Program-made: the position numbers and the translations under genes
Source of the DNA: Kribbella sindirgiensis
GTDB lineage: Bacteria; Actinomycetota; Actinomycetes; Propionibacteriales; Kribbellaceae
Assembly (NCBI RefSeq): GCF_004331435.1
Contig: NZ_SJKA01000004.1
Location: 248,001-312,000, forward strand
Direction: 5' to 3'
Length of the DNA stretch: 64,000 bases
Notes under the pieces: model-generated
Database searches by the model: none
The model's input: the letters and a program-made list of their open reading frames with translations, nothing else
What the model was told of the DNA's origin: nothing
In this document: positions 1 to 64,000 of the stretch, piece after piece
Layout: the number at the start of each line of letters is the position of its first letter
How positions within the stretch are numbered: position 1 is the stretch's first letter

Positions 1-2372
1 GGATCCGGCAGGCGACCGATCAACTCGAGATACAGATCGCCGAACGCGGTATGGACGCGCAGAACAGCTCAGGGCTGATCTCGGTCATCGACAGCATCCA
101 GGCGGAACGGCGGCAGGCTACGACGATCATCCCGCTGGTCATGGTGCAGGTGGCCCTGTTCGGAGTGGTTGTACTGGCGCTGGCGCTGGCCACGGTGGTC
201 GACCAGCGCCGACCGGAACTGGCGGTCTCCCGACTGCGCGGGTCAGGCGCCGGTACGACGGGCCGGACGCTGGCCGTCGAGCTAGGTGTACCCGTGCTGC
301 TCGGTACCGTGGTCGGCGCGGTGGCCGGCTTCGCGATGCTCCTCACCGTACGAGTGGCCTGGCTGGGCGGAGGAGCGCCCCTGGAGATGCCGTGGACGGT
401 TCCGGCAGCGGTCGCTGTGGCGGCGCTGGCCGGGCTGACGGTCGTCGTGCTGTCGGTCCGCACCGTCGTCCGCCGGCCGATCTCCAGCCTGCTGCGGAGG
501 ATCCCGCTCCGCGGACGGCACCGCACGATCGGCCTGATCGATCTCACGGTCATCGTCGTCGCATCGGCCGGACTGGTGACAGGACTGACCAGTGGCGGCC
601 GCGGCCCGCTCCCCATCCTGACTCCCACCTTGCTCGCTCTGGCCGTGGGTCTCGCCTTCGCGCACCTGCTGTTGCCGGCCGCGGGACTGGTCAGCCGGCA
701 GGCGCTGCGCAGCGGGCGGCTCGGTCTCGCGCTCGGCGCTCTGCAGGTGGCGAGGCGGCCAGCCGTGACGCGGCTCGTGGCCGTCGTCGCCGTCGCGACC
801 GGCTTGGCGTCGTTCGCCGGTCAGGCGGCTTCGGTCGGCGATCGCAACCGGGACACCCGGGCCGGCTACGAAACCGGCGCCGAGGCGGTACTGGCGATCG
901 ACACCGCGAACCTCGGCGAGTTCACCGCGGCCGCCGACAAGGTCGACCCGGAGCGCCGGTGGCTGACCCCCGTCGTACTCACCAGTCCACCGTCCGCGGA
1001 GAGCCTGCGTGCCGTGCTGATCGAGCCGGACAGCTATCAGCGGATCGCCTTCCGCGGCGACCGGCTCACCGATGCCGACGGCTTCAGCAAGCTCCGGGCG
1101 CCCACGGATCCGAAACCGATCGAGCTGACCGGTCAGCGGATGACGGTGACCGCGGACGTCAGCGGCGTCTCGCCGTACGAGCCGCCGACCGATGACGGCG
1201 TGATTCCTGCGCCCGAGGAGCCGGCCAAGTCGGTGGTCCTGCAGGCGACGGTGGTCAACCAGCAAAGCGGCGGGCGGTATCTCGTGCGTTTCCCGCCGAT
1301 ACCGCTGGGTCGCGGCGGTCCGGTCACGCTGAGCACGGTGATCGGCTGCGAGCCGTCCTGCCTGCTGCTCCGGCTCGGGGTGTCCCGCGAAGTCGGGGAT
1401 GTCGCAGGCGTCAGGGGGCAGGTCGCGATCAGCCGGCTGACGACCGACACCCAGCAGATCCCGCTGGGCAAGGCAGAGAACTGGAAGAGCGGCCAGCAGA
1501 TCGAAGCCGATCAGGGTGGCATCACGGCAACGGACGGGCCGAACGGGTTGACGCTCGACGTCACGAGCCTCGGCGGCGAACTGAACCTCCAGCATGCCGC
1601 CGCCCCCACGCCGGTGCCGGCGCTGGTCAGCCCGGACGCCGTCGGCGATTCTCTGACGGTGCCGGGTTTCGACGGGATCGCGATCCCGATCGCGAAGCTG
1701 GGCAATCCGCGGATCCCGGTGCCGCGCCACACCGACCTGGTCGCCGTGCTCGATCTGGAGACCGCCCGCCGGTTCGGTGGCGGCGTGGACCGCGCTTCGA
1801 CCGAGTTCGAGCTCTGGCTGAACGCCGACGGGCTGGCGAACGTCGGCAAGGTCATGGACGGCCTCAAAGCGGCCGGAGTCACGCCCACGCTCGTCGATCA
1901 ACGGTCGGACCGCATCGCCGGGTACGGGCGTTCCGCCAGCGCCCTCGCGCTGCAGCTCACCCCGATCGTCGGATTCGCCAGCTGGGCGCTCGCAGTCGTC
2001 GTACTGCTGCTGATGGGCGTCAGCTCCTGGCGCTCCCGGGCGCAGGACTACGCGAGCCTGCGCATCAACGGCGTACCGGCGGCCACGACCGGAGGGGCCG
2101 CGCGCTGGGAACAGACCGGACCGGTCGTGCTGGCAGCGCTGCTCGGGTCGGCCTGTGGGGTCATCGGCGCCCACATCGCGCTGCCGATGTTCCCGCTGTT
2201 CGCGGAGACCACCGAACCGTCGCCGATACCGCTCGACCTGGCGATCAACTGGCCCGTGGCGCTGATCCTCTGGCTGGGCGGCACCGTCGTACTGACTGCC
2301 ACGACGCTGGTCCTGGGCACGACCGTGAACAGGCGCGCGGGCTACGGCCGGATCCGGGAGGAGCTGTCATGA
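1..2372 (+). CDS. FtsX-like ABC transporter permease, 5' end outside window
   Basis: The reading frame is already open at base 3, with no stop before the first internal ATG at 51, so the gene starts upstream of the window. The visible 789 residues have the layout of a long FtsX/MacB-type permease: a hydrophobic helix followed by the permease-type sequence RRPELAVSRLRGSG, a further block of membrane helices, a large extracytoplasmic region (roughly residues 280-630), and three C-terminal helices. SWRSRAQDYASLRINGV after the first of these C-terminal helices repeats the same motif, giving two FtsX domains. The stop overlaps the ATP-binding gene by four bases (ATGA), so the two probably form one exporter. 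The substrate is unknown; lipids, lipoproteins or peptides are usual for the family. Confidence 0.85.
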   Translation, partial: IRQATDQLEIQIAERGMDAQNSSGLISVIDSIQAERRQATTIIPLVMVQVALFGVVVLALALATVVDQRRPELAVSRLRGSGAGTTGRTLAVELGVPVLLGTVVGAVAGFAMLLTVRVAWLGGGAPLEMPWTVPAAVAVAALAGLTVVVLSVRTVVRRPISSLLRRIPLRGRHRTIGLIDLTVIVVASAGLVTGLTSGGRGPLPILTPTLLALAVGLAFAHLLLPAAGLVSRQALRSGRLGLALGALQVARRPAVTRLVAVVAVATGLASFAGQAASVGDRNRDTRAGYETGAEAVLAIDTANLGEFTAAADKVDPERRWLTPVVLTSPPSAESLRAVLIEPDSYQRIAFRGDRLTDADGFSKLRAPTDPKPIELTGQRMTVTADVSGVSPYEPPTDDGVIPAPEEPAKSVVLQATVVNQQSGGRYLVRFPPIPLGRGGPVTLSTVIGCEPSCLLLRLGVSREVGDVAGVRGQVAISRLTTDTQQIPLGKAENWKSGQQIEADQGGITATDGPNGLTLDVTSLGGELNLQHAAAPTPVPALVSPDAVGDSLTVPGFDGIAIPIAKLGNPRIPVPRHTDLVAVLDLETARRFGGGVDRASTEFELWLNADGLANVGKVMDGLKAAGVTPTLVDQRSDRIAGYGRSASALALQLTPIVGFASWALAVVVLLLMGVSSWRSRAQDYASLRINGVPAATTGGAARWEQTGPVVLAALLGSACGVIGAHIALPMFPLFAETTEPSPIPLDLAINWPVALILWLGGTVVLTATTLVLGTTVNRRAGYGRIREELS

Positions 2373-3208
2373 GCGGACTGGCGATCAGCACCAGCGGCCT
2401 GGTGCACATCTACCGCAGCCAAGGCCATGACGTCGCTGCCTTGTCGGGGATCGGGATCGCTGTGCGGCCCGGCGAGATCGTCGGTCTGCTCGGCCCGTCC
2501 GGCGCCGGCAAGTCCACACTGCTGCAGCTCTGCGGCGGTCTGCTGACGCCGAGCGCCGGGCGTCTGCAGATCGGCGAACACACCCTGACCACGATGACCG
2601 AGCCCGAGCTGGACCGGATGCGCGCCAGCGACGTCGGCATCGTGTTGCAGGGCGCCGGGCGCAACCTCGTCCCATACCTGTCGCCGGTGAACAACGTCAA
2701 GTACGCACAGCGCGCCGCGGCCGGCGATCGGTCGTTGCCGGCACCGGAGGAGGTACTCGACCTCGTCGGCCTGACCGACCACGCCCACGCTCGGCTGCAG
2801 TCGCTGACACCCGGGCAGATCCAGCTCTGTGCGGTCGCCGTCGGGATCGCGACGTTCCCCGGTCTGCTGCTGGCCGACGAGCCCACGAGTCAACTGGACC
2901 ACGCGGCCCGGGACGAGGTGCTCGCCGCGATCTCGACCATCAACGCGAGCACCGGTATGACGGTCCTGCTGGTGACACACGACCCCGAAGTCGCCGCCCT
3001 GCTCCCCCGCACTGTCACCATCCGCGACGGACGGATCGCCTCCGAGGGCCGCAGCGGCGAGGAGTTCGCAGTCGTCGCCACCGACGGCTCCCTGCCGCTA
3101 CCACCGCACGTCGCCGAACTCCTGGCACCAGGAACCCTGCTCCGGGTCACGACCACCGAGGACGGCGACGTACGGCTACGTCCTGTACAGCAAGAAGATC
3201 AGGCGTGA
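2369..3208 (+). CDS. ABC transporter ATP-binding protein partnering the FtsX permease
   Basis: This 279-residue ATPase energises the preceding permease, with which it overlaps by four bases. Walker A is GPSGAGKST at residues 42-50, Walker B is LLLADEP followed by the D-loop SQLD, and the switch histidine is in LLVTHD. The signature motif is unusual: LTPGQIQL replaces the usual LSGGQQQR, so the first Gly of the GGQ turn is Pro and the conserved Arg is Leu. It otherwise resembles LolD/MacB-type ATPases. The gene runs directly into the convergent ThuA gene with no spacer: the two stop codons abut at 3208/3209. Confidence 0.88.
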   Translation: MSGLAISTSGLVHIYRSQGHDVAALSGIGIAVRPGEIVGLLGPSGAGKSTLLQLCGGLLTPSAGRLQIGEHTLTTMTEPELDRMRASDVGIVLQGAGRNLVPYLSPVNNVKYAQRAAAGDRSLPAPEEVLDLVGLTDHAHARLQSLTPGQIQLCAVAVGIATFPGLLLADEPTSQLDHAARDEVLAAISTINASTGMTVLLVTHDPEVAALLPRTVTIRDGRIASEGRSGEEFAVVATDGSLPLPPHVAELLAPGTLLRVTTTEDGDVRLRPVQQEDQA

Positions 3209-3952
3209 TCAGGCCTTCTCGAACCAGCCCGGGTCCTTGCGGTGGTGGACGGTCGGCAGCTGGCGCGGGCTGGTCGGGGCGGCCCACTTGGCGGCGTTGG
3301 CGATGATCTGCTGGACCTCGGGCTGGTGGTACGTCGGGTACTCCTGGTCGCCGGGGCGGAAGTAGAAGACCCGGCCCTGGCCGCGGCGGTAGCAGCAGCC
3401 CGAGCGGAACACCTCGCCGCCGGAGAACGAGCTGACGAACACCAGCTCGTCCGGCTGCGGGATGTCGAACAGTTCGCCGTACATCTCCTCGCGCTCGATC
3501 ACCAGCGGGTGCGGGACGCCCTGCGCGATCGGGTGCCCGGCGGCGACCGTCCAGATCAGCTCGCGGTCGTTCTCGGCGCGCCAGTCGAGCGAGCAGGTGG
3601 TGCCCATCAGCTTGATGAAGATCTTGCTGAAGTGCGCCGAGTGCAGCGCGATCAGGCCCATGCCGGACAGCACGTGCTGCTGCACCCGGTCGACGATCGC
3701 GTCGTCGACGTCACCGTGCGCGGCGTGCCCCCACCAGGTGAGTACGTCGGTGTCGGCGAGCACTTCCTCGGTCAGACCGTGCTCGTCCTGCTGCAGCCAC
3801 GCCGTACGGACGACCACTTCCTGACCGAGCTTGTCCCGCAGCGCCGCCGCGATCGTCTCGTGCATGGTGTCCGGGTAGACCTTGCGGACGGTCTCGTCGC
3901 GGCCCTCGTGGACGTTCTCGCCCCACACCGTCACGCGAATGGGTTCAGTCAT
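3209..3952 (-). CDS. ThuA-domain protein (trehalose-utilisation family)
   Basis: A 247-residue cytosolic protein of the ThuA family, which has a class-I glutamine-amidotransferase-like fold and is linked to disaccharide catabolism. Family features visible include the N-terminal VTVWGENVHE, DVLTWWGHAAHG, the LIALHSAHFSK segment and the C-terminal GRVFYFRPGDQEYPTYH. The ATG at 3952 is chosen because the family starts at this point; a longer frame extends upstream but is Arg/Pro-rich and overlaps the next gene. It overlaps the end of the upstream oxidoreductase gene by eight bases, so both are probably one transcript for sugar or sugar-derivative breakdown. Confidence 0.88.
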   Translation of the reverse strand: MTEPIRVTVWGENVHEGRDETVRKVYPDTMHETIAAALRDKLGQEVVVRTAWLQQDEHGLTEEVLADTDVLTWWGHAAHGDVDDAIVDRVQQHVLSGMGLIALHSAHFSKIFIKLMGTTCSLDWRAENDRELIWTVAAGHPIAQGVPHPLVIEREEMYGELFDIPQPDELVFVSSFSGGEVFRSGCCYRRGQGRVFYFRPGDQEYPTYHQPEVQQIIANAAKWAAPTSPRQLPTVHHRKDPGWFEKA

Positions 3953-5021
3953 GGAGCACAACCTCTCGTCCCGCCTTCGCCGAGGCGTAGCAGGCGTCGA
4001 TGATCTCGGTCCGCAGCAGCGCCTCGGACCCGTTCTGGCCTTCCCATTCACCGCTCTTGACGATCCGGACGAACTCCGCGACCACCGCGCGGTGGCCGAG
4101 CCCGGCGCCGGTCGCCGGCTTCACCTCGGCCGGTACGCCGCCGACGTCGGTGAAGATCCGCAGCGTGTCCTCGTTGGTGTAGTTCTGCACCTCGATCTTG
4201 GCGCCGCCGTCGGTCCCGAACAGCTCGATCCCGAAGTTGTCGCCCGGCGCCCGGTACGTCGCCCAGCTGGTCTCCAGCTGCAGCGCGCCGCCACCCTGCA
4301 ACCGCAGGTACGCCGTGGCCAGGTCCTCCACCTCGAACGCCGATCCGAGCGTGTTCGCGTTCGGGTCCCGGCTGCCCTTGCCGCGCGGGCCGAGCTCGGC
4401 GAACGTGCTCGCCGACACCGTGCTCACCTGCGGCTCACCCATCAGGTGCAGCGCCATGTCGAGGATGTGCACGCCGAGGTCGATCAGCGGCCCGCCGCCG
4501 GACAGCTCGCGGTTGGTGAACCAGCCGCCCATCCCGGGGATGCCGTTGCGGCGCATCCAGTGCGCCTTCGCGTAGTAGATCCGGCCGAGCTGGCCCTCGT
4601 CGATCTGGTGCTTGAGCGCCGCGACGTCACCGCGCTCGCGGTGGTTGAACACGACCTTCAGCACCCGGCCGGCCTGCTTGGAGGCCTCGACCATCGCGGT
4701 GCCCTCGGCCACGGTCCGGGCCAGCGGCTTCTCGGACAGCACGTGCAGGCCCTTCTGCAGGGCCGCCAGCGCGATCGGGGCGTGCAGCTGCGTCGGCGTA
4801 CCGATGCTGACCGCCTCCAGCCCCGGGGTCTCGAGCAGGTCCTCCCACCGCTCGTACAGATGCGGTACGCCGTGCTTCTCGCCCAGGCTGGTCAGGATGT
4901 CCTTCTCCAGACCGGCCAGGCCGATCACCTCGACGTCCGGCAGTTCGGAGAACGCCTCCAGCGCCGTCCGTCCGGCAAAGCCCAGTCCTACGACACCGAC
5001 CCGCAGTTTTTGATCGTTCAC
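3945..5021 (-). CDS. Gfo/Idh/MocA-family NAD(P)-dependent oxidoreductase
   Basis: A 358-residue dehydrogenase with an N-terminal Rossmann fold (VGVVGLGFAGRTA), the family signature SEKPLARTVAEG near residue 90-100, and a C-terminal alpha/beta domain that includes GGWFTNRELSGGGPLIDLGVH. Members oxidise or epimerise sugars and inositols; this substrate is not defined. The GTG at 5021 is preferred over an ATG 48 bases upstream because GAGAGGA lies eight bases before it and the Rossmann strand begins right after. It is followed by, and overlaps, the ThuA gene; Gfo/Idh plus ThuA pairs are common in sugar-catabolic operons. Confidence 0.9.
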   Translation of the reverse strand: MNDQKLRVGVVGLGFAGRTALEAFSELPDVEVIGLAGLEKDILTSLGEKHGVPHLYERWEDLLETPGLEAVSIGTPTQLHAPIALAALQKGLHVLSEKPLARTVAEGTAMVEASKQAGRVLKVVFNHRERGDVAALKHQIDEGQLGRIYYAKAHWMRRNGIPGMGGWFTNRELSGGGPLIDLGVHILDMALHLMGEPQVSTVSASTFAELGPRGKGSRDPNANTLGSAFEVEDLATAYLRLQGGGALQLETSWATYRAPGDNFGIELFGTDGGAKIEVQNYTNEDTLRIFTDVGGVPAEVKPATGAGLGHRAVVAEFVRIVKSGEWEGQNGSEALLRTEIIDACYASAKAGREVVLHD

Positions 5022-5157
5022 AGAGACGATCCTCTCCCGATGACAACGAAGGACACAACTGCTTCCCACACTACGGAACAGGTTTGAACACCCGTCAACC
5101 CGCTTGGTGTAACAGACAGGTCACGCGGCAGCGCAGGCCAGGGTGGGCCAGGGTGGA

Positions 5158-5604
5158 TCAGTCGTCGTCGGTGTCGAAGTCCGGATCGATCTGCTCGGGA
5201 GACAGCGCGAGCACGTCGGCCAACTCCAGGACCAGCGCGGAGCGGACCAGCCAGGACAGGCCGGCGCCGGAGCGTTCGGCCCGGAGCTCGATCGGGCGCC
5301 GGAACACCACGATCCGGTACGGCTCGTGCGACGTACCGCCGCTGGCGTGGGTGAGCGGGATCTCGGTGGCGTCCAGGTCCAGGTTCGGCACGTCCTCGAT
5401 GGCGAACTCGACCCGCGCGACCACCTGCGGCAGCCGCTTCTCCAGCCGGGTCACCTCGATCGCGACCACCTCGTCGAACTGCGCGGCGGCGGACCGCTGC
5501 AGCGGCAGACCACGCGGCGCGAACGTGCTCGGCCGGCTGATCGGGCCGAGCATGCCGCGCCCATGGCGGTCGATGTGCCTGCGATGACGGCGAGCCTCGG
5601 TCAC
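5158..5604 (-). CDS. Zincin-like metallopeptidase-family protein (PF06262-like) lacking HExxH
   Basis: A 148-residue protein starting with GTG. Its opening RRHRRHIDRHGRGMLGPI, the middle IVVFRRPIELRA and the end ELADVLALSPEQIDPDFD match the actinobacterial branch of the minimal zincin family found next to DUF3499 and whiB2. In catalytic relatives the C-terminal helix carries HExxH; here the equivalent helix reads LVRSALVLELADVLAL with no histidine, so peptidase activity is unlikely. It lies back to back with the DUF3499 gene across 31 bases. The family assignment rests on recognised sequence pattern and neighbourhood, not a search. Confidence 0.7.
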   Translation of the reverse strand: MTEARRHRRHIDRHGRGMLGPISRPSTFAPRGLPLQRSAAAQFDEVVAIEVTRLEKRLPQVVARVEFAIEDVPNLDLDATEIPLTHASGGTSHEPYRIVVFRRPIELRAERSGAGLSWLVRSALVLELADVLALSPEQIDPDFDTDDD

Positions 5605-5635
5605 GCGCTCAGCCTAGTGGGCGTAATGTCTGGTC

Positions 5636-6019
5636 GTGAGCATCGCCAGGATCTGTTCGCGCGCCGGATGTCAGAAGCCTGCCGTATCGACGCTCACCTA
5701 CGTGTACGCCGACTCGACCTGCGTCCTCGGTCCGCTCGCGACGTACGCCGAGCCGCACTGCTACGACCTGTGCGCCGACCACGCCGACCGCCTCACCGCT
5801 CCGAACGGCTGGGAGGTCATCCGGCTCGCTCCGGACCCCGCAGCTGCCGGCCCGTCGTCCGACGACCTGGAAGCTCTGGCGAACGCGGTCCGCGAGGCAG
5901 CACGTCCCCTGCCACGCCGCGAGCCCGGCACCGGTACGCCGGGCGCTCCGGTCGAGGTGGCCCGCCGCGGCCACCTGCGCATGCTGCAGGACCCGGGCGC
6001 CAACACCAACGAAGGCTAG
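5636..6019 (+). CDS. DUF3499-family protein with zinc-ribbon-like cysteines
   Basis: A 127-residue protein of unknown function, conserved in actinobacteria near whiB2. The first 60 residues hold paired cysteines (CSRAGC, and HCYDLCADH) that look like a small treble-clef or zinc-ribbon site. The C-terminal half is Pro/Ala/Arg-rich and probably disordered. The start is a GTG at 5636, directly before the conserved segment. It is convergent with the DUF5719 gene, whose stop lies eight bases away. Confidence 0.8.
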   Translation: MSIARICSRAGCQKPAVSTLTYVYADSTCVLGPLATYAEPHCYDLCADHADRLTAPNGWEVIRLAPDPAAAGPSSDDLEALANAVREAARPLPRREPGTGTPGAPVEVARRGHLRMLQDPGANTNEG

Positions 6020-6026
6020 GGCCTAG

Positions 6027-7508
6027 TTACCGCAGCGCAGCGCTGACGTCCGGCTGGGCGCCCAGCTGAGCGCGGAACACCAGCGACGTCGTCAACGGCC
6101 ACGCGGCCACCTGCGGTACGTCGTCATCGCCCGGCTTCGCCGCCGGCATCAGCGTGACGCCCGCGACCACCGTCCCGCGGGTCTGCTGAACCATCAGGTA
6201 CGTCGGCCGCGGCTGTGCCGGGAACGAGATCGGTGTCGTCGCGCCACCCACTATGTCCAGCGCCCGCGTGGTCAGCACCCGGTCGGCCGCGTCCCGCAGC
6301 TCGAACTTCACGCTGCCGGTCTTCCCCGGCGCGGTCACCTGCAGTACGGCCGGCTGCTTGTGCGCCGGAATGACCAGGTACGCCGGTCCGGTCAGCGCCT
6401 CCGCCGACCCGATCGACGAGAACTCGGTCCGGCTCGCGTCCGTGGACCGCACCGACGCGGTCACCGGCTGATCCGACGTCACGGTGATCGCGCTGGCGTC
6501 ACCGTGCAGCACCGAGTCGAGCATGAACGTCTTCACCGAGCCCGCTTCGATCTGAATGGTCTCCAGACCGGCCGGCTTGAACGGCCCGTTCGGCCCGTTC
6601 ACGGTCAGGCTCGCGGTCGCCTGCAGGTCGGTGGGGTTCGCGACCGACAGGATCCGCAGACCGGCGCCGGGAGCGACCGCGGGCACGAACACCTTGGTCG
6701 CGGGCGCCGCTGAGGTGTTCAGCCAGTCCACACCGGCGGGCTGACTGCCGTTCGACGCGTTGGACCGGACGGCGGCCGCTACCCGACCACCTGTCGATTC
6801 CACGTGCAGGGCGAGGTCGCGGAGGTTCGGAGCGACCTGCTTCAGGAACAGCTCGAAGGTGCCGAGTGCCGGGACCACGATGCCCCGTGCCGCGGGCAGG
6901 TCCTGCGCACCGTTCCGCGCGTACACACTGACGTTCACTTCCGCGTTGATGCTGTCCAGGTTGGTCAGCACCAGCACGTCACGCCGTTCGCTCGCACCGG
7001 ACGCTCCGACGAACCAGAAGTCCGACCCGGGCACCTGGCACGGCACGCTGGCCATCCCGCGGTTCACGCCGTCCTGCGCGGTCGTCGTACTCGTGCCGAC
7101 CGTCCCCGCGGCCAGCGGTCCGGTGCCCTTGATGGACAACGGCTCCGGCTTGACCACTACCGCACTCGAGCCGATCGTTCCGCGCTTCAGCAGCGACCCG
7201 ACCGGGTCCGACGTGGTCGGCAGCGGAGCGATCGTCAACGGGTCAGCGGTCCCCGGCGCCGTCGGCGTACCTTCCGGCAGTGTCGGCGCCACACCGTTCA
7301 CCACGCTGGCCATCTTGCCGCCAGGAGACAGCACCGGGCAGGACAGCGCCGTACGGTTCACCACTGTGCGGGCAGGCTCGGTGACAGCGGCCTGCGCCTG
7401 GGTGTCGGCCTTCTCGGGCTTGATGACCAGACCGATCCCGGCCAGTGCGGCCATGGCGACGACGACGGCTCCGATCCGGAGACGCGGGTCGGACAGCAAC
7501 CGGCTCAC
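6027..7508 (-). CDS. DUF5719-family envelope protein with N-terminal membrane anchor
   Basis: About 493 residues. A short basic start (VSRLLSDPRLR) precedes one hydrophobic helix (IGAVVVAMAALAGIGLVI), followed by a long extracytoplasmic part rich in beta-strand and Thr/Ala/Gly, which fits DUF5719. The GTG at 7508 overlaps the stop of the upstream glycosyltransferase (GTGA), so the two are translationally coupled. The frame remains open far upstream, but that part is antisense-like Arg/Gly-rich sequence inside the glycosyltransferase gene. Coupling suggests that the two proteins act together at the cell envelope; the biochemical role is unknown. Confidence 0.82.
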   Translation of the reverse strand: MSRLLSDPRLRIGAVVVAMAALAGIGLVIKPEKADTQAQAAVTEPARTVVNRTALSCPVLSPGGKMASVVNGVAPTLPEGTPTAPGTADPLTIAPLPTTSDPVGSLLKRGTIGSSAVVVKPEPLSIKGTGPLAAGTVGTSTTTAQDGVNRGMASVPCQVPGSDFWFVGASGASERRDVLVLTNLDSINAEVNVSVYARNGAQDLPAARGIVVPALGTFELFLKQVAPNLRDLALHVESTGGRVAAAVRSNASNGSQPAGVDWLNTSAAPATKVFVPAVAPGAGLRILSVANPTDLQATASLTVNGPNGPFKPAGLETIQIEAGSVKTFMLDSVLHGDASAITVTSDQPVTASVRSTDASRTEFSSIGSAEALTGPAYLVIPAHKQPAVLQVTAPGKTGSVKFELRDAADRVLTTRALDIVGGATTPISFPAQPRPTYLMVQQTRGTVVAGVTLMPAAKPGDDDVPQVAAWPLTTSLVFRAQLGAQPDVSAALR

Positions 7509-10432
7509 CGGTCCCTCCTCGCGTGGGTGCCCTGCGGTACGGCGACGGTGCGGCGCACCGTCGGCAGACAGAAGATCAGCGCGAGGATCCAGCCGATCAG
7601 GCCAAGGATGCGCCAGACGTTGTGAGTCTGGTCGACCAGCGGCGTCTCGCCCTTGATCTTCGACCGGTCGACGAGCCACGAGGCGTCGCCGTCGTTCGCA
7701 CTGGCCCTGGTCAGGCCCGGCAGCGAGTCGAGCGTCGACTGCAGCGTCAGGTCCACCGGACCAGGCAGGTACACGTAGTCGATCGCGAGAGCGGCCAGCT
7801 GGCGGCCTTCCTCGCCGCTGCCGCCACCACCGAGTGTTGCCAGGACGTCTGTGAGCGGCTTGGTCTGCGCCGCGGTCGGAGCCGCCTCGAGCGCCCCCAT
7901 CCGCGGTCCGCCGTTCTTGACCAGCGAGAACCGCATCTGGCCTTCCGGCGCCTTCCGCACCACCAGGATCGACTGGTTGTCCGGCGGGTCCTGCGAAGCG
8001 ACCAGGTACGCCGGGAGGTCCTGAGCGGGACCACGCCACAACGGACCGTCGACCCCACGCACCAGCCAGAACCCGGCCGTCACCACAGTCGTCAGCAGAA
8101 CGATGCCGAGCACGCCCTGGACGATGATCTCGGTGGACTTGCCGACCGAGTCCCAGGCGACCGCGACGGTGATGATCCAGCCGGCCGTCATCAGGAACAT
8201 CAACGGCCCACTGCCACCGCCGAGCCGGCTGGCGACCAGTGTCCCGGCCAGACCGGCGAGTGCGGCGAACCACCCGAGCAGCTCGTACCGCTGCCGCGAC
8301 TGACGCAGCAGGCTGACCAGAGCCACCAGAATCAGCGGTACGGCGAACCACCACGGCGCCGGCGCACCGACCGGCGTACCTGTCAGCAGATGCGGCAGGC
8401 TGTCGCCCGGACCGATCGCAGCGGTCGGCGGACCGCCCGCCTCCCAGCCCAGCTTCGACGGGTGCTGCACGAGGTCCAGCGTCCACGGAAGCACGAGCAG
8501 CAGGCCGAGCACGACCGAGAACACCAACTGGCGCCCCTGCCGCCGCCAGCCGAGCCCCAGCACTGCGCCGAGGACCAGGATGACGCTGACGAGCAGAGCC
8601 AGTGCCGGCGTGAACGCGAACAGCACCGCCAGACAGATCCCCGCGAACCACGCGGCCCGCCAACTGCCCTGAACAACCACACGCCGCCGTCGAGCAACGG
8701 TGTGAACGGCCGCACCGAGCAGTGGCAGCACGATCGCCGCCACACACGTCCCGATCCGCCCTTGAGTGATCGCACCGTTCGTGAAGACAGCCAGCCCGTA
8801 CGCCGATGCGCCCCAGGCCCGTGCCACGCGGTCGACCACGAACGCGCGCAGCAACGCCCACGCGGCCAGACCGGCCAGGGGCACCGCACCGAGCAGCAGG
8901 ACGTTGGTCGCCCCGGTCGGACCGAACATGACCGTCGAGAACGCCCAGAACTGCGCCAGCCAGGCAGGCGGGGTCACGCCCGGCGGGGCGGACGCCGCCG
9001 CGTGCCACAACGCCGCGAGGTTCTCCTGCGCCGGCAGCAGCAAGTTGGAACGGAGTACTCCGCCGCCGATCAGATCGCGGGCCGCGATCAGTGCACCGAT
9101 GGCCAGCACGACCCACGCGATCAGGAACGGCCGCCGGATCAGCTGACGCCGCCACCTCGGCTGGTCGACCGCCACGCGCGCGGTGGACTTTGCCCGCCGG
9201 GCAGTGGTGACGACCTGTTCTTCCGGCTCGTCCGCCCACGCTTCGCGGATCCGCTCGGAGATCGTGCTGGTCGTCTCCTCCAGGTTGTGCCGCAGTGCGT
9301 GCACGGACCGGGAGAACAGTCCCTTGATGTCGTCGTACGGGACCTGGTCGAGACTTCGGCGGTTCTTGCGTGCTTGTGTCCAGCCGCCGGCGAGGAGAGT
9401 GCCGAGCAACGCGGTCCACTCGTCGACGGCGCCGGACGGTGTCTTACCGAGCAGGAACCAGATCGACCGCATCACGGTGCCGAACAGGAACCGCAGGATC
9501 AGCAGCGGAAGCAGCTTGCCGGGGGCGTTCGCGAGCACGGTGTAGTACGCGTGGGCGCGGTCGAGCTGGTACGCGTGCCGGCGAGTACCGGCCAGTGCTC
9601 GCTCGCCCGTCGCCGCGGCCTGCGCGTGGTAGACGACCGCGTCGGGCGCGACGCCTACCTGGTAGCCGGCGCGGCTCGCGCGCCAGCCGAAGTCGATGTC
9701 GTCGCGGAACATCGGCAGCCGCGGGTCGAAACCGCGCAGCGCCTCCCAGACGTCGCGGCGTACCAGCATGCCGGCCGAGCTGACCGCGAGCACGTTCCGC
9801 GGCTGGTCGTGCTGGCCCTGGTCGAGCTCACCGTTCTCGATGCCGGTGTCGCGGCGGCCGCCGAGCGACGTGGTGACGCCGACCTCGAGCAGCTCCCGGT
9901 CCCGCGGCCAGAGCCGCAGCTTCGGGCCCCAGACACCGGTGTTCGGCGCAATGGTGGCCTGGAGCAACAATTTCTCCAGGGCCTTCGGCGCCGGCGCGCA
10001 GTCGTCGTGCAGCAGCCACAGCCACTCCACCACGGGCATGTGGCCGTCGTCGCCGTACGGGCCGACGGCACTCGGGATCGGCGCGAAGCCGTGGGCCTCG
10101 AGACCGCGGGCGACCGCGACCCCGAAACCGGTCCGCGCGGAGACGCTGACGACCGGCTCGACGCCAGGCATCCCGGCCAGCAGTTCGGCGGTTTCGTCGG
10201 TGGATCCGGTGTCGACCGCGATCAGCCGGTCCGGGCGCGGGTTGAGCGCCCACAACGCCTCGGACAGCCGCGGCAGCCAGGCCGCGCCTTCATGCCCGAC
10301 CACCACCGCGGTGACGACATGCCGGACCCGCGGACGACGCATGTGGTCGCCGGTGTGATCGGTCGGGAAATCGACGGAGTCGAAGAATTCCCAGCCGGCC
10401 GGGGCTTCTTGTTCCATGCGGAGCTGTGACAC
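7505..10432 (-). CDS. Large membrane-bound family 2 glycosyltransferase
   Basis: 975 residues. The N-terminal GT-A domain (about 35-300) shows VVTAVVVGHEGAAWLPR, an LIAVDTGSTDET nucleotide-binding segment, WLLHDDCAP as the DxD-type metal site and FRDDIDFGWRASRAGY as the acceptor-side motif. After a cytosolic linker, a long polytopic region of about a dozen helices runs from about 430 to 870, followed by an extracytoplasmic segment and a last helix. It probably transfers a sugar to a lipid-linked or surface polymer. The start is GTG 10432, or the ATG at 10417; no strong ribosome site separates them. It lies downstream of whiB, beyond a terminator-like hairpin, and overlaps the DUF5719 gene. 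Confidence 0.87.
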   Translation of the reverse strand: MSQLRMEQEAPAGWEFFDSVDFPTDHTGDHMRRPRVRHVVTAVVVGHEGAAWLPRLSEALWALNPRPDRLIAVDTGSTDETAELLAGMPGVEPVVSVSARTGFGVAVARGLEAHGFAPIPSAVGPYGDDGHMPVVEWLWLLHDDCAPAPKALEKLLLQATIAPNTGVWGPKLRLWPRDRELLEVGVTTSLGGRRDTGIENGELDQGQHDQPRNVLAVSSAGMLVRRDVWEALRGFDPRLPMFRDDIDFGWRASRAGYQVGVAPDAVVYHAQAAATGERALAGTRRHAYQLDRAHAYYTVLANAPGKLLPLLILRFLFGTVMRSIWFLLGKTPSGAVDEWTALLGTLLAGGWTQARKNRRSLDQVPYDDIKGLFSRSVHALRHNLEETTSTISERIREAWADEPEEQVVTTARRAKSTARVAVDQPRWRRQLIRRPFLIAWVVLAIGALIAARDLIGGGVLRSNLLLPAQENLAALWHAAASAPPGVTPPAWLAQFWAFSTVMFGPTGATNVLLLGAVPLAGLAAWALLRAFVVDRVARAWGASAYGLAVFTNGAITQGRIGTCVAAIVLPLLGAAVHTVARRRRVVVQGSWRAAWFAGICLAVLFAFTPALALLVSVILVLGAVLGLGWRRQGRQLVFSVVLGLLLVLPWTLDLVQHPSKLGWEAGGPPTAAIGPGDSLPHLLTGTPVGAPAPWWFAVPLILVALVSLLRQSRQRYELLGWFAALAGLAGTLVASRLGGGSGPLMFLMTAGWIITVAVAWDSVGKSTEIIVQGVLGIVLLTTVVTAGFWLVRGVDGPLWRGPAQDLPAYLVASQDPPDNQSILVVRKAPEGQMRFSLVKNGGPRMGALEAAPTAAQTKPLTDVLATLGGGGSGEEGRQLAALAIDYVYLPGPVDLTLQSTLDSLPGLTRASANDGDASWLVDRSKIKGETPLVDQTHNVWRILGLIGWILALIFCLPTVRRTVAVPQGTHARRDR

Positions 10433-10504
10433 CTCGATGCTTGCGGACGGTCACCGTGACCGCAGGTCCCGGCGAGGACTCACCATACAGCCGCCGTCGA
10501 GGAG

Positions 10505-10550
10505 TCAGGAAAGCCGCGGCCCCCGGCTCAGGAAAGCCGCGGGCCCCGGG
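10505..10550. repeat. Two tandem 23-bp repeats beside the whiB terminator
   Basis: Units 10505-10527 and 10528-10550 agree at 21 of 23 positions; both begin TCAGGAAAGCCGCGG. The second unit runs into the left arm of the terminator hairpin, so the array looks like a partial duplication of terminator-flanking DNA. Confidence 0.8.
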
Positions 10551-10568
10551 CGACGTTCGCCCGGGGCC
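10542..10568 (-). terminator. Hairpin terminator after whiB
   Basis: A perfect 12-bp G+C stem (GGCCCCGGGCGA paired with TCGCCCGGGGCC) encloses a three-base loop. It lies 41 bases past the whiB stop in whiB orientation and is followed by CGCGGCTTTCC, a weak U tract. It would separate whiB from the downstream glycosyltransferase operon. Confidence 0.7.
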
Positions 10569-10608
10569 TCGCGGAAGTCCTGATGTGTGGTGCCTTGGAT
10601 ACCGACGG

Positions 10609-10872
10609 TCAGACGGCCTTCTTCTTCAGCTTGCGGCGTTCCCGTTCCGACAGGCCGCCCCAGATCCCGAAGCGCTCGTCGTTCTGCAGCGCGTACTCGA
10701 GGCACTCGCCCCGGACGTCGCAACCGAGGCACACCTTCTTGGCCTCGCGGGTGGAACCGCCCTTCTCCGGGAAGAAAGCCTCTGGATCGGTCTGGGCGCA
10801 CAACGCCCTTTCCTGCCAGTTCGGCTCCTCCTCGATCGCCTCACCGTCGACAATCGCCATCAGCTCTGTCAC
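10609..10872 (-). CDS. whiB2: WhiB-family iron-sulfur transcription factor, WhiB2/WhmD type
   Basis: An 87-residue regulator with the four cysteines that hold a [4Fe-4S] cluster: one in ERALCAQTD and three in VCLGCDVRGEC. The cluster region is followed by the GIWGG turn and a basic tail (RERRKLKKKAV) that contacts DNA or the sigma factor. WhiB2-type proteins act in septation and cell division. The GTG at 10872 is chosen because GGAGG lies eight bases upstream; a longer in-frame extension has no ribosome site. The position beside DUF3499, the zincin-like protein and F420 genes matches the whiB2 neighbourhood of mycobacteria. Confidence 0.9.
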   Translation of the reverse strand: MTELMAIVDGEAIEEEPNWQERALCAQTDPEAFFPEKGGSTREAKKVCLGCDVRGECLEYALQNDERFGIWGGLSERERRKLKKKAV

Positions 10873-11190
10873 GGTACGACCTCCTCGACCCTGTTCGTTC
10901 CCCTGTACATGTGGGTTTGCGGTCCACATGCCTGACCTCGTCCGTCCTGCGCTCTGCAACGGTCCCCGATACCGAGTGTCCTAACGAACGACACGGTTGA
11001 AATTACATTCCTGCAATCCACGAAAGTCAAGCCGTGCTCTGCTATTGGGATCATCCGCAACACGGCCGCAAAAGAACGAGAGGCCTGTAGATACAGGCCT
11101 CTCGCGCTGTGTACCCGACCTCAAACCTTGTACTGCCGGGATTTTTCCTCAGTACTCGGCAAGGGCTTGCCGTCCTGGATCACTGAGTGA
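10873..11190. other. 318-bp intergenic region with whiB promoter region and a terminator
   Basis: No coding sequence is supported here. The whiB side holds an inverted repeat GTGTC-N9-GACAC at 10976-10994, about 105 bases before the start codon and a possible regulator site. The other side holds the strong hairpin listed at 11077-11104. The stretch between (11000-11060) is relatively AT-rich, as expected for a promoter region. Confidence 0.6.
11077..11104 (-). terminator. Rho-independent terminator of the Gln-rich membrane protein gene
   Basis: A 13-bp perfect stem (CGAGAGGCCTGTA with TACAGGCCTCTCG) closes on two unpaired bases. In the minus orientation it is followed at once by TTCTTTTGC, a proper U-rich tail, about 90 bases after the stop at 11191. 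Confidence 0.85.
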
Positions 11191-12441
11191 TCAGGAAGGT
11201 TGCGACCACCAGCCCTGCTGTCCCTGACCCTGCGGGTTCTGGTCGTTCTTGTCCGACTCGGCCCGCGGGTCGATCCGGGTCTCGTCGGCGGCCTCGGCCT
11301 GCGGTGCCGGGTCGGCAGCGCCCGGCTGCTGCTCGGCGGCCGGGGTCTCCTCGGCCTGCCAGGCCTGCTCCTGCTGCCACGCCTGCTGAGCCTGCTGGGC
11401 TTCTGCCGGTTCCTGGGTGCCCTCAGCAGCGCCGTGCTCCTGCTGGCCCCACTCCTGCGCGGCCGGGGTCTGCTGGCCGTACTCCTGGCCACCCCACTGC
11501 TGCTGGCCGGCGTCAGCGCCGCCCCACTGCTGCTCCTGCGGCCACTGCTGAGCCTGCTGACCCTGGTCCTGGCCGCCCCACTGCTGCTGGCCCTCAGAGG
11601 CCCACGGCTGCGTCGGCTCGGCCGTCTGGCCCTCGGCGGGCCATGCCTGCTCGGCGCCCGGCTGACCGGCGTGCTGCGCGGCGTGCTGACTGGCCTGCTG
11701 GGCCTCGGCCTCGCCGGCCGACCAGTTCTGCTGCTCGCCCTGGTTCCAGCCCTGCTCCTGCGGCCACTGCTGACCCTGGTCCTGGCCTGCGGCGTAGCCA
11801 CCTGCGGCGCCGGCAGCACCAGCGGCCGCGTAACCGCCGTACTGCTGGCCCTGGTCGTAGCCCTGCTGACCGCCGTACTGACCCTGCTGGCCCTGGTCGT
11901 AACCCTGCTGGCCGTAGCCCTGCTGCTGGCCGTACGGCGCCGTCTGGCCGTACTGCTGGCCCGGCTGACCCTGCTGGAACTGACCCGGCTTCGGCGCACG
12001 CACCGGCGCCGGCAGCGCCTGGAACGTCTTCAGCGCGTACAGCCCGATACCGCCGTACAGCGCGAGACCACCGAGGGAGAAGATGAATCCGACGATCTTC
12101 TCGCCGGCCGTGCCGCTGCCGTTGAACTGCGCGAACGTGGCGACCAGGCCGATCAGCAGGAAGAGACCGGTGACGATGAGGGCGCCCAACACGACAATGC
12201 GTGCGTTCGGCGTCCGCTCAGCTTCGTTGACCAGCCAGACCGCACCGACCAGCGCGGGAAGCAGCGCCAGCGTGGTGATGGACGGCGGGACAATGACGGA
12301 GTGCACGCCGCCGGAAGCGGCGACGAAGCCGATCCCGCCGACGAACAACTGGAACAGCGAGGCCAGTGCGAGCAGGCCGGCGAATGCGAGCAAGGTGTAC
12401 GCGACCGGCTCTCTGAGCTTCTTGGTTGCGTCGGTGACCAC
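11191..12441 (-). CDS. Four-helix membrane protein with a very long Gln-rich tail
   Basis: 416 residues. The first ~140 hold four hydrophobic helices with short loops. The remaining ~270 are low-complexity, made of Q, G, A, W and Y units such as QQGYGQQGYDQGQQ and QQWGGQ, and end with an acidic stretch and GWWSQPS. The fold resembles the small DUF5336-like actinobacterial membrane proteins, whose tails are also repetitive; this assignment is tentative. The GTG at 12441 follows GAGGAG by five bases. The tail is probably cytoplasmic and may self-associate or recruit partners. It is divergent from cofD and has its own terminator. Confidence 0.72.
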   Translation of the reverse strand: MVTDATKKLREPVAYTLLAFAGLLALASLFQLFVGGIGFVAASGGVHSVIVPPSITTLALLPALVGAVWLVNEAERTPNARIVVLGALIVTGLFLLIGLVATFAQFNGSGTAGEKIVGFIFSLGGLALYGGIGLYALKTFQALPAPVRAPKPGQFQQGQPGQQYGQTAPYGQQQGYGQQGYDQGQQGQYGGQQGYDQGQQYGGYAAAGAAGAAGGYAAGQDQGQQWPQEQGWNQGEQQNWSAGEAEAQQASQHAAQHAGQPGAEQAWPAEGQTAEPTQPWASEGQQQWGGQDQGQQAQQWPQEQQWGGADAGQQQWGGQEYGQQTPAAQEWGQQEHGAAEGTQEPAEAQQAQQAWQQEQAWQAEETPAAEQQPGAADPAPQAEAADETRIDPRAESDKNDQNPQGQGQQGWWSQPS

Positions 12442-12555
12442 GAGGGCTCCTCGGATGTTGGGGGGCCGTACAACTGAGCTGTGCGGACGTGATGACCCTC
12501 CGCAGCATAGTCGTGCGGTGGTCCGACGCATTGACGACTCGGGCAGACTCTTCCC

Positions 12556-13533
12556 ATGCGATTGACAGTGCTGGCCGGCGGCATCGGCGGCTCCACCTTC
12601 CTGCTCGGGCTCCTGAAGGCCCGTCCGGACGCCGAGATCACCGTCGTGGGGAACACCGCGGACGACATCACCCTGTTCGGGCTGCGGGTCTGTCCCGACC
12701 TCGACACCGTGATGTACACGCTCGGCGGTGGCATCTCGGAGGAGCGTAAGTGGGGCCGCGAGGACGAGACCTGGGTGATCAAGGAGGAGCTCGCGGCGTA
12801 CGGCGTGGAGCCCACCTGGTTCGGGCTCGGCGACCGGGACGTGGCGACGCACCTCGTGCGCACCCAGATGCTGGACGCCGGCTACACGCTCAGTGCGGTC
12901 ACCGAGGCCCTGTCCACGCGCTGGAAGCTGCCGGTCCGGCTGCTGCCGATGAGTGACGACCGGATCGAGACCCACGTGGTGGTGGACGACCCGGAACAGC
13001 CCGGGCGGCGCAAGGCCATTCATTTCCAGGAGTACTGGGTCCGTCATCAGGCCAAGATCCCGGCCCACCAGATCGTTGCCGTCGGCCAGGAGAAGGCGAA
13101 GCCCGCGCCCGGCGTCCTCGAGGCGATCGCGGACTGCGACGTACTGATCGTGCCGCCGTCGAACCCGGTGGTCTCGGTCGGCACGATCCTCGGCGTCCCC
13201 GGGATCCGGGACGCGGTCCGGGAGACCAAGGCCCCGGTCATCGGGCTGTCGCCGATCATCGGCACCGGTCCGGTCCGCGGGATGGCCGACAAGGTGCTCG
13301 CCACCGTCGGTGTGGCGTCCACCGCGTCGGCCGTGGCCCGCCACTACGGTTCCCGCACGTCCGGCGGCGTACTGGACGGCTGGCTGATCGACTCCTCCGA
13401 CGCGATCCAGGCGGATTCGATCGCCGGCGCCGGAATTCACGTCCAGGCGGTGCCGTTGTGGATGACGGACGACACCACCACCGCCGCGATGGCTGACGCG
13501 GCACTGACCCTCGCGGAGGCCGTACGGCGATGA
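12556..13533 (+). CDS. fbiA: CofD/FbiA: 2-phospho-L-lactate (or PEP-derived) transferase of F420 synthesis
   Basis: 325 residues, the usual family length. It transfers the activated three-carbon phosphoacid to the deazaflavin Fo, giving (dehydro-)F420-0. Recognised features are the N-terminal [14 protein letters not shown], the nearby [21 protein letters not shown] that binds the Fo/GDP region, and the middle [15 protein letters not shown] with [17 protein letters not shown]. It shares four bases (ATGA) with the following cofE gene, so the two are translationally coupled. No strong Shine-Dalgarno precedes the ATG, so translation may be leaderless. Confidence 0.95.
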
Positions 13534-14504
13534 GGAAGCACCTGGAGATCTTCCCGGTGACAGGGCTGCCCGAGGTGGCGGCCGGCGACGACCTGGCCGC
13601 GCTGATCGCCGAGGGCACCGACCTGCGCGACGGCGATGTGGTCTCGGTGACGTCGAAGATCGTCAGCAAGGCGGAGGGCCGGCTGACCTACGGCACCCGC
13701 CAGGAAGCGGTCGACGCCGAGCTCGTGCGGGTCGTCGCCCAGCGCGGTGAGACCCGGATCGTGCAGACCCGGCACGGCCTGGTGATGGCCGCGGCCGGGA
13801 CGGACACGTCGAACACGGCGCCCGGCACGGTCCTGCTGCTCCCGGTCGACCCGGACGCGTCGGCCCGTGACCTGCGGACCGCTTTGCAGGAGCGGTACGA
13901 CGTGAACGTCGGCATCGTCGTCACGGACACGCTCGGCCGCCCGTGGCGCAACGGTCAGACCGACCTCGCCATCGGTGCCGCCGGCGTCCGCGTCGTCGAG
14001 GACCTCCGCGGTACGACGGACAGCCACGGCAACGTCCTCGCGGTGACCGAGCCGGCGCTGGCCGACGAGATCGCCGGCGCCAGCGAACTGGTGAAGGGCA
14101 AGGCGGACGGCGTACCGGTCGCCGTACTGCGTGGTCTGGAGGACGTCGTCCTGCCGATCGGTGAGCACGGGCCCGGCGCGCGGGCGCTGGTGCGGGACGC
14201 CGAGCACGACATGTTCAGCCTGGGTACGCGGGAGTCCGCGCGGGCCGCCGTACTCCATCGGCAACCGCCGAGCGGACCGCGTGCGGCCGATCCGGCGTTG
14301 TGGTCGGGGCTGCTGACCGACGTCGACGGCGTCCGGCTCGAAGCGGCTGACAACGCTGTCACGGTGTTCGGCGACGAGCCGGTGACCGTGGGACTGGTCG
14401 CGGAACGGCTGGCCGTCCTGCTGCACGCCGAGGGGTACGGCGTGACGGTGCGTCCCGGACCGGGCAGCGAGGCGACGGTCACGTTCGGCTCACGGTCCGG
14501 ATAG
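13530..14504 (+). CDS. cofE: CofE: coenzyme F420-0:L-glutamate ligase, without the FbiB reductase domain
   Basis: 324 residues. It adds gamma-linked glutamates to F420-0. The ligase domain spans about residues 1-245 and shows [33 protein letters not shown] and the GTP/metal-binding segment ending [15 protein letters not shown]. Mycobacterial FbiB is about 450 residues, with a C-terminal nitroreductase-like domain that reduces dehydro-F420-0. Here only about 80 residues follow the ligase domain, too few for that fold. The reductase step must therefore be encoded elsewhere or take another form. Confidence 0.92.
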
Positions 14505-14590
14505 TTTTCTGGGCAACTTCTCAGGGGCACCTCGTACACTGCCTTCGCATGGCGGCGCGGTGGCCGCCCCGATCCGGGAAGACCAACACT

Positions 14591-15307
14591 GTGGGTAAAG
14601 CGTCGTCGCAGAAACAGTCGCGCCGCGAGATGATCGAGAAGATGCAGCGCGAGCAGGCCCGCTCGGACCGCCGCCGGACGATCCTCATCGTGGTGTGCTC
14701 CATCGTGGTCGGCCTGGCCATCATCGCCTACCCGGCGATCAAGCTGATCCAGGATTCCCGGACCAAGGACCAGGCCCTGACCGAATTCGGTGTCGCGTCG
14801 ACCGCGGCCTCCTGCGACGCCCCCACCAACGACGAGGGCGGCGGCACCCAGGACCACCGGCCCGACGGCGAGAAGATCATGTACGCCGTTTCCCCGCCGT
14901 CCTCCGGCCCGCACTACGCGAACTGGGCGCCGTTCGAGAAGAAGTTCTACACGACGGACGACCGTCCCGCGGTGGAGAACCTGGTGCACAACCTCGAGCA
15001 CGGCTACACGATCCTCTGGTACAAGGACACGCTGCCGAAGGACCAGATCGACCAGATCGAGAAGATCGCCAAGTCGAAGCTGCCCGAGAGCTCGCTCAAC
15101 AAGTTCATCGCCGCCCCCTTCAAGCAGGACGAAGGCAAGGGCTGGCCGGACGGCAAGAACCTCGCCTTCGCCCACTGGAGCGGCCCCGACTCGGCCCAGA
15201 AGTCCTTCGGCCACCGCCAGTTCTGCGGCTCCGTCAGCGGCGAGGCCCTCAAACAGTTCATGGACAAATACCCAGCCACCGACGCCCAGGAACCCAACGG
15301 CGGCTGA
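14591..15307 (+). CDS. DUF3105 membrane-anchored extracytoplasmic protein
   Basis: 238 residues from the GTG at 14591 (an in-frame ATG lies 42 bases upstream). A basic, coiled N-terminus (QKQSRREMIEKMQREQARSDRRR) precedes one helix at about 31-52. An outside domain follows with DUF3105 hallmarks: SSGPHYANWAPF, NLVHNLEHGYTILWY and LAFAHWSG. The conserved His residues (PHY, VHNLEHGY, AHW) suggest metal binding, but the function is unknown. The C-terminal codons and stop lie in the first unit of a 36-bp tandem duplication. Confidence 0.85.
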   Translation: MGKASSQKQSRREMIEKMQREQARSDRRRTILIVVCSIVVGLAIIAYPAIKLIQDSRTKDQALTEFGVASTAASCDAPTNDEGGGTQDHRPDGEKIMYAVSPPSSGPHYANWAPFEKKFYTTDDRPAVENLVHNLEHGYTILWYKDTLPKDQIDQIEKIAKSKLPESSLNKFIAAPFKQDEGKGWPDGKNLAFAHWSGPDSAQKSFGHRQFCGSVSGEALKQFMDKYPATDAQEPNGG

Positions 15308-15353
15308 CGCACTCCCCACGCCCAGGAACCGAACGGCGGCAGACCCACTCCCC
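15282..15353. repeat. 36-bp tandem duplication at the 3' end of the DUF3105 gene
   Basis: Unit 1 (15282-15317) encodes the last residues and stop of the DUF3105 protein. Unit 2 (15318-15353) is an imperfect copy, sharing ACGCCCAGGAAC, GAACGGCGGC-like and CACTCCCC blocks, with TGA changed to AGA. A partial third start (ACGC) follows. Confidence 0.8.
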
Positions 15354-15792
15354 ACGCATCCGAGGGGATGTCCGGCTGTCCTGTCGCGTGTGTGGGTGAA
15401 CTGTGGGGCCGTGCGACAGGTTCTGGTGGGCTAGCACCTGATATTCCCTGTCCGCGGCACCCGGATGGTGTCTGTTCCCCCGGCAGCCGGCTGACCGCGC
15501 GCACGAGTGACCTCAATCCGCCAGAAACGGCAGCTCGACAGTACGTATACATCTACTACCCGCCTGTCTGCACCGCGCGGCAGGCCAGATCACCAAACAG
15601 TGGACGTATACGTACTGTCGACCTTGCACAAACCCCCGGTACAACCACCCGAGCCCAACCCCGCCAGCACCCACGCCCAATACCCGAACCCCGCGGCCAC
15701 ACCGACCCACGTTTCCTCGAGTCGTGAATATCGGTCGGCAAACCCAGCCACGATCCACGACTCGACACGACCCCGGACGTTGGGCTTGGGGG
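15308..15792. other. 485-bp convergent intergenic region without a supported gene
   Basis: Short open frames exist on both strands, but none has a convincing start, ribosome site or recognisable protein. The region holds the second unit of the 36-bp duplication and the palindromic element at 15530-15622. The remainder (15623-15780) is unusually C- and A-rich for this genome and shows no clear structure. Confidence 0.6.
15530..15622. repeat. Palindromic element PE-1, ~87 bp, first of two related copies
   Basis: The left arm TCGACAGTACGTATAC (15535-15550) is the exact reverse complement of 15606-15621. After one mismatched pair, the stem continues inward as TCTACT (15552-15557) against AGTGGA (15599-15604), including one G-U pair. 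A smaller GCCTG/CAGGC stem lies in the loop. The 21 bases at 15530-15550 are identical to 56423-56443, and AGTGGA-N-GTATACGTACTGT recurs at 56491-56510. Both copies sit where two genes converge. It could be a MITE/REP-like element or a protein-binding or termination site. Confidence 0.85.
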
Positions 15793-16887
15793 TCAGATGT
15801 AGTTCGCGTGGTCGGACTGGACTTGGGCTACCAGGTCTTTGACGCGTTCGCCGTCTGAGAGGGGGCAGACCATGGTGACGTCCTGGGTGTGGACGATGAT
15901 GTGGCTGCGGAGGCCTACGGCCGCGACCAGGTGGTTCGGGTCGTCGGTGACGATGATGTTGTCGTGGGAGTCGAGTAGGCAGCTCAGGGTGACGCTGTCG
16001 GTGCGGTTGCCGTTGGGGTCGGCGTCGTACGTGTCGGCCAGCGCGGCCCACGAGCCGACGTCCAGCCAGTGCACGGGCATCGGTACGACGACCACGTCCG
16101 CGTCGACCTTGCCTTGGGACGCGGGTTCCATAACCGCGTAGTCGACGCTGATCTTGCGCAGGTTCGGATAGATCTCCGCGAGCGTCGCCTCGCGCGCTGG
16201 GGTGTCCCAGACCGAGGCGACCTCACGCAGACGACTGGCCGACTCCGGCAGCAGGGTGTCGAGGACGTTGAGCACCGTGGAGGCCTGCCACACGAACATC
16301 CCGGAGTTCCACCAGAACCGCCCGGTGGCCAGGTACTCCTCGGCGGTCGCCCGGTCGGGCTTCTCCCGGAAGCGGTCCACGACGTACGCCGACGTACCCT
16401 CGATCGGCGCGCCGCGTTCGATGTACCCGAGACCGGTGTGCGGGTGGGTCGGCTCGATCCCGAACGTCACCAGCGATCGCGGACGCGCCTCGACGACCTC
16501 GAACCCGTGCTCGATCGCCGCCCGGAACTCGTCCTCGGGGCTGATCAGGTGGTCCGACCCGACGAACGCGACCACCGCGTCCGGGTCGTTCCGCGCCACC
16601 ACGGCGGACGCGAGCCCGACGGCGTTCGCGGTGTCCCGGCGGGCCGGTTCACCGATGATGTTGTGCGGGCCGAGTTCCGGCAGTTCCTTGCGCACCACGT
16701 CGGTGATCGCACCGACGGTGCAGACGTAGATGTTCTCCGGAGCAACCAGCCCGAGCAGGCGGTTGTACGCCACCCGCAGCAGCGACTGCCCGGCCGCCAG
16801 CGGCAGCACCTGCTTCGGCCTGTCGTCTCTGGACATCGGCCACAACCGCGTCCCTGAACCACCCGCCAGGATCACCACGTTTCGCAT
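15793..16887 (-). CDS. manC: Mannose-1-phosphate guanylyltransferase
   Basis: 364 residues. It makes GDP-mannose from GTP and mannose 1-phosphate for mannosylated glycolipids and glycoproteins. The nucleotidyltransferase signature GGSGTRLWPMSRDDRPKQVLPL is at the N-terminus; the sugar-binding FVGSDHLI, the TFGIEPTHPHTGLGYIE block, FREKPD and WNSGMFVW follow. It lacks the C-terminal isomerase domain of bifunctional ManC enzymes. It starts 11 bases after the NAD kinase stop in the same orientation and is probably cotranscribed with it. Confidence 0.95.
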   Translation of the reverse strand: MRNVVILAGGSGTRLWPMSRDDRPKQVLPLAAGQSLLRVAYNRLLGLVAPENIYVCTVGAITDVVRKELPELGPHNIIGEPARRDTANAVGLASAVVARNDPDAVVAFVGSDHLISPEDEFRAAIEHGFEVVEARPRSLVTFGIEPTHPHTGLGYIERGAPIEGTSAYVVDRFREKPDRATAEEYLATGRFWWNSGMFVWQASTVLNVLDTLLPESASRLREVASVWDTPAREATLAEIYPNLRKISVDYAVMEPASQGKVDADVVVVPMPVHWLDVGSWAALADTYDADPNGNRTDSVTLSCLLDSHDNIIVTDDPNHLVAAVGLRSHIIVHTQDVTMVCPLSDGERVKDLVAQVQSDHANYI

Positions 16888-16898
16888 GAGGAGAGACC

Positions 16899-17966
16899 CT
16901 ACCGGTCGTCACCAGGCGACTGCGGAATCCTCAGGTGCTTGAGGTCCGGCGGTACCGGCGTGTCCGAGGGCTGCCAGAACAGTTCGGGCTGTCCGTCGAC
17001 GCCCGTTGCGGGGGCGTCGGTGAGGCGGAAGCGGTCGCGGAGCCGTCCGTAGAAGTCGGTCGGACGCAGTCGTACCAGCCGCAACCGCTGCGGCGACCCG
17101 TACACCCCGATCCAGTCCCCCGGATCGAGTACACCGCGCAGCTGACCGTCGATACTGACCGCGGCCTGTCCGGAGTGCGGCAGCACCCGCAGCGCGATCG
17201 GCTCGTCGGGCGCCGCGACCACCGTGCGGTTGAACGTCATGTGCGGTGCGACCGGTGTGAACACGATCGCTTCGGTGTTCGGCGACAGGATCGGTCCACC
17301 GGCGGCGAAGCTGTACGCCGTCGACCCGGTCGGTGTCGCGACGATCACCGCGTCGGCGGAGTACGACGCCAGCAGCCGGCCGGACAGGTACACCCCGAGC
17401 GCCACCTGATGGTCGCGCGCGAGCTTCTCCACCACGACGTCGTTCAGCGCGGTCACGTCGAGCGCCATCCCCCAGCCGTCACCCTCCGCCATCTCGTGCC
17501 GTACCGGCGGCGGAGGCAACGCCGGCCCGTGCCCGTACCGCAGCAAGGACTCGATGCCCTGAGGGATCTCCAACGGCCGCGACGCCCGCATCGTCAGCGT
17601 CATCCGTTCCTCGTACGTCGCTCCGCCGTGATGCACCGCTTCGAGCGCCTCCTCGACGTCCTTGCAGGCGACCTCGGTGAGAAAACCGACCTTTCCGAGA
17701 TCGACCCCGAGGACGGCGGCGTTGTTCTTCGCCGCGATCCGCGCGCCACGCAGGAACGTCCCGTCACCGCCGAGCGTGACCACCAGATCCGGATCCCCGG
17801 CGTGGTGCAGCTCCTCGGTCCCGGTACGCCGTTCCTGGTTCGTCCACACGTCGATATCGGTGCACCCGATGCCGTGATCGGTTGCCCACCGACGCACGGT
17901 CTCCGCGGTCTGAACCGCCACCGGACGCCCCTGATGCACCACCAGCCCAAGCCGCCTAACCGCCAC
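16899..17966 (-). CDS. nadK: NAD kinase
   Basis: 355 residues from the GTG at 17966, which has GGAGGAGGGG just upstream. It phosphorylates NAD to NADP. The motifs are LVVTLGGDGTFLRG (GGDG), ALNDVVVEK (the NE/D motif), VATPTGSTAYSFAAGGPI and SIDGQ. It is longer than the ~300 residues usual for the family: a Pro-rich insert with RYGHGPALPPPPVRHE lies near residue 155, and there is an acidic/Pro-rich C-terminal extension (about 30 residues). A longer upstream open frame is rejected because it has no coding character and contains the terminator hairpin. Confidence 0.92.
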   Translation of the reverse strand: MAVRRLGLVVHQGRPVAVQTAETVRRWATDHGIGCTDIDVWTNQERRTGTEELHHAGDPDLVVTLGGDGTFLRGARIAAKNNAAVLGVDLGKVGFLTEVACKDVEEALEAVHHGGATYEERMTLTMRASRPLEIPQGIESLLRYGHGPALPPPPVRHEMAEGDGWGMALDVTALNDVVVEKLARDHQVALGVYLSGRLLASYSADAVIVATPTGSTAYSFAAGGPILSPNTEAIVFTPVAPHMTFNRTVVAAPDEPIALRVLPHSGQAAVSIDGQLRGVLDPGDWIGVYGSPQRLRLVRLRPTDFYGRLRDRFRLTDAPATGVDGQPELFWQPSDTPVPPDLKHLRIPQSPGDDR

Positions 17967-18026
17967 AACCCCTCCTCCACACGCTCCGCCCCACCGTAAC
18001 CTCCCCCACCCCACCTCCGCGGGCAA

Positions 18027-18084
18027 CCTTGGGCCCCCACCAACCACTTTGAGCCCGCGAAAACGGTCGGTGGGGGCACAAAGA
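18027..18084 (-). terminator. Long hairpin HP-A, 3' of the CNNM/CBS genes
   Basis: The left arm CCTTGGGCCCCCACCAACCA (18027-18046) pairs with GGTCGGTGGGGGCACAAAG (18066-18084), apart from a few mismatches. It follows the stop at 18122 in the minus direction and precedes nadK, so it probably ends the upstream transcript. Its left arm is 18/20 identical to the hairpin at 50399. Confidence 0.7.
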
Positions 18085-18121
18085 CGTCGCGCGGGGAGCG
18101 GGTGGGGCGCGGCGGCGGGGG

Positions 18122-19201
18122 TTAGCGGGGCGGGGTGGGGCGGGCGGCGGTGATGATGGGGTCGGTTTCGTCGTCGAACTCGCCGATGACCTCTTCCAGG
18201 AGGTCTTCCAGGGCGACTACGCCGATCGCGGTGTTGCCGCCGCAGACGACCGCCAGTTGGGCACGCTCGTCGCGCATGGTGCGGATCGCCTTCGCCACCG
18301 GGGTGTTGTCGCCGAGTTCGAGGGCCGTTGTCATCAGGTCCGACGCGCGGCTGGTGGTGTCGCCCGCGGTGGTCACGCGGGCCGCGTCGCGGACGTGCAC
18401 GATGCCGCAGATCCCGGTGGACCCGTCGGTACGGCGGCCGACGACCGCGAGCCGCGAATGCCCTTCGCGGCGGCTGGTCAGCTCCACCTCGCGGGCCGAC
18501 GCGGACGCCTGGACCGTGGACAGCTCGGCGATCGGCGTCATCACCTGGCCGACGGTGGTGTTCTGCAGCGCGAGCATCGCGGTCAGCAGTTCGTGCTCGG
18601 GTTGTTCGAGGGTGCCGTGTTCGCGGGAGGACTCGATCAGCAGCCGCAGCTCGTCCGGGCCGTGCGCGTTGGCGATCTCGTTCTGCGGCGTCACGCCGAC
18701 CAGCCGGACGCACAGGTTCGCGATCCAGTTGAGGACGCTCAGCAGCGGGCGGACGACGTACGTGAAGCCGCGGAACGGCATCGCCAGCACGAGCGCGGCT
18801 CGCTCGGGGTCGCTGATCGCCCAGGATTTCGGCGCCATCTCGCCGAGCAGGACGTGCAGCAGACCGATGCCGGCGACCGCGATGATCAGCGCGATCACAT
18901 GCCCGACGCCTTCCGGGATGTGCGCCAGTTCGAAGAGCGGATGCAGCAGGTGCGCGACGGCCGGTTCGCTCAGCGAGCCGAGACCCAGCGTGCACAACGT
19001 GATCCCGAGCTGGGCGCCCGCGAGCATCAGCGACAGCTCGCTGACGCCGGCGATCGCGGCCCGGGCCGAACGGCTGCCGGACGCCGCCGCCTCCTCGAGC
19101 CGGTGCCGCTTGGACGCGACCAACGCGAACTCGGCGGCCACGAAGAACCCGTTCAGCGCCAGCAGTACGGCGGAGATGATGAGCGCGAGCGTCGTACTCA
19201 T
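18122..19201 (-). CDS. CNNM/CBS membrane protein without the C-terminal CorC_HlyC domain
   Basis: 359 residues. The CNNM transmembrane domain (about 1-190, with GFFVAAEFALVASKRHRLEE and LLGEMAPKSWAI) is followed by two CBS motifs (about 205-345) that end in VVALEDLLEEVIGEFDDE. The protein stops there, without the usual CorC_HlyC domain, which its upstream partner has. It overlaps that partner by four bases (ATGA), so a heteromeric divalent-cation transporter is plausible. The role in Mg2+ or Co2+ efflux is inferred from the family. Confidence 0.87.
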   Translation of the reverse strand: MSTTLALIISAVLLALNGFFVAAEFALVASKRHRLEEAAASGSRSARAAIAGVSELSLMLAGAQLGITLCTLGLGSLSEPAVAHLLHPLFELAHIPEGVGHVIALIIAVAGIGLLHVLLGEMAPKSWAISDPERAALVLAMPFRGFTYVVRPLLSVLNWIANLCVRLVGVTPQNEIANAHGPDELRLLIESSREHGTLEQPEHELLTAMLALQNTTVGQVMTPIAELSTVQASASAREVELTSRREGHSRLAVVGRRTDGSTGICGIVHVRDAARVTTAGDTTSRASDLMTTALELGDNTPVAKAIRTMRDERAQLAVVCGGNTAIGVVALEDLLEEVIGEFDDETDPIITAARPTPPR

Positions 19202-20535
19202 GCCGTCCGCTCCATCACGACGATGCCGGGCACCCGGCGCTCGACGGTCTGCACCGTGAGCCGCACGTACTCCGGCGGAACCGGCCGCCCGTCGTGGTCG
19301 ATCCGGTGCGGAAGCTCCAGGACGAACGAATCGCCGACGTCCGGGATCCGGCCCAGCCGCGCCATCACCAGCCCGGACACCGTCTCGTAGTCGTCGCTCT
19401 CCGGCAGTTGTACGCCGGTCACCTCGGCGACCTCGTCGACGCGCCACCGGGCAGGCACCACCCACGACCCGTCGCCGCCCTGGACCGGCCCGGTCTCCGG
19501 CAGGTCGTCCTCGTCGCGGATCTCGCCGACCAGTTCCTCGGCGATGTCCTCCAGCGACACGATGCCCGCGAACCCGCCGTACTCGTCGACGACGATCGCC
19601 AGCTGCCGGCGCGCGACCCGGAGCCGCTCGAGGACCGCGGGCAGCGGCAGGGTCGTCGGTACGGCGACCGGCGGCGACGCCAGCGATCCGACCGCGATCG
19701 TCGCGCGATCGGCCGGTTCGAGCTCGACGACCTCGCCGATCGCGACCACGCCGATCACCTCGTCGACCGATGCGCCGATCACCGGGAACCTGCTGTGTCC
19801 GGTGGCCTGCAGCTCGACCACCCGGGTCAGCGGCTCCTCGCGGTGCACGGTGACCACGTCGACCCGCGGCACCATCGCCTCGCCCGCGGTCCGGCCGCGG
19901 AAGTCGAGGCCGCGGTCCAGCAGCCGCATCGTGTCCTGGTCCAGCAGGCCCTGCTCGTACGACGTCTCGATGATCCGGTCGAGCTCCCGCGCGGTCGCGC
20001 CCTGCGGAAGTTCCTCGACCGGCTCGATGCCGACGCGGCGCAGGATCCGGTTCGACGCCGAGTCGAACAGGTGGATCAGCGGACCCGCCACCGCCAGGTA
20101 GACCAGGGTCGACCGGGACAGCCGCAGCGCGATCGCCTCGGCGCGGGCGATCGCCAGGTTCTTCGGCGCCAGCTCGCCGAGCACCATCTGGATGATCGTT
20201 GCCAGCAGCAACGCAAGGATCACCGAGACCGATCTGCTCACGGCGTCCGGTACGTCGGCCGCGCCGAGCAGGCGTTCCAGACCTTCACCGAGGTACGGCT
20301 CGGCGAAGTACCCGGCGAGCAGCGCGGTGATGGTGATCCCGACCTGGGCGCCGGACAGCACGAACGAGAGTCGCGCGGTGACTTTCAGCGCTCGCGCGGC
20401 GGCAGCGTCACCGTCCGCGGCCAGCGTCTGCAGGCGGCTCCGGTCGACAGCGACGTACGAGAACTCCTGGGCGACGAAGTAGCCGGTGGCAACGGTCAGC
20501 ACCAGGATCAGGCCCAGGCCGGCCAGGATCAGCAT
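19198..20535 (-). CDS. CNNM/CBS/CorC_HlyC hemolysin-family membrane protein
   Basis: 445 residues in the full family order: CNNM transmembrane domain (about 1-200, with GYFVAQEFSYVAVDRSRLQ and LGELAPKNLAIARAE), a CBS pair (about 215-340, with VDEYGGFAGIVSLEDIAEELVGEI) and a C-terminal CorC_HlyC domain containing WVVPARWRVDEVAEV. Such proteins handle Mg2+/Co2+ export or metal homeostasis. It starts 10 bases after the siderophore reductase stop and overlaps the second CNNM gene, so the metal-related genes from 21432 to 18122 may form one transcript. Confidence 0.9.
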   Translation of the reverse strand: MLILAGLGLILVLTVATGYFVAQEFSYVAVDRSRLQTLAADGDAAAARALKVTARLSFVLSGAQVGITITALLAGYFAEPYLGEGLERLLGAADVPDAVSRSVSVILALLLATIIQMVLGELAPKNLAIARAEAIALRLSRSTLVYLAVAGPLIHLFDSASNRILRRVGIEPVEELPQGATARELDRIIETSYEQGLLDQDTMRLLDRGLDFRGRTAGEAMVPRVDVVTVHREEPLTRVVELQATGHSRFPVIGASVDEVIGVVAIGEVVELEPADRATIAVGSLASPPVAVPTTLPLPAVLERLRVARRQLAIVVDEYGGFAGIVSLEDIAEELVGEIRDEDDLPETGPVQGGDGSWVVPARWRVDEVAEVTGVQLPESDDYETVSGLVMARLGRIPDVGDSFVLELPHRIDHDGRPVPPEYVRLTVQTVERRVPGIVVMERTA

Positions 20536-20544
20536 GGGACGACC

Positions 20545-21432
20545 TTATGAGAACTCCAGCGACTGCAGGACCGCGGGGTCGGTGGCATCGAGACCTTCCT
20601 CGGCCGCCTTGGCGAACGCCTGCATCCGGACGACGTCGCCGCGCTCCGCCGTCTCGCCCGCGATCCAGTACGCGACCGTGTGCAGGTCGTCACGACTCAC
20701 ACCGAGCTCGTCGACGAGGTACGGACGGATCGAACGCACGACACCCGCCTCGGCCGCACACCACGCCTGCAGGCGCCCAGCCGGTCGCCGGAACGACCGG
20801 ACCGCCTGCTCCAGCGAGCTGCCCGGGCCGGTGACGGGCGGTGAGTGGATCCACTGCACATCGCCTTTGACCAACGACCGCTCGGCGGGCGTCTCCGCCT
20901 GCAGGAAAACGGTTGACGGTACGTCGAGACTCTCGACGATGCTCGCGATCGCGGGCAACGAGGTGGAGTCACCGATCAGCAGGTGATGGTCGACGTCCCC
21001 GGCGTGGAACTCGCGACGCATCCCGAGCAGGACGACGGTGTCGCCCGGGCGGGTGTTCGTCAGCCAGGTGATCGCCGGACCGGCGCCGTGCAGCGCGACG
21101 TCGAACGTGAGCCGACGGGTGGCCGGGTCGAAGGTGCGGACCGTGAAGCCGCGGGTCAGTGGCGTCGGGCGGTCCTCCGGCCAGACCGGCGCCCCGGCCG
21201 GACTCACCTTCGGCATCCGGACGCTGCCGATGCCGTCCGGCGGGATGACCAGCTTGAACGCGTCGGCCGGGCAGATCGTGCGGTACGCGGCGAGGCCGTC
21301 GCCCTGCACGGTCACCCAGCTGAACCGTGAGGTCAGCGGTTCGACCGTCTCGACCCGGACCGGGCAGATCAGCCGGGAGTCGCCGGAACGCGTCAGCCGC
21401 CTGATCTCACCGCGTATCGTCGTTCCCCTCAC
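20545..21432 (-). CDS. Siderophore-interacting protein (ferric-siderophore reductase, SIP/ViuB family)
   Basis: 295 residues. An N-terminal FAD-binding beta-barrel includes RGFTVRTFDPATRRLTFDVALHG with the family RxYTxR-type motif (here RGFTVR), followed by GPAITWLTNTRPGDTVVLLG. The C-terminal NAD(P)H domain starts HHLLIGDSTSLPAIASI and has AWCAAEAGVVRSIRPYL. The enzyme releases iron from ferric siderophores in the cytosol. It starts with GTG 21432, immediately downstream of an iron-box palindrome, so iron repression is likely. Divalent-metal membrane genes follow it. Confidence 0.9.
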   Translation of the reverse strand: MRGTTIRGEIRRLTRSGDSRLICPVRVETVEPLTSRFSWVTVQGDGLAAYRTICPADAFKLVIPPDGIGSVRMPKVSPAGAPVWPEDRPTPLTRGFTVRTFDPATRRLTFDVALHGAGPAITWLTNTRPGDTVVLLGMRREFHAGDVDHHLLIGDSTSLPAIASIVESLDVPSTVFLQAETPAERSLVKGDVQWIHSPPVTGPGSSLEQAVRSFRRPAGRLQAWCAAEAGVVRSIRPYLVDELGVSRDDLHTVAYWIAGETAERGDVVRMQAFAKAAEEGLDATDPAVLQSLEFS

Positions 21433-21437
21433 AGAAA

Positions 21438-21453
21438 GTTAGGTTAACCTAAC
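21438..21453. promoter_or_regulatory. Putative DtxR/IdeR-type iron box before the SIP gene
   Basis: GTTAGGTTAACCTAAC is a perfect 16-bp palindrome. With its flanks it matches 14 of 19 positions of the IdeR/DmdR consensus TTAGGTTAGGCTAACCTAA. It lies five bases before the start codon on the minus strand, where binding would block expression when iron is sufficient. Confidence 0.75.
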
Positions 21454-21474
21454 CAGCACAGCCGGACGAGGGCC

Positions 21475-22302
21475 TTACCGAGGGGTGGACGGCTTCCAGG
21501 TCAGCACCTCGCCGTCGCGGACCAGTTCGCCGTACCGGGCCGGATCGACGGTTCCGGCCAGGATCAGGTCGGCGATCGGTACGACGGCATCGGCCGGCGA
21601 CTTCGCCTGGCTGAAGTCCTCGAACCACGGGCGGGACGCGCGGGTGTCGACGAGCCCGGGGCAGACCGACGCGACCAGGGTGTTCTCGGCGAGGTCCCGT
21701 TCCCGTCGTTCGGCCGCGACCGCGCGCACCGCGGCGACCTGCGCGACCTTCGACGGGAGGTTGATCCACTCCGGCCAGCCCTGCGCCTGCGCCGTACCGT
21801 CGTGGACCGCCGTGCGCCACTCCTCCACGACCTTCTCGATGTCCTCCAGCGAGGCTCCGTCGAATCGGTCCCACAGTTGCTGCGGCAACTGCGCCAGCGT
21901 CCCGAGCGAGCTGGCCACCACGATCAGCCGACCACCGGGCCGCAGAATCGGCCCGAACGCCCGCAGCATGTGCTGCGCACCCAGGTTCGCCACATCCACG
22001 AACTCGTCCACCTGCTCCGCCGGAGCCTTCCCCGGCTCCAGCGGCCCCACGGCGTTGGACACCACGATGTCCACCGCACCCAGCTCCCCCGCCAACCGCC
22101 GTACAGCCTCCCCGTCCGTGACGTCCAGCACCCGCCCCTCAACCCGCGCTCTTCCGTTCACCTGAGCGGCTGCGGCGGCCACTCGGGCCGGGTTTCTGCC
22201 GGTGAGGAGGATCAGGTCGTCGGGATTCATCCGGTTGGCGAGTTCTGCTACCAGTGCATATCCGATGCCTTGGTTGGCGCCGGTGATCAGTGCGGTTCTC
22301 AT
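21475..22302 (-). CDS. SDR-family protein with Tyr replaced in the catalytic motif
   Basis: 275 residues. The Rossmann start is ALITGANQGIGYALV and the cofactor-side segment is LDVTDGE. The usual Asn-Ala-Gly segment reads VSNAVG. The catalytic Ser is present (VVASSLGTL), but the YxxxK motif aligns with INLPSKVAQVAAVRA, where Asn stands at the Tyr position while Lys remains. The protein resembles plant-type carbonyl reductases with an insert before this motif. It may be inactive or use another acid. It is divergent from a LysR gene across 70 bases containing an inverted repeat. Confidence 0.8.
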   Translation of the reverse strand: MRTALITGANQGIGYALVAELANRMNPDDLILLTGRNPARVAAAAAQVNGRARVEGRVLDVTDGEAVRRLAGELGAVDIVVSNAVGPLEPGKAPAEQVDEFVDVANLGAQHMLRAFGPILRPGGRLIVVASSLGTLAQLPQQLWDRFDGASLEDIEKVVEEWRTAVHDGTAQAQGWPEWINLPSKVAQVAAVRAVAAERRERDLAENTLVASVCPGLVDTRASRPWFEDFSQAKSPADAVVPIADLILAGTVDPARYGELVRDGEVLTWKPSTPR

Positions 22303-22334
22303 GTGGCCAACGTAGGTCCGCGGCGGGTATGACT

Positions 22335-22348
22335 CCAACGAAAGTTGG
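22335..22348. promoter_or_regulatory. Inverted repeat CCAAC-N4-GTTGG in the LysR/SDR divergent promoter region
   Basis: CCAACGAAAGTTGG has perfect five-base arms and lies midway between the two start codons (22302 and 22373). A LysR regulator next to a divergent target usually binds such a site. Confidence 0.5.
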
Positions 22349-22372
22349 GCACACGTGGTATGCGTAGACGTC

Positions 22373-23293
22373 ATGGACTTCACCGACGTCTCGTTGGTCG
22401 CGCTGCGCGTGTTCCGGGAGGTCGCCGAACGCGGTACGTTCACGGCCGCGGCCGCTGCGCTCGGGTACACGCAGTCGGCCGTCTCCCGCCAGATCGCCAC
22501 GCTCGAACGCGCCGCGGGCAACCAGCTCCTCGAGCGCCGCCGCGAAGGCGTCGCGCTCACCGACGCAGGACAGGTCGTACTCCGGAACGCTGCCGCCGTC
22601 CTCGACCAGATCGATGCGACCGCGCGCGAGCTCGCCGGTCTTCCGGCCGCGGGCGGGACCGTGCGGCTGGGCTGGTTCCCGAGCGCCGGTGCAGTCTTGT
22701 TGCCGCGGGCAATCAGTGCGGTACGTCGTACGCACCCGGCGATCACCGTGACGACCCGGGAAGGGTCCACGCCCGCGCTGGTCCGGGCACTCCGGGCCGG
22801 GACGATCGATCTCGCGGTGATCGCGGCCGCTCCGCCGTTCCGGCCGCCGGACGCGGAGTCGCCGGCGCTGAAGCTGGAGACGCTCGCGGAGCGGAGCCTG
22901 CGGCTGGCGGTACCGACCGGGCATCCGCTCGCGGCGTCCGATTCGGTCGAGGTCGCGGACCTGCGGGGTCAGCGGTGGATCGCCGGTCCGCCGTCGAGCA
23001 ACGAACTGTTGATGGGCGTCTGGCCGGGGCTGGACGAGCGGCCGGTGATCACGCACACAGTCCGCGACTGGCTCGCCAAACTCCAACTGGTCGCGGCAGG
23101 CGCGGGCCTCACCACGATCTCCGCGTCCATGGCGTCGGCGGTACCACCAGGCGTCCGCGTCGTCACCGTCCGAGGCGGCCCCCAGGAACTACGGCGTACG
23201 ATCCTCGCCCGGCTCCCAGGAAAGCTCCCAGAACCCACAGCCGTACTGGCAGCAGCCCTACGAGCCGCCGCTGCGGAGATCACGCCCACCTGA
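22373..23293 (+). CDS. LysR-family transcriptional regulator
   Basis: 306 residues. The N-terminal winged HTH (FREVAERGTFTAAAAALGYTQSAVSRQIATLE) is typical, followed by a linker helix and a periplasmic-binding-protein-like effector domain from about residue 85. The ATG at 22373 starts the family domain; a GTG 18 bases upstream is possible but less fitting. It probably controls the divergent SDR gene. The last 36 bases overlap the convergent tatA gene on the other strand. Confidence 0.9.
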   Translation: MDFTDVSLVALRVFREVAERGTFTAAAAALGYTQSAVSRQIATLERAAGNQLLERRREGVALTDAGQVVLRNAAAVLDQIDATARELAGLPAAGGTVRLGWFPSAGAVLLPRAISAVRRTHPAITVTTREGSTPALVRALRAGTIDLAVIAAAPPFRPPDAESPALKLETLAERSLRLAVPTGHPLAASDSVEVADLRGQRWIAGPPSSNELLMGVWPGLDERPVITHTVRDWLAKLQLVAAGAGLTTISASMASAVPPGVRVVTVRGGPQELRRTILARLPGKLPEPTAVLAAALRAAAAEITPT

Positions 23294-23479
23294 CCCGTCG
23301 ACCGGCGCCTGGTCCGAGGTTTCGTCGTCGTCGCCGTGGCGGGCTTTGTCGAATTCCTTCATCGCCCGGGCCGCGTTGCGGGTCAGTTCGGGGAGTTTCT
23401 TCGCGCCGAACAGGAGGACGACGATGACCAGGATGACGATCCATTCGCCGCCTTCGGGCAGTGCGAGCTGTAGCACCAT
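23258..23479 (-). CDS. tatA: Twin-arginine translocase subunit TatA/TatE
   Basis: 73 residues. A short N-terminal membrane helix (GEWIVILVIVVLLFGAKKLPEL, with the FGxxKLPEL hinge) is followed by an amphipathic helix (RNAARAMKEFDKARHG) and an acidic, disordered tail. It forms the protein-conducting part of the Tat export pathway for folded proteins. The ATG at 23479 is chosen by family length. No tatC lies in the window. Its 3' end overlaps the lysR gene by 36 bases in antisense. Confidence 0.9.
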   Translation of the reverse strand: MVLQLALPEGGEWIVILVIVVLLFGAKKLPELTRNAARAMKEFDKARHGDDDETSDQAPVDGSGGRDLRSGGS

Positions 23480-23521
23480 GCTGCCAACGTACGTCGGTCC
23501 GCGGACCGTAGGCTGGGCCAT

Positions 23522-24202
23522 ATGTCACGAGTTCTGCCCGAGTTGTTCGCGGCCGCGGTCCGCCGGGACGGCGGCGCCCCGTTCCTCACCTACTACGACG
23601 ACACGACCGGCGAGCGGATCGAACTCAGCGCGGTCACCACCGCGAACTGGGTCGCGAAGACCGCCAACCTGCTCGTCGACGAGTACGACCTGGAGGCCGG
23701 CGAGACCGTCGCGATCGGCCTGCCGCCGCACTGGCTCGGCGTGGTCTGGGCGCTGTCCACCTGGTCGGTCGGCGCGGCGCTGACCAGCGGCACCGGCACC
23801 CTCGCGATCACCGGCCCGGACTTCACGCCCCGCGGCGAGCGCGAGACCGTCGCCTCGGCGCTGCTCCCGCTCGGCGGCCGCTTCCGCGAGCCGCTCCCGG
23901 ACGGCGTCCAGGACTACGGAGCCGAGGTCTACAACCATCCGGACGTGTTCGTCCCGTTCGACCCGCCGACAGCGGCCTCACCGGCGTACGACGACCTCAC
24001 CCACGAAGACCTGATCGGTACGGCGGAACCGGTCAGCGACCGGATCCTGGTCACCCGGACCCTGGTGGACCGCCACGGACTGGGACTGCTGGTCGGGGTG
24101 ATCGCCGGAGGTGGTTCGATCGTGCTCTGCAGGAACCTGGACCCGGCCAAGCTGGAGCGCCGGGTCGCGGACGAGAAGGTCGACCGAGTTCTGGAGGGGT
24201 AG
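23522..24202 (+). CDS. TIGR03089-family protein (AMP-ligase-like fragment)
   Basis: 226 residues. It matches the actinobacterial TIGR03089 family, which resembles the N-terminal part of acyl/AMP ligases (PFLTYYDDTTGERIELSAVTTANWVAKTANLL, GETVAIGLPPHWLGVVWAL) but lacks the AMP-binding P-loop and the C-terminal domain. The function is unknown. It is divergent from tatA by 42 bases and ends one base before the GTG of the next SDR gene, so these two are probably coexpressed. Confidence 0.8.
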   Translation: MSRVLPELFAAAVRRDGGAPFLTYYDDTTGERIELSAVTTANWVAKTANLLVDEYDLEAGETVAIGLPPHWLGVVWALSTWSVGAALTSGTGTLAITGPDFTPRGERETVASALLPLGGRFREPLPDGVQDYGAEVYNHPDVFVPFDPPTAASPAYDDLTHEDLIGTAEPVSDRILVTRTLVDRHGLGLLVGVIAGGGSIVLCRNLDPAKLERRVADEKVDRVLEG

Positions 24203-24203
24203 C

Positions 24204-24992
24204 GTGCAGCGGTTCCAAGGGAAGGTCGCACTGGTCACGGCGGCGGCGCAGGGCATCGGTGCGGCGGTCGCGCGGCGGCTCGCCGACGAAGGCGCGTCGG
24301 TGGTGCTGACCGATCTCCAGGAGGAGAAGGTCACCGAGGTCGCGAAGGAGATCGGCTCGAACGCGATCGGGCTCAAGGCCGACGTGACGAGCCGGGACGA
24401 TGTCGACGCGGCGGTCGCGGCCGCGGTCGAGCGGTTCGGCCGTCTGGACGTCGTGGTGAACAACGCCGGCGGGTGCATCGTGCGGTCCGTACCCGAGGAC
24501 GCCACGGCCGAGGAGTGGCACGCGCAGCTCGACCTCACACTGGTCGGCGCCGCGCGCTGTATCCAGGCGGCTTTGCCCCAGCTGGTGCAGAACCGCGGCA
24601 ACGTGGTCACGATCAGCTCGGTGAACGGGATCGCCGCCTTCGGCAACATCGAGTACTCCGCCGCCAAGGCCGGGCAGGTCGCGATGACGGTCAATTACGC
24701 CGCCCGGTACGGCAACCTCGGCGTCCGGTTCAATGTGGTTGCCCCCGGCACCATTCGGACGCCGAACTGGGACAATCAGCCGGACACGCTGGAGAAGTTC
24801 GGCACGATGTACCCGCTCGGCCGGGTCGGCGAGCCCGAGGACATCGCCGCCGCCGTCGCCTTCCTCGCCTCCGACGACGCCTCCTGGATCACCGGCCACA
24901 CTCTCCCGGTCGAAGGCGGCGTCCTCACCGGCCCCGGCGTCCTCGACCTGACCACCTCGGGCCCCTTCAAGAAGGAGTATCCAGCGCCCTGA
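24204..24992 (+). CDS. SDR-family NAD(P)-dependent oxidoreductase
   Basis: 262 residues. Complete classical SDR motifs: ALVTAAAQGIGAAVARRL (cofactor), ADVTSRDD, VVNNAGG, the catalytic Ser in ISSVNG, YSAAK, and the C-terminal GHTLPVEGG. The GTG at 24204 follows GGAGGGG; an open frame 31 codons longer inside the previous gene is not needed. The substrate is not evident. The 3' end overlaps the convergent cyclase gene by 26 bases. Confidence 0.9.
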   Translation: MQRFQGKVALVTAAAQGIGAAVARRLADEGASVVLTDLQEEKVTEVAKEIGSNAIGLKADVTSRDDVDAAVAAAVERFGRLDVVVNNAGGCIVRSVPEDATAEEWHAQLDLTLVGAARCIQAALPQLVQNRGNVVTISSVNGIAAFGNIEYSAAKAGQVAMTVNYAARYGNLGVRFNVVAPGTIRTPNWDNQPDTLEKFGTMYPLGRVGEPEDIAAAVAFLASDDASWITGHTLPVEGGVLTGPGVLDLTTSGPFKKEYPAP

Positions 24993-27900
24993 TGCGGTGC
25001 AGTCCGTGGAGGGCTTGGGTCTGTTCGAGTTTGTTGCCGAAGGCACCCCAGTCCGCGGCGGCGCGGGTGAAGCCGGCGGCCGCGGTCTCGGTGTCGCCGC
25101 GGTGTTCGGCGAGCAGCGCCTGAGCCGTAGTCGCCGCGTACTCGCGCATCGGCAGCACCGGCTCCACGGAGTCCGCGAGGACAGCCGCGGCCTCGACGTG
25201 GCCGACAGCGAGCGCCGCGCGCACCAGGGACGGCAGGCGGACGTCGAATTCGATGCTGCCGTGCAGATCGGCCAGCGAGGCGAGCAACTGCAGGATCTCC
25301 AGGACACCGTCCCGGTCACCGTCGTGCGCACGCGTCGTCGCCGCGGGCGCGGCCGCCACGGCAATCATGTCCGGCCAGCCCGCCTCGACCGCCAGCCGGT
25401 ACGCCTCCTCGGCGTGATCACGAGCGCCCGGAAGACCCGCCTCGGCCTCCGCCACCGCCAGCGCGCCGAGGACCTCGATGCGCCGCAGCAGGGTGAACGC
25501 CGGTGACGGGTGCTCGAGCTGCGACCGGCACGCCGCGATCACCTCGGCCGACCGGCCGGTCTCGATCATCAACTGCAGGACGGTGCAGCCGATCTGCTCC
25601 TCCATCTCGGCCAGCCGGCGCCGGGCGGAGAACTCGCGAGCCGCTTCCAGCTCGCCCAAGGCAACCACCGGGCCCTCGATCTGCCACAGCACCCAGCCGT
25701 AGTTCAGCCACGTCACCGCCGCATCGCGCCCCCGGCCGCCCTCGAGCAGCGCAGTGAGCGCCTCCTTCACGTCGACGAGCCCACCGGTGTCACCCAGACC
25801 GACCCGGGCGAGCCCCCGCGACTCCAGGGCCCGGTGCGGCACCTCGTACCCCTGCTCGGTCGCGATCCGCAGAGCACGGTTCGCCGAGTCGATCGCATCC
25901 TGGTAGCGGCTCGCGACCACCCGGATGCTCGCCTGGCCGGACAGCAACAGCACCAGGTCCTCGCTCGGCCCGAGCTCCTCGAGCATCCCGACCGCCCGGT
26001 CGACCGTGGCGAGGCTCTCCTCCATGCTGCTCAGCGAGTACGTCGAGGCTCGCAACGCCAGCGCGACGCCGCGGGTGTCCCCGATCGCCTCGAATCCGGC
26101 GATCGCCTCGCCGTACGCCGCCTGGGCGTCGTCGAGGCGGCCCGCCTGGAAAGCCGCCCAGCCCCAGCGCAGCAGGACCGTGGGTCGTTCGGGGTCGCCG
26201 GCCGGGCTCAGGGCGAGCGCACGGTCGAGCAGGGCGAGCGCCTCGTTGGTGTCGAGGTTCATCGCCAGTTCCGCGGCCATCAGTTGGTACCGGCGGGCTC
26301 GCGGCGCGATCTGCGCCGCCGCGTCGGTGTCGCCCCGTGCAGCGGCCAGGTCGAGCGCGGTGGTCAGGTGGTACGCGATCAGGTTCGGGGTTTCCGCCTG
26401 ACAGGCGGCACAGCGCAGCTCGAGCCACGCGGCGGCGGCGAGGTGCCGTGCCGACCGGACCGCGCGCGGCACCTGGCTGTAGGCGACGTCGCGGGTCAGT
26501 GCGTGCCAGAAGGCGTACTCGCGCTGGCCCAGCATCGACGATCGCCGAACCGGCCGCACCAGCTCCTTGCGGGCCAGCTCTTGCAGTGCCTGGAGCACCT
26601 CGCCCGGATCACGATCGGACAGCGCCGCGACGGCTTCGGCCCAGAACACCGGACCGATCACGGCGGCATCCGCGAGCAAGGCCTTGCGGTCCGGCTCCAG
26701 CGTGTCCAGCCGAGCCGCGATCAGCGCCGCGATGCCCACCGGCAAGTCGTCCGAGCCGGCCTGCTCCGGGCCGCAGTCGGTCACCACCCGGGCGAGTTCC
26801 TCGGCGTACAAGGGGTTGCCGTCGGCTCGGCGTACCAGCTGACGACGCGTCTCGTCCGGGACTTCCTGACCGGCGAACATCCCGGTCAGGAGTTGCTCGG
26901 TCTCGTCCGCGGTGAGCGGCGAGAGGCCGACGGTGAGAGCGTTCTGCACGCCACGGGTCCACTGCGGTCCGCGTTCGAGCAGCTCGGGACGGGCGGTGAC
27001 GACGACCACCAGCGGCAGGCCGGTCAGCCATTCGGCCAGGTGATCGACGAAGGCGAGCATCGCGTCCGTCGCCCAGTGCAGATCCTCGAACACCAGAACC
27101 ACCGGCGACTGCTCCGCGAACGACTCCAGCAGTTGCCGCCACGCCGCGAACGACTCCTCCTGGGCCGCGGATCCCGGCTGCGCGGACTGGTCGGCGCCGA
27201 CCAGCGGCCCGACCCGCGCCCGCAGCCAGGCACGGTCCGCGCCGTCGGGCACGATCGCGTCCAGCTTGGCGACGGCCTGCGCCGGCGGGTCGGTGTCCAG
27301 GATCCCGGCCTGGATCTTGAAGATCTCGGCGATCGGCCCGAACGGCGTCTCGCCGTACGGCAGCGACCGGCCTTCGCGCCAGGTGACGAGTTCGTCGTGC
27401 TGATCCAGCCAGGCGCCGAACTCCGCGACCAGGCGGGACTTGCCGATCCCCGGCTCGCCGAGCAACGTGACGAACTGCGGCACCAGCTCCGCGATGGCCT
27501 TCTCGAACGCCGTGCACAGCAAGGTCAGATCGCGTTGCCGGCCGACCATCGGCGTACTGAGATCGCGGATCACGTCGGTGCCGAAACGTGCTCGCGGCGA
27601 GCCGGCCTGCCAGCGTTCGACCGGGCGGCTGATGCCCTTGGCCGCAACGGGTTCCAGCGCGTCGTACCCGAAGACGCGACTCGTCGCCTCGTGGGTGCCG
27701 CGACCGACGACGATCGCCCCGATCGGCGCGGAGGACTGCAGGCGGGCGGCGAGGTTGACCACCATGCCGGTGACGAACGGCTCGCCGAGCTCGGGTCGCG
27801 CGGTCAGCTCAACCAGCGCCTCGCCGGTCTCGATACCGATCCGGACCTCCAGCGGCCCGTCCGGCAGCGTCCGCACCGCCTCGAGGATCGCCAGGCCGGC

Positions 27901-28137
27901 CCGGACCGCCCGTTCGGCGTCGTCCTCCCGGGACCGCGGTGCGCCGAAGACGGCCAGGATGGCGTCCCCGGCGAACTTCTCCACGGTCCCGCCGTACCGC
28001 TCGACCGTCTGCCGCAGGGCCGAGTGGTACGGCGCCAGCCAGCGCCGGACGTCCTCGGGGTCGGCGACCTCGGACGCGGTGGTGAACCCGACGAGGTCGC
28101 AGAACAGCACCGTGACGACCTTGCGTTCCTCGGTCAT
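24967..28137 (-). CDS. Class III nucleotidyl cyclase fused to AAA ATPase and TPR-like repeats
   Basis: 1056 residues. The N-terminal cyclase domain (1-180) has both metal aspartates (VTVLFCDLVGFT and KFAGDAILAVFG) and the transition-state Asn/Arg in VVNLAARLQ, so it may be active. An AAA-type ATPase follows (about 195-500) with Walker A LLGEPGIGKSR and Walker B VVLVFEDLHWA. The last ~500 residues are helical, TPR-like repeats. It starts 28 bases after a small cNMP-binding gene, suggesting a linked cyclic-nucleotide module. The stimulus is unknown; the ATPase/TPR part probably senses or scaffolds. Confidence 0.9.
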   Translation of the reverse strand: MTEERKVVTVLFCDLVGFTTASEVADPEDVRRWLAPYHSALRQTVERYGGTVEKFAGDAILAVFGAPRSREDDAERAVRAGLAILEAVRTLPDGPLEVRIGIETGEALVELTARPELGEPFVTGMVVNLAARLQSSAPIGAIVVGRGTHEATSRVFGYDALEPVAAKGISRPVERWQAGSPRARFGTDVIRDLSTPMVGRQRDLTLLCTAFEKAIAELVPQFVTLLGEPGIGKSRLVAEFGAWLDQHDELVTWREGRSLPYGETPFGPIAEIFKIQAGILDTDPPAQAVAKLDAIVPDGADRAWLRARVGPLVGADQSAQPGSAAQEESFAAWRQLLESFAEQSPVVLVFEDLHWATDAMLAFVDHLAEWLTGLPLVVVVTARPELLERGPQWTRGVQNALTVGLSPLTADETEQLLTGMFAGQEVPDETRRQLVRRADGNPLYAEELARVVTDCGPEQAGSDDLPVGIAALIAARLDTLEPDRKALLADAAVIGPVFWAEAVAALSDRDPGEVLQALQELARKELVRPVRRSSMLGQREYAFWHALTRDVAYSQVPRAVRSARHLAAAAWLELRCAACQAETPNLIAYHLTTALDLAAARGDTDAAAQIAPRARRYQLMAAELAMNLDTNEALALLDRALALSPAGDPERPTVLLRWGWAAFQAGRLDDAQAAYGEAIAGFEAIGDTRGVALALRASTYSLSSMEESLATVDRAVGMLEELGPSEDLVLLLSGQASIRVVASRYQDAIDSANRALRIATEQGYEVPHRALESRGLARVGLGDTGGLVDVKEALTALLEGGRGRDAAVTWLNYGWVLWQIEGPVVALGELEAAREFSARRRLAEMEEQIGCTVLQLMIETGRSAEVIAACRSQLEHPSPAFTLLRRIEVLGALAVAEAEAGLPGARDHAEEAYRLAVEAGWPDMIAVAAAPAATTRAHDGDRDGVLEILQLLASLADLHGSIEFDVRLPSLVRAALAVGHVEAAAVLADSVEPVLPMREYAATTAQALLAEHRGDTETAAAGFTRAAADWGAFGNKLEQTQALHGLHRIRALDTPS

Positions 28138-28165
28138 GGGGCCCCCAGGCGGCTGCCGGATCGGT

Positions 28166-28585
28166 TCAGCTCCCGGACTCGAGGCTGCGGATCCGGGCGG
28201 TCAGGGCCTTGAGCAGCGACTGGGCGACGTCCGGGTTCGCCCGCACGACCGGCTCGAACGCCAGCGCGGACAGCGCGAACGTGCTCAGCCCGTCCGGCCC
28301 GGCCACCACGGTCGCGGAGCGCGGCAGGCCGTCGATCAGCGAGACCTCGCCGAAGTAGTCACCGACTTCCAGCGGCTCACGCTCGACGCCGTTGACCGAC
28401 ACCACGGCCGAGCCCGCCAGCACCACCTGCAGGCCCGCGTCGTGGGCGCCCTGCTCGACCACATGACTACCGGCCGGAACCTTCAGCGTGGTGCCACGCT
28501 CGATCAGCTCGGACAGTGTCTCCTTCGGCAGTCCTTCGAAGAGGTCGATCTTCGCCAGGAACTGCGGCAGGCTCTCGTAACTCAT
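28166..28585 (-). CDS. Stand-alone cyclic-nucleotide-binding domain protein
   Basis: 139 residues, nearly all one cNMP-binding beta-roll: LFEGLPKETLSELIERGT, VVEQGAHDAGLQVVLAGSA, and the phosphate-binding cassette region GDYFGEVSLIDGLPRSATVVA (GE and R present). There is no DNA-binding HTH, unlike Crp/Fnr factors, so it must act through protein contacts. GAGGGG sits upstream of the ATG. It is directly upstream of the cyclase gene in the same orientation. Confidence 0.88.
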   Translation of the reverse strand: MSYESLPQFLAKIDLFEGLPKETLSELIERGTTLKVPAGSHVVEQGAHDAGLQVVLAGSAVVSVNGVEREPLEVGDYFGEVSLIDGLPRSATVVAGPDGLSTFALSALAFEPVVRANPDVAQSLLKALTARIRSLESGS

Positions 28586-28672
28586 GGATCGCACCCCTCG
28601 ATCGGCGCCCGTTGTCCGGGCCGCAACTGTGAACTGCGCCACAGGGTACAACCGCCGGGGGATCGTCACCAC

Positions 28673-29626
28673 TCAGCTTTTCGGCCAGGCCTCCCACGCG
28701 GTCGCGAACATGTCGTCGACCGTGAAGGTGTTCTGCCAGGCGAGGTCGCGGGCGGCCAGGTCGCCGTTGGCAACGACGCGGGACGGGTCACCGGGGCGGC
28801 GCGGGCCCTCGGTCGGGGTGAAGTCGATGCCGGTGACCCGGCGGGCGGCGTCCATGATCTCGCGGACCGACGTACCGGTCCCGCTGCCCAGGTTGTAGAC
28901 GGGTTCGAGGGTCTTGCCGGACTCGAGGGCCCGGGCGGCCGCGACGTGGGCGCGGGCCAGGTCGGCGACGTGCACGTAGTCCTTGACCGACGTGCCGTCC
29001 GGGGTCGGGTGGTCGGTGCCGTAGATCTGCGGCACCTTGCCCTTGGTGAGCAGGTCGCAGACGATCGGGAACAGGTTGTACGGCGAGGCGTCGTACACCG
29101 TCGGGTCACCGGATCCCACGACGTTGAAGTAGCGCAGCGAGGTGTGCTGCAGGTCCGTCGCGGCGGCCTGGTCGCGGAGCAGCCACTCTCCGATCAGCTT
29201 CGACTCGCCGTACGGCGACTGCGGGTCCGGCGCGGTGTCCTCGGTCACCACCTCGTCCTTCGGGGTTCCGTACACGCCGGCGCTGGACGAGAACACGATG
29301 TTGCGCACCGAGGTCTCCGCCATCGCTTCGAGCAGCGACACCATCGCGGTCACGTTCTGCGTGTACGTGTGCAGCGGGCGCTGCACGGACACCCCGGCGT
29401 ACTTGAAGCCCGCGAGATGGACGACGCCGTCGACACCCTCCAGCGCCCGGCGGACCGCCGTACCGTCGAGCAGGTTCGCCTGCACGAACGGCACGCCGTC
29501 CGGGACGAACTCCGCCTTCCCGCTCGACAGGTCGTCGATCACGACCACGTCGATCCCGTCGTTGCGGAAGGCGCGCACCACATGCGCCCCGATGTATCCG
29601 GCACCACCAGTCACGAGCCACGTCAT
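28673..29626 (-). CDS. galE: UDP-glucose 4-epimerase
   Basis: 317 residues. An extended SDR with LVTGGAGYIGAHVVRAF, VVIDDLSSG, FSSSAGVYG and YGESKLIGE (Tyr/Lys catalytic pair), followed by SLRYFNVVGS. It interconverts UDP-glucose and UDP-galactose for polysaccharide and wall sugars. It is followed by the cNMP-binding gene in the same direction, 87 bases on, and preceded by a methyltransferase gene 61 bases away. Confidence 0.93.
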   Translation of the reverse strand: MTWLVTGGAGYIGAHVVRAFRNDGIDVVVIDDLSSGKAEFVPDGVPFVQANLLDGTAVRRALEGVDGVVHLAGFKYAGVSVQRPLHTYTQNVTAMVSLLEAMAETSVRNIVFSSSAGVYGTPKDEVVTEDTAPDPQSPYGESKLIGEWLLRDQAAATDLQHTSLRYFNVVGSGDPTVYDASPYNLFPIVCDLLTKGKVPQIYGTDHPTPDGTSVKDYVHVADLARAHVAAARALESGKTLEPVYNLGSGTGTSVREIMDAARRVTGIDFTPTEGPRRPGDPSRVVANGDLAARDLAWQNTFTVDDMFATAWEAWPKS

Positions 29627-29687
29627 GTCTCAGATCCTGCCACCGGAATCCGACCGGGACCCCGGAAACGGGCCGAACCTGTACCAA

Positions 29688-30320
29688 CTAGCAGACAGTT
29701 GCCAGCCAGAAGTAAGTCAGCTCGGTCCACTCCACCTCGGCGGGCGCCACATCGGCCGCGAACTGCTCGCGGCTCGGGAAGTTCTTCAGCACCTCGAACG
29801 TCCGCCCGTCCGACAACTGGCGCGTCTGGTACGTGTCGCCGTCGTCCGTGATCCGGGTGATCGGATAGTTGCTGCCCTCCACGTACCGGTTGTCCGCGAG
29901 GATCACCACACCACCCGGCTCGACCCGGTCCCGCAGGCCCTCGACGAACCGCCGTCCGTCGGACCGCGGCACGTGCGACCAGAAGAAGCCGGCGAAGATC
30001 ACATCGAAGCACCCCGGGACCACGCCCAGGTCGTACGCGTCCGCGGTTTCGAAATGTACGTCGGCCGGACCGTAGGACCGCGTCCGCGCGACGGCGAGCG
30101 TCTCGTCGTTCAGGTCCGTCGCGACGATCGACTCCGCGGTGGTCGCCAACGCCTTCGTCCAGTAACCGGTGCCAGCGGCAACTTCCAGCACCGAGCGACC
30201 CGCGACGAGCGGTGGCAGGAGGGCCCGCAGGCGAGCGAGGTCCTCCTGCCGTTCAGGCTTCTCGTACACCACGTCGTACTCACCGGCACGCTCGCGGTAG
30301 TAGTCGGCGAGCTCGTTCAT
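29688..30320 (-). CDS. Class I SAM-dependent methyltransferase
   Basis: 210 residues. SAM-binding motif I is VLEVAAGTGYWTKAL, followed by IVATDLNDETLAVAR and the motif IV region FDVIFAGFFWSHVP. The N-terminus ELADYYRERAGEYDVVYEKPERQEDL is typical of small-molecule methyltransferases. The substrate is unknown. It lies upstream of galE in the same orientation. Confidence 0.88.
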   Translation of the reverse strand: MNELADYYRERAGEYDVVYEKPERQEDLARLRALLPPLVAGRSVLEVAAGTGYWTKALATTAESIVATDLNDETLAVARTRSYGPADVHFETADAYDLGVVPGCFDVIFAGFFWSHVPRSDGRRFVEGLRDRVEPGGVVILADNRYVEGSNYPITRITDDGDTYQTRQLSDGRTFEVLKNFPSREQFAADVAPAEVEWTELTYFWLATVC

Positions 30321-30617
30321 CTGCGCAACCTCCAGGTTCGCGGAGGTCCGAGCGACCCAGACATCAGAACCTAGCAGCTATCCAGCGAGGTCCGGGGGTG
30401 TGTACTCCCGGATCGGGCACCGCACCAGCGCGTCGGCACGAGACCGAGCGCTGCGCCCACGACGAAGGGTGCTTTGGGGAGCTCTACCCTCCCGAAATTG
30501 GCTGTAACGCTCCCCGGTCCCGTCCACGGACCGTGCTGGTCGGGAGCTGCGGGCTCTGTCAGTTGGGCCGCGATCGCATCAGGATTGACTTACGACGCGA
30601 AGTTGCGACGCAGGACA
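30321..30617. other. 297-bp gap, no gene seen
   Basis: No coding frame with a start and family likeness is visible. A modest hairpin (CGGTCC at 30515 with GGACCG at 30528) lies about 85 bases past the stop of the spermidine-synthase-like gene and could help end that transcript; it has no clear U tract. Confidence 0.5.
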
Positions 30618-32705
30618 CTAGCTCCGCGTGACCGCACGGACTTTTGGCGTGAGGACGAACGCTCCGACGTACAGCAGCGCGGCGATGATCAGCAGGCCGT
30701 GGAAGCCGATGATCAGCGCGGCGTACTCGAGACAGCCGCCGAGCATCGCGCCGAGCAGGTTCGCGCCGAACGACGCCGTACCGTCGGCGGTGTCGGTGAA
30801 CCGTTTCGCGAAGATCACGTTCGCCGCGAAGATCGGCAGGAACGCGATCAGCACCGCGACCAGCGCCCGCAACCCGACCGGCATCGACAGCAGCCAACTG
30901 TCCGGGAACACCCACGACAACGCGAGCCCGCCGAACAGAATGGCGAACATCGCCTTGATCGGTGGTGTCTTGAACCGTCTCGTCACTTCGACCGCCGCGA
31001 GCACCGCCACCAGCACGCCGGCGAACACGATCGCGTTCACGACCCACGTCGTACCGAACAGCAACGCGAACCCGGTGATGCTCTTCGTCTCCAGCAACAT
31101 GAACCCGGCCCCGAGCAGGAACAGGTCCGCGTACGGGCGCATCCGCCGGTACGACGACCCGCCGCCGGCGATCCCGACGCCGACGAGACCGGCGACCAGG
31201 ATCAGCCCGAGCGTGACCAGGTAGAGCGACGGGATCCGGTCCGTGAACAGGTACAGGAACGGGCGGTTGTCCGTGGCCGGCGGCGGCGTCTCCGCGGTCG
31301 CACCGGCCCACTCGGCGGAACAGTTCTGGTCCTGCTCGGTGAGTCCGACCGTCACGACCGCCTGCTGCAGGCCGTCGCCGATCTTGTCCACACACGGCTT
31401 GTGCCCGAACGCGTGCTGCGCGGTCGACGCGAGCCGGTCGATCAGCCAGGTCTCGCGATAGTAGTTGTACATCGCGAACGCGCCACCCGGGTTCAGGTGG
31501 TCGCGCGCCGACTCGAACGCCTGCTGCGTGAACAGGTAGCTCTCCAGCCGCAGCGAGCTCGCGCCGTTGACCAGCGTCAGCGAGTCCGGCAGCGCCAGCA
31601 GGATCAGGTCGTACTTCTTGTCGGTCCGGGACAGGAACGCCCGCCCGTCGTCGATGTGCGAGCTCACCCGCGGGTCCTGGTACGGCCGGTCCGGGTGCAG
31701 CGCCTTGCCGAGGTCCCGGATCCGCGGGTCGATCTCGACCGCGTCGACGTGCTGCGCGCCCTTCTTCAGCGCGATCGCCACGTCCGAACCCGATCCGGCG
31801 CCGATGATCAGCACGTTCTTCGGCTGCTTACCCGCGTTCGCGCGCTCGTACGGCAGGCCGTACTGCGGCTCCCACTGCAGCCGCGCGTCGGCCGGGATCG
31901 CCTGCTGGTGCGGTACGCCGTTCACCGTGATCGTCAGCAGCGGCACACCCTCCCAGGTGTACTGCTTCGTCTGCACCTTGTAGTACGGCGACCAGCTGTT
32001 GTCGGACTTGGTCGACTCCTTGAACAGCACCCCGAGCATCACGAGCAGCGGCGCGAGCACCATCGCGGCGCTCAGCGCGGTCGCGACCGCCTTTCGGCCG
32101 GCTCCGGAGGCCCGCGGGATCATCAGCACCGCGAACACCACCGTGACGATGAGCCCCCACCAGATCGGCGGTGCGCCCAGGAACGACAGCGCGGTGAACG
32201 TGATGATCCCGATCAGCGATCCGACCAGGTCGAACCGGTACGCCGTCAGTCGCGGAAGCTCCGCGAAACAACGTCCGACGAGCTCGGCGGGCCCGGCCAG
32301 CACCACGGCGGCCGCGACGAAGACGATCGGCAGGATCACCCAGACGGGCGGGCCCGTGGTGTTCAGGCTGGTGAAGTAGATGACGCTCGACGAGCTGCCG
32401 CGGTCGACCGTGACGGGTTTCCACGCGATCACCAGGACCAGCAGGCCGAGCATGATCGGCGAGTAGTACGGCAGCCGTTTCGCCCGGCCGGAGCGCAGGA
32501 CGCCGATCCCGATCCCGAGGAACGAGCCCAGCAGCACGAAGTTCGAGAAGTAACTGAGATGCACGACGTTGGAACCGGTCCAGCGGATCAGCGCGAGCTC
32601 GACGAACAGCATCAGCGCGCTGGACGCGACCAACCGCGTCCGAACCCCGAACGGGCTCGGCCAACCGGTCGTGACGACGGGATCAGTAGCGGAGTCGACT
32701 GCCAT
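30618..32705 (-). CDS. Membrane-embedded spermidine-synthase-like protein
   Basis: 695 residues. About six to seven helices (about 25-230) precede a soluble Rossmann domain (about 260-490) with NVLIIGAGSGSDVAIALKKG, VDAVEIDPRIRDLGKALHP and LLALPDSLTLVNG. A second block of about seven helices (about 510-690) follows. The central domain resembles polyamine aminopropyltransferases, but the membrane halves and missing polyamine-pocket motifs leave the substrate unknown. No clear ribosome site precedes the ATG, which lies in a hairpin arm. The secreted protease gene lies upstream in the same orientation. Confidence 0.82.
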   Translation of the reverse strand: MAVDSATDPVVTTGWPSPFGVRTRLVASSALMLFVELALIRWTGSNVVHLSYFSNFVLLGSFLGIGIGVLRSGRAKRLPYYSPIMLGLLVLVIAWKPVTVDRGSSSSVIYFTSLNTTGPPVWVILPIVFVAAAVVLAGPAELVGRCFAELPRLTAYRFDLVGSLIGIITFTALSFLGAPPIWWGLIVTVVFAVLMIPRASGAGRKAVATALSAAMVLAPLLVMLGVLFKESTKSDNSWSPYYKVQTKQYTWEGVPLLTITVNGVPHQQAIPADARLQWEPQYGLPYERANAGKQPKNVLIIGAGSGSDVAIALKKGAQHVDAVEIDPRIRDLGKALHPDRPYQDPRVSSHIDDGRAFLSRTDKKYDLILLALPDSLTLVNGASSLRLESYLFTQQAFESARDHLNPGGAFAMYNYYRETWLIDRLASTAQHAFGHKPCVDKIGDGLQQAVVTVGLTEQDQNCSAEWAGATAETPPPATDNRPFLYLFTDRIPSLYLVTLGLILVAGLVGVGIAGGGSSYRRMRPYADLFLLGAGFMLLETKSITGFALLFGTTWVVNAIVFAGVLVAVLAAVEVTRRFKTPPIKAMFAILFGGLALSWVFPDSWLLSMPVGLRALVAVLIAFLPIFAANVIFAKRFTDTADGTASFGANLLGAMLGGCLEYAALIIGFHGLLIIAALLYVGAFVLTPKVRAVTRS

Positions 32706-32751
32706 GCGGGGCGACGTTACCGGATATCGAAGTGCTCTGCGTCACCCCGCA
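32705..32751. promoter_or_regulatory. Hairpin covering the start codon of the spermidine-synthase-like gene
   Basis: TGCGGGGCGAC (32705-32715) pairs with GTCACCCCGCA (32741-32751) with a single mismatch. The arm reaches the ATG at 32705-32703 and no Shine-Dalgarno is seen. It may terminate the upstream protease transcript or mask the start codon. Confidence 0.4.
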
Positions 32752-32789
32752 GGCATCGTTACTTTCTGTTCAAATTGCGGTCAGCGCCT

Positions 32790-33620
32790 TCAGTGCCGAC
32801 GGGTCGGCTTCGGGAGTTCGCAGCCGGACTTGTTCAGGTCGATGGTGCGGTTCGCGGTCAGGCAGGTGTAGAGCCACCACGTCTGCTGGCCGTACGCCGC
32901 GCCTTGGTCGACCGTGACGTTGCCGTCGGCGTCGACCTCGCACGGGTTGTTCACCGTGCACTGCTCGCCGTCCTCGTTACCGGTGTTGTTCACACCGATC
33001 ACCTCACCAGTCGAGGTGCTGACCACGGGCGATCCCGACGTACCGCCGATCGTCTCGCAGCCGGGCTGCTGGTACTTGATCGAGTTCTGCCAGGTCCAGT
33101 CGCCCTCGCGGAGCTGCGGGATCGTCGCCTGCACCGAGCAGGTGTAGATCCGCTTCCAGTACCCGGACACCACGGCCATACCGGCGCCGTCCGCGGGGCC
33201 CTGCTTGGCGAGCGTCAGCGGGGTCACGTTCAGGCGGCTCTTGATCGACGCGTAGGTCTCGTTGACCTGGTACACGATCATGTCGGTCTTGGTCATGGTG
33301 CCGAACAGGATCTTCTCGGCGCGGATCGTGCCGGCCCGGCTGGAGTCCGGCTTCAGCAGCGTGATCGAGCGCGTCGAGTTCTTGTTCACCAGCACCTGGC
33401 CGGGCTGCAGGAACCCGCCCTCGTAGCAGTGCCCGTTGGTGAGTACGAGCGCCTTGTCGGTGCTGACCGATTCGGCGTACCGGACGAGGGACGCGGAGCA
33501 GTTGCTGAGCGCGGCGATCCCGGTGAAGTCGGCACCCGGCGCGGCTTGAGCGACGGTGGTGCCGAGGACGGAGGTGCTGACGACCGCGGTGGCAGCCAAA
33601 AGCGTGCGGAACAGTTTCAT
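32790..33620 (-). CDS. Secreted trypsin-like serine protease
   Basis: 276 residues. A signal peptide (MKLFRTLLAATAVVSTSVLG, cleavage likely after AQA) precedes a chymotrypsin-fold domain. The catalytic His is in VLTNGHCYEG, the probable Asp in TMTKTDMIVY, and the Ser in IGGTSGSPVVS. Six or more cysteines, including those in the C-terminal CTVNNPCEV and LYTCLTANRT, suggest disulfides outside the cell. The substrate is unknown. It is divergent from the LCP gene. Confidence 0.88.
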   Translation of the reverse strand: MKLFRTLLAATAVVSTSVLGTTVAQAAPGADFTGIAALSNCSASLVRYAESVSTDKALVLTNGHCYEGGFLQPGQVLVNKNSTRSITLLKPDSSRAGTIRAEKILFGTMTKTDMIVYQVNETYASIKSRLNVTPLTLAKQGPADGAGMAVVSGYWKRIYTCSVQATIPQLREGDWTWQNSIKYQQPGCETIGGTSGSPVVSTSTGEVIGVNNTGNEDGEQCTVNNPCEVDADGNVTVDQGAAYGQQTWWLYTCLTANRTIDLNKSGCELPKPTRRH

Positions 33621-33879
33621 GGGGCGGTTTCCTCACTTGTTGGGCGTACAGGTCTTCGTAACGCATCCCACCGCCGCCGACCATCACAGCTGTGTGAAGC
33701 AGGGTGAGATCAGGGGTTTTCCTGCGCTGAGTATCGATCCTGCTACTCTTCGTTTCCGGATCCGCCCGGTCTCGAACCATCGCCGACCCCGGCACGTCAT
33801 ACCGACTGACGAGGAACGGCAGGGTACGGTCGGCAGAGCCGCCCGGAGGACTGCGTCGGATTTTCAGGGGAAGGACGTC

Positions 33880-35364
33880 ATGCCGCAGGAGAAGCCAGAC
33901 CTGCGCAATCTCCGCGAGCCGAAGCGGTTCCAGCGGGCGCTGACACTGTTGCTGATGACGCTGGTCCTCCCGGGTTCGGCGCAGATCGTCGCCGGTAGCA
34001 AGCGGGCCGGCCGCTGGGCCTGGCGGGTGGTCGCCGGACTGATCGCGATCGTCGTCTTCCTGGTCGTCCTGGGCCTGATCTGGCGCTCGGGGACGATCAA
34101 CTTCCTGGCCCGGCCGGGCACGTTGCGGCTGGTGCAGGTGCTGCTGATCCTGCTCGCGATCGGCTGGGCGGCCCTGTTCGTGGACGCGTACCGGATCGCG
34201 CAGCCGCTGACGCTGGAACGCAACCACCGGCTGATCACCAGCATCCTCGACGGCGTCCTGATCTTCGTGGTCGTCGGCGCCCTGGTCTACGCCAGCGTGA
34301 TCGTGAACACCCAGCGTGACTTCGTCGCCAGCGTGTTCGGCAACGGGCAGAAGTCGAAGGCCGACAAGGGCCGCTACAACGTGCTGCTGATGGGCGGCGA
34401 CTCCGGTGCGGACCGGATCGGCACCCGGCCGGACAGCATGACGGTGGCGAGCATCGACGCGGACACCGGCCGGACGGTCCTGATCGGCCTGCCGCGGAAC
34501 CTGGCCAAGGTGCCGTTCCCGGCCGGTACGGCGATGGCGAAGCAGTTCCCCGAGGGCTTCAAGTGGAAGGACTGCGGCTCCGAGTGCCTGCTGAACGCCG
34601 TCTACACCTATGCCGTCAACCACAAGAACCTGTTCCCGGGCGACGCGAACCCCGGTGAGACCGCGACCATGCAGGCCGTCGAGGCCGTCACCGGGCTGAA
34701 GCTGAACTACTACGTGCTGATCGACCTGGCCGGCTTCCGCGACCTGCTGAACGCGGTCGGCGGCATCACCCTGGACATCGGCAAACGGGTCCCGATCGGC
34801 GGCGGCAGTTCGCCGATCAAGGGCTACATCGAGGCCGGCAAGAACCAGCACCTGGACGGATACCACGCGCTGTGGTTCGCCCGCTCGCGGGCCGAGTCGT
34901 CGGACTACGAGCGGATGGCGCGGCAGAAGTGCGTGATGTCCGCGATGCTGAACCAGCTGTCCCCGCAGACGGTGCTGACCAAGTTCCAGGGCATCGCGGC
35001 GGCCAGCAAACAGGTGGTCAAGACGAACATTCCGGCGGGTGAACTGGGCACTTTCACCGATCTCGCGCTGGACGCGAAGAAGCTGCCGGTGTCAAGCTTC
35101 TCCGCGGTCCCGCCGTTGATCCACACCGGCAACCCGGACTTCGCGCTGATCCGGACGAAGGTCGCCGAGGCGATTACGAAGTCCGAACAGCTGGACAAGG
35201 GCGGCTCGGGAGGAGACGGTAAGACTTCGAGCACTCCGAGTAGCAGCAAGCCGACGACCAGTACGACGAAGAAGCCGACCTCCGGTACCACGAAGAAACC
35301 GACCAGCTCACCGACCACACCCGCCACCGGCGTCGACGACGTCGCATCGATCTGTAAGGCCTGA
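33880..35364 (+). CDS. LytR-CpsA-Psr (LCP) family wall-polymer ligase
   Basis: 494 residues from the ATG at 33880, preceded by GGGGAAGG. The N-terminal region has several helices (about 20-145). The LCP domain follows (about 165-430) with YNVLLMGGDSGADRIGTRPDSM, ASIDADTGRTVLIGLPRNL (the conserved Arg) and ALWFARSRAESSDYERMARQ. A Ser/Thr/Lys/Pro-rich tail closes the protein. LCP enzymes attach teichoic-acid-like or arabinogalactan polymers to peptidoglycan outside the membrane. A family 2 glycosyltransferase gene follows six bases later. Confidence 0.92.
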   Translation: MPQEKPDLRNLREPKRFQRALTLLLMTLVLPGSAQIVAGSKRAGRWAWRVVAGLIAIVVFLVVLGLIWRSGTINFLARPGTLRLVQVLLILLAIGWAALFVDAYRIAQPLTLERNHRLITSILDGVLIFVVVGALVYASVIVNTQRDFVASVFGNGQKSKADKGRYNVLLMGGDSGADRIGTRPDSMTVASIDADTGRTVLIGLPRNLAKVPFPAGTAMAKQFPEGFKWKDCGSECLLNAVYTYAVNHKNLFPGDANPGETATMQAVEAVTGLKLNYYVLIDLAGFRDLLNAVGGITLDIGKRVPIGGGSSPIKGYIEAGKNQHLDGYHALWFARSRAESSDYERMARQKCVMSAMLNQLSPQTVLTKFQGIAAASKQVVKTNIPAGELGTFTDLALDAKKLPVSSFSAVPPLIHTGNPDFALIRTKVAEAITKSEQLDKGGSGGDGKTSSTPSSSKPTTSTTKKPTSGTTKKPTSSPTTPATGVDDVASICKA

Positions 35365-35370
35365 CCTGAT

Positions 35371-36375
35371 ATGCCGCTGTCCCACTGGCCACCCGTGTCC
35401 GTCGTGATGCCCGTGCTGAACGAGGAACGCCATCTCGAGGAGGCGGTCGGCCGCGTCCTCGAGCAGGACTACCCCGGCAACCTGGAGGTCGTCCTCGCGA
35501 TCGGCCCGAGCAAGGACCGGACCCAGGAGATCGCGGACAAGCTGGCCGAGAAGGACCACCGGATCAGCATCGTGCCGAACCCGACCGGCAAGACGCCGGC
35601 CGCGCTGAACGTCGGCATCGCGCACGCCAAGCACGACATCCTGGTCCGGGTCGACGGGCACGGCGCGCTCACCGACGGGTACATCACCCGCGCGGTCGAG
35701 GTGCTGGAGGAGAGCGGCGCGGACAACGTGGGCGGCGTGATGGCCGCCGAGGGCCGGACCCCGACCGAGATGGCGGTCGCCTGCGCGTACCGCTCCCGGC
35801 TGGGTCTGGGCGCGTCGACGTTCCACCAGGGCGGCAAGGCCGGTCCGGCCGACACCGTGTACCTCGGAGTCTTCCGTCGGGCCGCGCTGGAGCGCGTCGG
35901 CGGATTCGACGAGACCATGCACCGGGCCCAGGACTGGGAGCTGAACTACCGGATCCGCAAGACCGGCGGCCTGATCTGGTTCAGCCCGGACCTGTCCGTC
36001 ACGTACCGGCCGCGCTCGTCGCTGTCCGCGGTGGCGAAGCAGTTCTTCCACACCGGCCAGTGGCGCCGCGAGGTGATCCGCCGGCACCCGGAGACCGCCA
36101 GCAAGCGGTACCTGGCACCGCCGGTCGCGGTGATCGCGCTGGCCGTCGGCACCGTCCTCGGCATCATCGGCCTGGCCACCGGCATCAGCTGGCTCGACAT
36201 CGGCTTCCTGGCCCCGATCGGCTACGCCCTGCTGCTGATCTTCGGCTCCGCGATGGAAGGCCGCTACCTGCCCTGGAAGGCGCTGTTCTGGATGCCGCTG
36301 GTCTGCGCGACCATGCACGTCTCCTGGGGCCTCGGCTTCCTCATCGGCCTCCGCGAGAGGCCGAAGGCCGTCTAA
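35371..36375 (+). CDS. Family 2 glycosyltransferase with C-terminal helices (ExoA-like)
   Basis: 334 residues. GT-A motifs: VSVVMPVLNEERHLEEAV, VRVDGHGAL as the metal-binding DxD-type site, and MHRAQDWELNYRIR (acceptor motif). Two to three membrane helices end the protein (about 248-325). It resembles succinoglycan ExoA-type transferases. Expressed with LCP, it probably builds the polymer that LCP attaches. The stop codon overlaps that of the convergent ABC ATPase gene. Confidence 0.9.
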   Translation: MPLSHWPPVSVVMPVLNEERHLEEAVGRVLEQDYPGNLEVVLAIGPSKDRTQEIADKLAEKDHRISIVPNPTGKTPAALNVGIAHAKHDILVRVDGHGALTDGYITRAVEVLEESGADNVGGVMAAEGRTPTEMAVACAYRSRLGLGASTFHQGGKAGPADTVYLGVFRRAALERVGGFDETMHRAQDWELNYRIRKTGGLIWFSPDLSVTYRPRSSLSAVAKQFFHTGQWRREVIRRHPETASKRYLAPPVAVIALAVGTVLGIIGLATGISWLDIGFLAPIGYALLLIFGSAMEGRYLPWKALFWMPLVCATMHVSWGLGFLIGLRERPKAV

Positions 36376-37127
36376 CCGCGGGTCGACTTGATGTAGGCGG
36401 CCACGACCTCGTCGACAGGGCCGTCGAGCTTCAGCACGCCGGCGTCCAGCCAGAGGGCGCGGTTGCAGGTCTCCTGCACCACGTCCAGGCTGTGGCTGAC
36501 CAGGAACACCGTGCCGGCCTGGTCGCGGAGTTCCTTGATCTTGCGCTCCGACCGGACCCGGAACTCGGCGTCACCGGTCGCCAGCGCCTCGTCGACGAGC
36601 AGGATGTCGTGCGTCTTCGCGGACGCGATCGCGAACTTCAGCCGGGCCGCCATCCCGGAGGAGTACGTCGACATCGGCAGGTCGATGAAGTCGCCGATCC
36701 CGGAGAAGTCGACGATCTCGTCGTACCGGCGCTGGATCTCGGCCGCGGACATGCCCATCGCGAGGCAGCCGAGGACGACGTTGCGGTCGCCGGTGAGGTC
36801 GTTCATCATCGCCGCGTTGACGCCGAGCAGCGACGGGCGGCCGCCGGTGTAGACGGCCCCGGACGCGGGCGGCAGCAGACCGGCGATCGCGCGCAGCATC
36901 GTCGACTTCCCGGAGCCGTTGCGGCCGATCACGCCGATCGCGTCGCCCTTGTACGCCGTGAAGCTGACTCCTCTGACCGCGTGCACCTCGCGGATCGTCG
37001 GCCGGTCCTGGCGTTTCACGATCCGGCGCAGCGCGGTCGCCGCCGTACCCTTGCCGCCCTGCCCGGCGATCACCTTGTAGATGATGTCGAGGCGGTCGGC
37101 GATGACCGTCGGCTCAGCCTCGCCCAT
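36372..37127 (-). CDS. Wzt/TagH-type polysaccharide-export ABC ATPase
   Basis: 251 residues. Walker A is GRNGSGKSTML, the signature is STYSSGMAARLKFA, Walker B is ILLVDEALATGD and the H-loop is LVSHSLD. The SSGM signature and the REVHAVRGVSFTAYKGD N-terminus are typical of ATPases that export lipid-linked wall or surface polysaccharides. It lacks the extra carbohydrate-binding C-terminal domain of Wzt. It overlaps the permease gene by 14 bases. Confidence 0.92.
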   Translation of the reverse strand: MGEAEPTVIADRLDIIYKVIAGQGGKGTAATALRRIVKRQDRPTIREVHAVRGVSFTAYKGDAIGVIGRNGSGKSTMLRAIAGLLPPASGAVYTGGRPSLLGVNAAMMNDLTGDRNVVLGCLAMGMSAAEIQRRYDEIVDFSGIGDFIDLPMSTYSSGMAARLKFAIASAKTHDILLVDEALATGDAEFRVRSERKIKELRDQAGTVFLVSHSLDVVQETCNRALWLDAGVLKLDGPVDEVVAAYIKSTRG

Positions 37128-37995
37128 AACGGTCCTCCGCCTGCCAGAAGTAGAGGAATCCGGCCGCCAGCATCACGAACGACCAGACGATCGCGATCGA
37201 CCAGGCGTGCGGCAGCTGGTTCGGTTCGTGCTCGTCGAGCAACGACCGGCGGATGATGTCGATGTACGCCGAGATCGGGTTGAACGCGAGCACCTGGACC
37301 ACCCAGCCCGGGGCGTCGATCTGGTGCAGCTTGGCCGGCAGCGAGAAGAAGATCCCGGACGCGTACAGCCAGGTGCGGGTGACGAACGGCAGCAGTTGGG
37401 TGATGTCGGAGACGAACGTCCCGATCCGGGCGAAGACCAGCGTGATCCCGATGTTGAACATGACCTGCAGCAGCATCGCCGGGACGACGAGCAGCCACCG
37501 CCACGCCGGCCCGTCGGTGAACCCGACGACCACGAACAGGATGCCGAGCGAGACCAGCATCTGGTTCAGCTCGTTCAGCACGTAGGCGAGCGGGAGGGTC
37601 GCGCGCGGGAAGTGCAGCGTGCGAATCAGCGACAGGTTCAGCGCGAGCGACCGCGAGCCTTCGGTCATACAGCGCTGCGTGAACGTGAACACGAAGATTC
37701 CGCTGAGCAGGAACGCGACGTAGTTGTCGATCCCGTTCTTCGTGCCGAGCAGGACACCGAAGGCCAGGTAGTACACGGCCGCGTTCAGCAGCGGCGTCAG
37801 TACCTGCCAGATCGACCCGAGACGTGCCCCGGCGTACATGGCGTAGGTTCGGGCGGCGGCGTAGCTGACGACGAACTGGCGACGGCTCCACAACTCGTGC
37901 AGGTACGCGCCGAGCGGTGGGCGGACAGAGCTCTTGGAGAGTCCGTAGCGTCGCGCCAACGCCGCGGCATCGGTCTGCTCTGCGGCGGTTGGCAT
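37114..37995 (-). CDS. Wzm/TagG-type polysaccharide-export ABC permease
   Basis: 293 residues with six helices of the ABC-2 exporter fold (about 60-285) and the family segments FRRATLPLAY-like FPRATLPLAYVLNELNQ and LNPISAYIDIIRR-like FNPISAYIDIIRRSLL. It pairs with the overlapping ATPase gene to move an undecaprenyl-linked polymer across the membrane. With the neighbouring LCP and GT2 genes it forms a surface-polymer locus. Confidence 0.9.
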   Translation of the reverse strand: MPTAAEQTDAAALARRYGLSKSSVRPPLGAYLHELWSRRQFVVSYAAARTYAMYAGARLGSIWQVLTPLLNAAVYYLAFGVLLGTKNGIDNYVAFLLSGIFVFTFTQRCMTEGSRSLALNLSLIRTLHFPRATLPLAYVLNELNQMLVSLGILFVVVGFTDGPAWRWLLVVPAMLLQVMFNIGITLVFARIGTFVSDITQLLPFVTRTWLYASGIFFSLPAKLHQIDAPGWVVQVLAFNPISAYIDIIRRSLLDEHEPNQLPHAWSIAIVWSFVMLAAGFLYFWQAEDRYGRG

Positions 37996-38037
37996 TGCGC
38001 CAATGTACTGCGGTGTGTGACGTGGCGGTGACTCAGG

Positions 38038-38739
38038 TCAGGCCACTAAGCGGGCTCTCAGCTTGTCCAGGTCGTCGTCGGTCAGACCACCGTGCCGCAG
38101 GTATGCCTCGGGTCCGCCGTACTTCTCGTCGAGATGCCGCAGGATCGCGACGATCGACTCGGCCCGCGTGTCCCGGAACTCGATCAGCTCCGGGTGCTTC
38201 GCGACGTCGAACTCCTCGGCGAGCTGCTCCTCCAGCCACGGCGCAAGCCGCGACTGCGTGAGGTAGTAGTCGGCAACGATCTCTTCCTCGGGTACGCCGG
38301 CCACGCTCAGCGCCAGCGCGACGATCATGCCGGTGCGGTCCTTGCCGCCGTGACAGTGCACGACCACCGCGCCCTCCGGCTCGTCCGCGATCGCCTTCAC
38401 CGCCGCCGCGAACAGCTCCGGCCGCTTGTCCAGCATCCAGATGCACGCCGCGATGATGGTCGGCTGCCCGTGATCCGGATCCGCCGGATCCGCCAGCGAT
38501 TGCCGGACCGCCAACGGCGTACCGGTGAACGGCGTCGGCGCGATCGCGACCTCGCCGTCACCGCGCAGGTCCAGGATCCGGCTCACGCCGGACCGGCGGA
38601 CCGCCTCGACGCCGTCCGGGTTCAGGTACTGCAGGCTGTCCGCGCGGATCAGCACGCCCTCCCGCACCACACGTCCGTCGGCGGTCGGCAGGCCGCCGAC
38701 GTCACGGACGTTGCGGCAGCCGGGCCAATCGAGATCCAT
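38038..38739 (-). CDS. Tyrosine/dual-specificity protein phosphatase-like protein
   Basis: 233 residues. The start WPGCRNVRDVGGLPTADG and the P-loop VVHCHGGKDRTGM (CX5R) match the Y_phosphatase3 family of secreted or cytosolic phosphatases, such as MptpB. All P-loop residues are present, so it is likely active on phosphotyrosine or phosphoinositides. It is separated by only six bases from the stop of the upstream membrane-protein gene and is probably cotranscribed. Confidence 0.9.
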   Translation of the reverse strand: MDLDWPGCRNVRDVGGLPTADGRVVREGVLIRADSLQYLNPDGVEAVRRSGVSRILDLRGDGEVAIAPTPFTGTPLAVRQSLADPADPDHGQPTIIAACIWMLDKRPELFAAAVKAIADEPEGAVVVHCHGGKDRTGMIVALALSVAGVPEEEIVADYYLTQSRLAPWLEEQLAEEFDVAKHPELIEFRDTRAESIVAILRHLDEKYGGPEAYLRHGGLTDDDLDKLRARLVA

Positions 38740-38744
38740 CGCTG

Positions 38745-39386
38745 TCACCTGTCCTGTGGGCGGTCCGGGTTCGGTCCCGGATTGTAGGGCGGGGGCTCCG
38801 GGAAGGTGTGGTTCTGCGGCGGCGGGTACGGGTAGGCACCGGGCTGATTGGGGAACGTGTTCGCGGGACGGTTGCGCCGCCGCTTCTTCACCGCGCCGAC
38901 AGTCAGCAACGTGATGCCGAGGCCGAGGAAGATGAGGAACGAGAACACGGTGCCGAGGATCGACAGCACGAACGCGACCACCGACGACTTCGGACCGGCC
39001 GCGTACGTCGCACTGGTCTCGTCGTCGGTGCAGGAGATGCTGTAGTCCCCGGCCGGTACGGTCCGCGTCGACCGCGCGACGACGTACCAGCTCTCGCCGT
39101 TGATCGTGATCGTCTCCGACCCGGTCGGCGGCTTGATCGGTACGTCGTTGCCATTCGCGTCCTGCACCTCGCACGGCGGGGTCAGCACCGGGATCGACGC
39201 GTAGATCGTCAGCCCTTCCTTCGTCAGGTGCACGACCCCGTCCTCGATCGGCTGCGGCGTCCGCGGCGCGGTCACGACGATCCGCCAGACGAAGAACCCG
39301 ACCACCAGCGCGCCGACGACGAAACACGCGATGGCGATCTTCGGCAGGACCGACTTCTTCTCGGCCGGAGCTCCGGGGTACGTCAT
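38745..39386 (-). CDS. Two-helix membrane protein with Pro-rich tail, function unknown
   Basis: 213 residues. Layout: short N-terminus, helix about 17-35, an outside domain of about 95 residues with two cysteines (LTPPCEVQ and SISCTDD, possibly a disulfide), a second helix (about 134-160), then a basic stop-transfer (KKRRRNRP) and a Pro/Tyr/Asn-rich cytosolic tail. The ATG at 39386 is chosen over longer Arg/His-rich frames. No known family is recognised. It is followed by the phosphatase. Confidence 0.75.
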   Translation of the reverse strand: MTYPGAPAEKKSVLPKIAIACFVVGALVVGFFVWRIVVTAPRTPQPIEDGVVHLTKEGLTIYASIPVLTPPCEVQDANGNDVPIKPPTGSETITINGESWYVVARSTRTVPAGDYSISCTDDETSATYAAGPKSSVVAFVLSILGTVFSFLIFLGLGITLLTVGAVKKRRRNRPANTFPNQPGAYPYPPPQNHTFPEPPPYNPGPNPDRPQDR

Positions 39387-39412
39387 ACCCGCACGGTATC
39401 TGGTGCAGGTTG

Positions 39413-41266
39413 CTACGGAGACTGCCGCGTGAGGGTCAGATCGTCGCAGTAGCCGAACCCGGCGCCCGCTCGCGTGAAGCAGTAGACCTTCGCAGTCGTC
39501 GCACTCGGGCCGGTGGTGAACGTGACGCTTCCGCCGCGCCACGTGGTGTTGACGAACGAGGGCGCCCGGACCTCCGACGTACCGTTGAAGGCCTTCGCCC
39601 CGATCACGATCTCCGTGTCGTACGCCGAGACGCGACCCCAGCCGGACAGGACGTACGTCGTACTGGGTTGCACCGTGACGACCTGCTCGGCACTCGCCGG
39701 GGCCGGACCGAGTTTCACCGACTCGAACGCGCCGGCCGGGATGAGGTTCGTGCCGGCGCAGGCCGTGTCGTCGAAGGTCGAGCGCTGATGGAAGCCGATG
39801 TCCGGCCGGCAGGCGACCGGGACCGGACCGCCGAAGTAGTCCTTGGGACTGGATCCGACCAGGTTCAGCCCGGTCCGCAGGGCGGGCGATCCGGGGCCGA
39901 GCTTGTACCCGTCGGGTGTCGCACTGCCCGGCGCGGCGAGGAGCGGGTTCGCGATCGACTTGTACGGATCGGCCGGCTCCGACGACGGATGGTTGCCGTA
40001 GTAGAGGTTTCCGCGGAACACGTGGTTCGCGACCTGGTCGTACCCGCCGGTCCCGAGGTTGTAGATGACGTTGTTCGTCCAGGTCGCCTTGGTGGACGCG
40101 GACCCGTTGTCCTCGATCACCTTCGTCGACGATCCGCTGGGGATGTAGAACGTGTTCCCGTAGATCTGCGCGGCACTCTCACCCGCGGCGTACAGGATGC
40201 GGGACTTGTCGTTGATCGAGAGGTTGTACCGCACGATGGTGCCGGAGGTGCTCCAGCCGCTGGAACAGCCGCAGAACAGGACGAACCCGCCCTCGTTGTC
40301 GTGGCTGAAGTTGTACTGGAAGATCACGCCGCGGTTGCCGCCGTCGGAGTCGAACGCCATCCCGTCGTTGCAGCACGGCCGGCGTACCCGGTAGACCTCG
40401 TTGTACTGCACCAGGGTCCGGTCGCTGTTGATGGTCCAGATGCCCGCGTTGTTCCCCGCCGAGCGCATCCAGATGTCGTACGCCGTGTTGTGCTCGACCA
40501 CCGCGTCGGCGCCGATCCGCAGGACGATCCCGTCGCCCCCGATGTCGTGGATGCGATTGTTGCGGAAGACGATGCCGGTGTTCGCGGTCCACACCGGCCC
40601 GGACGTGCACGCGTAGATCGCGCGGCAGCCCCAGCTGGACGAGGTGGTGAGACCTTCGCGGTCGACGCGGTAGATCTCGGAGTTCTCGACGGTGACGCCG
40701 TCGAAGTGCGTCGGTGTCGTCGTCCCGCTGACCCGGAACTGGATCCCGTTGCTGTTCTTGGTGTCGCCGCCGTTGACGTCGTGCACGTAGACGTTGTCGA
40801 CGACGTAGTGCGAGCCGGTGCCGAAGTCGGCGAGCTCGACGAGGATCCCGTTCCGCTCGGCGACCGCGGCGCCCTGGTTGGTGACCTCCAGACCGCGGAT
40901 CTCCCAGTACTGGACGTTGTACAGGTGGACCGCGGCGTACACGGTTCCCCCGCCGGCGACGACGGGGCGCGAACTGCCGGTTCCGTAGGCGTCGACGGTG
41001 ATCGGCGCGGCGCCGGTTCCGGATCCCGACGGTTTGAGCTGGCCGGCGCAGGTGACACCGCGGGCGAAGAGCACTCTGTCTCCGGCCGCGAACACGTGCG
41101 CGTTGACGGTCGCCAGCGAGTTCCACGGCGCTGCCTGACTGCCGTTGCCGCCGGACGCCGCCGAACAGTCGACGTAGTACGAGGACCCTGCCGCCGACGC
41201 GTTGGCGCTGGTGAGCGCCGAGGCCACGAGCAGCACCACGAACGCCAGCGCGATCTTCAGTCTCAT
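39413..41266 (-). CDS. Secreted parallel beta-helix protein, probable polysaccharide-active
   Basis: 617 residues from the ATG at 41266 (a GTG-type start nine bases earlier is possible). A signal peptide ends near NASA. The mature part has the entry typical of beta-helix lyases, YYVDCSAASGGNGSQAAPWNSL, then repeated Asn-rich rungs (IVFRNNRIHDIGGDGI, VEHNTAYDI, VQYNEVYRV, FQYNFSHDNEGG), and a C-terminal jelly-roll-like module (FESVKLGPAPASAEQVV) resembling CBMs. It probably binds or cleaves an acidic polysaccharide outside the cell. The DeoR/LacI-type regulator is divergent, across 95 bases. Confidence 0.85.
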   Translation of the reverse strand: MRLKIALAFVVLLVASALTSANASAAGSSYYVDCSAASGGNGSQAAPWNSLATVNAHVFAAGDRVLFARGVTCAGQLKPSGSGTGAAPITVDAYGTGSSRPVVAGGGTVYAAVHLYNVQYWEIRGLEVTNQGAAVAERNGILVELADFGTGSHYVVDNVYVHDVNGGDTKNSNGIQFRVSGTTTPTHFDGVTVENSEIYRVDREGLTTSSSWGCRAIYACTSGPVWTANTGIVFRNNRIHDIGGDGIVLRIGADAVVEHNTAYDIWMRSAGNNAGIWTINSDRTLVQYNEVYRVRRPCCNDGMAFDSDGGNRGVIFQYNFSHDNEGGFVLFCGCSSGWSTSGTIVRYNLSINDKSRILYAAGESAAQIYGNTFYIPSGSSTKVIEDNGSASTKATWTNNVIYNLGTGGYDQVANHVFRGNLYYGNHPSSEPADPYKSIANPLLAAPGSATPDGYKLGPGSPALRTGLNLVGSSPKDYFGGPVPVACRPDIGFHQRSTFDDTACAGTNLIPAGAFESVKLGPAPASAEQVVTVQPSTTYVLSGWGRVSAYDTEIVIGAKAFNGTSEVRAPSFVNTTWRGGSVTFTTGPSATTAKVYCFTRAGAGFGYCDDLTLTRQSP

Positions 41267-41329
41267 GCTGACCACCTCCGACGACAGGTCACCACGGCTG
41301 CCCGCCGCGGCGCGCCGATTCGGACAAAA

Positions 41330-41353
41330 GACGACACGTCCTCACGTATCGTC
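41330..41353. promoter_or_regulatory. 24-bp operator palindrome at the regulator start
   Basis: GACGACACGT (41330-41339), four bases, then ACGTATCGTC (41344-41353): ten-base arms with one mismatched pair. It lies nine bases before the regulator ATG, where binding would repress the regulator and probably the divergent beta-helix gene. Confidence 0.7.
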
Positions 41354-41361
41354 CTGGGAGC

Positions 41362-42453
41362 ATGAGGCAGCTTCTCGGGGCACAGCGCAGAGAGCTTCTG
41401 GTCAAGTGGATCGAGCGCACGGGCTCGGTGTCTGCCCTCGAGGCAGCAACGGCTCTGGGCGCGAGCGTCCGCACAATTCAGCGGGACATCGAGGAACTGT
41501 CGACGGCCGGGCGGCTGACCCGCGTTCACGGCGGAGCTGTCGGGGCCGGGCGCCGCAAGCCTGTCGACGCACAACTGCGGCTGGGCATCCTGGTCCCGAC
41601 GCGGGGTTATTGCTTCGACGCCGTCCTCGCGGGCGCGGAACAGGCAGCGGCCGCGAGTGGCAGCACGTTGATCGAGGCCGACTACGACTACACCGACGAT
41701 CTCGCCGCGGCACGGTACGCACGCATCACCAGCCTCGAGCTCGACGGACTACTCGTCACGCCGCATCTCCCGGCGACGACGTGGGGTCAGCTGTGCCGCA
41801 CCGACGTACCGGTCGTGCTGATCGAACGGCCGTGGGAGCTCGGCTGGGTCCGCGACCTCGACCCGGCAACGTCCGTGGCCGCCGCCCGCTCGCCCGTCGA
41901 CCACGTGTTCACCGACCACGAGGCCGGAGCGGTACTGGGCCTCGATCACCTCGCTGCCCTTGGACACCGGACGATCCACTGCCTGATCCGCGACACCCCG
42001 ACCGCGCCGACGTTGCTGCGAACAGCATCGGCGTACGGCGCGACGATCGCTCCGGCGCGCGGGGTCACGCTCGGGATCACCCGCCTGCAACGCTCCTCCG
42101 ACCAGAGACGTGTGCTGACCGACGCGTTGGAGCAGGTCTTCCGCGATCAGGAGCCGACGGCGCTCTTCATCCACACCGACGAAGACGCAGTTGCCGCCCG
42201 GGAGTTCCTGAAGGACCGGGTGTCGATCCTGTCGTACGACGACGGGCTCCCCAGCAACCCGGCCGGCGGCCTCAGTGCCATCGCGCCGGACCGCGTTGCT
42301 CTGGGCAAGCGCGCCGTCGAGATGATCGTCGACCGCCTCTCCAGCCGCGGGCACCACACCCACGACGTCCACCCACCCACCAAACTCGCCATCGTCCCCC
42401 GCCTCCACCAAAGAGCAACCACCAGCCGGCTACGGCACACCCAGCAGGCGTAG
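41362..42453 (+). CDS. Hybrid regulator: DeoR-type HTH fused to LacI-type sugar-binding domain
   Basis: 363 residues. The N-terminus is a DeoR HTH (VKWIERTGSVSALEAATALGASVRTIQRDIEELSTAGRLTRVHGGA). From about residue 72 the protein follows the LacI/periplasmic-binding fold (RLGILVPTRGYCFDAVLAGAEQ, DGLLVTPHLP, and FTDHEAGAVLGLDHLAALGHR). Effectors are probably sugars. This combination differs from classical DeoR, whose sensor is DeoRC. It is divergent from a secreted beta-helix protein, a likely target. The last 24 bases overlap azlD in antisense. Confidence 0.87.
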   Translation: MRQLLGAQRRELLVKWIERTGSVSALEAATALGASVRTIQRDIEELSTAGRLTRVHGGAVGAGRRKPVDAQLRLGILVPTRGYCFDAVLAGAEQAAAASGSTLIEADYDYTDDLAAARYARITSLELDGLLVTPHLPATTWGQLCRTDVPVVLIERPWELGWVRDLDPATSVAAARSPVDHVFTDHEAGAVLGLDHLAALGHRTIHCLIRDTPTAPTLLRTASAYGATIAPARGVTLGITRLQRSSDQRRVLTDALEQVFRDQEPTALFIHTDEDAVAAREFLKDRVSILSYDDGLPSNPAGGLSAIAPDRVALGKRAVEMIVDRLSSRGHHTHDVHPPTKLAIVPRLHQRATTSRLRHTQQA

Positions 42454-42753
42454 GGCGGCGGCGGTTGCCGCGGCGGCGACGACCACCAGTACGAACGGCG
42501 CCTTGCGCCAGGCGAGGATGCCGCCGACGAGTACGCCTGCCGGTCGGGCTACGCCCGCGGGGCCGTGGCCGTCGGTCAGTGCGGAGGTGGCGACCAGTGC
42601 GGTCAGCAGGACGATCGCGGCCGCGGCGAGCAGTTGCTGTGCGCGCTCCGGCACCTCGAACCGGCTCCGCAGCGCCGGCCCCGCGAACCGCATCGAAAAG
42701 GTGCCTACGGCAAGCACTCCGATCGCGACCAGCAGCAGTGGGGTGTTATTCAT
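42430..42753 (-). CDS. azlD: AzlD-family small subunit of an amino-acid exporter
   Basis: 107 residues with about four helices; the AzlD pattern LLLVAIGVLAVGTFSMRFAGPALRSRFEVPE begins the protein, followed by AAAIVLLTALVATSAL. With AzlC it exports branched-chain amino acids or analogues. It overlaps azlC by eight bases and is convergent with the regulator gene. Confidence 0.9.
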   Translation of the reverse strand: MNNTPLLLVAIGVLAVGTFSMRFAGPALRSRFEVPERAQQLLAAAAIVLLTALVATSALTDGHGPAGVARPAGVLVGGILAWRKAPFVLVVVAAAATAAALRLLGVP

Positions 42754-43444
42754 GGTGCGCGTCCTCCAGTGCGGGCTTCCCGGCGCGGTAGAACAGCAGA
42801 CCGGCCAGCGCGAGCAGTACCGGCAGGCCAGACGGCAGGAACGGCGTAGCGATCAAGGCGATCACAACACCGACGAACGCCGCCGTACGGGTCGACCGGT
42901 CACGGAGCGCGGGCAGGACCAGCGCCAGCAGCACCGCGGGGAAGGCCGCGTCGAGTCCGAAGACGTCGGTGTCGGTGATCACCGAGCCGGCCAGTCCGCC
43001 GATCACGACCCCGATGTTCCAGCAGACGAAGATGCCGATCCCGCCGGCCCAGTACGCCGCGCGCCGCTGCTTCAGCTCGTCCTGTCCCATCGCGAACGCG
43101 ACGTTCTCGTCGGTCATCAGGTGACTGCCCGGCCAGCGCCGCCACCCGCCGCCGATCACGTCGCTGACCGCCAGCCCGAACGCGATGTGCCGGGTGTTCA
43201 CCAGCAGCCCCGCGACCATCGCCGCGATCGGGCTCCCGCCGGCGGCGACGATCCCGACGAACAGGAACTGCGACGCGCCCGCGAAGACCACGATCGACAG
43301 CACGATCGGCACCCACAACGGCAGCCCGCCGCCGACGCTGATCGCGCCGTACGACACCCCGACGACACCGTCGGCCAGGCAGACCAGACCGATGTCACGG
43401 GCGAGTCCCCGATCGAGTGTTCGCCATATCGAACGCATGGGCAT
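42746..43444 (-). CDS. azlC: AzlC-family large subunit of an amino-acid exporter
   Basis: 232 residues with six or more helices. Family sequences: GVSYGAISVGGGLPLWVPIVLS, FAGASQFLFVGIVAAGGSPIAAMVAGLLVNTRHIAFGL and WAGGIGIFVCWNIGVVIGG. The ATG at 43444 or 43438 can serve; both lie beside a GTTCG-N6-CGAAC site. It is divergent from a cupin-type XRE regulator, a common arrangement for azlCD control. Confidence 0.92.
   Translation of the reverse strand: MPMRSIWRTLDRGLARDIGLVCLADGVVGVSYGAISVGGGLPLWVPIVLSIVVFAGASQFLFVGIVAAGGSPIAAMVAGLLVNTRHIAFGLAVSDVIGGGWRRWPGSHLMTDENVAFAMGQDELKQRRAAYWAGGIGIFVCWNIGVVIGGLAGSVITDTDVFGLDAAFPAVLLALVLPALRDRSTRTAAFVGVVIALIATPFLPSGLPVLLALAGLLFYRAGKPALEDAHHE
43419..43434. 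promoter_or_regulatory. GTTCG-N6-CGAAC site within the azlC 5' end
   Basis: GTTCG and CGAAC arms separated by CCATAT. It has the same arms and spacing as the site 48 bases away and lies inside codons 4-9 of azlC (counting from 43444). Confidence 0.5.
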
Positions 43445-43464
43445 TATGATGAACAGCGCACCCC

Positions 43465-43484
43465 TCGTTCGTCAAGCCGAACGA
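43465..43484. promoter_or_regulatory. TCGTTCG-N6-CGAACGA operator between azlC and the XRE-cupin gene
   Basis: Seven-base perfect arms (43465-43471 and 43478-43484) separated by TCAAGC lie between the divergent starts at 43444 and 43508. It is probably bound by the XRE-cupin protein encoded alongside. Confidence 0.65.
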
Positions 43485-43507
43485 ATAGACCGATGGAGCG
43501 AACAGCG

Positions 43508-44062
43508 ATGGACACCAAGGCACCCCTCGACGTGATCGCGTCGTCCCTGCGCCGGCACCGCGCCCGCGCCGGACTATCCTTGACCGAGGTCGCGAAACGC
43601 GCCGGGGTCGCCAAGTCCACGCTGTCCCAACTAGAGTCCGGTACCGGAAATCCGAGCGTCGAAACCCTGTGGGCACTGGCCGTCGCGCTCGACACCCCGT
43701 TCGCCGCGCTGCTCGACCCGCCGCGCCCGAAGGTCCAGGTCATCCGCGCCGGCGAAGGCCCGGCGATCTACTCCGACCAGGCCGACTACAGCGCCACGCT
43801 GGTCGCCTCCAGCCCGCCGAACGCACGCCGCGACATCTACCGCATCGTCGTCGCCCCCGGCCCCGGCCGGAAGTCCGAGCCGCATATGCCCGGTGTTGTC
43901 GAACACGTCGTCCTCGGCTCCGGCCGCGCCCTCGTCGGCCCGCTCGATGACCCGGTCGAACTCAAACCGGGCGACTACATCGCCTATCCGGGCGACCTCC
44001 CGCACATCTTCCAAGCCCTGGAGGAAGGAACAGTCGCCACGCTCATTTCCGAGCACGTGTAA
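43508..44062 (+). CDS. XRE-family regulator with cupin sensor domain
   Basis: 184 residues. The HTH spans about 12-66 (LRRHRARAGLSLTEVAKRAGVAKSTLSQLESGTGNPSVETL); a cupin fold fills the rest, with VVEHVVLGSGRALVG and LKPGDYIAYPGDLPHIFQAL. The cupin keeps His and Glu residues able to bind metal or ligand. The ATG at 43508 has GGAG nine bases upstream. It is divergent from azlCD and probably represses both units. Confidence 0.9.
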   Translation: MDTKAPLDVIASSLRRHRARAGLSLTEVAKRAGVAKSTLSQLESGTGNPSVETLWALAVALDTPFAALLDPPRPKVQVIRAGEGPAIYSDQADYSATLVASSPPNARRDIYRIVVAPGPGRKSEPHMPGVVEHVVLGSGRALVGPLDDPVELKPGDYIAYPGDLPHIFQALEEGTVATLISEHV

Positions 44063-44170
44063 CGTTAACCGCTCACCTCTGGACATCTGCGCGCAGCTCT
44101 GCGCATCATCGTCATCGAGAGAGCTCTCTGGCTGAAGTCCGCCCCACTTCGCTTGGAGGTAGCACCCCCG

Positions 44171-45247
44171 ATGAGACTCAAGTCCTTACTGCTGTGCGCT
44201 CTTCTCGGCCTCGCCGCCGCCCTCGTCCCGGGTAGTGCGTCGGCCGTCGGCGTCACGCCCGGCACCTACGTCAACTACACGTTCGACACCGCCTCGCTCA
44301 CCCAGGCCGAGTTCACGATGACGATCAACGCCTCCCCCGGCCGCGCGAACGTCTACTGGGCCAACCAGTTCGGCTTCACCGGCGGCGACGTCGGCGGGTA
44401 CACCGGCATGCAGGCGCACCGCGACGGCGGTGGCATGTTCCTGTACTCACTCTGGAACTCGACCGCCTGGAAGGCCGGCGACGCGGGCACGTACTGCATC
44501 CAGTTCCAGGAGGACGGGACCGGCGGCAGTTGCCGCCTCGACCAGGCTCCGACCCCCGGCCACACCTACAGGTTCGCCGTCGCGAGCGAAGGCAGCGGCT
44601 GGTACGGCGTGACGGTCCGCGACCTCACCGCCGGTACGTCGTTCAAACTCGGCAGCCTGCAAACGGGCTCCGGGAACACGATCAGTACGTCGGGAATGGT
44701 CAGCTGGACCGAGTACTTCGACTGGAACAACGACAAGGCCACCTGCGACGACGAGCCGTACTCGAAGCTGACGATGAGCGTGCCGACCAGCGGCAGCCTC
44801 ACCGCGCACTTCACCGGTACGTCGGAGAGCAGCGGCTGCGCCGCGGACAGCCAGGTCACGCTGAACGGATCGACCGCCGTCCAGGAGAACGGCATCGGCA
44901 ACTCGGCCTCGGGCGACATCCGCGGCAGCGGCGGCTGCCTGGACGTCTCCGGCTCGGACGGTACGACGATCCTGCTGTACACCTGCACCGGCGGCAACAA
45001 CCAGAACTGGGTGCACGCGGAGAACTCCACGTTCCACGCCCTGTTCAGCTGCCTCGACGCGAGTGCCACACAAGCCGGCACCGTGATCCTCTACAGCTGC
45101 CACGGCGGCACGAACCAGCAGTGGACGCTGCCCGGCGACGGCACGATCCGGTCCGGCGGCCGCTGCCTCACCGCACCGGCAACCCTGGGCAATCCCGTGA
45201 CTGTTGCCACCTGCAACAACTCGGCGGCGCAACGCTGGACGGTCTGA
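44171..45247 (+). CDS. Secreted DUF3472-like protein with ricin-type lectin domain
   Basis: 358 residues. The signal peptide (KSLLLCALLGLAAALVPGSASA) precedes a beta-rich domain (about 25-235) with GGYTGMQAHRDGGGMFLYSLW, resembling DUF3472. A C-terminal beta-trefoil (about 240-358) has three QxW motifs (NNQNW, TNQQW, AAQRW), typical of CBM13/ricin B. It probably binds plant or fungal polysaccharides. The ATG at 44171 has GGAGG 11 bases upstream. A strong bidirectional terminator follows. Confidence 0.85.
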   Translation: MRLKSLLLCALLGLAAALVPGSASAVGVTPGTYVNYTFDTASLTQAEFTMTINASPGRANVYWANQFGFTGGDVGGYTGMQAHRDGGGMFLYSLWNSTAWKAGDAGTYCIQFQEDGTGGSCRLDQAPTPGHTYRFAVASEGSGWYGVTVRDLTAGTSFKLGSLQTGSGNTISTSGMVSWTEYFDWNNDKATCDDEPYSKLTMSVPTSGSLTAHFTGTSESSGCAADSQVTLNGSTAVQENGIGNSASGDIRGSGGCLDVSGSDGTTILLYTCTGGNNQNWVHAENSTFHALFSCLDASATQAGTVILYSCHGGTNQQWTLPGDGTIRSGGRCLTAPATLGNPVTVATCNNSAAQRWTV

Positions 45248-45255
45248 CAACGGAC

Positions 45256-45290
45256 GACGCCCGGGACCGCACACAGCGGTCCCGGGCGTC
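45256..45290. terminator. Bidirectional hairpin between the lectin and DUF574 genes
   Basis: A perfect 15-bp stem (GACGCCCGGGACCGC with GCGGTCCCGGGCGTC) and an ACACA loop lie nine bases after the lectin stop and 25 bases from the convergent gene stop, so it can serve both strands. Confidence 0.85.
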
Positions 45291-45314
45291 GCGACGTACG
45301 GTGAAGATCCCTTG

Positions 45315-46145
45315 CTAGACCTTGTGGCCGATCCCGCCGACGATGCACTCCTCGACCTGGTTCAGCGGCTTGAGCCGCGGGCCGTCCGGCCACCAGTCGT
45401 CGCACAGCACCAGGCCCGGGGGGACGAGCTCCTGGCCGGGGAAGAACGTCATCAGCTCCTTACGGGTGCGGAACCGGCCGCTGCCCATCGGGCTGTGGAT
45501 GAACTTGTCCTCCATCTTCTGGGCGACCTCGGTGTGCTCCGGCGTCTCCGGGTCGAAGAAGTGCGAGACCACCGTGTACGACCCGGGCACCACCGCGTCG
45601 ACGTATTTCTGCATGATCTGCGCGCCCTCGTCGCCGATGTAGTGGTGCAGCGTGCCGTTCTGGATCACGGCGACCGGCTGGCTGAAGTCGAGGAAGGCCC
45701 GCACCTCGGGGTGGCTCAGCACCTCGTCCGGGTCGAAGATGTCCGCGCTGACGAACAGGGTGTTCTCGTTCTCCTCCAGCAGCGCGCGGCCGTGCGCGAG
45801 CACCACCGGGTCGTTGTCGATGTAGAGGACCTTGGCCTCGGGCTGGATCCGCTGCACGACCTGGTGGGTGTTCTCGGCGGTCGGCAGACCGGACCCGCAG
45901 TCGAGGTACTGCGTGATCCCAGCCTGGCCGGCCAGGAACCGGCAGGCACGGATCAGGAAGTTCCGGTTCGACCAGGCCAGGTCCTGCGCCTGCGGCGCCG
46001 CGGCCTGGACCCCGCGCAGTACCTCGCGGTCGACCTCGTAGTTGTCCTTGCCACCCAGGAAGGCGTCGTACACCCGGGCGATGCTGGCCCGGCTGGTGTC
46101 GACGCCGACCGGGATCGAGCTTGGCGCGTTGGCGGCATCGACCAT
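45315..46145 (-). CDS. DUF574 SAM-dependent methyltransferase-like protein
   Basis: 276 residues. Family features: VDTSRASIARVYDAFLGGKDNYEVDREV at the start, then TQYLDCGSGLPTAENTHQV (SAM-binding motif), VLYIDNDPVVLAHGRALL and HHYIGDEG. This family is very abundant in actinobacteria, usually beside XRE/DUF5753 genes, as here, with no established substrate. Confidence 0.9.
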   Translation of the reverse strand: MVDAANAPSSIPVGVDTSRASIARVYDAFLGGKDNYEVDREVLRGVQAAAPQAQDLAWSNRNFLIRACRFLAGQAGITQYLDCGSGLPTAENTHQVVQRIQPEAKVLYIDNDPVVLAHGRALLEENENTLFVSADIFDPDEVLSHPEVRAFLDFSQPVAVIQNGTLHHYIGDEGAQIMQKYVDAVVPGSYTVVSHFFDPETPEHTEVAQKMEDKFIHSPMGSGRFRTRKELMTFFPGQELVPPGLVLCDDWWPDGPRLKPLNQVEECIVGGIGHKV

Positions 46146-46309
46146 CAGTGGACCTCGCAGAGAGTGAAGGGTGCGTCTGTGCGCCCGACTCTACCGAGAG
46201 TACGGCGCACTGAACACACCGTGTCGGCGCGTGCGGCTGGACACAATCACGATCCGTCATGAAATGATCAACTGCTGCACACCGGAACGCTGCTGCTGGG
46301 AGGCCTGAG

Positions 46310-47188
46310 GTGACCGAGCCGGGGGCGTACGGCGGCCCGACCGCCCTGCGCATCATGCTTGGGGTGCACCTGCGCCGGCTCCGTGAGAACGCGGGCGTCT
46401 CCCGCACCGACGCGGGCTGGGCGATCCGCGGCTCGGAATCGAAGATCAGCCGCCTCGAGCTCGGCCGCGTCGGGTTCAAGGTCCGCGACGTCGACGACCT
46501 GCTGACGCTGTACAAGCTCGAGGACCCGGAGGAGCGCGACCGGCTGCTCGCGCTGGCGCGGGACGCGAACAACCCGGGCTGGTGGCAACGGTACGACGAC
46601 CTGACGCCGCAGTGGTTCCACTCCTACCTCGGCCTGGAGATGGCGGCCGACCTGATTCGTACGTTCGAGCTGCAGTTCGTACCGGGTCTGCTGCAGACAC
46701 CGGACTACGCGCGATCCGTCGTACAACTCGGCCGGCAGGACAAGCCGCTGTCGCGGGCCGAGCAGGATCGCCTTGTTTCGTTGCGGATGAGCCGCCAGGA
46801 AGTGCTGACACGGCAACGACCCGCGCGACTCTGGGCGGTGATCGACGAGGCGGTCCTGCGACGTCCGATCGGCAGCCGCCAGATTCTCAAGGCCCAGCTG
46901 GAGTTCCTGATCGACGCGGCGCGCCGGCACAACGTGACGCTGCAGATCATCCCGTTCGAGAAGGGCGGGTACACGGCGACCGGCGGCGCGTTCACACTGC
47001 TCCGGTTCAACGACGCCGACCTTCCCGACATCGTCTACATCGAGCACCTGACCAGCGCCGTCTACCTCGACAAGCGCGAGGAACTGGACACGTACGTCGT
47101 CACCATGGACTCCGTGTCGATCACCGCGGCCCAGCCCCGCGAGACCGAATCCATCCTCCGCAGGGCGATCGCGGACCTCGACCTCTAG
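46310..47188 (+). CDS. XRE-family regulator with DUF5753 (Scr1-type)
   Basis: 292 residues. The N-terminal HTH is LGVHLRRLRENAGVSRTDAGWAIRGSESKISRLELGRVGFK. The remainder is the DUF5753 ligand-type domain, with YLGLEMAADLIRTFELQFVPGLLQTPDYARSV and TLQIIPFEKGGY. Such proteins control morphology or secondary metabolism in Streptomyces, usually with a small DUF397 partner, which is missing here. It is divergent from the DUF574 gene. Confidence 0.9.
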   Translation: MTEPGAYGGPTALRIMLGVHLRRLRENAGVSRTDAGWAIRGSESKISRLELGRVGFKVRDVDDLLTLYKLEDPEERDRLLALARDANNPGWWQRYDDLTPQWFHSYLGLEMAADLIRTFELQFVPGLLQTPDYARSVVQLGRQDKPLSRAEQDRLVSLRMSRQEVLTRQRPARLWAVIDEAVLRRPIGSRQILKAQLEFLIDAARRHNVTLQIIPFEKGGYTATGGAFTLLRFNDADLPDIVYIEHLTSAVYLDKREELDTYVVTMDSVSITAAQPRETESILRRAIADLDL

Positions 47189-47191
47189 GAC

Positions 47192-47683
47192 CTAACGCGG
47201 TTGCGCGCCCGGGCCGGGGCGGAAGGCAACTTCACGCGGGCTTGGCTCGTGGCCGGCCTCGCACTGCATGACGACGGTGACGCGCTCGCCGCAGTCGCCG
47301 CGGTGCCGCGGCTCGATCGGCGGGCCGGAGTCGAGCGGCAGGTACTGATCGGCCCACTGGATCATCGCCACCAGCACCGGATAGAGGTCGAGCCCCGCCT
47401 GGGTCAGCCGGTACTCGGAGCGTTCGCGCTGGCCAGGCAGGCGATACGGGTGACGCCGGATCAGACCGCGCTCGATCAGCGCGGCGAGCCGCTCGGTGAG
47501 GACCTGACGCGGTACGCCGGCCCGGGCGCGGATGTCCTCGAACCGGCGGACGCCGACGAAGACCTCGCGCAGGACGTGAAAAGTCCACTTGTCGCCGAGG
47601 ATGTCCATCGTCCGGGAGATCGTGCAGTTCTCCGTGGACCAGTTCATCGCCTCCGGCATCTGTTCGCTCACTGCCGTACCCAT
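47192..47683 (-). CDS. HxlR-family transcriptional regulator
   Basis: 163 residues. Winged-HTH family signature: ENCTISRTMDILGDKWTFHVLREVFVGVRRFEDIRARAG, VLTERLAALIERGLIRRHPY and ERSEYRLTQAGLDLYPVL. A C-terminal CGERVTVVMQCEAGHEP adds two cysteines, possibly redox- or zinc-sensing together with the cysteine near the N-terminus. It is divergent from a GNAT gene across 55 bases. Confidence 0.9.
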   Translation of the reverse strand: MGTAVSEQMPEAMNWSTENCTISRTMDILGDKWTFHVLREVFVGVRRFEDIRARAGVPRQVLTERLAALIERGLIRRHPYRLPGQRERSEYRLTQAGLDLYPVLVAMIQWADQYLPLDSGPPIEPRHRGDCGERVTVVMQCEAGHEPSPREVAFRPGPGAQPR

Positions 47684-47711
47684 ACCTCGATGATAAGTCC
47701 GCTTGACAGAC

Positions 47712-47734
47712 TCAGCCAAGTCGAGCCAGGCTGA
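47712..47734. promoter_or_regulatory. Inverted repeat TCAGCC-N11-GGCTGA between the HxlR and GNAT genes
   Basis: Six-base arms at 47712-47717 and 47729-47734 lie just before the GNAT start at 47739. It is a candidate HxlR site; the short arms make chance occurrence possible. Confidence 0.35.
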
Positions 47735-47738
47735 ATCC

Positions 47739-48302
47739 GTGAACCAGACTCAGACGAGACCGCCACTCGTCCGCCGCGCCGGCGAACCTGACGCGGACGA
47801 GCTGGCGAGGATGCTGTCCGGGCTGACGGACCTCAGCCGCTACTTCCGGTTCCAGACCGCGATCGGTACGCCGCCACGCCCGGCGCTGCTGCTGCGGATG
47901 CTGTGCCCCACCGGCACCGCCTTCGTCGCAACCCGCGACCAGACGATCGTCGGCCACGCGATGTGGGCCTGGGCACCTGGCGAATCCACCGCCGAACTCG
48001 CGGCCGTGATCGCCGAGGACGACCAGCGCCGCGGCCTCGGCATCCGAATGCTCTCCATCGCCGCCGCCGACGCGATCGCAGCCGGCGCCACCCACTTCCT
48101 CTTCGTCGTCAGCGCAGCCAACGAACGCTCCCTCCGAATGATCCGCCGTCGCTGGCCCGACGCGACCGTAGAACGCGACGGAGCCCTCCTGTCCTTCACA
48201 GCCCCAGCCCGCGTGATGGCGCCGAGCCGGCCGGCATCTTGGATCCTCGCTGCCAGTTCACGGGGCCGCAGACACCCTGTGATGGCTGGAGACACGAAAT
48301 AG
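47739..48302 (+). CDS. GNAT-family N-acetyltransferase
   Basis: 187 residues from the GTG at 47739 (an alternative TTG at 47703 overlaps the operator-like repeat). The GNAT core shows TAELAAVIAEDDQRRGLGIRML, the acetyl-CoA-binding (Q/R)xxGxG/A-type loop (RRGLGI). It resembles the acetyltransferase domain of Pat-like enzymes. A disordered basic tail ends the protein. The substrate is unknown. Confidence 0.82.
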   Translation: MNQTQTRPPLVRRAGEPDADELARMLSGLTDLSRYFRFQTAIGTPPRPALLLRMLCPTGTAFVATRDQTIVGHAMWAWAPGESTAELAAVIAEDDQRRGLGIRMLSIAAADAIAAGATHFLFVVSAANERSLRMIRRRWPDATVERDGALLSFTAPARVMAPSRPASWILAASSRGRRHPVMAGDTK

Positions 48303-48351
48303 CCTGTCCACAGTCCCCGTTTCCTGTCCCCAGCCCCGCCGGCCGGCGCGG

Positions 48352-49476
48352 CTAGCGGAGCAGGCGGAAGAAGGTGCGGATGTCGTTGACGAGTAGGTCG
48401 GGGGTTTCCAGCGCGGCGAAGTGGCCGCCGCGGGGGTACTCGGACCAGTAGATGATGTGGTGGCGGCGGTCCAGGACACGGCGGATGGCTGGGTCGGTGG
48501 GGAAGACTGCTACACCGGTCGGCACACCTGGTCGTACGTCGTTCGCACCCGAGCGGTTCTCGTAGTACAGGTTGGCGGAGGTGGCGCTGGTGTTGGTGAA
48601 CCAGTAGATGGAGACGTCCGTCAGCAGGTGGTCGAGGTCTACCGCGTCTTCGGGGAGGTCGCGCGCCGGGTCGGTCCACTCCCAGAACTTCTCCAGGATC
48701 CAGGCCAGTTGCCCAACCGGTGAGTCGCTCAGCGCGAACGAGACCGTCTGCGGCCGGGTCCCCTGCAGGTCGGCGTACCCGGTGCCGACCGCGCGCAACC
48801 TCTCGGCGGCCGCGAGCCGCTCGCGCTCAACCGCGGTCAAAGCGGAGCGATCGCCCGGCTCGAGAGCCGGATAGGCCAGTCCCCCATTGATGTGTACGCC
48901 GACCACGTGCGCCGGATCCACCTGTCCCACCAGGGGCGAGACGACCGATCCGGTGTCACCGCCCTGCGCGCCGTACCGCTCGTACCCCAGGCGACGCATG
49001 AGCTCCGCCCACGCGCGCGCGATCCGTTCGTGGTTCCAGCCTGAGGTCAACGGCACCGAGAACCCGTGCCCGGGCACGGACGGCGCGACGACGTGGAACG
49101 CGTCGCGCGGGTCCCCGCCGTACGCCGCCGGATCGGTCAACGGACCGAGGACGTCGAGGAACTCGGCGACGGACCCCGGCCACCCGTGCGTCAGCACCAA
49201 CGGCACCGCGTCCGGCTCGGCCGATCGCACGTGCAGGAAGTGAATCGTCTGCCCGTCGATCTCGGTCGTGTACTGCGGATACGCGTTCAGCCGCGCTTCC
49301 CAGACCCGCCAGTCGTACGCCGCCCAGCGCTCAACCGCCCGCTGCAAGTACCCGACCGGCACCCCGCGGTCCCACCCGTCACCAGGTAGTTGCCGAGGCC
49401 AACGAACTCGTTCCAGCCGGTCACGCAGGTCCACAACCTCCGCGTCCGGTACGGCGATCCGGAACTCAGAGATCAT
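48352..49476 (-). CDS. Epoxide hydrolase (EHN-domain alpha/beta hydrolase)
   Basis: 374 residues. The N-terminal EHN domain (EFRIAVPDAEVVDLRDRLERVRWP) precedes the alpha/beta-hydrolase core: oxyanion HGWPGS, nucleophile Asp in GAQGGDTGS, and the catalytic His in PRGGHFAALETPD. It hydrolyses epoxides of bulky substrates in the cytosol. The ATG at 49476 starts the EHN domain. Neighbours give no clear pathway. Confidence 0.92.
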   Translation of the reverse strand: MISEFRIAVPDAEVVDLRDRLERVRWPRQLPGDGWDRGVPVGYLQRAVERWAAYDWRVWEARLNAYPQYTTEIDGQTIHFLHVRSAEPDAVPLVLTHGWPGSVAEFLDVLGPLTDPAAYGGDPRDAFHVVAPSVPGHGFSVPLTSGWNHERIARAWAELMRRLGYERYGAQGGDTGSVVSPLVGQVDPAHVVGVHINGGLAYPALEPGDRSALTAVERERLAAAERLRAVGTGYADLQGTRPQTVSFALSDSPVGQLAWILEKFWEWTDPARDLPEDAVDLDHLLTDVSIYWFTNTSATSANLYYENRSGANDVRPGVPTGVAVFPTDPAIRRVLDRRHHIIYWSEYPRGGHFAALETPDLLVNDIRTFFRLLR

Positions 49477-49605
49477 GCGCCCGCTCGTGCAACGGCTCGA
49501 ACAGGCCGACCTCACCCCGCCTGGCAACCGGAACGATGCGCTCGTTGATCATCTTCAGCACTGTAGCCGGGAATACCGACAGTGCCGGGGCAGGTTGCCG
49601 ACTAA

Positions 49606-50382
49606 GTGATCCTCTTGACTGGTGCAACGGGCAACGTCGGGCGCGAACTCCACGAGCTGTTACCGGAGGCGCGGACCCTCGACCGCTCGTCCGGCGCCGA
49701 TCTCGCCCGGCCCGAGACGCTCGACCTGAAGGGCGTCGACACCGTCTTCCTGGTCTGGCCATTTCTCACGTCCGAGGGTGCACGCACACTCATGCCGAAG
49801 ATCGCAGAGCACGCGCAAAAGGTTGTCTATCTGTCGTCGTCGGCGGTCCGATTCGGGGCCGACACGGACCCGATCACGCGGCTGCACGCCGATCTGGAGA
49901 CCACCGTGCAGGCGTCAGGGCTGGAGTGGACGATCCTGCGCGCTGACACGTTCGCGTCCAACGCGCTCGGCTGGGCGGGTCAGTTGCAGGCGGGTGACGT
50001 CGTACGCGGCCCGGACAGCGCCGCCACCGCCGTGATCGACCCCGCGGACATTGCCGCGGTCGCTGCCGCCGTACTGCGTGATTCGCGGCCCGGCACGACC
50101 TACACGCTGACCGGTCCCGACGTACTCAGCCGGGCCGATCAGGTGCGGATCCTCGGCGAGGCGCTCGGTCGCGAACTGCGGTTCGACGCGACACCGTTCG
50201 ACGACGCGCGCGCCCAGCTGCTCGCGGACGGTCGCCCGCCGGCTCTCGTCGAGGCGCTCATCGGCAGCGCCCAGAACCGCCCGGCCTCCGACCTCGTCAC
50301 CACGACCGTCGAGGACCTGACCGGCCGGCCAGCACACACCTTCCGCGCCTGGGCCGACCGGAACCTCGCGACCTTCGCCTAA
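49606..50382 (+). CDS. NmrA-like NAD(P)H-binding oxidoreductase/regulatory protein
   Basis: 258 residues from the GTG at 49606. The Rossmann motif ILLTGATGNVGRELHEL opens the protein, followed by DTVFLVWP, VVYLSSSAVRFG and LEWTILRADTFASN, matching the NmrA/TMR-type atypical SDR family. It may reduce quinones or sense the NADP/NADPH ratio; the active-site YxxxK is absent, as in the family. Confidence 0.88.
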   Translation: MILLTGATGNVGRELHELLPEARTLDRSSGADLARPETLDLKGVDTVFLVWPFLTSEGARTLMPKIAEHAQKVVYLSSSAVRFGADTDPITRLHADLETTVQASGLEWTILRADTFASNALGWAGQLQAGDVVRGPDSAATAVIDPADIAAVAAAVLRDSRPGTTYTLTGPDVLSRADQVRILGEALGRELRFDATPFDDARAQLLADGRPPALVEALIGSAQNRPASDLVTTTVEDLTGRPAHTFRAWADRNLATFA

Positions 50383-50398
50383 CGCCACACACCGACGA

Positions 50399-50455
50399 CC
50401 TTGGGCACGCACCAACCAAAGTCCGCGCCGGATTCTGGTTGACCCGTGCCCAAAG
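50399..50455. terminator. Hairpin HP-B between convergent NmrA and ferredoxin genes
   Basis: The left arm CCTTGGGCACGCACCAACCA (50399-50418) pairs with TGGTTGACCCGTGCCCAAAG (50436-50455): TTGGGCAC/GTGCCCAA and AACCA/TGGTT, with a small internal bulge. It shares 18 of 20 left-arm bases with HP-A (18027) and lies six bases before the ferredoxin stop. Confidence 0.75.
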
Positions 50456-50460
50456 AGGGC

Positions 50461-50655
50461 TCAGTCCTCGACGACGATCGCGAGGGCGGGGCAGACGGCC
50501 GCGGCCTGGTGGACGTCGGCGGCGAGGTCCTCCGGCGGGTTGTCGTTGAGGAGGACGACGATGCCGTCCTCGTCCCGTTGGTCGAAGACGTCGACGGCCG
50601 CGGTGACGCACTGGCCGGACGCGACGCACTTGTCCTGGTCGACGATGATCTTCAT
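50461..50655 (-). CDS. Three-cysteine [3Fe-4S]-type ferredoxin of the P450 operon
   Basis: 64 residues. The N-terminus KIIVDQDKCVASGQCVTAA and the C-terminal AAAVCPALAI give three Cys, the pattern of actinobacterial P450-partner ferredoxins. It passes electrons from the FAD reductase to the P450s. The ATG at 50655 lies 14 bases after the P450 stop, so it is the last gene of the operon. Confidence 0.92.
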   Translation of the reverse strand: MKIIVDQDKCVASGQCVTAAVDVFDQRDEDGIVVLLNDNPPEDLAADVHQAAAVCPALAIVVED

Positions 50656-50669
50656 AGTGGCTCCTCTGG

Positions 50670-51869
50670 TTACCAGGTGACGGGCAGCGAATGGACGCCG
50701 TACACGGATCCGTCGTGCTTGAACGGGATCTCGGCCAGCTCGGCCGCCCGGCGCAGGGTGGGGATGCGGCGGTAGAGGGTGCTGTAGACGACCTGCAGCT
50801 CCATCCGCGCCAATGGTTGCCCCAGGCACTGATGTACGCCGAAGCCGAACGCCACGTGATGCCGGGCGTCGCGGTGCAGGTCGAGCGTGTCCGGGTCCGG
50901 GAACGCCGACGGATCCCGGTTGCCGATGTCGTTGGGGAAGATCAGACCCTCGCCGGCCTTGATCAGCTGACCGTCGAACTCGATGTCCTCGAGCACCGCG
51001 CGGCGGCGGCCGTTGTGGGTGATGTTCAGGTACCGCAGCAACTCCTCGACCGCACCCGCGACAACCTTCGGGTCATCGGTGTCCTGCAACACGGCCAGCT
51101 GCGACGGGTGCTCCAGCAACGCGAGAGTGCCGAGGGCAATCATGTTCGCAGTGGTCTCGTGCCCGGCGAGCAGTAGCAGCACACCCATCCCAGCCGCGTC
51201 CTGCTTTGTCAGCTGACCGGCCTTGACCCGCTCGGTCAGCCCGGACAGCAGGTCGCCGCCGGGGTTCTCGAGCTTCTCGCCGACCAGGTTGTACAGGTAG
51301 GCGCCCAGGTTGCCGTGCGCCTGACCGCGCTCCTCGGGCGTCGCGGTGAGGCTGATCAGCTGCTTGCTGTTCACCTGGAAGAAGTCGTGGTCGGCGTACG
51401 GGACACCGAGCAGCTCGCAGATCACCAGTGACGGCACCGGCAGCGCGAACGCCTCCATCAGGTCGACCGGCTTCGGACCGGCCAGCAGGTCGTCGATCAG
51501 CCCGTCGACGATCTTCTGCACCGCCGGGCGCATCGCCTCCACCCGTTTGATCATGAACGGCGCGGTCACCATCCGGCGCAGCCGGGCATGCTCGGGATCG
51601 TCCATCAGGATGAACCCGATCCCGACCCCCTCACCGGACTGCGGCGCCATCGCGGTCTGGCTCGGATGCCCCGGTGCGGTGACGTCGGCGCTCAGCCGCG
51701 GGTCCGCGAGCAGCTTGCGCTGATCGGCGTACCGGGTGACCAGCCAGGCGGTCTTGTCGAAGACCTGCACCTTCACCAGCGGAGCCTCGTCCTGCAGCTC
51801 GCGCAGCTTCGGCGGTGGATCGAACGGGCAGCCTTCCGCCCGGGCCATCGGATAGACGGGAGTGGTCAT
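50670..51869 (-). CDS. Cytochrome P450, CYP105/107-like (operon P450 1)
   Basis: 399 residues. I-helix motif AGHETTANMI, ExxR in EELLRY, and the heme-Cys loop FGFGVHQCLGQPLARMEL. It is a soluble class I P450 receiving electrons from the ferredoxin encoded next. The ATG at 51869 is preferred; a longer frame runs back into the reductase gene. The substrate is unknown. Confidence 0.93.
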   Translation of the reverse strand: MTTPVYPMARAEGCPFDPPPKLRELQDEAPLVKVQVFDKTAWLVTRYADQRKLLADPRLSADVTAPGHPSQTAMAPQSGEGVGIGFILMDDPEHARLRRMVTAPFMIKRVEAMRPAVQKIVDGLIDDLLAGPKPVDLMEAFALPVPSLVICELLGVPYADHDFFQVNSKQLISLTATPEERGQAHGNLGAYLYNLVGEKLENPGGDLLSGLTERVKAGQLTKQDAAGMGVLLLLAGHETTANMIALGTLALLEHPSQLAVLQDTDDPKVVAGAVEELLRYLNITHNGRRRAVLEDIEFDGQLIKAGEGLIFPNDIGNRDPSAFPDPDTLDLHRDARHHVAFGFGVHQCLGQPLARMELQVVYSTLYRRIPTLRRAAELAEIPFKHDGSVYGVHSLPVTW

Positions 51870-51891
51870 GCGAGTCCTTCCCCAGAGAGGT

Positions 51892-53037
51892 CTACGCAGG
51901 CACCAGGTGTTCCCGGTGCAGGCGAGTCTGTTTCGGCATGTTCCAGCCGAGGACGCCGACGACGCGGCCGTCCCGGCGGTAGTGGACGACGAACCGGCGT
52001 TCGTCGAGGTTGCCTTCAGCAACGGTCACGTCGGCGGCCGCCGACGGCAGGCCGTGGACCTGGATCTTGGTGGCGAACTGATCGGTCCAGAAGTACGGCA
52101 CCGGACGATAGGGCTGCTCGTCGCCGATGATGTTGGCCGCGACACAGGCCGCCTGCTCGGTGGCGTTGGTCCGATTCTCCAAGCGCAGCAGGGAGTCCTC
52201 GTGCTGCCATCGAGCCACATCACCGGCCGCATAGATCCCTGCGGCCGCACGGCAGCGGGTATCGCACACCACCCCGTTGTCGAGCCGCAGGCCGCTGTCC
52301 ACCAGCCACTCCGTCGCCGGTGCGGCACCGAGCGCCACCACGACGACATCAGCGGGCAGCACCTCGCCGGTCTCCAGCCGTACGCCGTTCACCCGGCCGT
52401 TGTCGTCCGTCAGCCCGGTCACCGCCTTACCGAGCTTCAGGTGCACCCCCGCGGAGGCGTGCAACTCGGCGAGCAACCCGGCCACCACCGGACCGAACTG
52501 GCTCTGCAACGGCGCCGCCTGCGGCCCTGCCATCGTGACCGCCAGGCCCATTTTCCGGGCGGTGGCAGCGATCTCGGCGCCGAGTACGCCGTCGCCCACG
52601 ACGACCACTCGGGATGCCTCCAGCAGCTCCTTTCGAAGCGCGGCGGCATCATCCAGCGTCCGCAGTACGTGCACTCCGTCGAGACCGCCCTGCCCCGGCA
52701 GTACGCGGGCTCGCAATCCGGTCGCGATCACCACCGCGTCCCCCTGCAACTCCCGGCCCGACGCCGTGTGCACGGTACGCCGGTCCACGTCGAGCCCGAC
52801 GGCGGAGTCGCCGAGGACGAACTCGGCCCCGAGCGCCGAGAGCATCGTGTCCGGACGGAGCCTGGTCCGGTCCTCGTCCCAGTCTCCGCAGAGGAACTGC
52901 TTGGACAGCGGCGGCCGGTCGTACGGCAGGTGCCACTCGGCGCCGATCACGGTGATCGGCTCTTGACATCCGTTACGCCGAAGGGCTTCCACGGTCGACA
53001 GTCCGGCCGCCGACGCACCGACGACCAGGACGCTCAT
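51892..53037 (-). CDS. FAD-dependent ferredoxin reductase
   Basis: 381 residues. Two dinucleotide motifs (VLVVGASAAGLSTVEALR and VVVVGDGVLGAEIAATAR), the family YDRPPLSKQFLCG, IYAAGDVARW, and a C-terminal FWTDQFATKIQVHG. It resembles ferredoxin reductases of dioxygenase and P450 systems (the BphA4/putidaredoxin-reductase type). The ATG overlaps the TetR stop by four bases (ATGA). It supplies the electrons for the two P450s. Confidence 0.93.
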   Translation of the reverse strand: MSVLVVGASAAGLSTVEALRRNGCQEPITVIGAEWHLPYDRPPLSKQFLCGDWDEDRTRLRPDTMLSALGAEFVLGDSAVGLDVDRRTVHTASGRELQGDAVVIATGLRARVLPGQGGLDGVHVLRTLDDAAALRKELLEASRVVVVGDGVLGAEIAATARKMGLAVTMAGPQAAPLQSQFGPVVAGLLAELHASAGVHLKLGKAVTGLTDDNGRVNGVRLETGEVLPADVVVVALGAAPATEWLVDSGLRLDNGVVCDTRCRAAAGIYAAGDVARWQHEDSLLRLENRTNATEQAACVAANIIGDEQPYRPVPYFWTDQFATKIQVHGLPSAAADVTVAEGNLDERRFVVHYRRDGRVVGVLGWNMPKQTRLHREHLVPA

Positions 53038-53681
53038 GAAGTCACCGGCGCGGTCCAGAGACCGACGATGCCGTCGATGAGACCGTCCGCCATCTCCTGC
53101 CAGGTCGCGCGGGCGGTCGGCGTCCCCTCGGCCTGAGCACGCTCGTACTCGGCGCACATCTGGACGATCAGGTGCCGCGCCATGTCACCGCGTTCCATCC
53201 GCACCGGAATCGGCAGGTCGGCCAGACACGCGTTGAGTCCGTCCAGGATCTGCCGGAGGGTCGGCGAGGTTAGTGATTCCTCGATCTGCACTTCGCGCAG
53301 CACCGGATCGTTCATCAGCTGGGCGTTGAACCGGGCCAGCCAGCTCGGGTTGCCGAGGCCGGCCATGTGGTCGGTCGCCGGCCGCACCAGGCAGGTCACC
53401 CAGTCGCGGACCTCGGTGCTGCCCTCGACCTCGGCCACCAGTTCCTTGCGTCGCTCCTCGATCGGTCCCGCGTGCTTCTGCGCGATCGCCCGGACCAGAT
53501 CGGTCTTGGTACCGAAGTGGTACCCGACCGCGGTGTTGTTGCCCTGCCCGGCCGCCTCGCTGATCTGCCGGTTCGACACCTCGTGCACACCACGCTCGGC
53601 GAACATCCGCTCCGCCGTGGTCAGGATCAGCTCGCGGGTCGCGTTCACCCGGACCGCTCGCACGTCTTTGGCCATCATCAT
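53034..53681 (-). CDS. TetR-family repressor of the P450 cluster
   Basis: 215 residues. The N-terminal HTH is ELILTTAERMFAERGVHEVSNRQISEAAGQGNNTAVGYHFGTKTDLVRAI; a helical ligand-binding domain follows. The ATG at 53681 shares a base with the upstream P450 stop (TGATG). It is cotranscribed with its targets and probably binds the palindromes at 54934-54979, so it would repress both the P450 operon and the divergent MFS exporter. Confidence 0.92.
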   Translation of the reverse strand: MMMAKDVRAVRVNATRELILTTAERMFAERGVHEVSNRQISEAAGQGNNTAVGYHFGTKTDLVRAIAQKHAGPIEERRKELVAEVEGSTEVRDWVTCLVRPATDHMAGLGNPSWLARFNAQLMNDPVLREVQIEESLTSPTLRQILDGLNACLADLPIPVRMERGDMARHLIVQMCAEYERAQAEGTPTARATWQEMADGLIDGIVGLWTAPVTS

Positions 53682-54883
53682 CACCACTTCACCGGCACTT
53701 CCCGGAGCCCGCCGACTGCGAGCCCCTCGACCGGACGTAAGTCTGCCGCCGCGACGGCCAGCTCCAGCGTCGGGAGGCGGCGCAGCAGCACCTCGAGCGT
53801 CACCTGCAACTCCAGCCGCGCGAGTGGTTGCCCGATACAGGAATGCGGACCGGCCCCGAAGGACAGGTGCACGTTCGGGCTGCGGCTCAGGTCCAGCTCC
53901 GCCGCGTCCTCGAAGGCCGCCTCGTCCCGGTTCGCCGAGCCCATGCTGCAGACCGCGGTCGTCCCGGCAGGCAGTACACCGCCGGACACCTCGACCTCCT
54001 CGGACAGGTACCGGATCATGCCGAAACCGGGATTGGCGTCGTACCTCAAGGTCTCCTCGACGGCGGTCCGGACCAGGGCCGGGTCGGCGAGCAGCGCCTC
54101 CCAGTGCCCGCGGTCGGCCAGCAGCATCGCCAGCATCTTGCCGATCATGTTGGCCGTGGTTTCGTGGCCGGCCACCAGCAGACCCATGCCGGTGGAGACG
54201 AGCATCCGGTCGGTCATCCGCTCCCCCGCGGCGTCCGTGCCGGTGATCAGCTCGCTGAGCAGGTCCGCACCCGGAGCCTCGCGCCTGGCGGCGATGTGAC
54301 CGGCCATGTAGGCGACGAACTCCGCCTGCGCGGAGTCGATCTCCGCCTGCTCGTAGCGGGTCAGGTTCAGCAGGGTGTCGGACCAGTAGGCGAACCGGTC
54401 GCGATCGGACTCCGGGACGCCGAGCAGGTCGCAGATCACCCAGACCGGCAGCGGGAATCCCAGGCTCGCCTTGAGATCGGCCGGACTGCCCTGCTTGATC
54501 ATCTCGTCGACCAGCCGGTCGGCCATCGCCTCGATTCCGGGGCGGAGCGCGATCATCCGCTTGGCCGTGAACCACTTGGTGATCCGCCGCCGCCAGCGCT
54601 GGTGCGCGGCACCGGACTGCGGCAGCGAACTCGCCATCTCACTGTTGAACACGCCACCGGATTCACTGACCCGGGCCGCATCGTCTGCGGTACGGGTGAA
54701 CCGCGGGTCGGCCAGCACCTGCTTCACGTCGTCGTACCGCGTCAGCAAGGTGGCCTGATCGCCGCTGGGCAGCCGGACGTGGGCGACCGGGCATCGCTGC
54801 CGCAGCCGCTCCCATTCCGCCGGCGGCTGGATCGCGTTCACGGGCGGGATCGGGTAGTCCACGATCTCGTCACCATCCGTCAC
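53681..54883 (-). CDS. Cytochrome P450 (operon P450 2, first gene)
   Basis: 400 residues. AGHETTANMI (I helix), EETLRY (ExxR) and FGAGPHSCIGQPLARLEL (heme loop). The GTG at 54883 follows GGAGGTGG by seven bases. As the first gene of the five-gene operon it is nearest the operators. It differs clearly from the second P450 and is probably adapted to a different oxidation of the same compound or to a related substrate (inference). Confidence 0.93.
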   Translation of the reverse strand: MTDGDEIVDYPIPPVNAIQPPAEWERLRQRCPVAHVRLPSGDQATLLTRYDDVKQVLADPRFTRTADDAARVSESGGVFNSEMASSLPQSGAAHQRWRRRITKWFTAKRMIALRPGIEAMADRLVDEMIKQGSPADLKASLGFPLPVWVICDLLGVPESDRDRFAYWSDTLLNLTRYEQAEIDSAQAEFVAYMAGHIAARREAPGADLLSELITGTDAAGERMTDRMLVSTGMGLLVAGHETTANMIGKMLAMLLADRGHWEALLADPALVRTAVEETLRYDANPGFGMIRYLSEEVEVSGGVLPAGTTAVCSMGSANRDEAAFEDAAELDLSRSPNVHLSFGAGPHSCIGQPLARLELQVTLEVLLRRLPTLELAVAAADLRPVEGLAVGGLREVPVKW

Positions 54884-54933
54884 TGGAAACCACCTCCGCG
54901 TTGATTTCCTCTCCAGCTTGCCCGCTGGACTTG

Positions 54934-54957
54934 TTTAAGTCAACTGCCTGACTTAAA
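54934..54957. promoter_or_regulatory. Operator palindrome TTTAAGTCA-N6-TGACTTAAA
   Basis: Nine-base perfect arms with a six-base spacer, 51 bases before the P450 start and 48 before the MFS start. It is AT-rich against the background and typical in size for a TetR operator. GACTTAAAGTC at its right flank is a further small palindrome. Confidence 0.8.
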
Positions 54958-54960
54958 GTC

Positions 54961-54979
54961 TAGTTGCACAAACCAACTA
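54961..54979. promoter_or_regulatory. Second operator-like repeat TAGTTG-N7-CAACTA
   Basis: Six-base arms, CACAAAC spacer, 3 bases after the first palindrome and 26 bases before the MFS start. It may be a second binding site or a different regulator's site. Confidence 0.55.
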
Positions 54980-55004
54980 TCTAGTTCGTCCCCGGAGGCT
55001 CCCG

Positions 55005-56492
55005 ATGTCCGCTACCCCCACCGACCTGGGTGAGGCGCCACCAGCGCCGGTTCGCACCGGTGCCGTCGTGCCGGTGCTCGCCTCGGCCGGTATCACGGTC
55101 GCCCTGATGCAGACCCTGGTGATCCCGCTCGTCCCGGAGCTGCCGCGGCTGCTGCACGCCTCGGCCGCCGGAACCGCCTGGGCGATCACCGCCACGCTGC
55201 TCGCCGCCGCGGTCGCGACCCCGATCATGGGCCGCCTCGGCGACATGTACGGCAAGCGCCGGATGCTGCTGATCAGCATCGGCATGCTGATCGCGGGCTC
55301 GGTCGTCGCAGCACTCAGCGACTCACTGACGCCGATGATCGCCGGCCGTGCGCTGCAAGGCCTGGCCGCGGGCGTGATCCCGCTCGGCATCAGCATCATG
55401 CGCGACGAACTGCCGACCGAGAAGCTCGGTACGGCGACCGCGCAGATGAGCGCCTCGCTCGGTGTCGGCGGCGCACTCGGACTGCCCACGGCGGCGCTGC
55501 TCGCCGAGAACTTCAACTGGCACACGCTGTTCTGGCTGTCGGCCGGACTCGGCGTGATCGTCTTCGGCCTGGTCCTGCGGTTCGTCCCGGAGTCGGCGGT
55601 CCGCTCCGGCGGCCGGTTCGACCTGCTCGGCGGGCTCGGACTGTCGATCGGCCTGATCTCGTTGCTGCTGGCCATCTCCCAGGGCGCGAGCTGGGGCTGG
55701 ACCGGCGCCCGGACGCTCGGCCTGTTCGCGCTCGCAGTCGTCGCGCTGCTCGCCTGGGGCTGGTGGGAGCGTCGTACCACCGAGCCGCTCGTCGACCTGC
55801 GCACGACCGCACGCCCGCAGGTGCTGCTGACGAACCTGGCGTCGATGGTGTTCGGCTTCGCGATGTTCGCGATGTCGCTGGTCCTGCCGCAGTTGCTGCA
55901 GATGCCCAAGGCAACTGGTTTCGGACTCGGCCAGTCGATGCTCGCGTCCGGTCTGGTGATGGGCCCGTCGGGTCTGATCATGCTGGTCGCCGCACCGTTC
56001 TCGGCGAAGATCTCGAAGACCCGCGGCCCGAAGGTGACGCTGATGCTCGGCGCGCTCGTGGTCGCGGCCGGGTACGGCGTGGGCGCCGTGCTGATGAGCT
56101 CGGTCTGGCAGCTCGTGCTGGTGTCGCTGCTGATCGGCGCGGGGATCGGCCTGGCGTACGGCGCGATGCCCGCGCTGATCATGAGCGCGGTACCGGTCTC
56201 CGAGACCGCCGCCGCGAACAGCTTCAACACCCTGATGCGGTCGATCGGGACCTCGGTGTCCAGCGCGGTCGCGGGCGTGATCCTCGCGAACCTGACGATC
56301 AGCCTGGGCGGCTACACCCTGCCTTCGCAGAGTGGCTTCCGGGTCGTCCTGCTGATCGGCGCCGGCGCCGCACTAACCGCCCTCGCCATCGCATCCCTCA
56401 TCCCCACCCGCCGCACCGAGCAGCAGCTCGACAGTACGTATACCCCCACTGCAGAAGCGGTCACGCTCAGCGGCTCGGCGAATCAGGCGTAG
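55005..56492 (+). CDS. MFS multidrug exporter (DHA2/EmrB type)
   Basis: 495 residues with 14 predicted helices. Motif A is GRLGDMYGKRRMLLI near residue 75-90 and the N-terminus LVIPLVPELPRLLHASAAGTAWAIT is typical. It is divergent from the P450 operon, so it may export the substrate or product. GGAGG lies six bases before the ATG. The last ~20 codons lie inside palindromic element PE-2. Confidence 0.92.
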   Translation: MSATPTDLGEAPPAPVRTGAVVPVLASAGITVALMQTLVIPLVPELPRLLHASAAGTAWAITATLLAAAVATPIMGRLGDMYGKRRMLLISIGMLIAGSVVAALSDSLTPMIAGRALQGLAAGVIPLGISIMRDELPTEKLGTATAQMSASLGVGGALGLPTAALLAENFNWHTLFWLSAGLGVIVFGLVLRFVPESAVRSGGRFDLLGGLGLSIGLISLLLAISQGASWGWTGARTLGLFALAVVALLAWGWWERRTTEPLVDLRTTARPQVLLTNLASMVFGFAMFAMSLVLPQLLQMPKATGFGLGQSMLASGLVMGPSGLIMLVAAPFSAKISKTRGPKVTLMLGALVVAAGYGVGAVLMSSVWQLVLVSLLIGAGIGLAYGAMPALIMSAVPVSETAAANSFNTLMRSIGTSVSSAVAGVILANLTISLGGYTLPSQSGFRVVLLIGAGAALTALAIASLIPTRRTEQQLDSTYTPTAEAVTLSGSANQA

Positions 56493-56510
56493 TGGAGGTA
56501 TACGTACTGT
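56423..56510. repeat. Palindromic element PE-2, second copy of the ~85-bp element
   Basis: ACAGTACGTATAC (56431-56443) is the exact reverse complement of 56498-56510. The stem continues inward as C, one mismatch, then CCACT against AGTGG. The 21-base left end is identical to PE-1. It starts inside the MFS gene, adding the C-terminal residues after EQQLDSTYT, and the right arm includes the MFS stop codon. The right arm ends ten bases before the stop of the convergent hydrolase gene. Confidence 0.85.
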
Positions 56511-56520
56511 TCTCCCGCAG

Positions 56521-57093
56521 CTAGGCGAGGAAGGCGAGGGTGCGCTGGAGCAGGAGTCTGGCGGCGACCTCGTCGTAGCCCGGGAGTGAGGAGTCGGCGA
56601 ACAGGTGCTCCTTGCCGGGGTAGAGGAACAGTTCGGCTTCGTCGACGGCGGCGACCAGTGCGCGGGCAGCGTCCAGGTCGCCGCCTTCCTCGGTGAAGAA
56701 CGGATCCTCGTCCATGCCGTGCACCTGCACCGGTACGCCGTCGGGCCAGGCGCCGAACTCCTCCACCGGCAGGCACGAGTAGTAGAAGAGCGCGCCGGCG
56801 GCACCGGGACGCGTCTGCGCCAGCTGCTGCGCGGGCACCACGCCGAGCGAGAACCCGGCGTACACCACGTTCTCGGGCAGGCTCTGCGCCGCCTGGACGC
56901 CGCGCTCCGCGACGACGCCGAAACCGGTGGTCCGCGCGTAGTCCATCCCCTCCTCGAGCGTCGCGTAGGTGTTGCCCTCGTACAGGTCCGGCGTGTGGAC
57001 GGTGTGGCCCGCCTGCCGGAGCTCGTCGGCGAACGCCTTCACCCCGTCGGTCAGCCCCTGTGAGTGGTGGTACAGCACGACCTCGGCCATCAT
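56521..57093 (-). CDS. Dienelactone-hydrolase-family alpha/beta hydrolase
   Basis: 190 residues. YAGFSLGVVPAQQLAQTRPG contains the nucleophile elbow GFSLG with Ser in place of the Cys of true dienelactone hydrolase. The triad Asp in HGMDEDPFF and His in GKEHLFAD are visible. Start is ATG 57093 or 57090. It is divergent from an ArsR regulator across 55 bases, which is probably its controller. Confidence 0.85.
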   Translation of the reverse strand: MMAEVVLYHHSQGLTDGVKAFADELRQAGHTVHTPDLYEGNTYATLEEGMDYARTTGFGVVAERGVQAAQSLPENVVYAGFSLGVVPAQQLAQTRPGAAGALFYYSCLPVEEFGAWPDGVPVQVHGMDEDPFFTEEGGDLDAARALVAAVDEAELFLYPGKEHLFADSSLPGYDEVAARLLLQRTLAFLA

Positions 57094-57148
57094 CAGCTCC
57101 AATGATCCAAATATCTCGAACAATCGGCGATGCTAGTCTATTCGAACC

Positions 57149-57724
57149 ATGCCGAACAAGGTCCCCGACTACGAACTCGCGGACACCGTCGAGCTGACCA
57201 CCGCGGAGCAGGTGCGGGCGATCAGCGATCCGCTCCGGACGACGATTCTCGGGCTGCTCCACGAACGGGCGGCGACGGTGACGGAGCTGGCCACCGCGGT
57301 CGGGCGGCCGAAGAGCACGGTCGCGCACCACGTGAAGGTGCTCGCCGACGCCGGCATCCTGCAGGTGGTCCGGACCCGGCGGGTGCGGGCGATCGAGGAA
57401 CGGTTCTACGGGCGCGCCGCGCGGATGTTCTTCGTCGGCCTCGGCCGGCAGGGCGACCACGGGCAGCTGCCCCACGATTTCAACGATTTCGAGGTCGCGG
57501 CCGAGGAGTCGAAACCGGCGTACGACGCGGGGCAGATGCGCTCGTTCATCCGGCACGCCCGCATTCCCGAGGAGCGGGCCGCCGAGTTCTGGCAGCAGGT
57601 CGACGCACTGATCCACACCTTCGACCAGCTCCCCCGCGCCGGCGACACGACGTACGGCTTCACGGTCGGCCTCTACCCGATCGGCGACTACCCGACGCTG
57701 CCACCGGCCGAAGAGGGTGTCTGA
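57149..57724 (+). CDS. ArsR-type winged-HTH regulator
   Basis: 191 residues. HTH: EQVRAISDPLRTTILGLLHERAATVTELATAVGRPKSTVAHHVKVLADAGIL. There is no metal-binding Cys motif, so it probably senses something other than metals. The C-terminal ~100 residues are helical. Its 3' end overlaps the convergent MarR gene by 37 bases. TCGAAC occurs twice in the upstream gap, too little to call an operator. Confidence 0.87.
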   Translation: MPNKVPDYELADTVELTTAEQVRAISDPLRTTILGLLHERAATVTELATAVGRPKSTVAHHVKVLADAGILQVVRTRRVRAIEERFYGRAARMFFVGLGRQGDHGQLPHDFNDFEVAAEESKPAYDAGQMRSFIRHARIPEERAAEFWQQVDALIHTFDQLPRAGDTTYGFTVGLYPIGDYPTLPPAEEGV

Positions 57725-58188
57725 TCCTCCTCTGACGCAAGCCGGTCGAGGACGCCGACCAGCCGGTCGAGTACGTCGCGTGCGACGGCGTACTCCTCCT
57801 CCCCGAACTCCTCGGCGAAGCGGCGCTCCAGCTCGGTCAGATGCCCGAAGCCGTCGCCGGCCACGGCCAGTCCGCGCTCGGAGTACGTCACCACCTTGGC
57901 CCGGCCGTCCTTCGGGTCGGACCGCATCTCCAGCAGATCGAGGGCGACCATGTCGCGGATCACCTCACCCATCGACTGGCGGGTGATCCCGGCCCGGGCG
58001 GCCATGTCGGCGGCTCGGGCGCCGTCGGAAGGCAGAAAGCCGAAGACCGAGTTGTGGGCCATCTTCACCTCGGTGTGCCCGTCGGCATGGGCACGGCGGA
58101 CCATGTCGGACTGCAGCGCGCGGTTGGCGCGCTCGACCAGCGCGATCAGCGGCTTCCGATCGAGACGTGGCACCTGAGGCCTTGACAT
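57688..58188 (-). CDS. MarR-family regulator, divergent from the glutathione-like cassette
   Basis: 166 residues. Winged HTH with SVFGFLPSDGARAADMAARAGITRQSMGEVIRDMVALDLLEMRSDPKDGRAKVVTYSERG. It carries the conserved DxRAK wing. The ATG at 58188 faces the glutamate-cysteine-ligase-like gene across 59 bases containing a compound inverted repeat, so it probably represses both and is released by an electrophile or phenolic ligand (inference). Confidence 0.9.
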   Translation of the reverse strand: MSRPQVPRLDRKPLIALVERANRALQSDMVRRAHADGHTEVKMAHNSVFGFLPSDGARAADMAARAGITRQSMGEVIRDMVALDLLEMRSDPKDGRAKVVTYSERGLAVAGDGFGHLTELERRFAEEFGEEEYAVARDVLDRLVGVLDRLASEEDQTPSSAGGSVG

Positions 58189-58191
58189 GTC

Positions 58192-58229
58192 GTAAGGATA
58201 CCTTCCAATATTTCGACAGGAAGCCTTAC
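58192..58229. promoter_or_regulatory. Compound inverted repeat, probable MarR operator
   Basis: GTAAGG (58192-58197) pairs with CCTTAC (58224-58229) and CTTCC (58202-58206) with GGAAG (58219-58223). AAGGATACCTT at 58194-58204 is also a palindrome on its own. The repeat fills the gap between the MarR and ligase starts. Confidence 0.7.
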
Positions 58230-58247
58230 AGTATCAGGGAGGGTCCG

Positions 58248-59132
58248 ATGGAGGCCAGGGAGCTGCACCCGGTGGTGGCCGACCTGTTCGCGCGGGGGCG
58301 GCGGACGGTCCGGGTCGCGATCGAGCAGGAGTACGTCGTCGCCGCGGCCGATGGGAGCGTGGTGCCGATCGAGGAACTGCGGCGGGCGGCGGAGGGGTCG
58401 CCCGCGGCGCCGCACCTCAGCTTCGAACCCGGCGGACAGCTCGAACTGAGCCTGCCGCCGTCGCACGATCCGCTCGGCGACCTGCGTTCGCTGACGGCCG
58501 ACCTCCGGCGCCGGCTGGGCGGGATCACGCTGCGGGCGGTCCCGGTCGACCCGCGGCCGGACGTGCCGCTGCAGCTGACCTCGGCGCGGTACGTCGCGAT
58601 GCAACGGCACTTCGACCGCATCGGGCCGGCCGGTCGACGGATGATGCGCCGTACCGCGTCCACTCAGATCTGCCTGGACTGGTGGCCGGGGCGGGCCGGC
58701 ATCGAGCAGTGGCGGGTACTGAACCTCGCCGGTCCGTTCCTCGCGGCCCGCTTCAATCGCAGCGACCGGCTCGCGACCTGGCTGGCGGTCGACCCGGCAC
58801 GGACCGCCTTCGACGACAGCCTGCTGCGCGATGAGGACCCGGTCGCGTCGTACGCCGCCTTCGCCGCGGCCGCGACCGTCTTCGTCGACGGGCCGGTCGG
58901 GCACCTGAGCACGCTGTTCCCACCCGTCCGCCCGCGCGGGACGTACCTCGAGGTGCGTTTCCTCGACGCGCTTGAACCGGACGCAGTAGAGCGAGCGGTC
59001 GCCGTACTCGAGCAGCTCATGTACGACGACGTACGCCGGCGCGACGTACTGCGGGCGCTCGAAGGGTCTCGTTTGGCAGAGCTGTGGCGCGCGGCGGCAG
59101 TCGGCGCACTTGATCAGGAGATGGCGGCATGA
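58248..59132 (+). CDS. Glutamate-cysteine ligase family protein (GCS2/EgtA-like)
   Basis: 294 residues, ATG with GGGAGGG six bases upstream. The GCS2 signature is VRVAIEQEYVV near the start, then LSFEPGGQLELSLPP (the E-P-G-G-Q-xE substrate motif), RRMMRRTASTQICLDWWPG and LNLAGPFLAARFNRS, and a late YLEVRFLDAL. Such enzymes join Glu and Cys by a gamma bond for glutathione or ergothioneine. It is shorter than mycobacterial EgtA (about 430). It overlaps the glutathione-synthase-like gene by four bases. Confidence 0.85.
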   Translation: MEARELHPVVADLFARGRRTVRVAIEQEYVVAAADGSVVPIEELRRAAEGSPAAPHLSFEPGGQLELSLPPSHDPLGDLRSLTADLRRRLGGITLRAVPVDPRPDVPLQLTSARYVAMQRHFDRIGPAGRRMMRRTASTQICLDWWPGRAGIEQWRVLNLAGPFLAARFNRSDRLATWLAVDPARTAFDDSLLRDEDPVASYAAFAAAATVFVDGPVGHLSTLFPPVRPRGTYLEVRFLDALEPDAVERAVAVLEQLMYDDVRRRDVLRALEGSRLAELWRAAAVGALDQEMAA

Positions 59133-60088
59133 GCGGCGTTCTGTTCGTCACCGATCCCCTGGTTGGATTGCAGGGCGAGATCGACGCCAGCGTGGGGTTG
59201 ATGGGTGCGACGCAGGATCTGGGACTCGACGTCTGGTGCTGCGGTCCGGAAGAGCTCGCGGTCGTCGACGGACGGGTGTGCGCGCACGCCCGCCGGATCC
59301 GGCTGCGTCCGCGGGTCGCCAGTGACGATCATCGGTGGATCGTCGACCCGACGTGGTGGGACGAGCTCGGTACCGCGGTCGTCGACGTCGCGTCGTTCGA
59401 GGTGGTGCACCTGCGGATCGATCCGCCCGTCGACGCGCGGTACCTGCACACGACATACCTGCTCGACCTCGTCGAACAAGCCGGTACGCGGGTGATCAAC
59501 CGGCCGGAGGGGATCCGGGCGATGCACGAGAAGCTCGTCGCGCTGCAGTTCCCCGAGCTGTGCCCGCCGACGTACGTCGGTGCTGATCCGCAAGCGCTGC
59601 GGTCGTTCGTGCGGAGGGTGGGCACGGCGGTCGTGAAGCCGGTCGACGGGTTCGCGGGGATCGGCGTCTGGATCGTGCGGGACGACCGGAGCGCGATCGC
59701 GTTGCTGGAGTCGGCCACGCACGGCGGGCGCCGGCACGTGATCGCCCAGCAGTTCCTGCCGACAGTTGCACAGGGCAACAAGCGGCTGTTCCTGCTGGAC
59801 GGCGAGATCGTCGGCGCGGTCCTGCGGCGCCCGGCCGCCGACGACTTCCGGATCGGGCCGCCGGTCGCGCCGGCCGACATCGACGACCACGACCGCGCGA
59901 TCGTCGGCGCCCTCGGACCGGTGCTGCGCGAGCACGGCCTGGTCATCGCCGGTCTCGACGTGATCGACGGCCGGCTGATCGAGGTCAACGTCACCTGTCC
60001 CGGCGGCATGCACAAGACCGACGCCCTGCTCGGGACCAACCTCAGCCACACCATCGTCAGCAGTCTGTTCAAGGGAGCACTGGTATGA
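59129..60088 (+). CDS. Glutathione synthase-like ATP-grasp ligase (GshB type)
   Basis: 319 residues. GshB features in order: VVHLRIDPPVDARYLHTTYLLDLVEQAG (binding of the gamma-Glu-Cys part), TRVINRPEGIRAMHEKL, the ATP-grasp KPVDGFAGIGVW, QQFLPTVAQGNKRLFLLDGEIV, and metal site LIEVNVTCPGG. Bacterial GshB adds glycine to gamma-glutamylcysteine. The gene overlaps its neighbours by four bases on both sides (ATGA). A different amino acid in place of glycine is possible. Confidence 0.85.
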   Translation: MSGVLFVTDPLVGLQGEIDASVGLMGATQDLGLDVWCCGPEELAVVDGRVCAHARRIRLRPRVASDDHRWIVDPTWWDELGTAVVDVASFEVVHLRIDPPVDARYLHTTYLLDLVEQAGTRVINRPEGIRAMHEKLVALQFPELCPPTYVGADPQALRSFVRRVGTAVVKPVDGFAGIGVWIVRDDRSAIALLESATHGGRRHVIAQQFLPTVAQGNKRLFLLDGEIVGAVLRRPAADDFRIGPPVAPADIDDHDRAIVGALGPVLREHGLVIAGLDVIDGRLIEVNVTCPGGMHKTDALLGTNLSHTIVSSLFKGALV

Positions 60089-60477
60089 GCACGATCACCG
60101 TTGTCTGTACGGCCCTGCTGGCCATCCTGTTGTTCCTGCTCGGCGCCAACGTCACCCGGAACCGGGCGCTCCGCGGCGGCGGCAACCAGCAGCCGACCGA
60201 CCCGGCCGACCGGCTCTTGATCGCGGTCCGCGCGCACGGCAACGCCGCCGAGTACATCCCGACGATGATCGTGCTGCTGCTGGTCTGCTCGGCGCTGTCC
60301 GACAGCCGGCTGATCGACGTCCTCGCCGTCGCGGCCGTCGTCGTCCGGTTCACGCACGCGATCGGCATGCTGCGGTCCGCTACGCTCGCCGCGCACGGAC
60401 CGCTCCGCGATATCGGTGCCCTGGGCACCTATCTTGTCGGGATCGCGCTCGGCGTCACCGCGATCGTGACGATCTGA
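60085..60477 (+). CDS. MAPEG-family membrane protein
   Basis: 130 residues with four helices. The family motif is LIAVRAHGNAAEYIP (RAxxN-x2-E-x2-P), which forms the glutathione-binding region of microsomal transferases and of bacterial YecN-like proteins. It follows the two ligase genes with ATGA overlap, so it probably uses their thiol product, for example in conjugation or peroxide reduction. Its 3' end overlaps the araC-type gene by 23 bases in antisense. Confidence 0.87.
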   Translation: MSTITVVCTALLAILLFLLGANVTRNRALRGGGNQQPTDPADRLLIAVRAHGNAAEYIPTMIVLLLVCSALSDSRLIDVLAVAAVVVRFTHAIGMLRSATLAAHGPLRDIGALGTYLVGIALGVTAIVTI

Positions 60478-61285
60478 AAGCGGTCGGCGTGGCGCCGGTG
60501 AGCTGGCGGAACACCCGAGCGAGGTGCTGGCTGGAGCTGAAGCCGAGGCTCAGCGCAAGCGCGGTGACGGTCACGTCGCTGGTCTCGAGGAGTTGGCGGG
60601 CGCGGTCGATCCGGCGTTCGTTGAGGTAGCGGTGCGGCGGCTGGCCGAGCTCACCGGCAAACAGTTCGGCCAGGTACGCCGGCGCGAGCCCGACGCGGTC
60701 CGCCAACTCCTTGAGCGTCCAGTGCTCGTGGAACTCCTGGTCGAGCAGGCGTTTCACCGTCCGTACGGCGGGATGCATCGCGAGCTGCGGTACGGCGGCC
60801 GGCGCCAGCGACCGGGAGAACGCGAGCACCAAATGGTCCACCGCGAGCGCCAGCCCCGTCTCGGCGTACTCGTACCGCGTGGTCAGCTCCCGGACCAACT
60901 GCGCGAACGCGTACGTGAGCTCGCCGGCCTCTCGATGGACGACGGTCCGCGGCATCCTGAGTCCCGGGTGGCGCGCGCCGACCACCTCCAGATCGACCGC
61001 GGCGAAATAGAAGTGGTGATTGCCGGATCGACCCGCGAGGTGGTGGGTGACTCCGGGCGGTACGGCGAACAGGTGCCCTGGACGCAGTGCGTAGCTCTCG
61101 CCGCCGGCGACCCAGTGCGTGGTGCCGTGCTGCTGCAGGTAGATCTCCCACACCGGGTGGTCGTGCGGCTCGATCAGGAACTGCTCTGGCACCCACTGCT
61201 CGCCGGCGTGCAGCAGGCCGCTGCCCGGCGCGAATCCGTCCGCGTGGAAGCCGGCGCGCAGGCCGCTGGGCCGATGGAGGGACAC
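60455..61285 (-). CDS. AraC-family regulator with cupin sensor
   Basis: 276 residues from the GTG at 61285. An N-terminal AraC cupin (IEPHDHPVWEIYLQQHGTTHWVAGGE, PGHLFAVPPGVTHHL) and a C-terminal double HTH (LDQEFHEHWTLKELADRVGLAPAYLAELF and LNERRIDRARQLLETSDVTVTALALSLGFSSSQHLARVF). It faces the PhyH gene across 65 bases, so a local target is likely. Confidence 0.9.
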   Translation of the reverse strand: MSLHRPSGLRAGFHADGFAPGSGLLHAGEQWVPEQFLIEPHDHPVWEIYLQQHGTTHWVAGGESYALRPGHLFAVPPGVTHHLAGRSGNHHFYFAAVDLEVVGARHPGLRMPRTVVHREAGELTYAFAQLVRELTTRYEYAETGLALAVDHLVLAFSRSLAPAAVPQLAMHPAVRTVKRLLDQEFHEHWTLKELADRVGLAPAYLAELFAGELGQPPHRYLNERRIDRARQLLETSDVTVTALALSLGFSSSQHLARVFRQLTGATPTAFRSSRSR

Positions 61286-61350
61286 CTGAAGATTGTGTCC
61301 AGTTGCCTGAACATCGGCAACGCCGCGGAGGTCGAACGATTCGTAGGTTG

Positions 61351-62151
61351 ATGGGCATGGACGCTGACGACATTGCCTTCTACCGCGAGCACGGTTACTG
61401 GATCTCACCCGTGATCGTGCCCGACGACGTACTGGATGCGGCCGAGCGCGGCATGGAACGGTTCTACGCGGACGATCACGATCGGGCGTTGCCCGACATA
61501 CCGGCGACGCGCGGCTGGCGGCCGGCGGACGGCGACGTACTGCGGAAGAACGACTACGCGTCACTCCGGGTGGACGAACTGGCCGCGCTGGTACGGCATC
61601 CGGCGATCGGCGCGACGGCCGCTGCACTGTCCGGGGCGGAGGGCATCCGCCTGTGGCACGACCAGTTGCTGTTCAAGCCGCCGGGCGGTTCGGCCACGGT
61701 CGGTTGGCACACGGACCGCCAGTACTGGCAGTCGTGCACGTCGGACGAGATGCTCACCGCGTGGGTCGGGTTCCACGACGTGGACGAGGTGAACGGCGCG
61801 GTGGGGTTCATGCCCGGCAGCCATCGCTGGTCCGTCACCGGGCTCGACTTCTTCTCGCAGGACTCCGCCGGCCTGCAGGCGTCGATCGTCGCCCAGGGCT
61901 ACGACCCCGTCCCGTTCGTCCCGCGGATGAAGCGTGGCCAGGTCAGCTTCCACCACTGCCGGACGGTGCACGGGAGCTCGGCCAACCTCTCGAACGCGCC
62001 CCGCCGATCGCTCGCGATCCACCTCCAGCCACTCGACAACCGCTGGCGCCCCGGGTCCACGCACTCCAACGATCTCCTCGCCCGCAACAACCCCGACCCC
62101 GACTACACGGACCCGGCAATCCAGCCCCAACTCTGGCCGCCACCGCATTGA
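61351..62151 (+). CDS. Phytanoyl-CoA dioxygenase (PhyH) family oxygenase
   Basis: 266 residues. A non-heme Fe(II)/2-oxoglutarate oxygenase: the facial triad is visible as H-x-D in GWHTDRQYW and the distal His in CRTVHGSSANLS, with the downstream RRSLAIHL Arg for 2-oxoglutarate. Start is ATG 61351 or 61357. It is divergent from the AraC gene. It may hydroxylate a small molecule the AraC protein senses (inference). Confidence 0.9.
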   Translation: MGMDADDIAFYREHGYWISPVIVPDDVLDAAERGMERFYADDHDRALPDIPATRGWRPADGDVLRKNDYASLRVDELAALVRHPAIGATAAALSGAEGIRLWHDQLLFKPPGGSATVGWHTDRQYWQSCTSDEMLTAWVGFHDVDEVNGAVGFMPGSHRWSVTGLDFFSQDSAGLQASIVAQGYDPVPFVPRMKRGQVSFHHCRTVHGSSANLSNAPRRSLAIHLQPLDNRWRPGSTHSNDLLARNNPDPDYTDPAIQPQLWPPPH

Positions 62152-62376
62152 GAAACGGACCGGGGATCGAGGTGCACTGGGAAGGGCCCTGGGCCTCTGG
62201 GTATCCGATCGCTCAGAGCAACGACCCGGAGTGGCCGAAACGCCTCCTCCACGCTGCCGCGGCCACCGGATCCTGAATTTCGCGTCATGGATCGGCGGCG
62301 CGAGCGTCTCAGGGCGTACGAGTCGCCCGCCGGCCAGGTGGGCGACCACGATCGGTAGTCAAAACGGGGACCCGCC

Positions 62377-63105
62377 ATGGTGATCGACAAGCTGCTGCAC
62401 GAACCAGATCCAGCGACGCGAGGGCGGCATCGGCTGCGCGGGCCGAGCCACGACACGGTGTTCCGCCCGCTGCTTCAGGCGCTGGCGGGTGGATCGGATC
62501 CTGTGCCGCATGCGGCAGCCGCGGGACGGCGGCTCGCGGAGCGCGAGGTTCCGTTGACGGCGGCCCTCGACGTACTGCGGAAAACGTATTCGGCGGCCGG
62601 CGAGGAGCCGTCGTTCGAGGCGATCCGGGCTTTGTGCCAGAGCTGGACCGAGTGCACGCTCACCTACCTGCACGCCTCCTCCTGCGAGGACGCCGGCACC
62701 GGACTCGCCACCACGCCGCACCTGCGGACCCGGCTGACCGAGCTCTACCGGATCGCCGAGCGCCACGGGTGGTACCTCCCCGACACCCACACCCTGGTGA
62801 TCACCGAGCCGGTGACCGCCCATCCCTGCGACTCCCAGCTGGCCAACCTCGGCGGCGCGCTCGGGACCGTGTTCCGCGAGCCCGAGGTCATCGCCCGCCT
62901 GGGCGCCGCCCGCGTCGCCACGATCGTCCGCGTGGACGACCATTTCGCCGAGCACGTCGGCACGCTGCGCTCGATGATCGGCTACTGGCCCGACGACGCC
63001 GAGCCCGGTACGGCGGGAACACCGCGCACCAAGATCTGGTCCGAACGCCTGCCGACGCTCTCCGACTGGTCGGACAGCTTCGTCAACGATCTCGCGCTGA
63101 CCTGA
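62377..63105 (+). CDS. Hypothetical protein with degenerate GGDEF-like domain
   Basis: 242 residues. The N-terminal ~95 are helical (HDTVFRPLLQALAGGSDPV; YSAAGEEPSFEAIRALCQSWTECTLTYLHA). SCEDAGTGLATTPHLRTRLTELYR aligns with the entry helix motif of GGDEF domains (DxLTGLxNRRxLxxRL), but no GG(D/E)EF signature follows; the nearest is RVDDHFAEHVG. So it is probably an inactive or ligand-binding relative. It is convergent with the XRE gene; their stops are one base apart. Confidence 0.6.
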   Translation: MVIDKLLHEPDPATRGRHRLRGPSHDTVFRPLLQALAGGSDPVPHAAAAGRRLAEREVPLTAALDVLRKTYSAAGEEPSFEAIRALCQSWTECTLTYLHASSCEDAGTGLATTPHLRTRLTELYRIAERHGWYLPDTHTLVITEPVTAHPCDSQLANLGGALGTVFREPEVIARLGAARVATIVRVDDHFAEHVGTLRSMIGYWPDDAEPGTAGTPRTKIWSERLPTLSDWSDSFVNDLALT

Positions 63106-63106
63106 G

Positions 63107-63640
63107 CTACCGCACTAGACGGGAGTAGTACGCGCGGGCGTCCGGGGTGCGGCCGGTGCCGAAGACGCGGAGGGCCTCGGCCAGGTCGGGGTGGTCCCGC
63201 TCGAGCAGGTGGGCGGCGGCTTCGAGTTCGGCGGCCGACGCCACGGCCCGCAGTACGTCCTGGATCACCGTCACCGGATCCCCCGCTTGCTGAGGGCGAG
63301 CGGGTGGAGCCTCGGGCGTCACCATGGTCAGCGTGGAACGTTCGGCCGCCCGTACGTCGGCGAGCCGGCGCGACTGCTCGTCCGGCGGGAGCTCGTCCCA
63401 CGTGGCGTCGCCGACCATCGCCTCCAGGTGCAGCAGCCGGGAGAGCACCGCGGGACTGCTGATCTTCGACCGATGACCGGACATCAGCTGCGACAGCATC
63501 GGCGCCGAGAGTCCCAGTACTCCGGCGAGTTGCGCCTGCGAGAGCCCGAGGCGCGCCAGCAGCCGGCCGAACCGGTCGCCGAGCGGTTCGCCGTACCACT
63601 CGATCTGCCGCTCGACGTTGCGGGTGTGCGCGTCGGTCAC
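63107..63640 (-). CDS. XRE-family HTH regulator
   Basis: 177 residues from the GTG at 63640, with GGAGG five bases upstream. The HTH sits at about 25-60 (LARLGLSQAQLAGVLGLSAPMLSQLMSGHRSKISSPAVLSRL). The C-terminal half has no known domain and ends with a helical segment LEAAAHLLERDHPDLAEALRVFG. It faces a vWA gene across 88 bases holding repeated TGCAAA motifs, and probably regulates that gene. Confidence 0.87.
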   Translation of the reverse strand: MTDAHTRNVERQIEWYGEPLGDRFGRLLARLGLSQAQLAGVLGLSAPMLSQLMSGHRSKISSPAVLSRLLHLEAMVGDATWDELPPDEQSRRLADVRAAERSTLTMVTPEAPPARPQQAGDPVTVIQDVLRAVASAAELEAAAHLLERDHPDLAEALRVFGTGRTPDARAYYSRLVR

Positions 63641-63655
63641 TGTTCCTCCGAAGGC

Positions 63656-63713
63656 TTTGCGGTTGCAAATCACAAATGCAAACGCTAGGGTCGCACTTGT
63701 TCCGATCTGCAAA
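63656..63713. promoter_or_regulatory. Repeated TGCAAA sites in the XRE/vWA divergent promoter region
   Basis: TTTGC-GGTT-GCAAA (63656-63669) is a perfect inverted repeat. TGCAAA recurs at 63677-63682 and 63708-63713; a further TGCAAACGC lies in the vWA gene at 63785. AT-rich hexamers of this kind are rare at this GC content, so they are likely sites of the XRE protein. Confidence 0.6.
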
Positions 63714-63728
63714 CACTGGGAGTTAGCA

Positions 63729-64000
63729 ATGATACGCCGCGCTGCACTGCTGGCCGTAGTCGGGCTCGCCATCGCGTTAACGTCTGCAAACGCAGCCGCG
63801 ACCCCGGCCGCCGACCCGTACTCGCCGGTGATGGTCGTGCTGGACTCGTCCGGGTCGATGAAGGCGCGGGACGCCGGCGGCCCGGGGACCCGGATGGACG
63901 CCGCCAAGCGCGCCGTCTCCTCGATGGTCGACGGGCTTCCGGCGCAGGCCCGGGTCGGGCTCACCGTCTACGGAGCCGGCACCGGATCGGCAGGGTCCGA
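63729..64000 (+). CDS. Secreted von Willebrand factor A protein, 3' end outside window
   Basis: The first 90 residues are seen. The signal peptide (IRRAALLAVVGLAIALTSANA) is followed by a vWA domain with MIDAS motif VLDSSGSMKA (DxSxS) and RMDAAKRAVSSMVDGL, then VGLTVYGAGTGSAG. GGGAG lies seven bases upstream. The substrate or partner cannot be inferred from the fragment. The XRE regulator is divergent. Confidence 0.85.
   Translation, partial: MIRRAALLAVVGLAIALTSANAAATPAADPYSPVMVVLDSSGSMKARDAGGPGTRMDAAKRAVSSMVDGLPAQARVGLTVYGAGTGSAGS

Follow-up and report, generated by a model that had tools for sequence, protein, structure and literature searches.

A MarR-linked cassette of a short GCS2 ligase, a loop-variant GshB and a MAPEG protein in Kribbella: a probable gamma-Glu-Cys-X pathway

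The chromosome of Kribbella sindirgiensis (genome size 8.9 Mb) carries a cassette in which three intact open reading frames encode, in order on the plus strand, a short glutamate-cysteine ligase of the GCS2 family, a GshB-like ATP-grasp ligase with a shortened active-site loop, and a MAPEG-family membrane protein, with a MarR-family regulator gene oriented divergently from them. We consider it probable (roughly 0.7), from comparisons at the level of sequence, that the cassette is a locally regulated pathway that would make gamma-Glu-Cys-X, X being glycine or another acceptor, for use by the MAPEG protein as a transferase. Glutathione is rare in Actinobacteria and has been treated there as a catabolic accessory (PMC8552685). 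Our literature search found no paper on Kribbella glutathione or on this module, though an earlier mention may exist.

The locus and its putative operator

The window, that is, the whole stretch of 64,000 nucleotides that was analysed, contains the following features of the cassette.

57688–58188, minus strand: MarR-family regulator gene, divergent from the ligase genes (MarR_2, 29 bits, cut-off 27; an orthologue in the same place at 24 of 24 cassette loci)
58192–58206, no strand assigned: operator half 1, GTAAGGATACCTTCC (palindrome conserved in an intergenic alignment of 25 loci)
58215–58229, no strand assigned: operator half 2, GACAGGAAGCCTTAC, 23 bp from half 1 (intergenic alignment)
58236–58243, plus strand: Shine-Dalgarno sequence of the GCS2 gene, AGGGAGGG (from the sequence)
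58248–59132, plus strand: short GCS2-family glutamate-cysteine ligase, 294 aa (Pfam GCS2, 42 bits, cut-off 21)
59129–60088, plus strand: GshB-like ATP-grasp ligase, 319 aa (GSH-S_N, 97 bits, and GSH-S_ATP, 142; cut-offs 21 and 23)
59843–59857, plus strand: shortened active-site loop D239-F240-R241-I242-G243, replacing R-x-N-[LIM]-x-x-G-[GA] (alignments)
60085–60477, plus strand: MAPEG-family membrane protein, 130 aa, with R49-A-H51-G-N53-A-A-E56-Y and R88-x-x-H91 (Pfam MAPEG, 69 bits, cut-off 23.4)

All five domain matches (GCS2, GSH-S_N, GSH-S_ATP, MAPEG and MarR_2) exceed the curated Pfam cut-offs, and the coding frames overlap by ATGA at 59129–59132 (GCS2/GshB) and 60085–60088 (GshB/MAPEG). 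The preliminary description of this DNA had read the locus as just such an overlapping set of these three families with a local MarR partner, and on all of these points it was right; the position that it gave for the start of the cassette, 58188, is in fact where translation of the divergent MarR gene starts, and the ATG of the GCS2 gene lies at 58248.

The MarR and GCS2 genes are separated by 59 bp containing the two 15-bp palindromes, in which GTAAGG, CCTT, CAGG and CCTTAC are near-invariant across the 25 aligned loci and the spacer letters are variable. When the whole genome was scanned for GTAAGGNNNCCTTAC, the cassette site was the best match and the sole site with one mismatch; at up to two mismatches there were 54 sites as against 81 for the reversed control, which is no enrichment. 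A wider regulon for this operator was rejected, since the control had more sites and strong copies beyond the cassette were absent from the genome. An operator that is conserved at the cassette and unenriched elsewhere in the genome points to a local, dedicated switch, and this supports such a role for MarR, which would presumably bind the palindromes.

On one side, the immediate flanks that were scanned hold genes for an MFS protein, a DLH hydrolase and an ArsR-type regulator, and on the other an AraC regulator and PhyH; all were rejected as parts of the unit because they are common to close Kribbella only. The last two form a divergent pair of AraC-type regulator and PhyH dioxygenase at 60458–62151, beside the cassette in close Kribbella. 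Elsewhere in the window, a minus-strand ORF at 53681–54883 is cytochrome P450-like by its motifs, and an overlapping ORF on the same strand encodes a TetR-like regulator.

The two ligases

Both its Pfam domain and its fold place the first enzyme among GCS2 glutamate-cysteine ligases. The predicted structure (pLDDT 87) fits the plant glutamate cysteine ligase 2gwc (Z 26.6, rmsd 2.8, 290 aligned), a profile search also retrieves plant glutamate cysteine ligase, and the motifs E26xE28, FEPGGQxEL, MMRxTxSTQxCLDWW and HxxTLFxPVRPRxxYLExR are kept in the family alignment. EgtA has the same motifs and is the best NCBIfam family for the cassette enzyme (TIGR03444), but the score of 118 bits is well under the cut-off of 371; moreover, EgtA proteins are ~420 aa long, whereas the cassette GCS2 has 294 and, relative to the genome's own EgtA and the plant ligase, is without a segment of ~30 residues before HLSTLFPPVR. 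The separate EgtA of the same genome, which adjoins EgtB (445 bits, cut-off 360) on contig C22, itself falls just under the TIGR03444 cut-off with 339, so it is gene context that carries the argument here: its neighbours, GshB and MAPEG genes and not ergothioneine genes, set the cassette GCS2 apart from the ergothioneine ligase. The presence of that EgtA beside EgtB also weakens the alternative that the cassette ligases use ergothioneine precursors only.

The second enzyme matches E. coli GshB (1gsa) at E 4e-42, and its model (pLDDT 92.6) superimposes on 1gsa with a TM of 0.88. The comparison with E. coli GshB residues that the preliminary description had proposed gives a divided answer. The catalytic lysines and arginines and the Mg ligands are kept (by E. 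coli numbering K125, K160, R210, R225, R233, D273, E281 and N283), but N217 stands in place of E. coli D208 and the active-site loop is shortened, the RGNLAAGG of the E. coli loop ETRGNLAAGG being reduced to R-IG. In E. coli GshB this loop shuts over the active site and is important for catalysis; our literature searches found no usable paper on it.

The DFRIG loop, four to five residues shorter than the canonical one, is present at each of the 25 cassette loci, as it is at all 20 of the same-genus loci, and it recurs in a second group of GshBs (L069–L077 and L147) that are 44–48% identical to the window GshB. A further copy with this loop, from outside the class (L089), is either broken or badly assembled. 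The canonical R-x-N-[LIM]-x-x-G-[GA] is kept in Proteobacteria, on the Gordonia styrene plasmid, in a second Nocardioides GshB and in the PRK12458 group. All of the loop-variant GshBs tested form a single clade (100/98 support), sister to the canonical actinobacterial GshBs, within which the D-F-R-I-G and GNKR segments are strictly invariant. Every MAPEG-linked GshB has the short loop, and of the other GshBs examined only the one broken copy outside the class shares it.

Glutathione, which the preliminary description had named as the possible product beside a gamma-Glu-Cys-X variant, remains plausible, but the GshB on which this depends belongs to the loop-variant clade and falls below both glutathione synthase equivalog cut-offs (PRK05246, 261.6 vs 272; TIGR01380, 256.4 vs 299), which the canonical Nocardioides GshB exceeds with scores of 342 and 358. 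A divergent GshB with the same shortened loop (L071) passes both, and GshB function is therefore not settled by these scores on their own.

Distribution and the MAPEG partner

When named genomes were scanned with the GshB, 24 independently fetched loci were recovered from Kribbella, Nocardioides, Marmoricola, Aeromicrobium and Propionibacteriales assemblies, one of the Kribbella loci being filed as Streptomyces sp. SID13031. MarR is divergent from GCS2-GshB-MAPEG at all 24, in four genera and down to 61% GshB identity, an arrangement that is therefore more than chance and that answers the call of the preliminary description to seek the three-gene set in other genomes. The rarity that had been claimed for such genes also stands, as 16 of the 395 Actinomycetes genomes sampled class-wide have the GshB N-terminal domain, and 9 of 396 from the phylum, in line with the literature (PMC8552685). 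By contrast, the suggestion that the module had been acquired gives way to one of residence: cassette-type GshB (380 bits or more) occurs in 40 of 294 Propionibacteriales genomes, among them 27 of 38 Kribbella, and the Kribbella sequences are one clade in the tree. Recent acquisition by Kribbella was rejected on these two grounds.

The three-gene set is also found within the second, 44–48% identical group, in which gene content is looser. No MarR was found beside the divergent GshB-MAPEG genes of L069–L077, and in five of the divergent genomes (L069, L070, L071, L072 and L075) no GCS2 adjoins GshB-MAPEG; these five encode other GCS2 proteins elsewhere, and in the two of them that were scanned, L071 and L072, MAPEG is followed by a gene for an MFS_3 exporter. 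The five loci belong to actinomycete genomes mostly of 9–11 Mb. Three Nocardioides genomes (G042, G943 and G988) have a canonical GshB as well as the loop-variant cassette (L067, L143 and L144 with L068, L145 and L146), the canonical gene being divergent from an EgtA-like GCS2 in two. A pair of GCS2 and loop-variant GshB also lies on a short contig from outside Actinomycetes (L155; G708 contig C192), where it is split among several frames and is either decayed or misassembled.

The third protein has the Pfam domain above its cut-off and the R-x-x-x-N-x-x-E motif in common with the MAPEG family (microsomal GST, LTC4 synthase, mPGES-1), and we take this motif to be the glutathione-site motif of MAPEG enzymes. 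R49-x-x-x-N53-x-x-E56 and R88-x-x-H91 are kept in the MAPEG alignment, with R49, N53 and E56 invariant. At the sequence level it matched none of the solved MAPEG structures; the lone profile match was to a designed protein and looks like chance. It is the only MAPEG protein in the genome, and its linkage to the cassette is obligate among the 38 Kribbella genomes, where each of the 27 with cassette GshB has exactly one MAPEG and the 11 that lack it have none. The 395 Actinomycetes genomes hold 10 MAPEG proteins above the cut-off, every one adjoining a loop-variant GshB, and the same 10 genomes account for both; this 10/10 association is strong but represents few independent events, about five lineages only. 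Genomes of that sample with only a PRK12458-type GshB have no MAPEG. The GshB-like family is widespread in Propionibacteriales, and one PRK12458-type member with the canonical loop follows a MATCAP/DUF1704-type protein at 5081–7257 of L066 (G000 contig C13), a pair separate from the cassette.

Proposed pathway and the nature of its product

The chemistry, substrates, inducer and third residue that we infer for the cassette would be as follows. GCS2 would join glutamate and cysteine to give gamma-Glu-Cys, and the GshB-like ligase, using ATP to activate the cysteinyl carboxylate, would attach either glycine or some other small amine as the third component. The thiol product would serve the MAPEG protein, most likely in the conjugation of hydrophobic electrophiles or lipophilic toxicants at the membrane, and to this extent the detoxification theme of the preliminary description finds support. 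On its two palindromes, MarR would repress both divergent directions until an inducer, plausibly a toxicant, is present.

Genes for the thiols that usually protect such bacteria are there too: the genome encodes the mycothiol ligase MshC (636 bits, cut-off 485) and the ergothioneine pair EgtA-EgtB. A GST search with the GST_N_3 family found no such domain protein in the 38 Kribbella genomes, and nothing in this genome reaches the cut-off for the glutathione-reductase equivalog (at best 247 bits, against 556), which would leave the cassette product with a single known user and without a dedicated recycler; to judge from gene content, it seems to serve MAPEG specifically and not general redox buffering. 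The proposed pathway draws support from the family motifs of both ligases, the constant arrangement at 24 of 24 loci, the MAPEG linkage and the conserved operator. Counting against it are the two null results just given, the distant relatives that have no adjacent GCS2 but do have an MFS exporter, a MAPEG protein without a recognisable solved relative, and an association that comes down to about five lineages.

The same ligase families are found with a MarR gene in two known actinobacterial systems, namely an EgtA-like GCS2 and GshB on the isoprene plasmid of Rhodococcus sp. AD45 (gshA/gshB1/gshB2 with marR2; PMC4676930) and GCS2 and GshB in the styrene cluster of Gordonia rubripertincta CWB2 plasmid pGCWB2 (L081; PMC8552685). 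Such genes can thus serve actinobacterial glutathione-dependent catabolism (PMC4676930, PMC8552685), and it might be supposed that the cassette is likewise a recently acquired catabolic accessory. This already disfavoured idea seems to us very improbable, as no monooxygenase, soluble GST, IsoG or IsoIJ-type genes were recognised in the immediate flanks scanned, the cassette is present in 27 of 38 Kribbella genomes whose sequences are one clade, and its GshB belongs to a different clade with a different loop. The AD45 genes share their plasmid with isoG-J and monooxygenase genes and have the soluble GSTs IsoI/IsoJ as users (PMC4676930), whereas the Kribbella cassette is chromosomal and MAPEG is its only linked user. 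In pGCWB2, GCS2 (409 aa) and GshB are divergent, the GshB lies in the sister clade of the loop-variant GshBs and has the canonical loop RCNMAAG, the GSTs StyI/StyJ are soluble (PMC8552685), and MAPEG is not annotated within the stretch examined. The cassette differs from both in being chromosomal and in its operator, its short GCS2, its loop-variant GshB and its MAPEG partner.

If the cassette does encode a gamma-Glu-Cys-X pathway, what is X? Glycine has slightly better odds than a variant third component, and the pathway reading covers both. Plain glutathione, with a neutral loop deletion, glycine as acceptor and a microsomal-type GST as the user, is a serious candidate to which we would nevertheless give a little under even odds. 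Every catalytic residue checked is kept, R233 included, the nearest sister clade is that of the canonical GshBs of the Gordonia styrene plasmid and Nocardioides, the divergent L071 passes the glutathione synthase cut-offs with the same loop, and glycine is the commonest acceptor of the GshB family. It is harder to square with a loop that is shortened in all MAPEG-linked GshBs and otherwise only in the broken copy outside the class, with scores below both equivalog cut-offs, and with the three Nocardioides genomes that keep both forms of GshB, which argues for different roles. The coexistence of the two forms speaks instead for an undescribed gamma-Glu-Cys-X in which X is not glycine and is set by the remodelled loop, as do the absence of the R-x-N-x-x-x-G segment combined with N217 for E. 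coli D208, the strict invariance of D-F-R-I-G and GNKR in the clade, and the ~30-residue segment missing from the partner GCS2 as well. We advance this only tentatively, at odds well short of even, and the neighbourhood suggests no acceptor. It is improbable, finally, that no free thiol peptide is made, GCS2 and GshB acting on other carboxylate or amine substrates and the MAPEG protein having lost or changed its thiol chemistry. The GCS2 and ATP-grasp families do include members with other substrates, and the cassette GCS2 is far under its equivalog cut-off (118 vs 371 bits), but for each ligase the closest family is one of thiol synthesis, and the MAPEG protein that completes the set carries the R-x-x-x-N-x-x-E motif.

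For the gamma-Glu-Cys-X pathway that we favour, the shortened GshB loop offers a one-enzyme test for a new thiol and the conserved operator a direct handle on the inducer. Whichever third residue is used, glutathione has been treated in Actinobacteria as a rare accessory (PMC8552685), whereas the cassette is chromosomal, separately regulated and found in most Kribbella genomes, and it accounts for every above-cut-off MAPEG protein in the class-wide sample of 395. Should the product prove to be a variant thiol, it would give actinomycetes one more thiol system in addition to those of mycothiol and ergothioneine, and one that serves a single MAPEG membrane enzyme.
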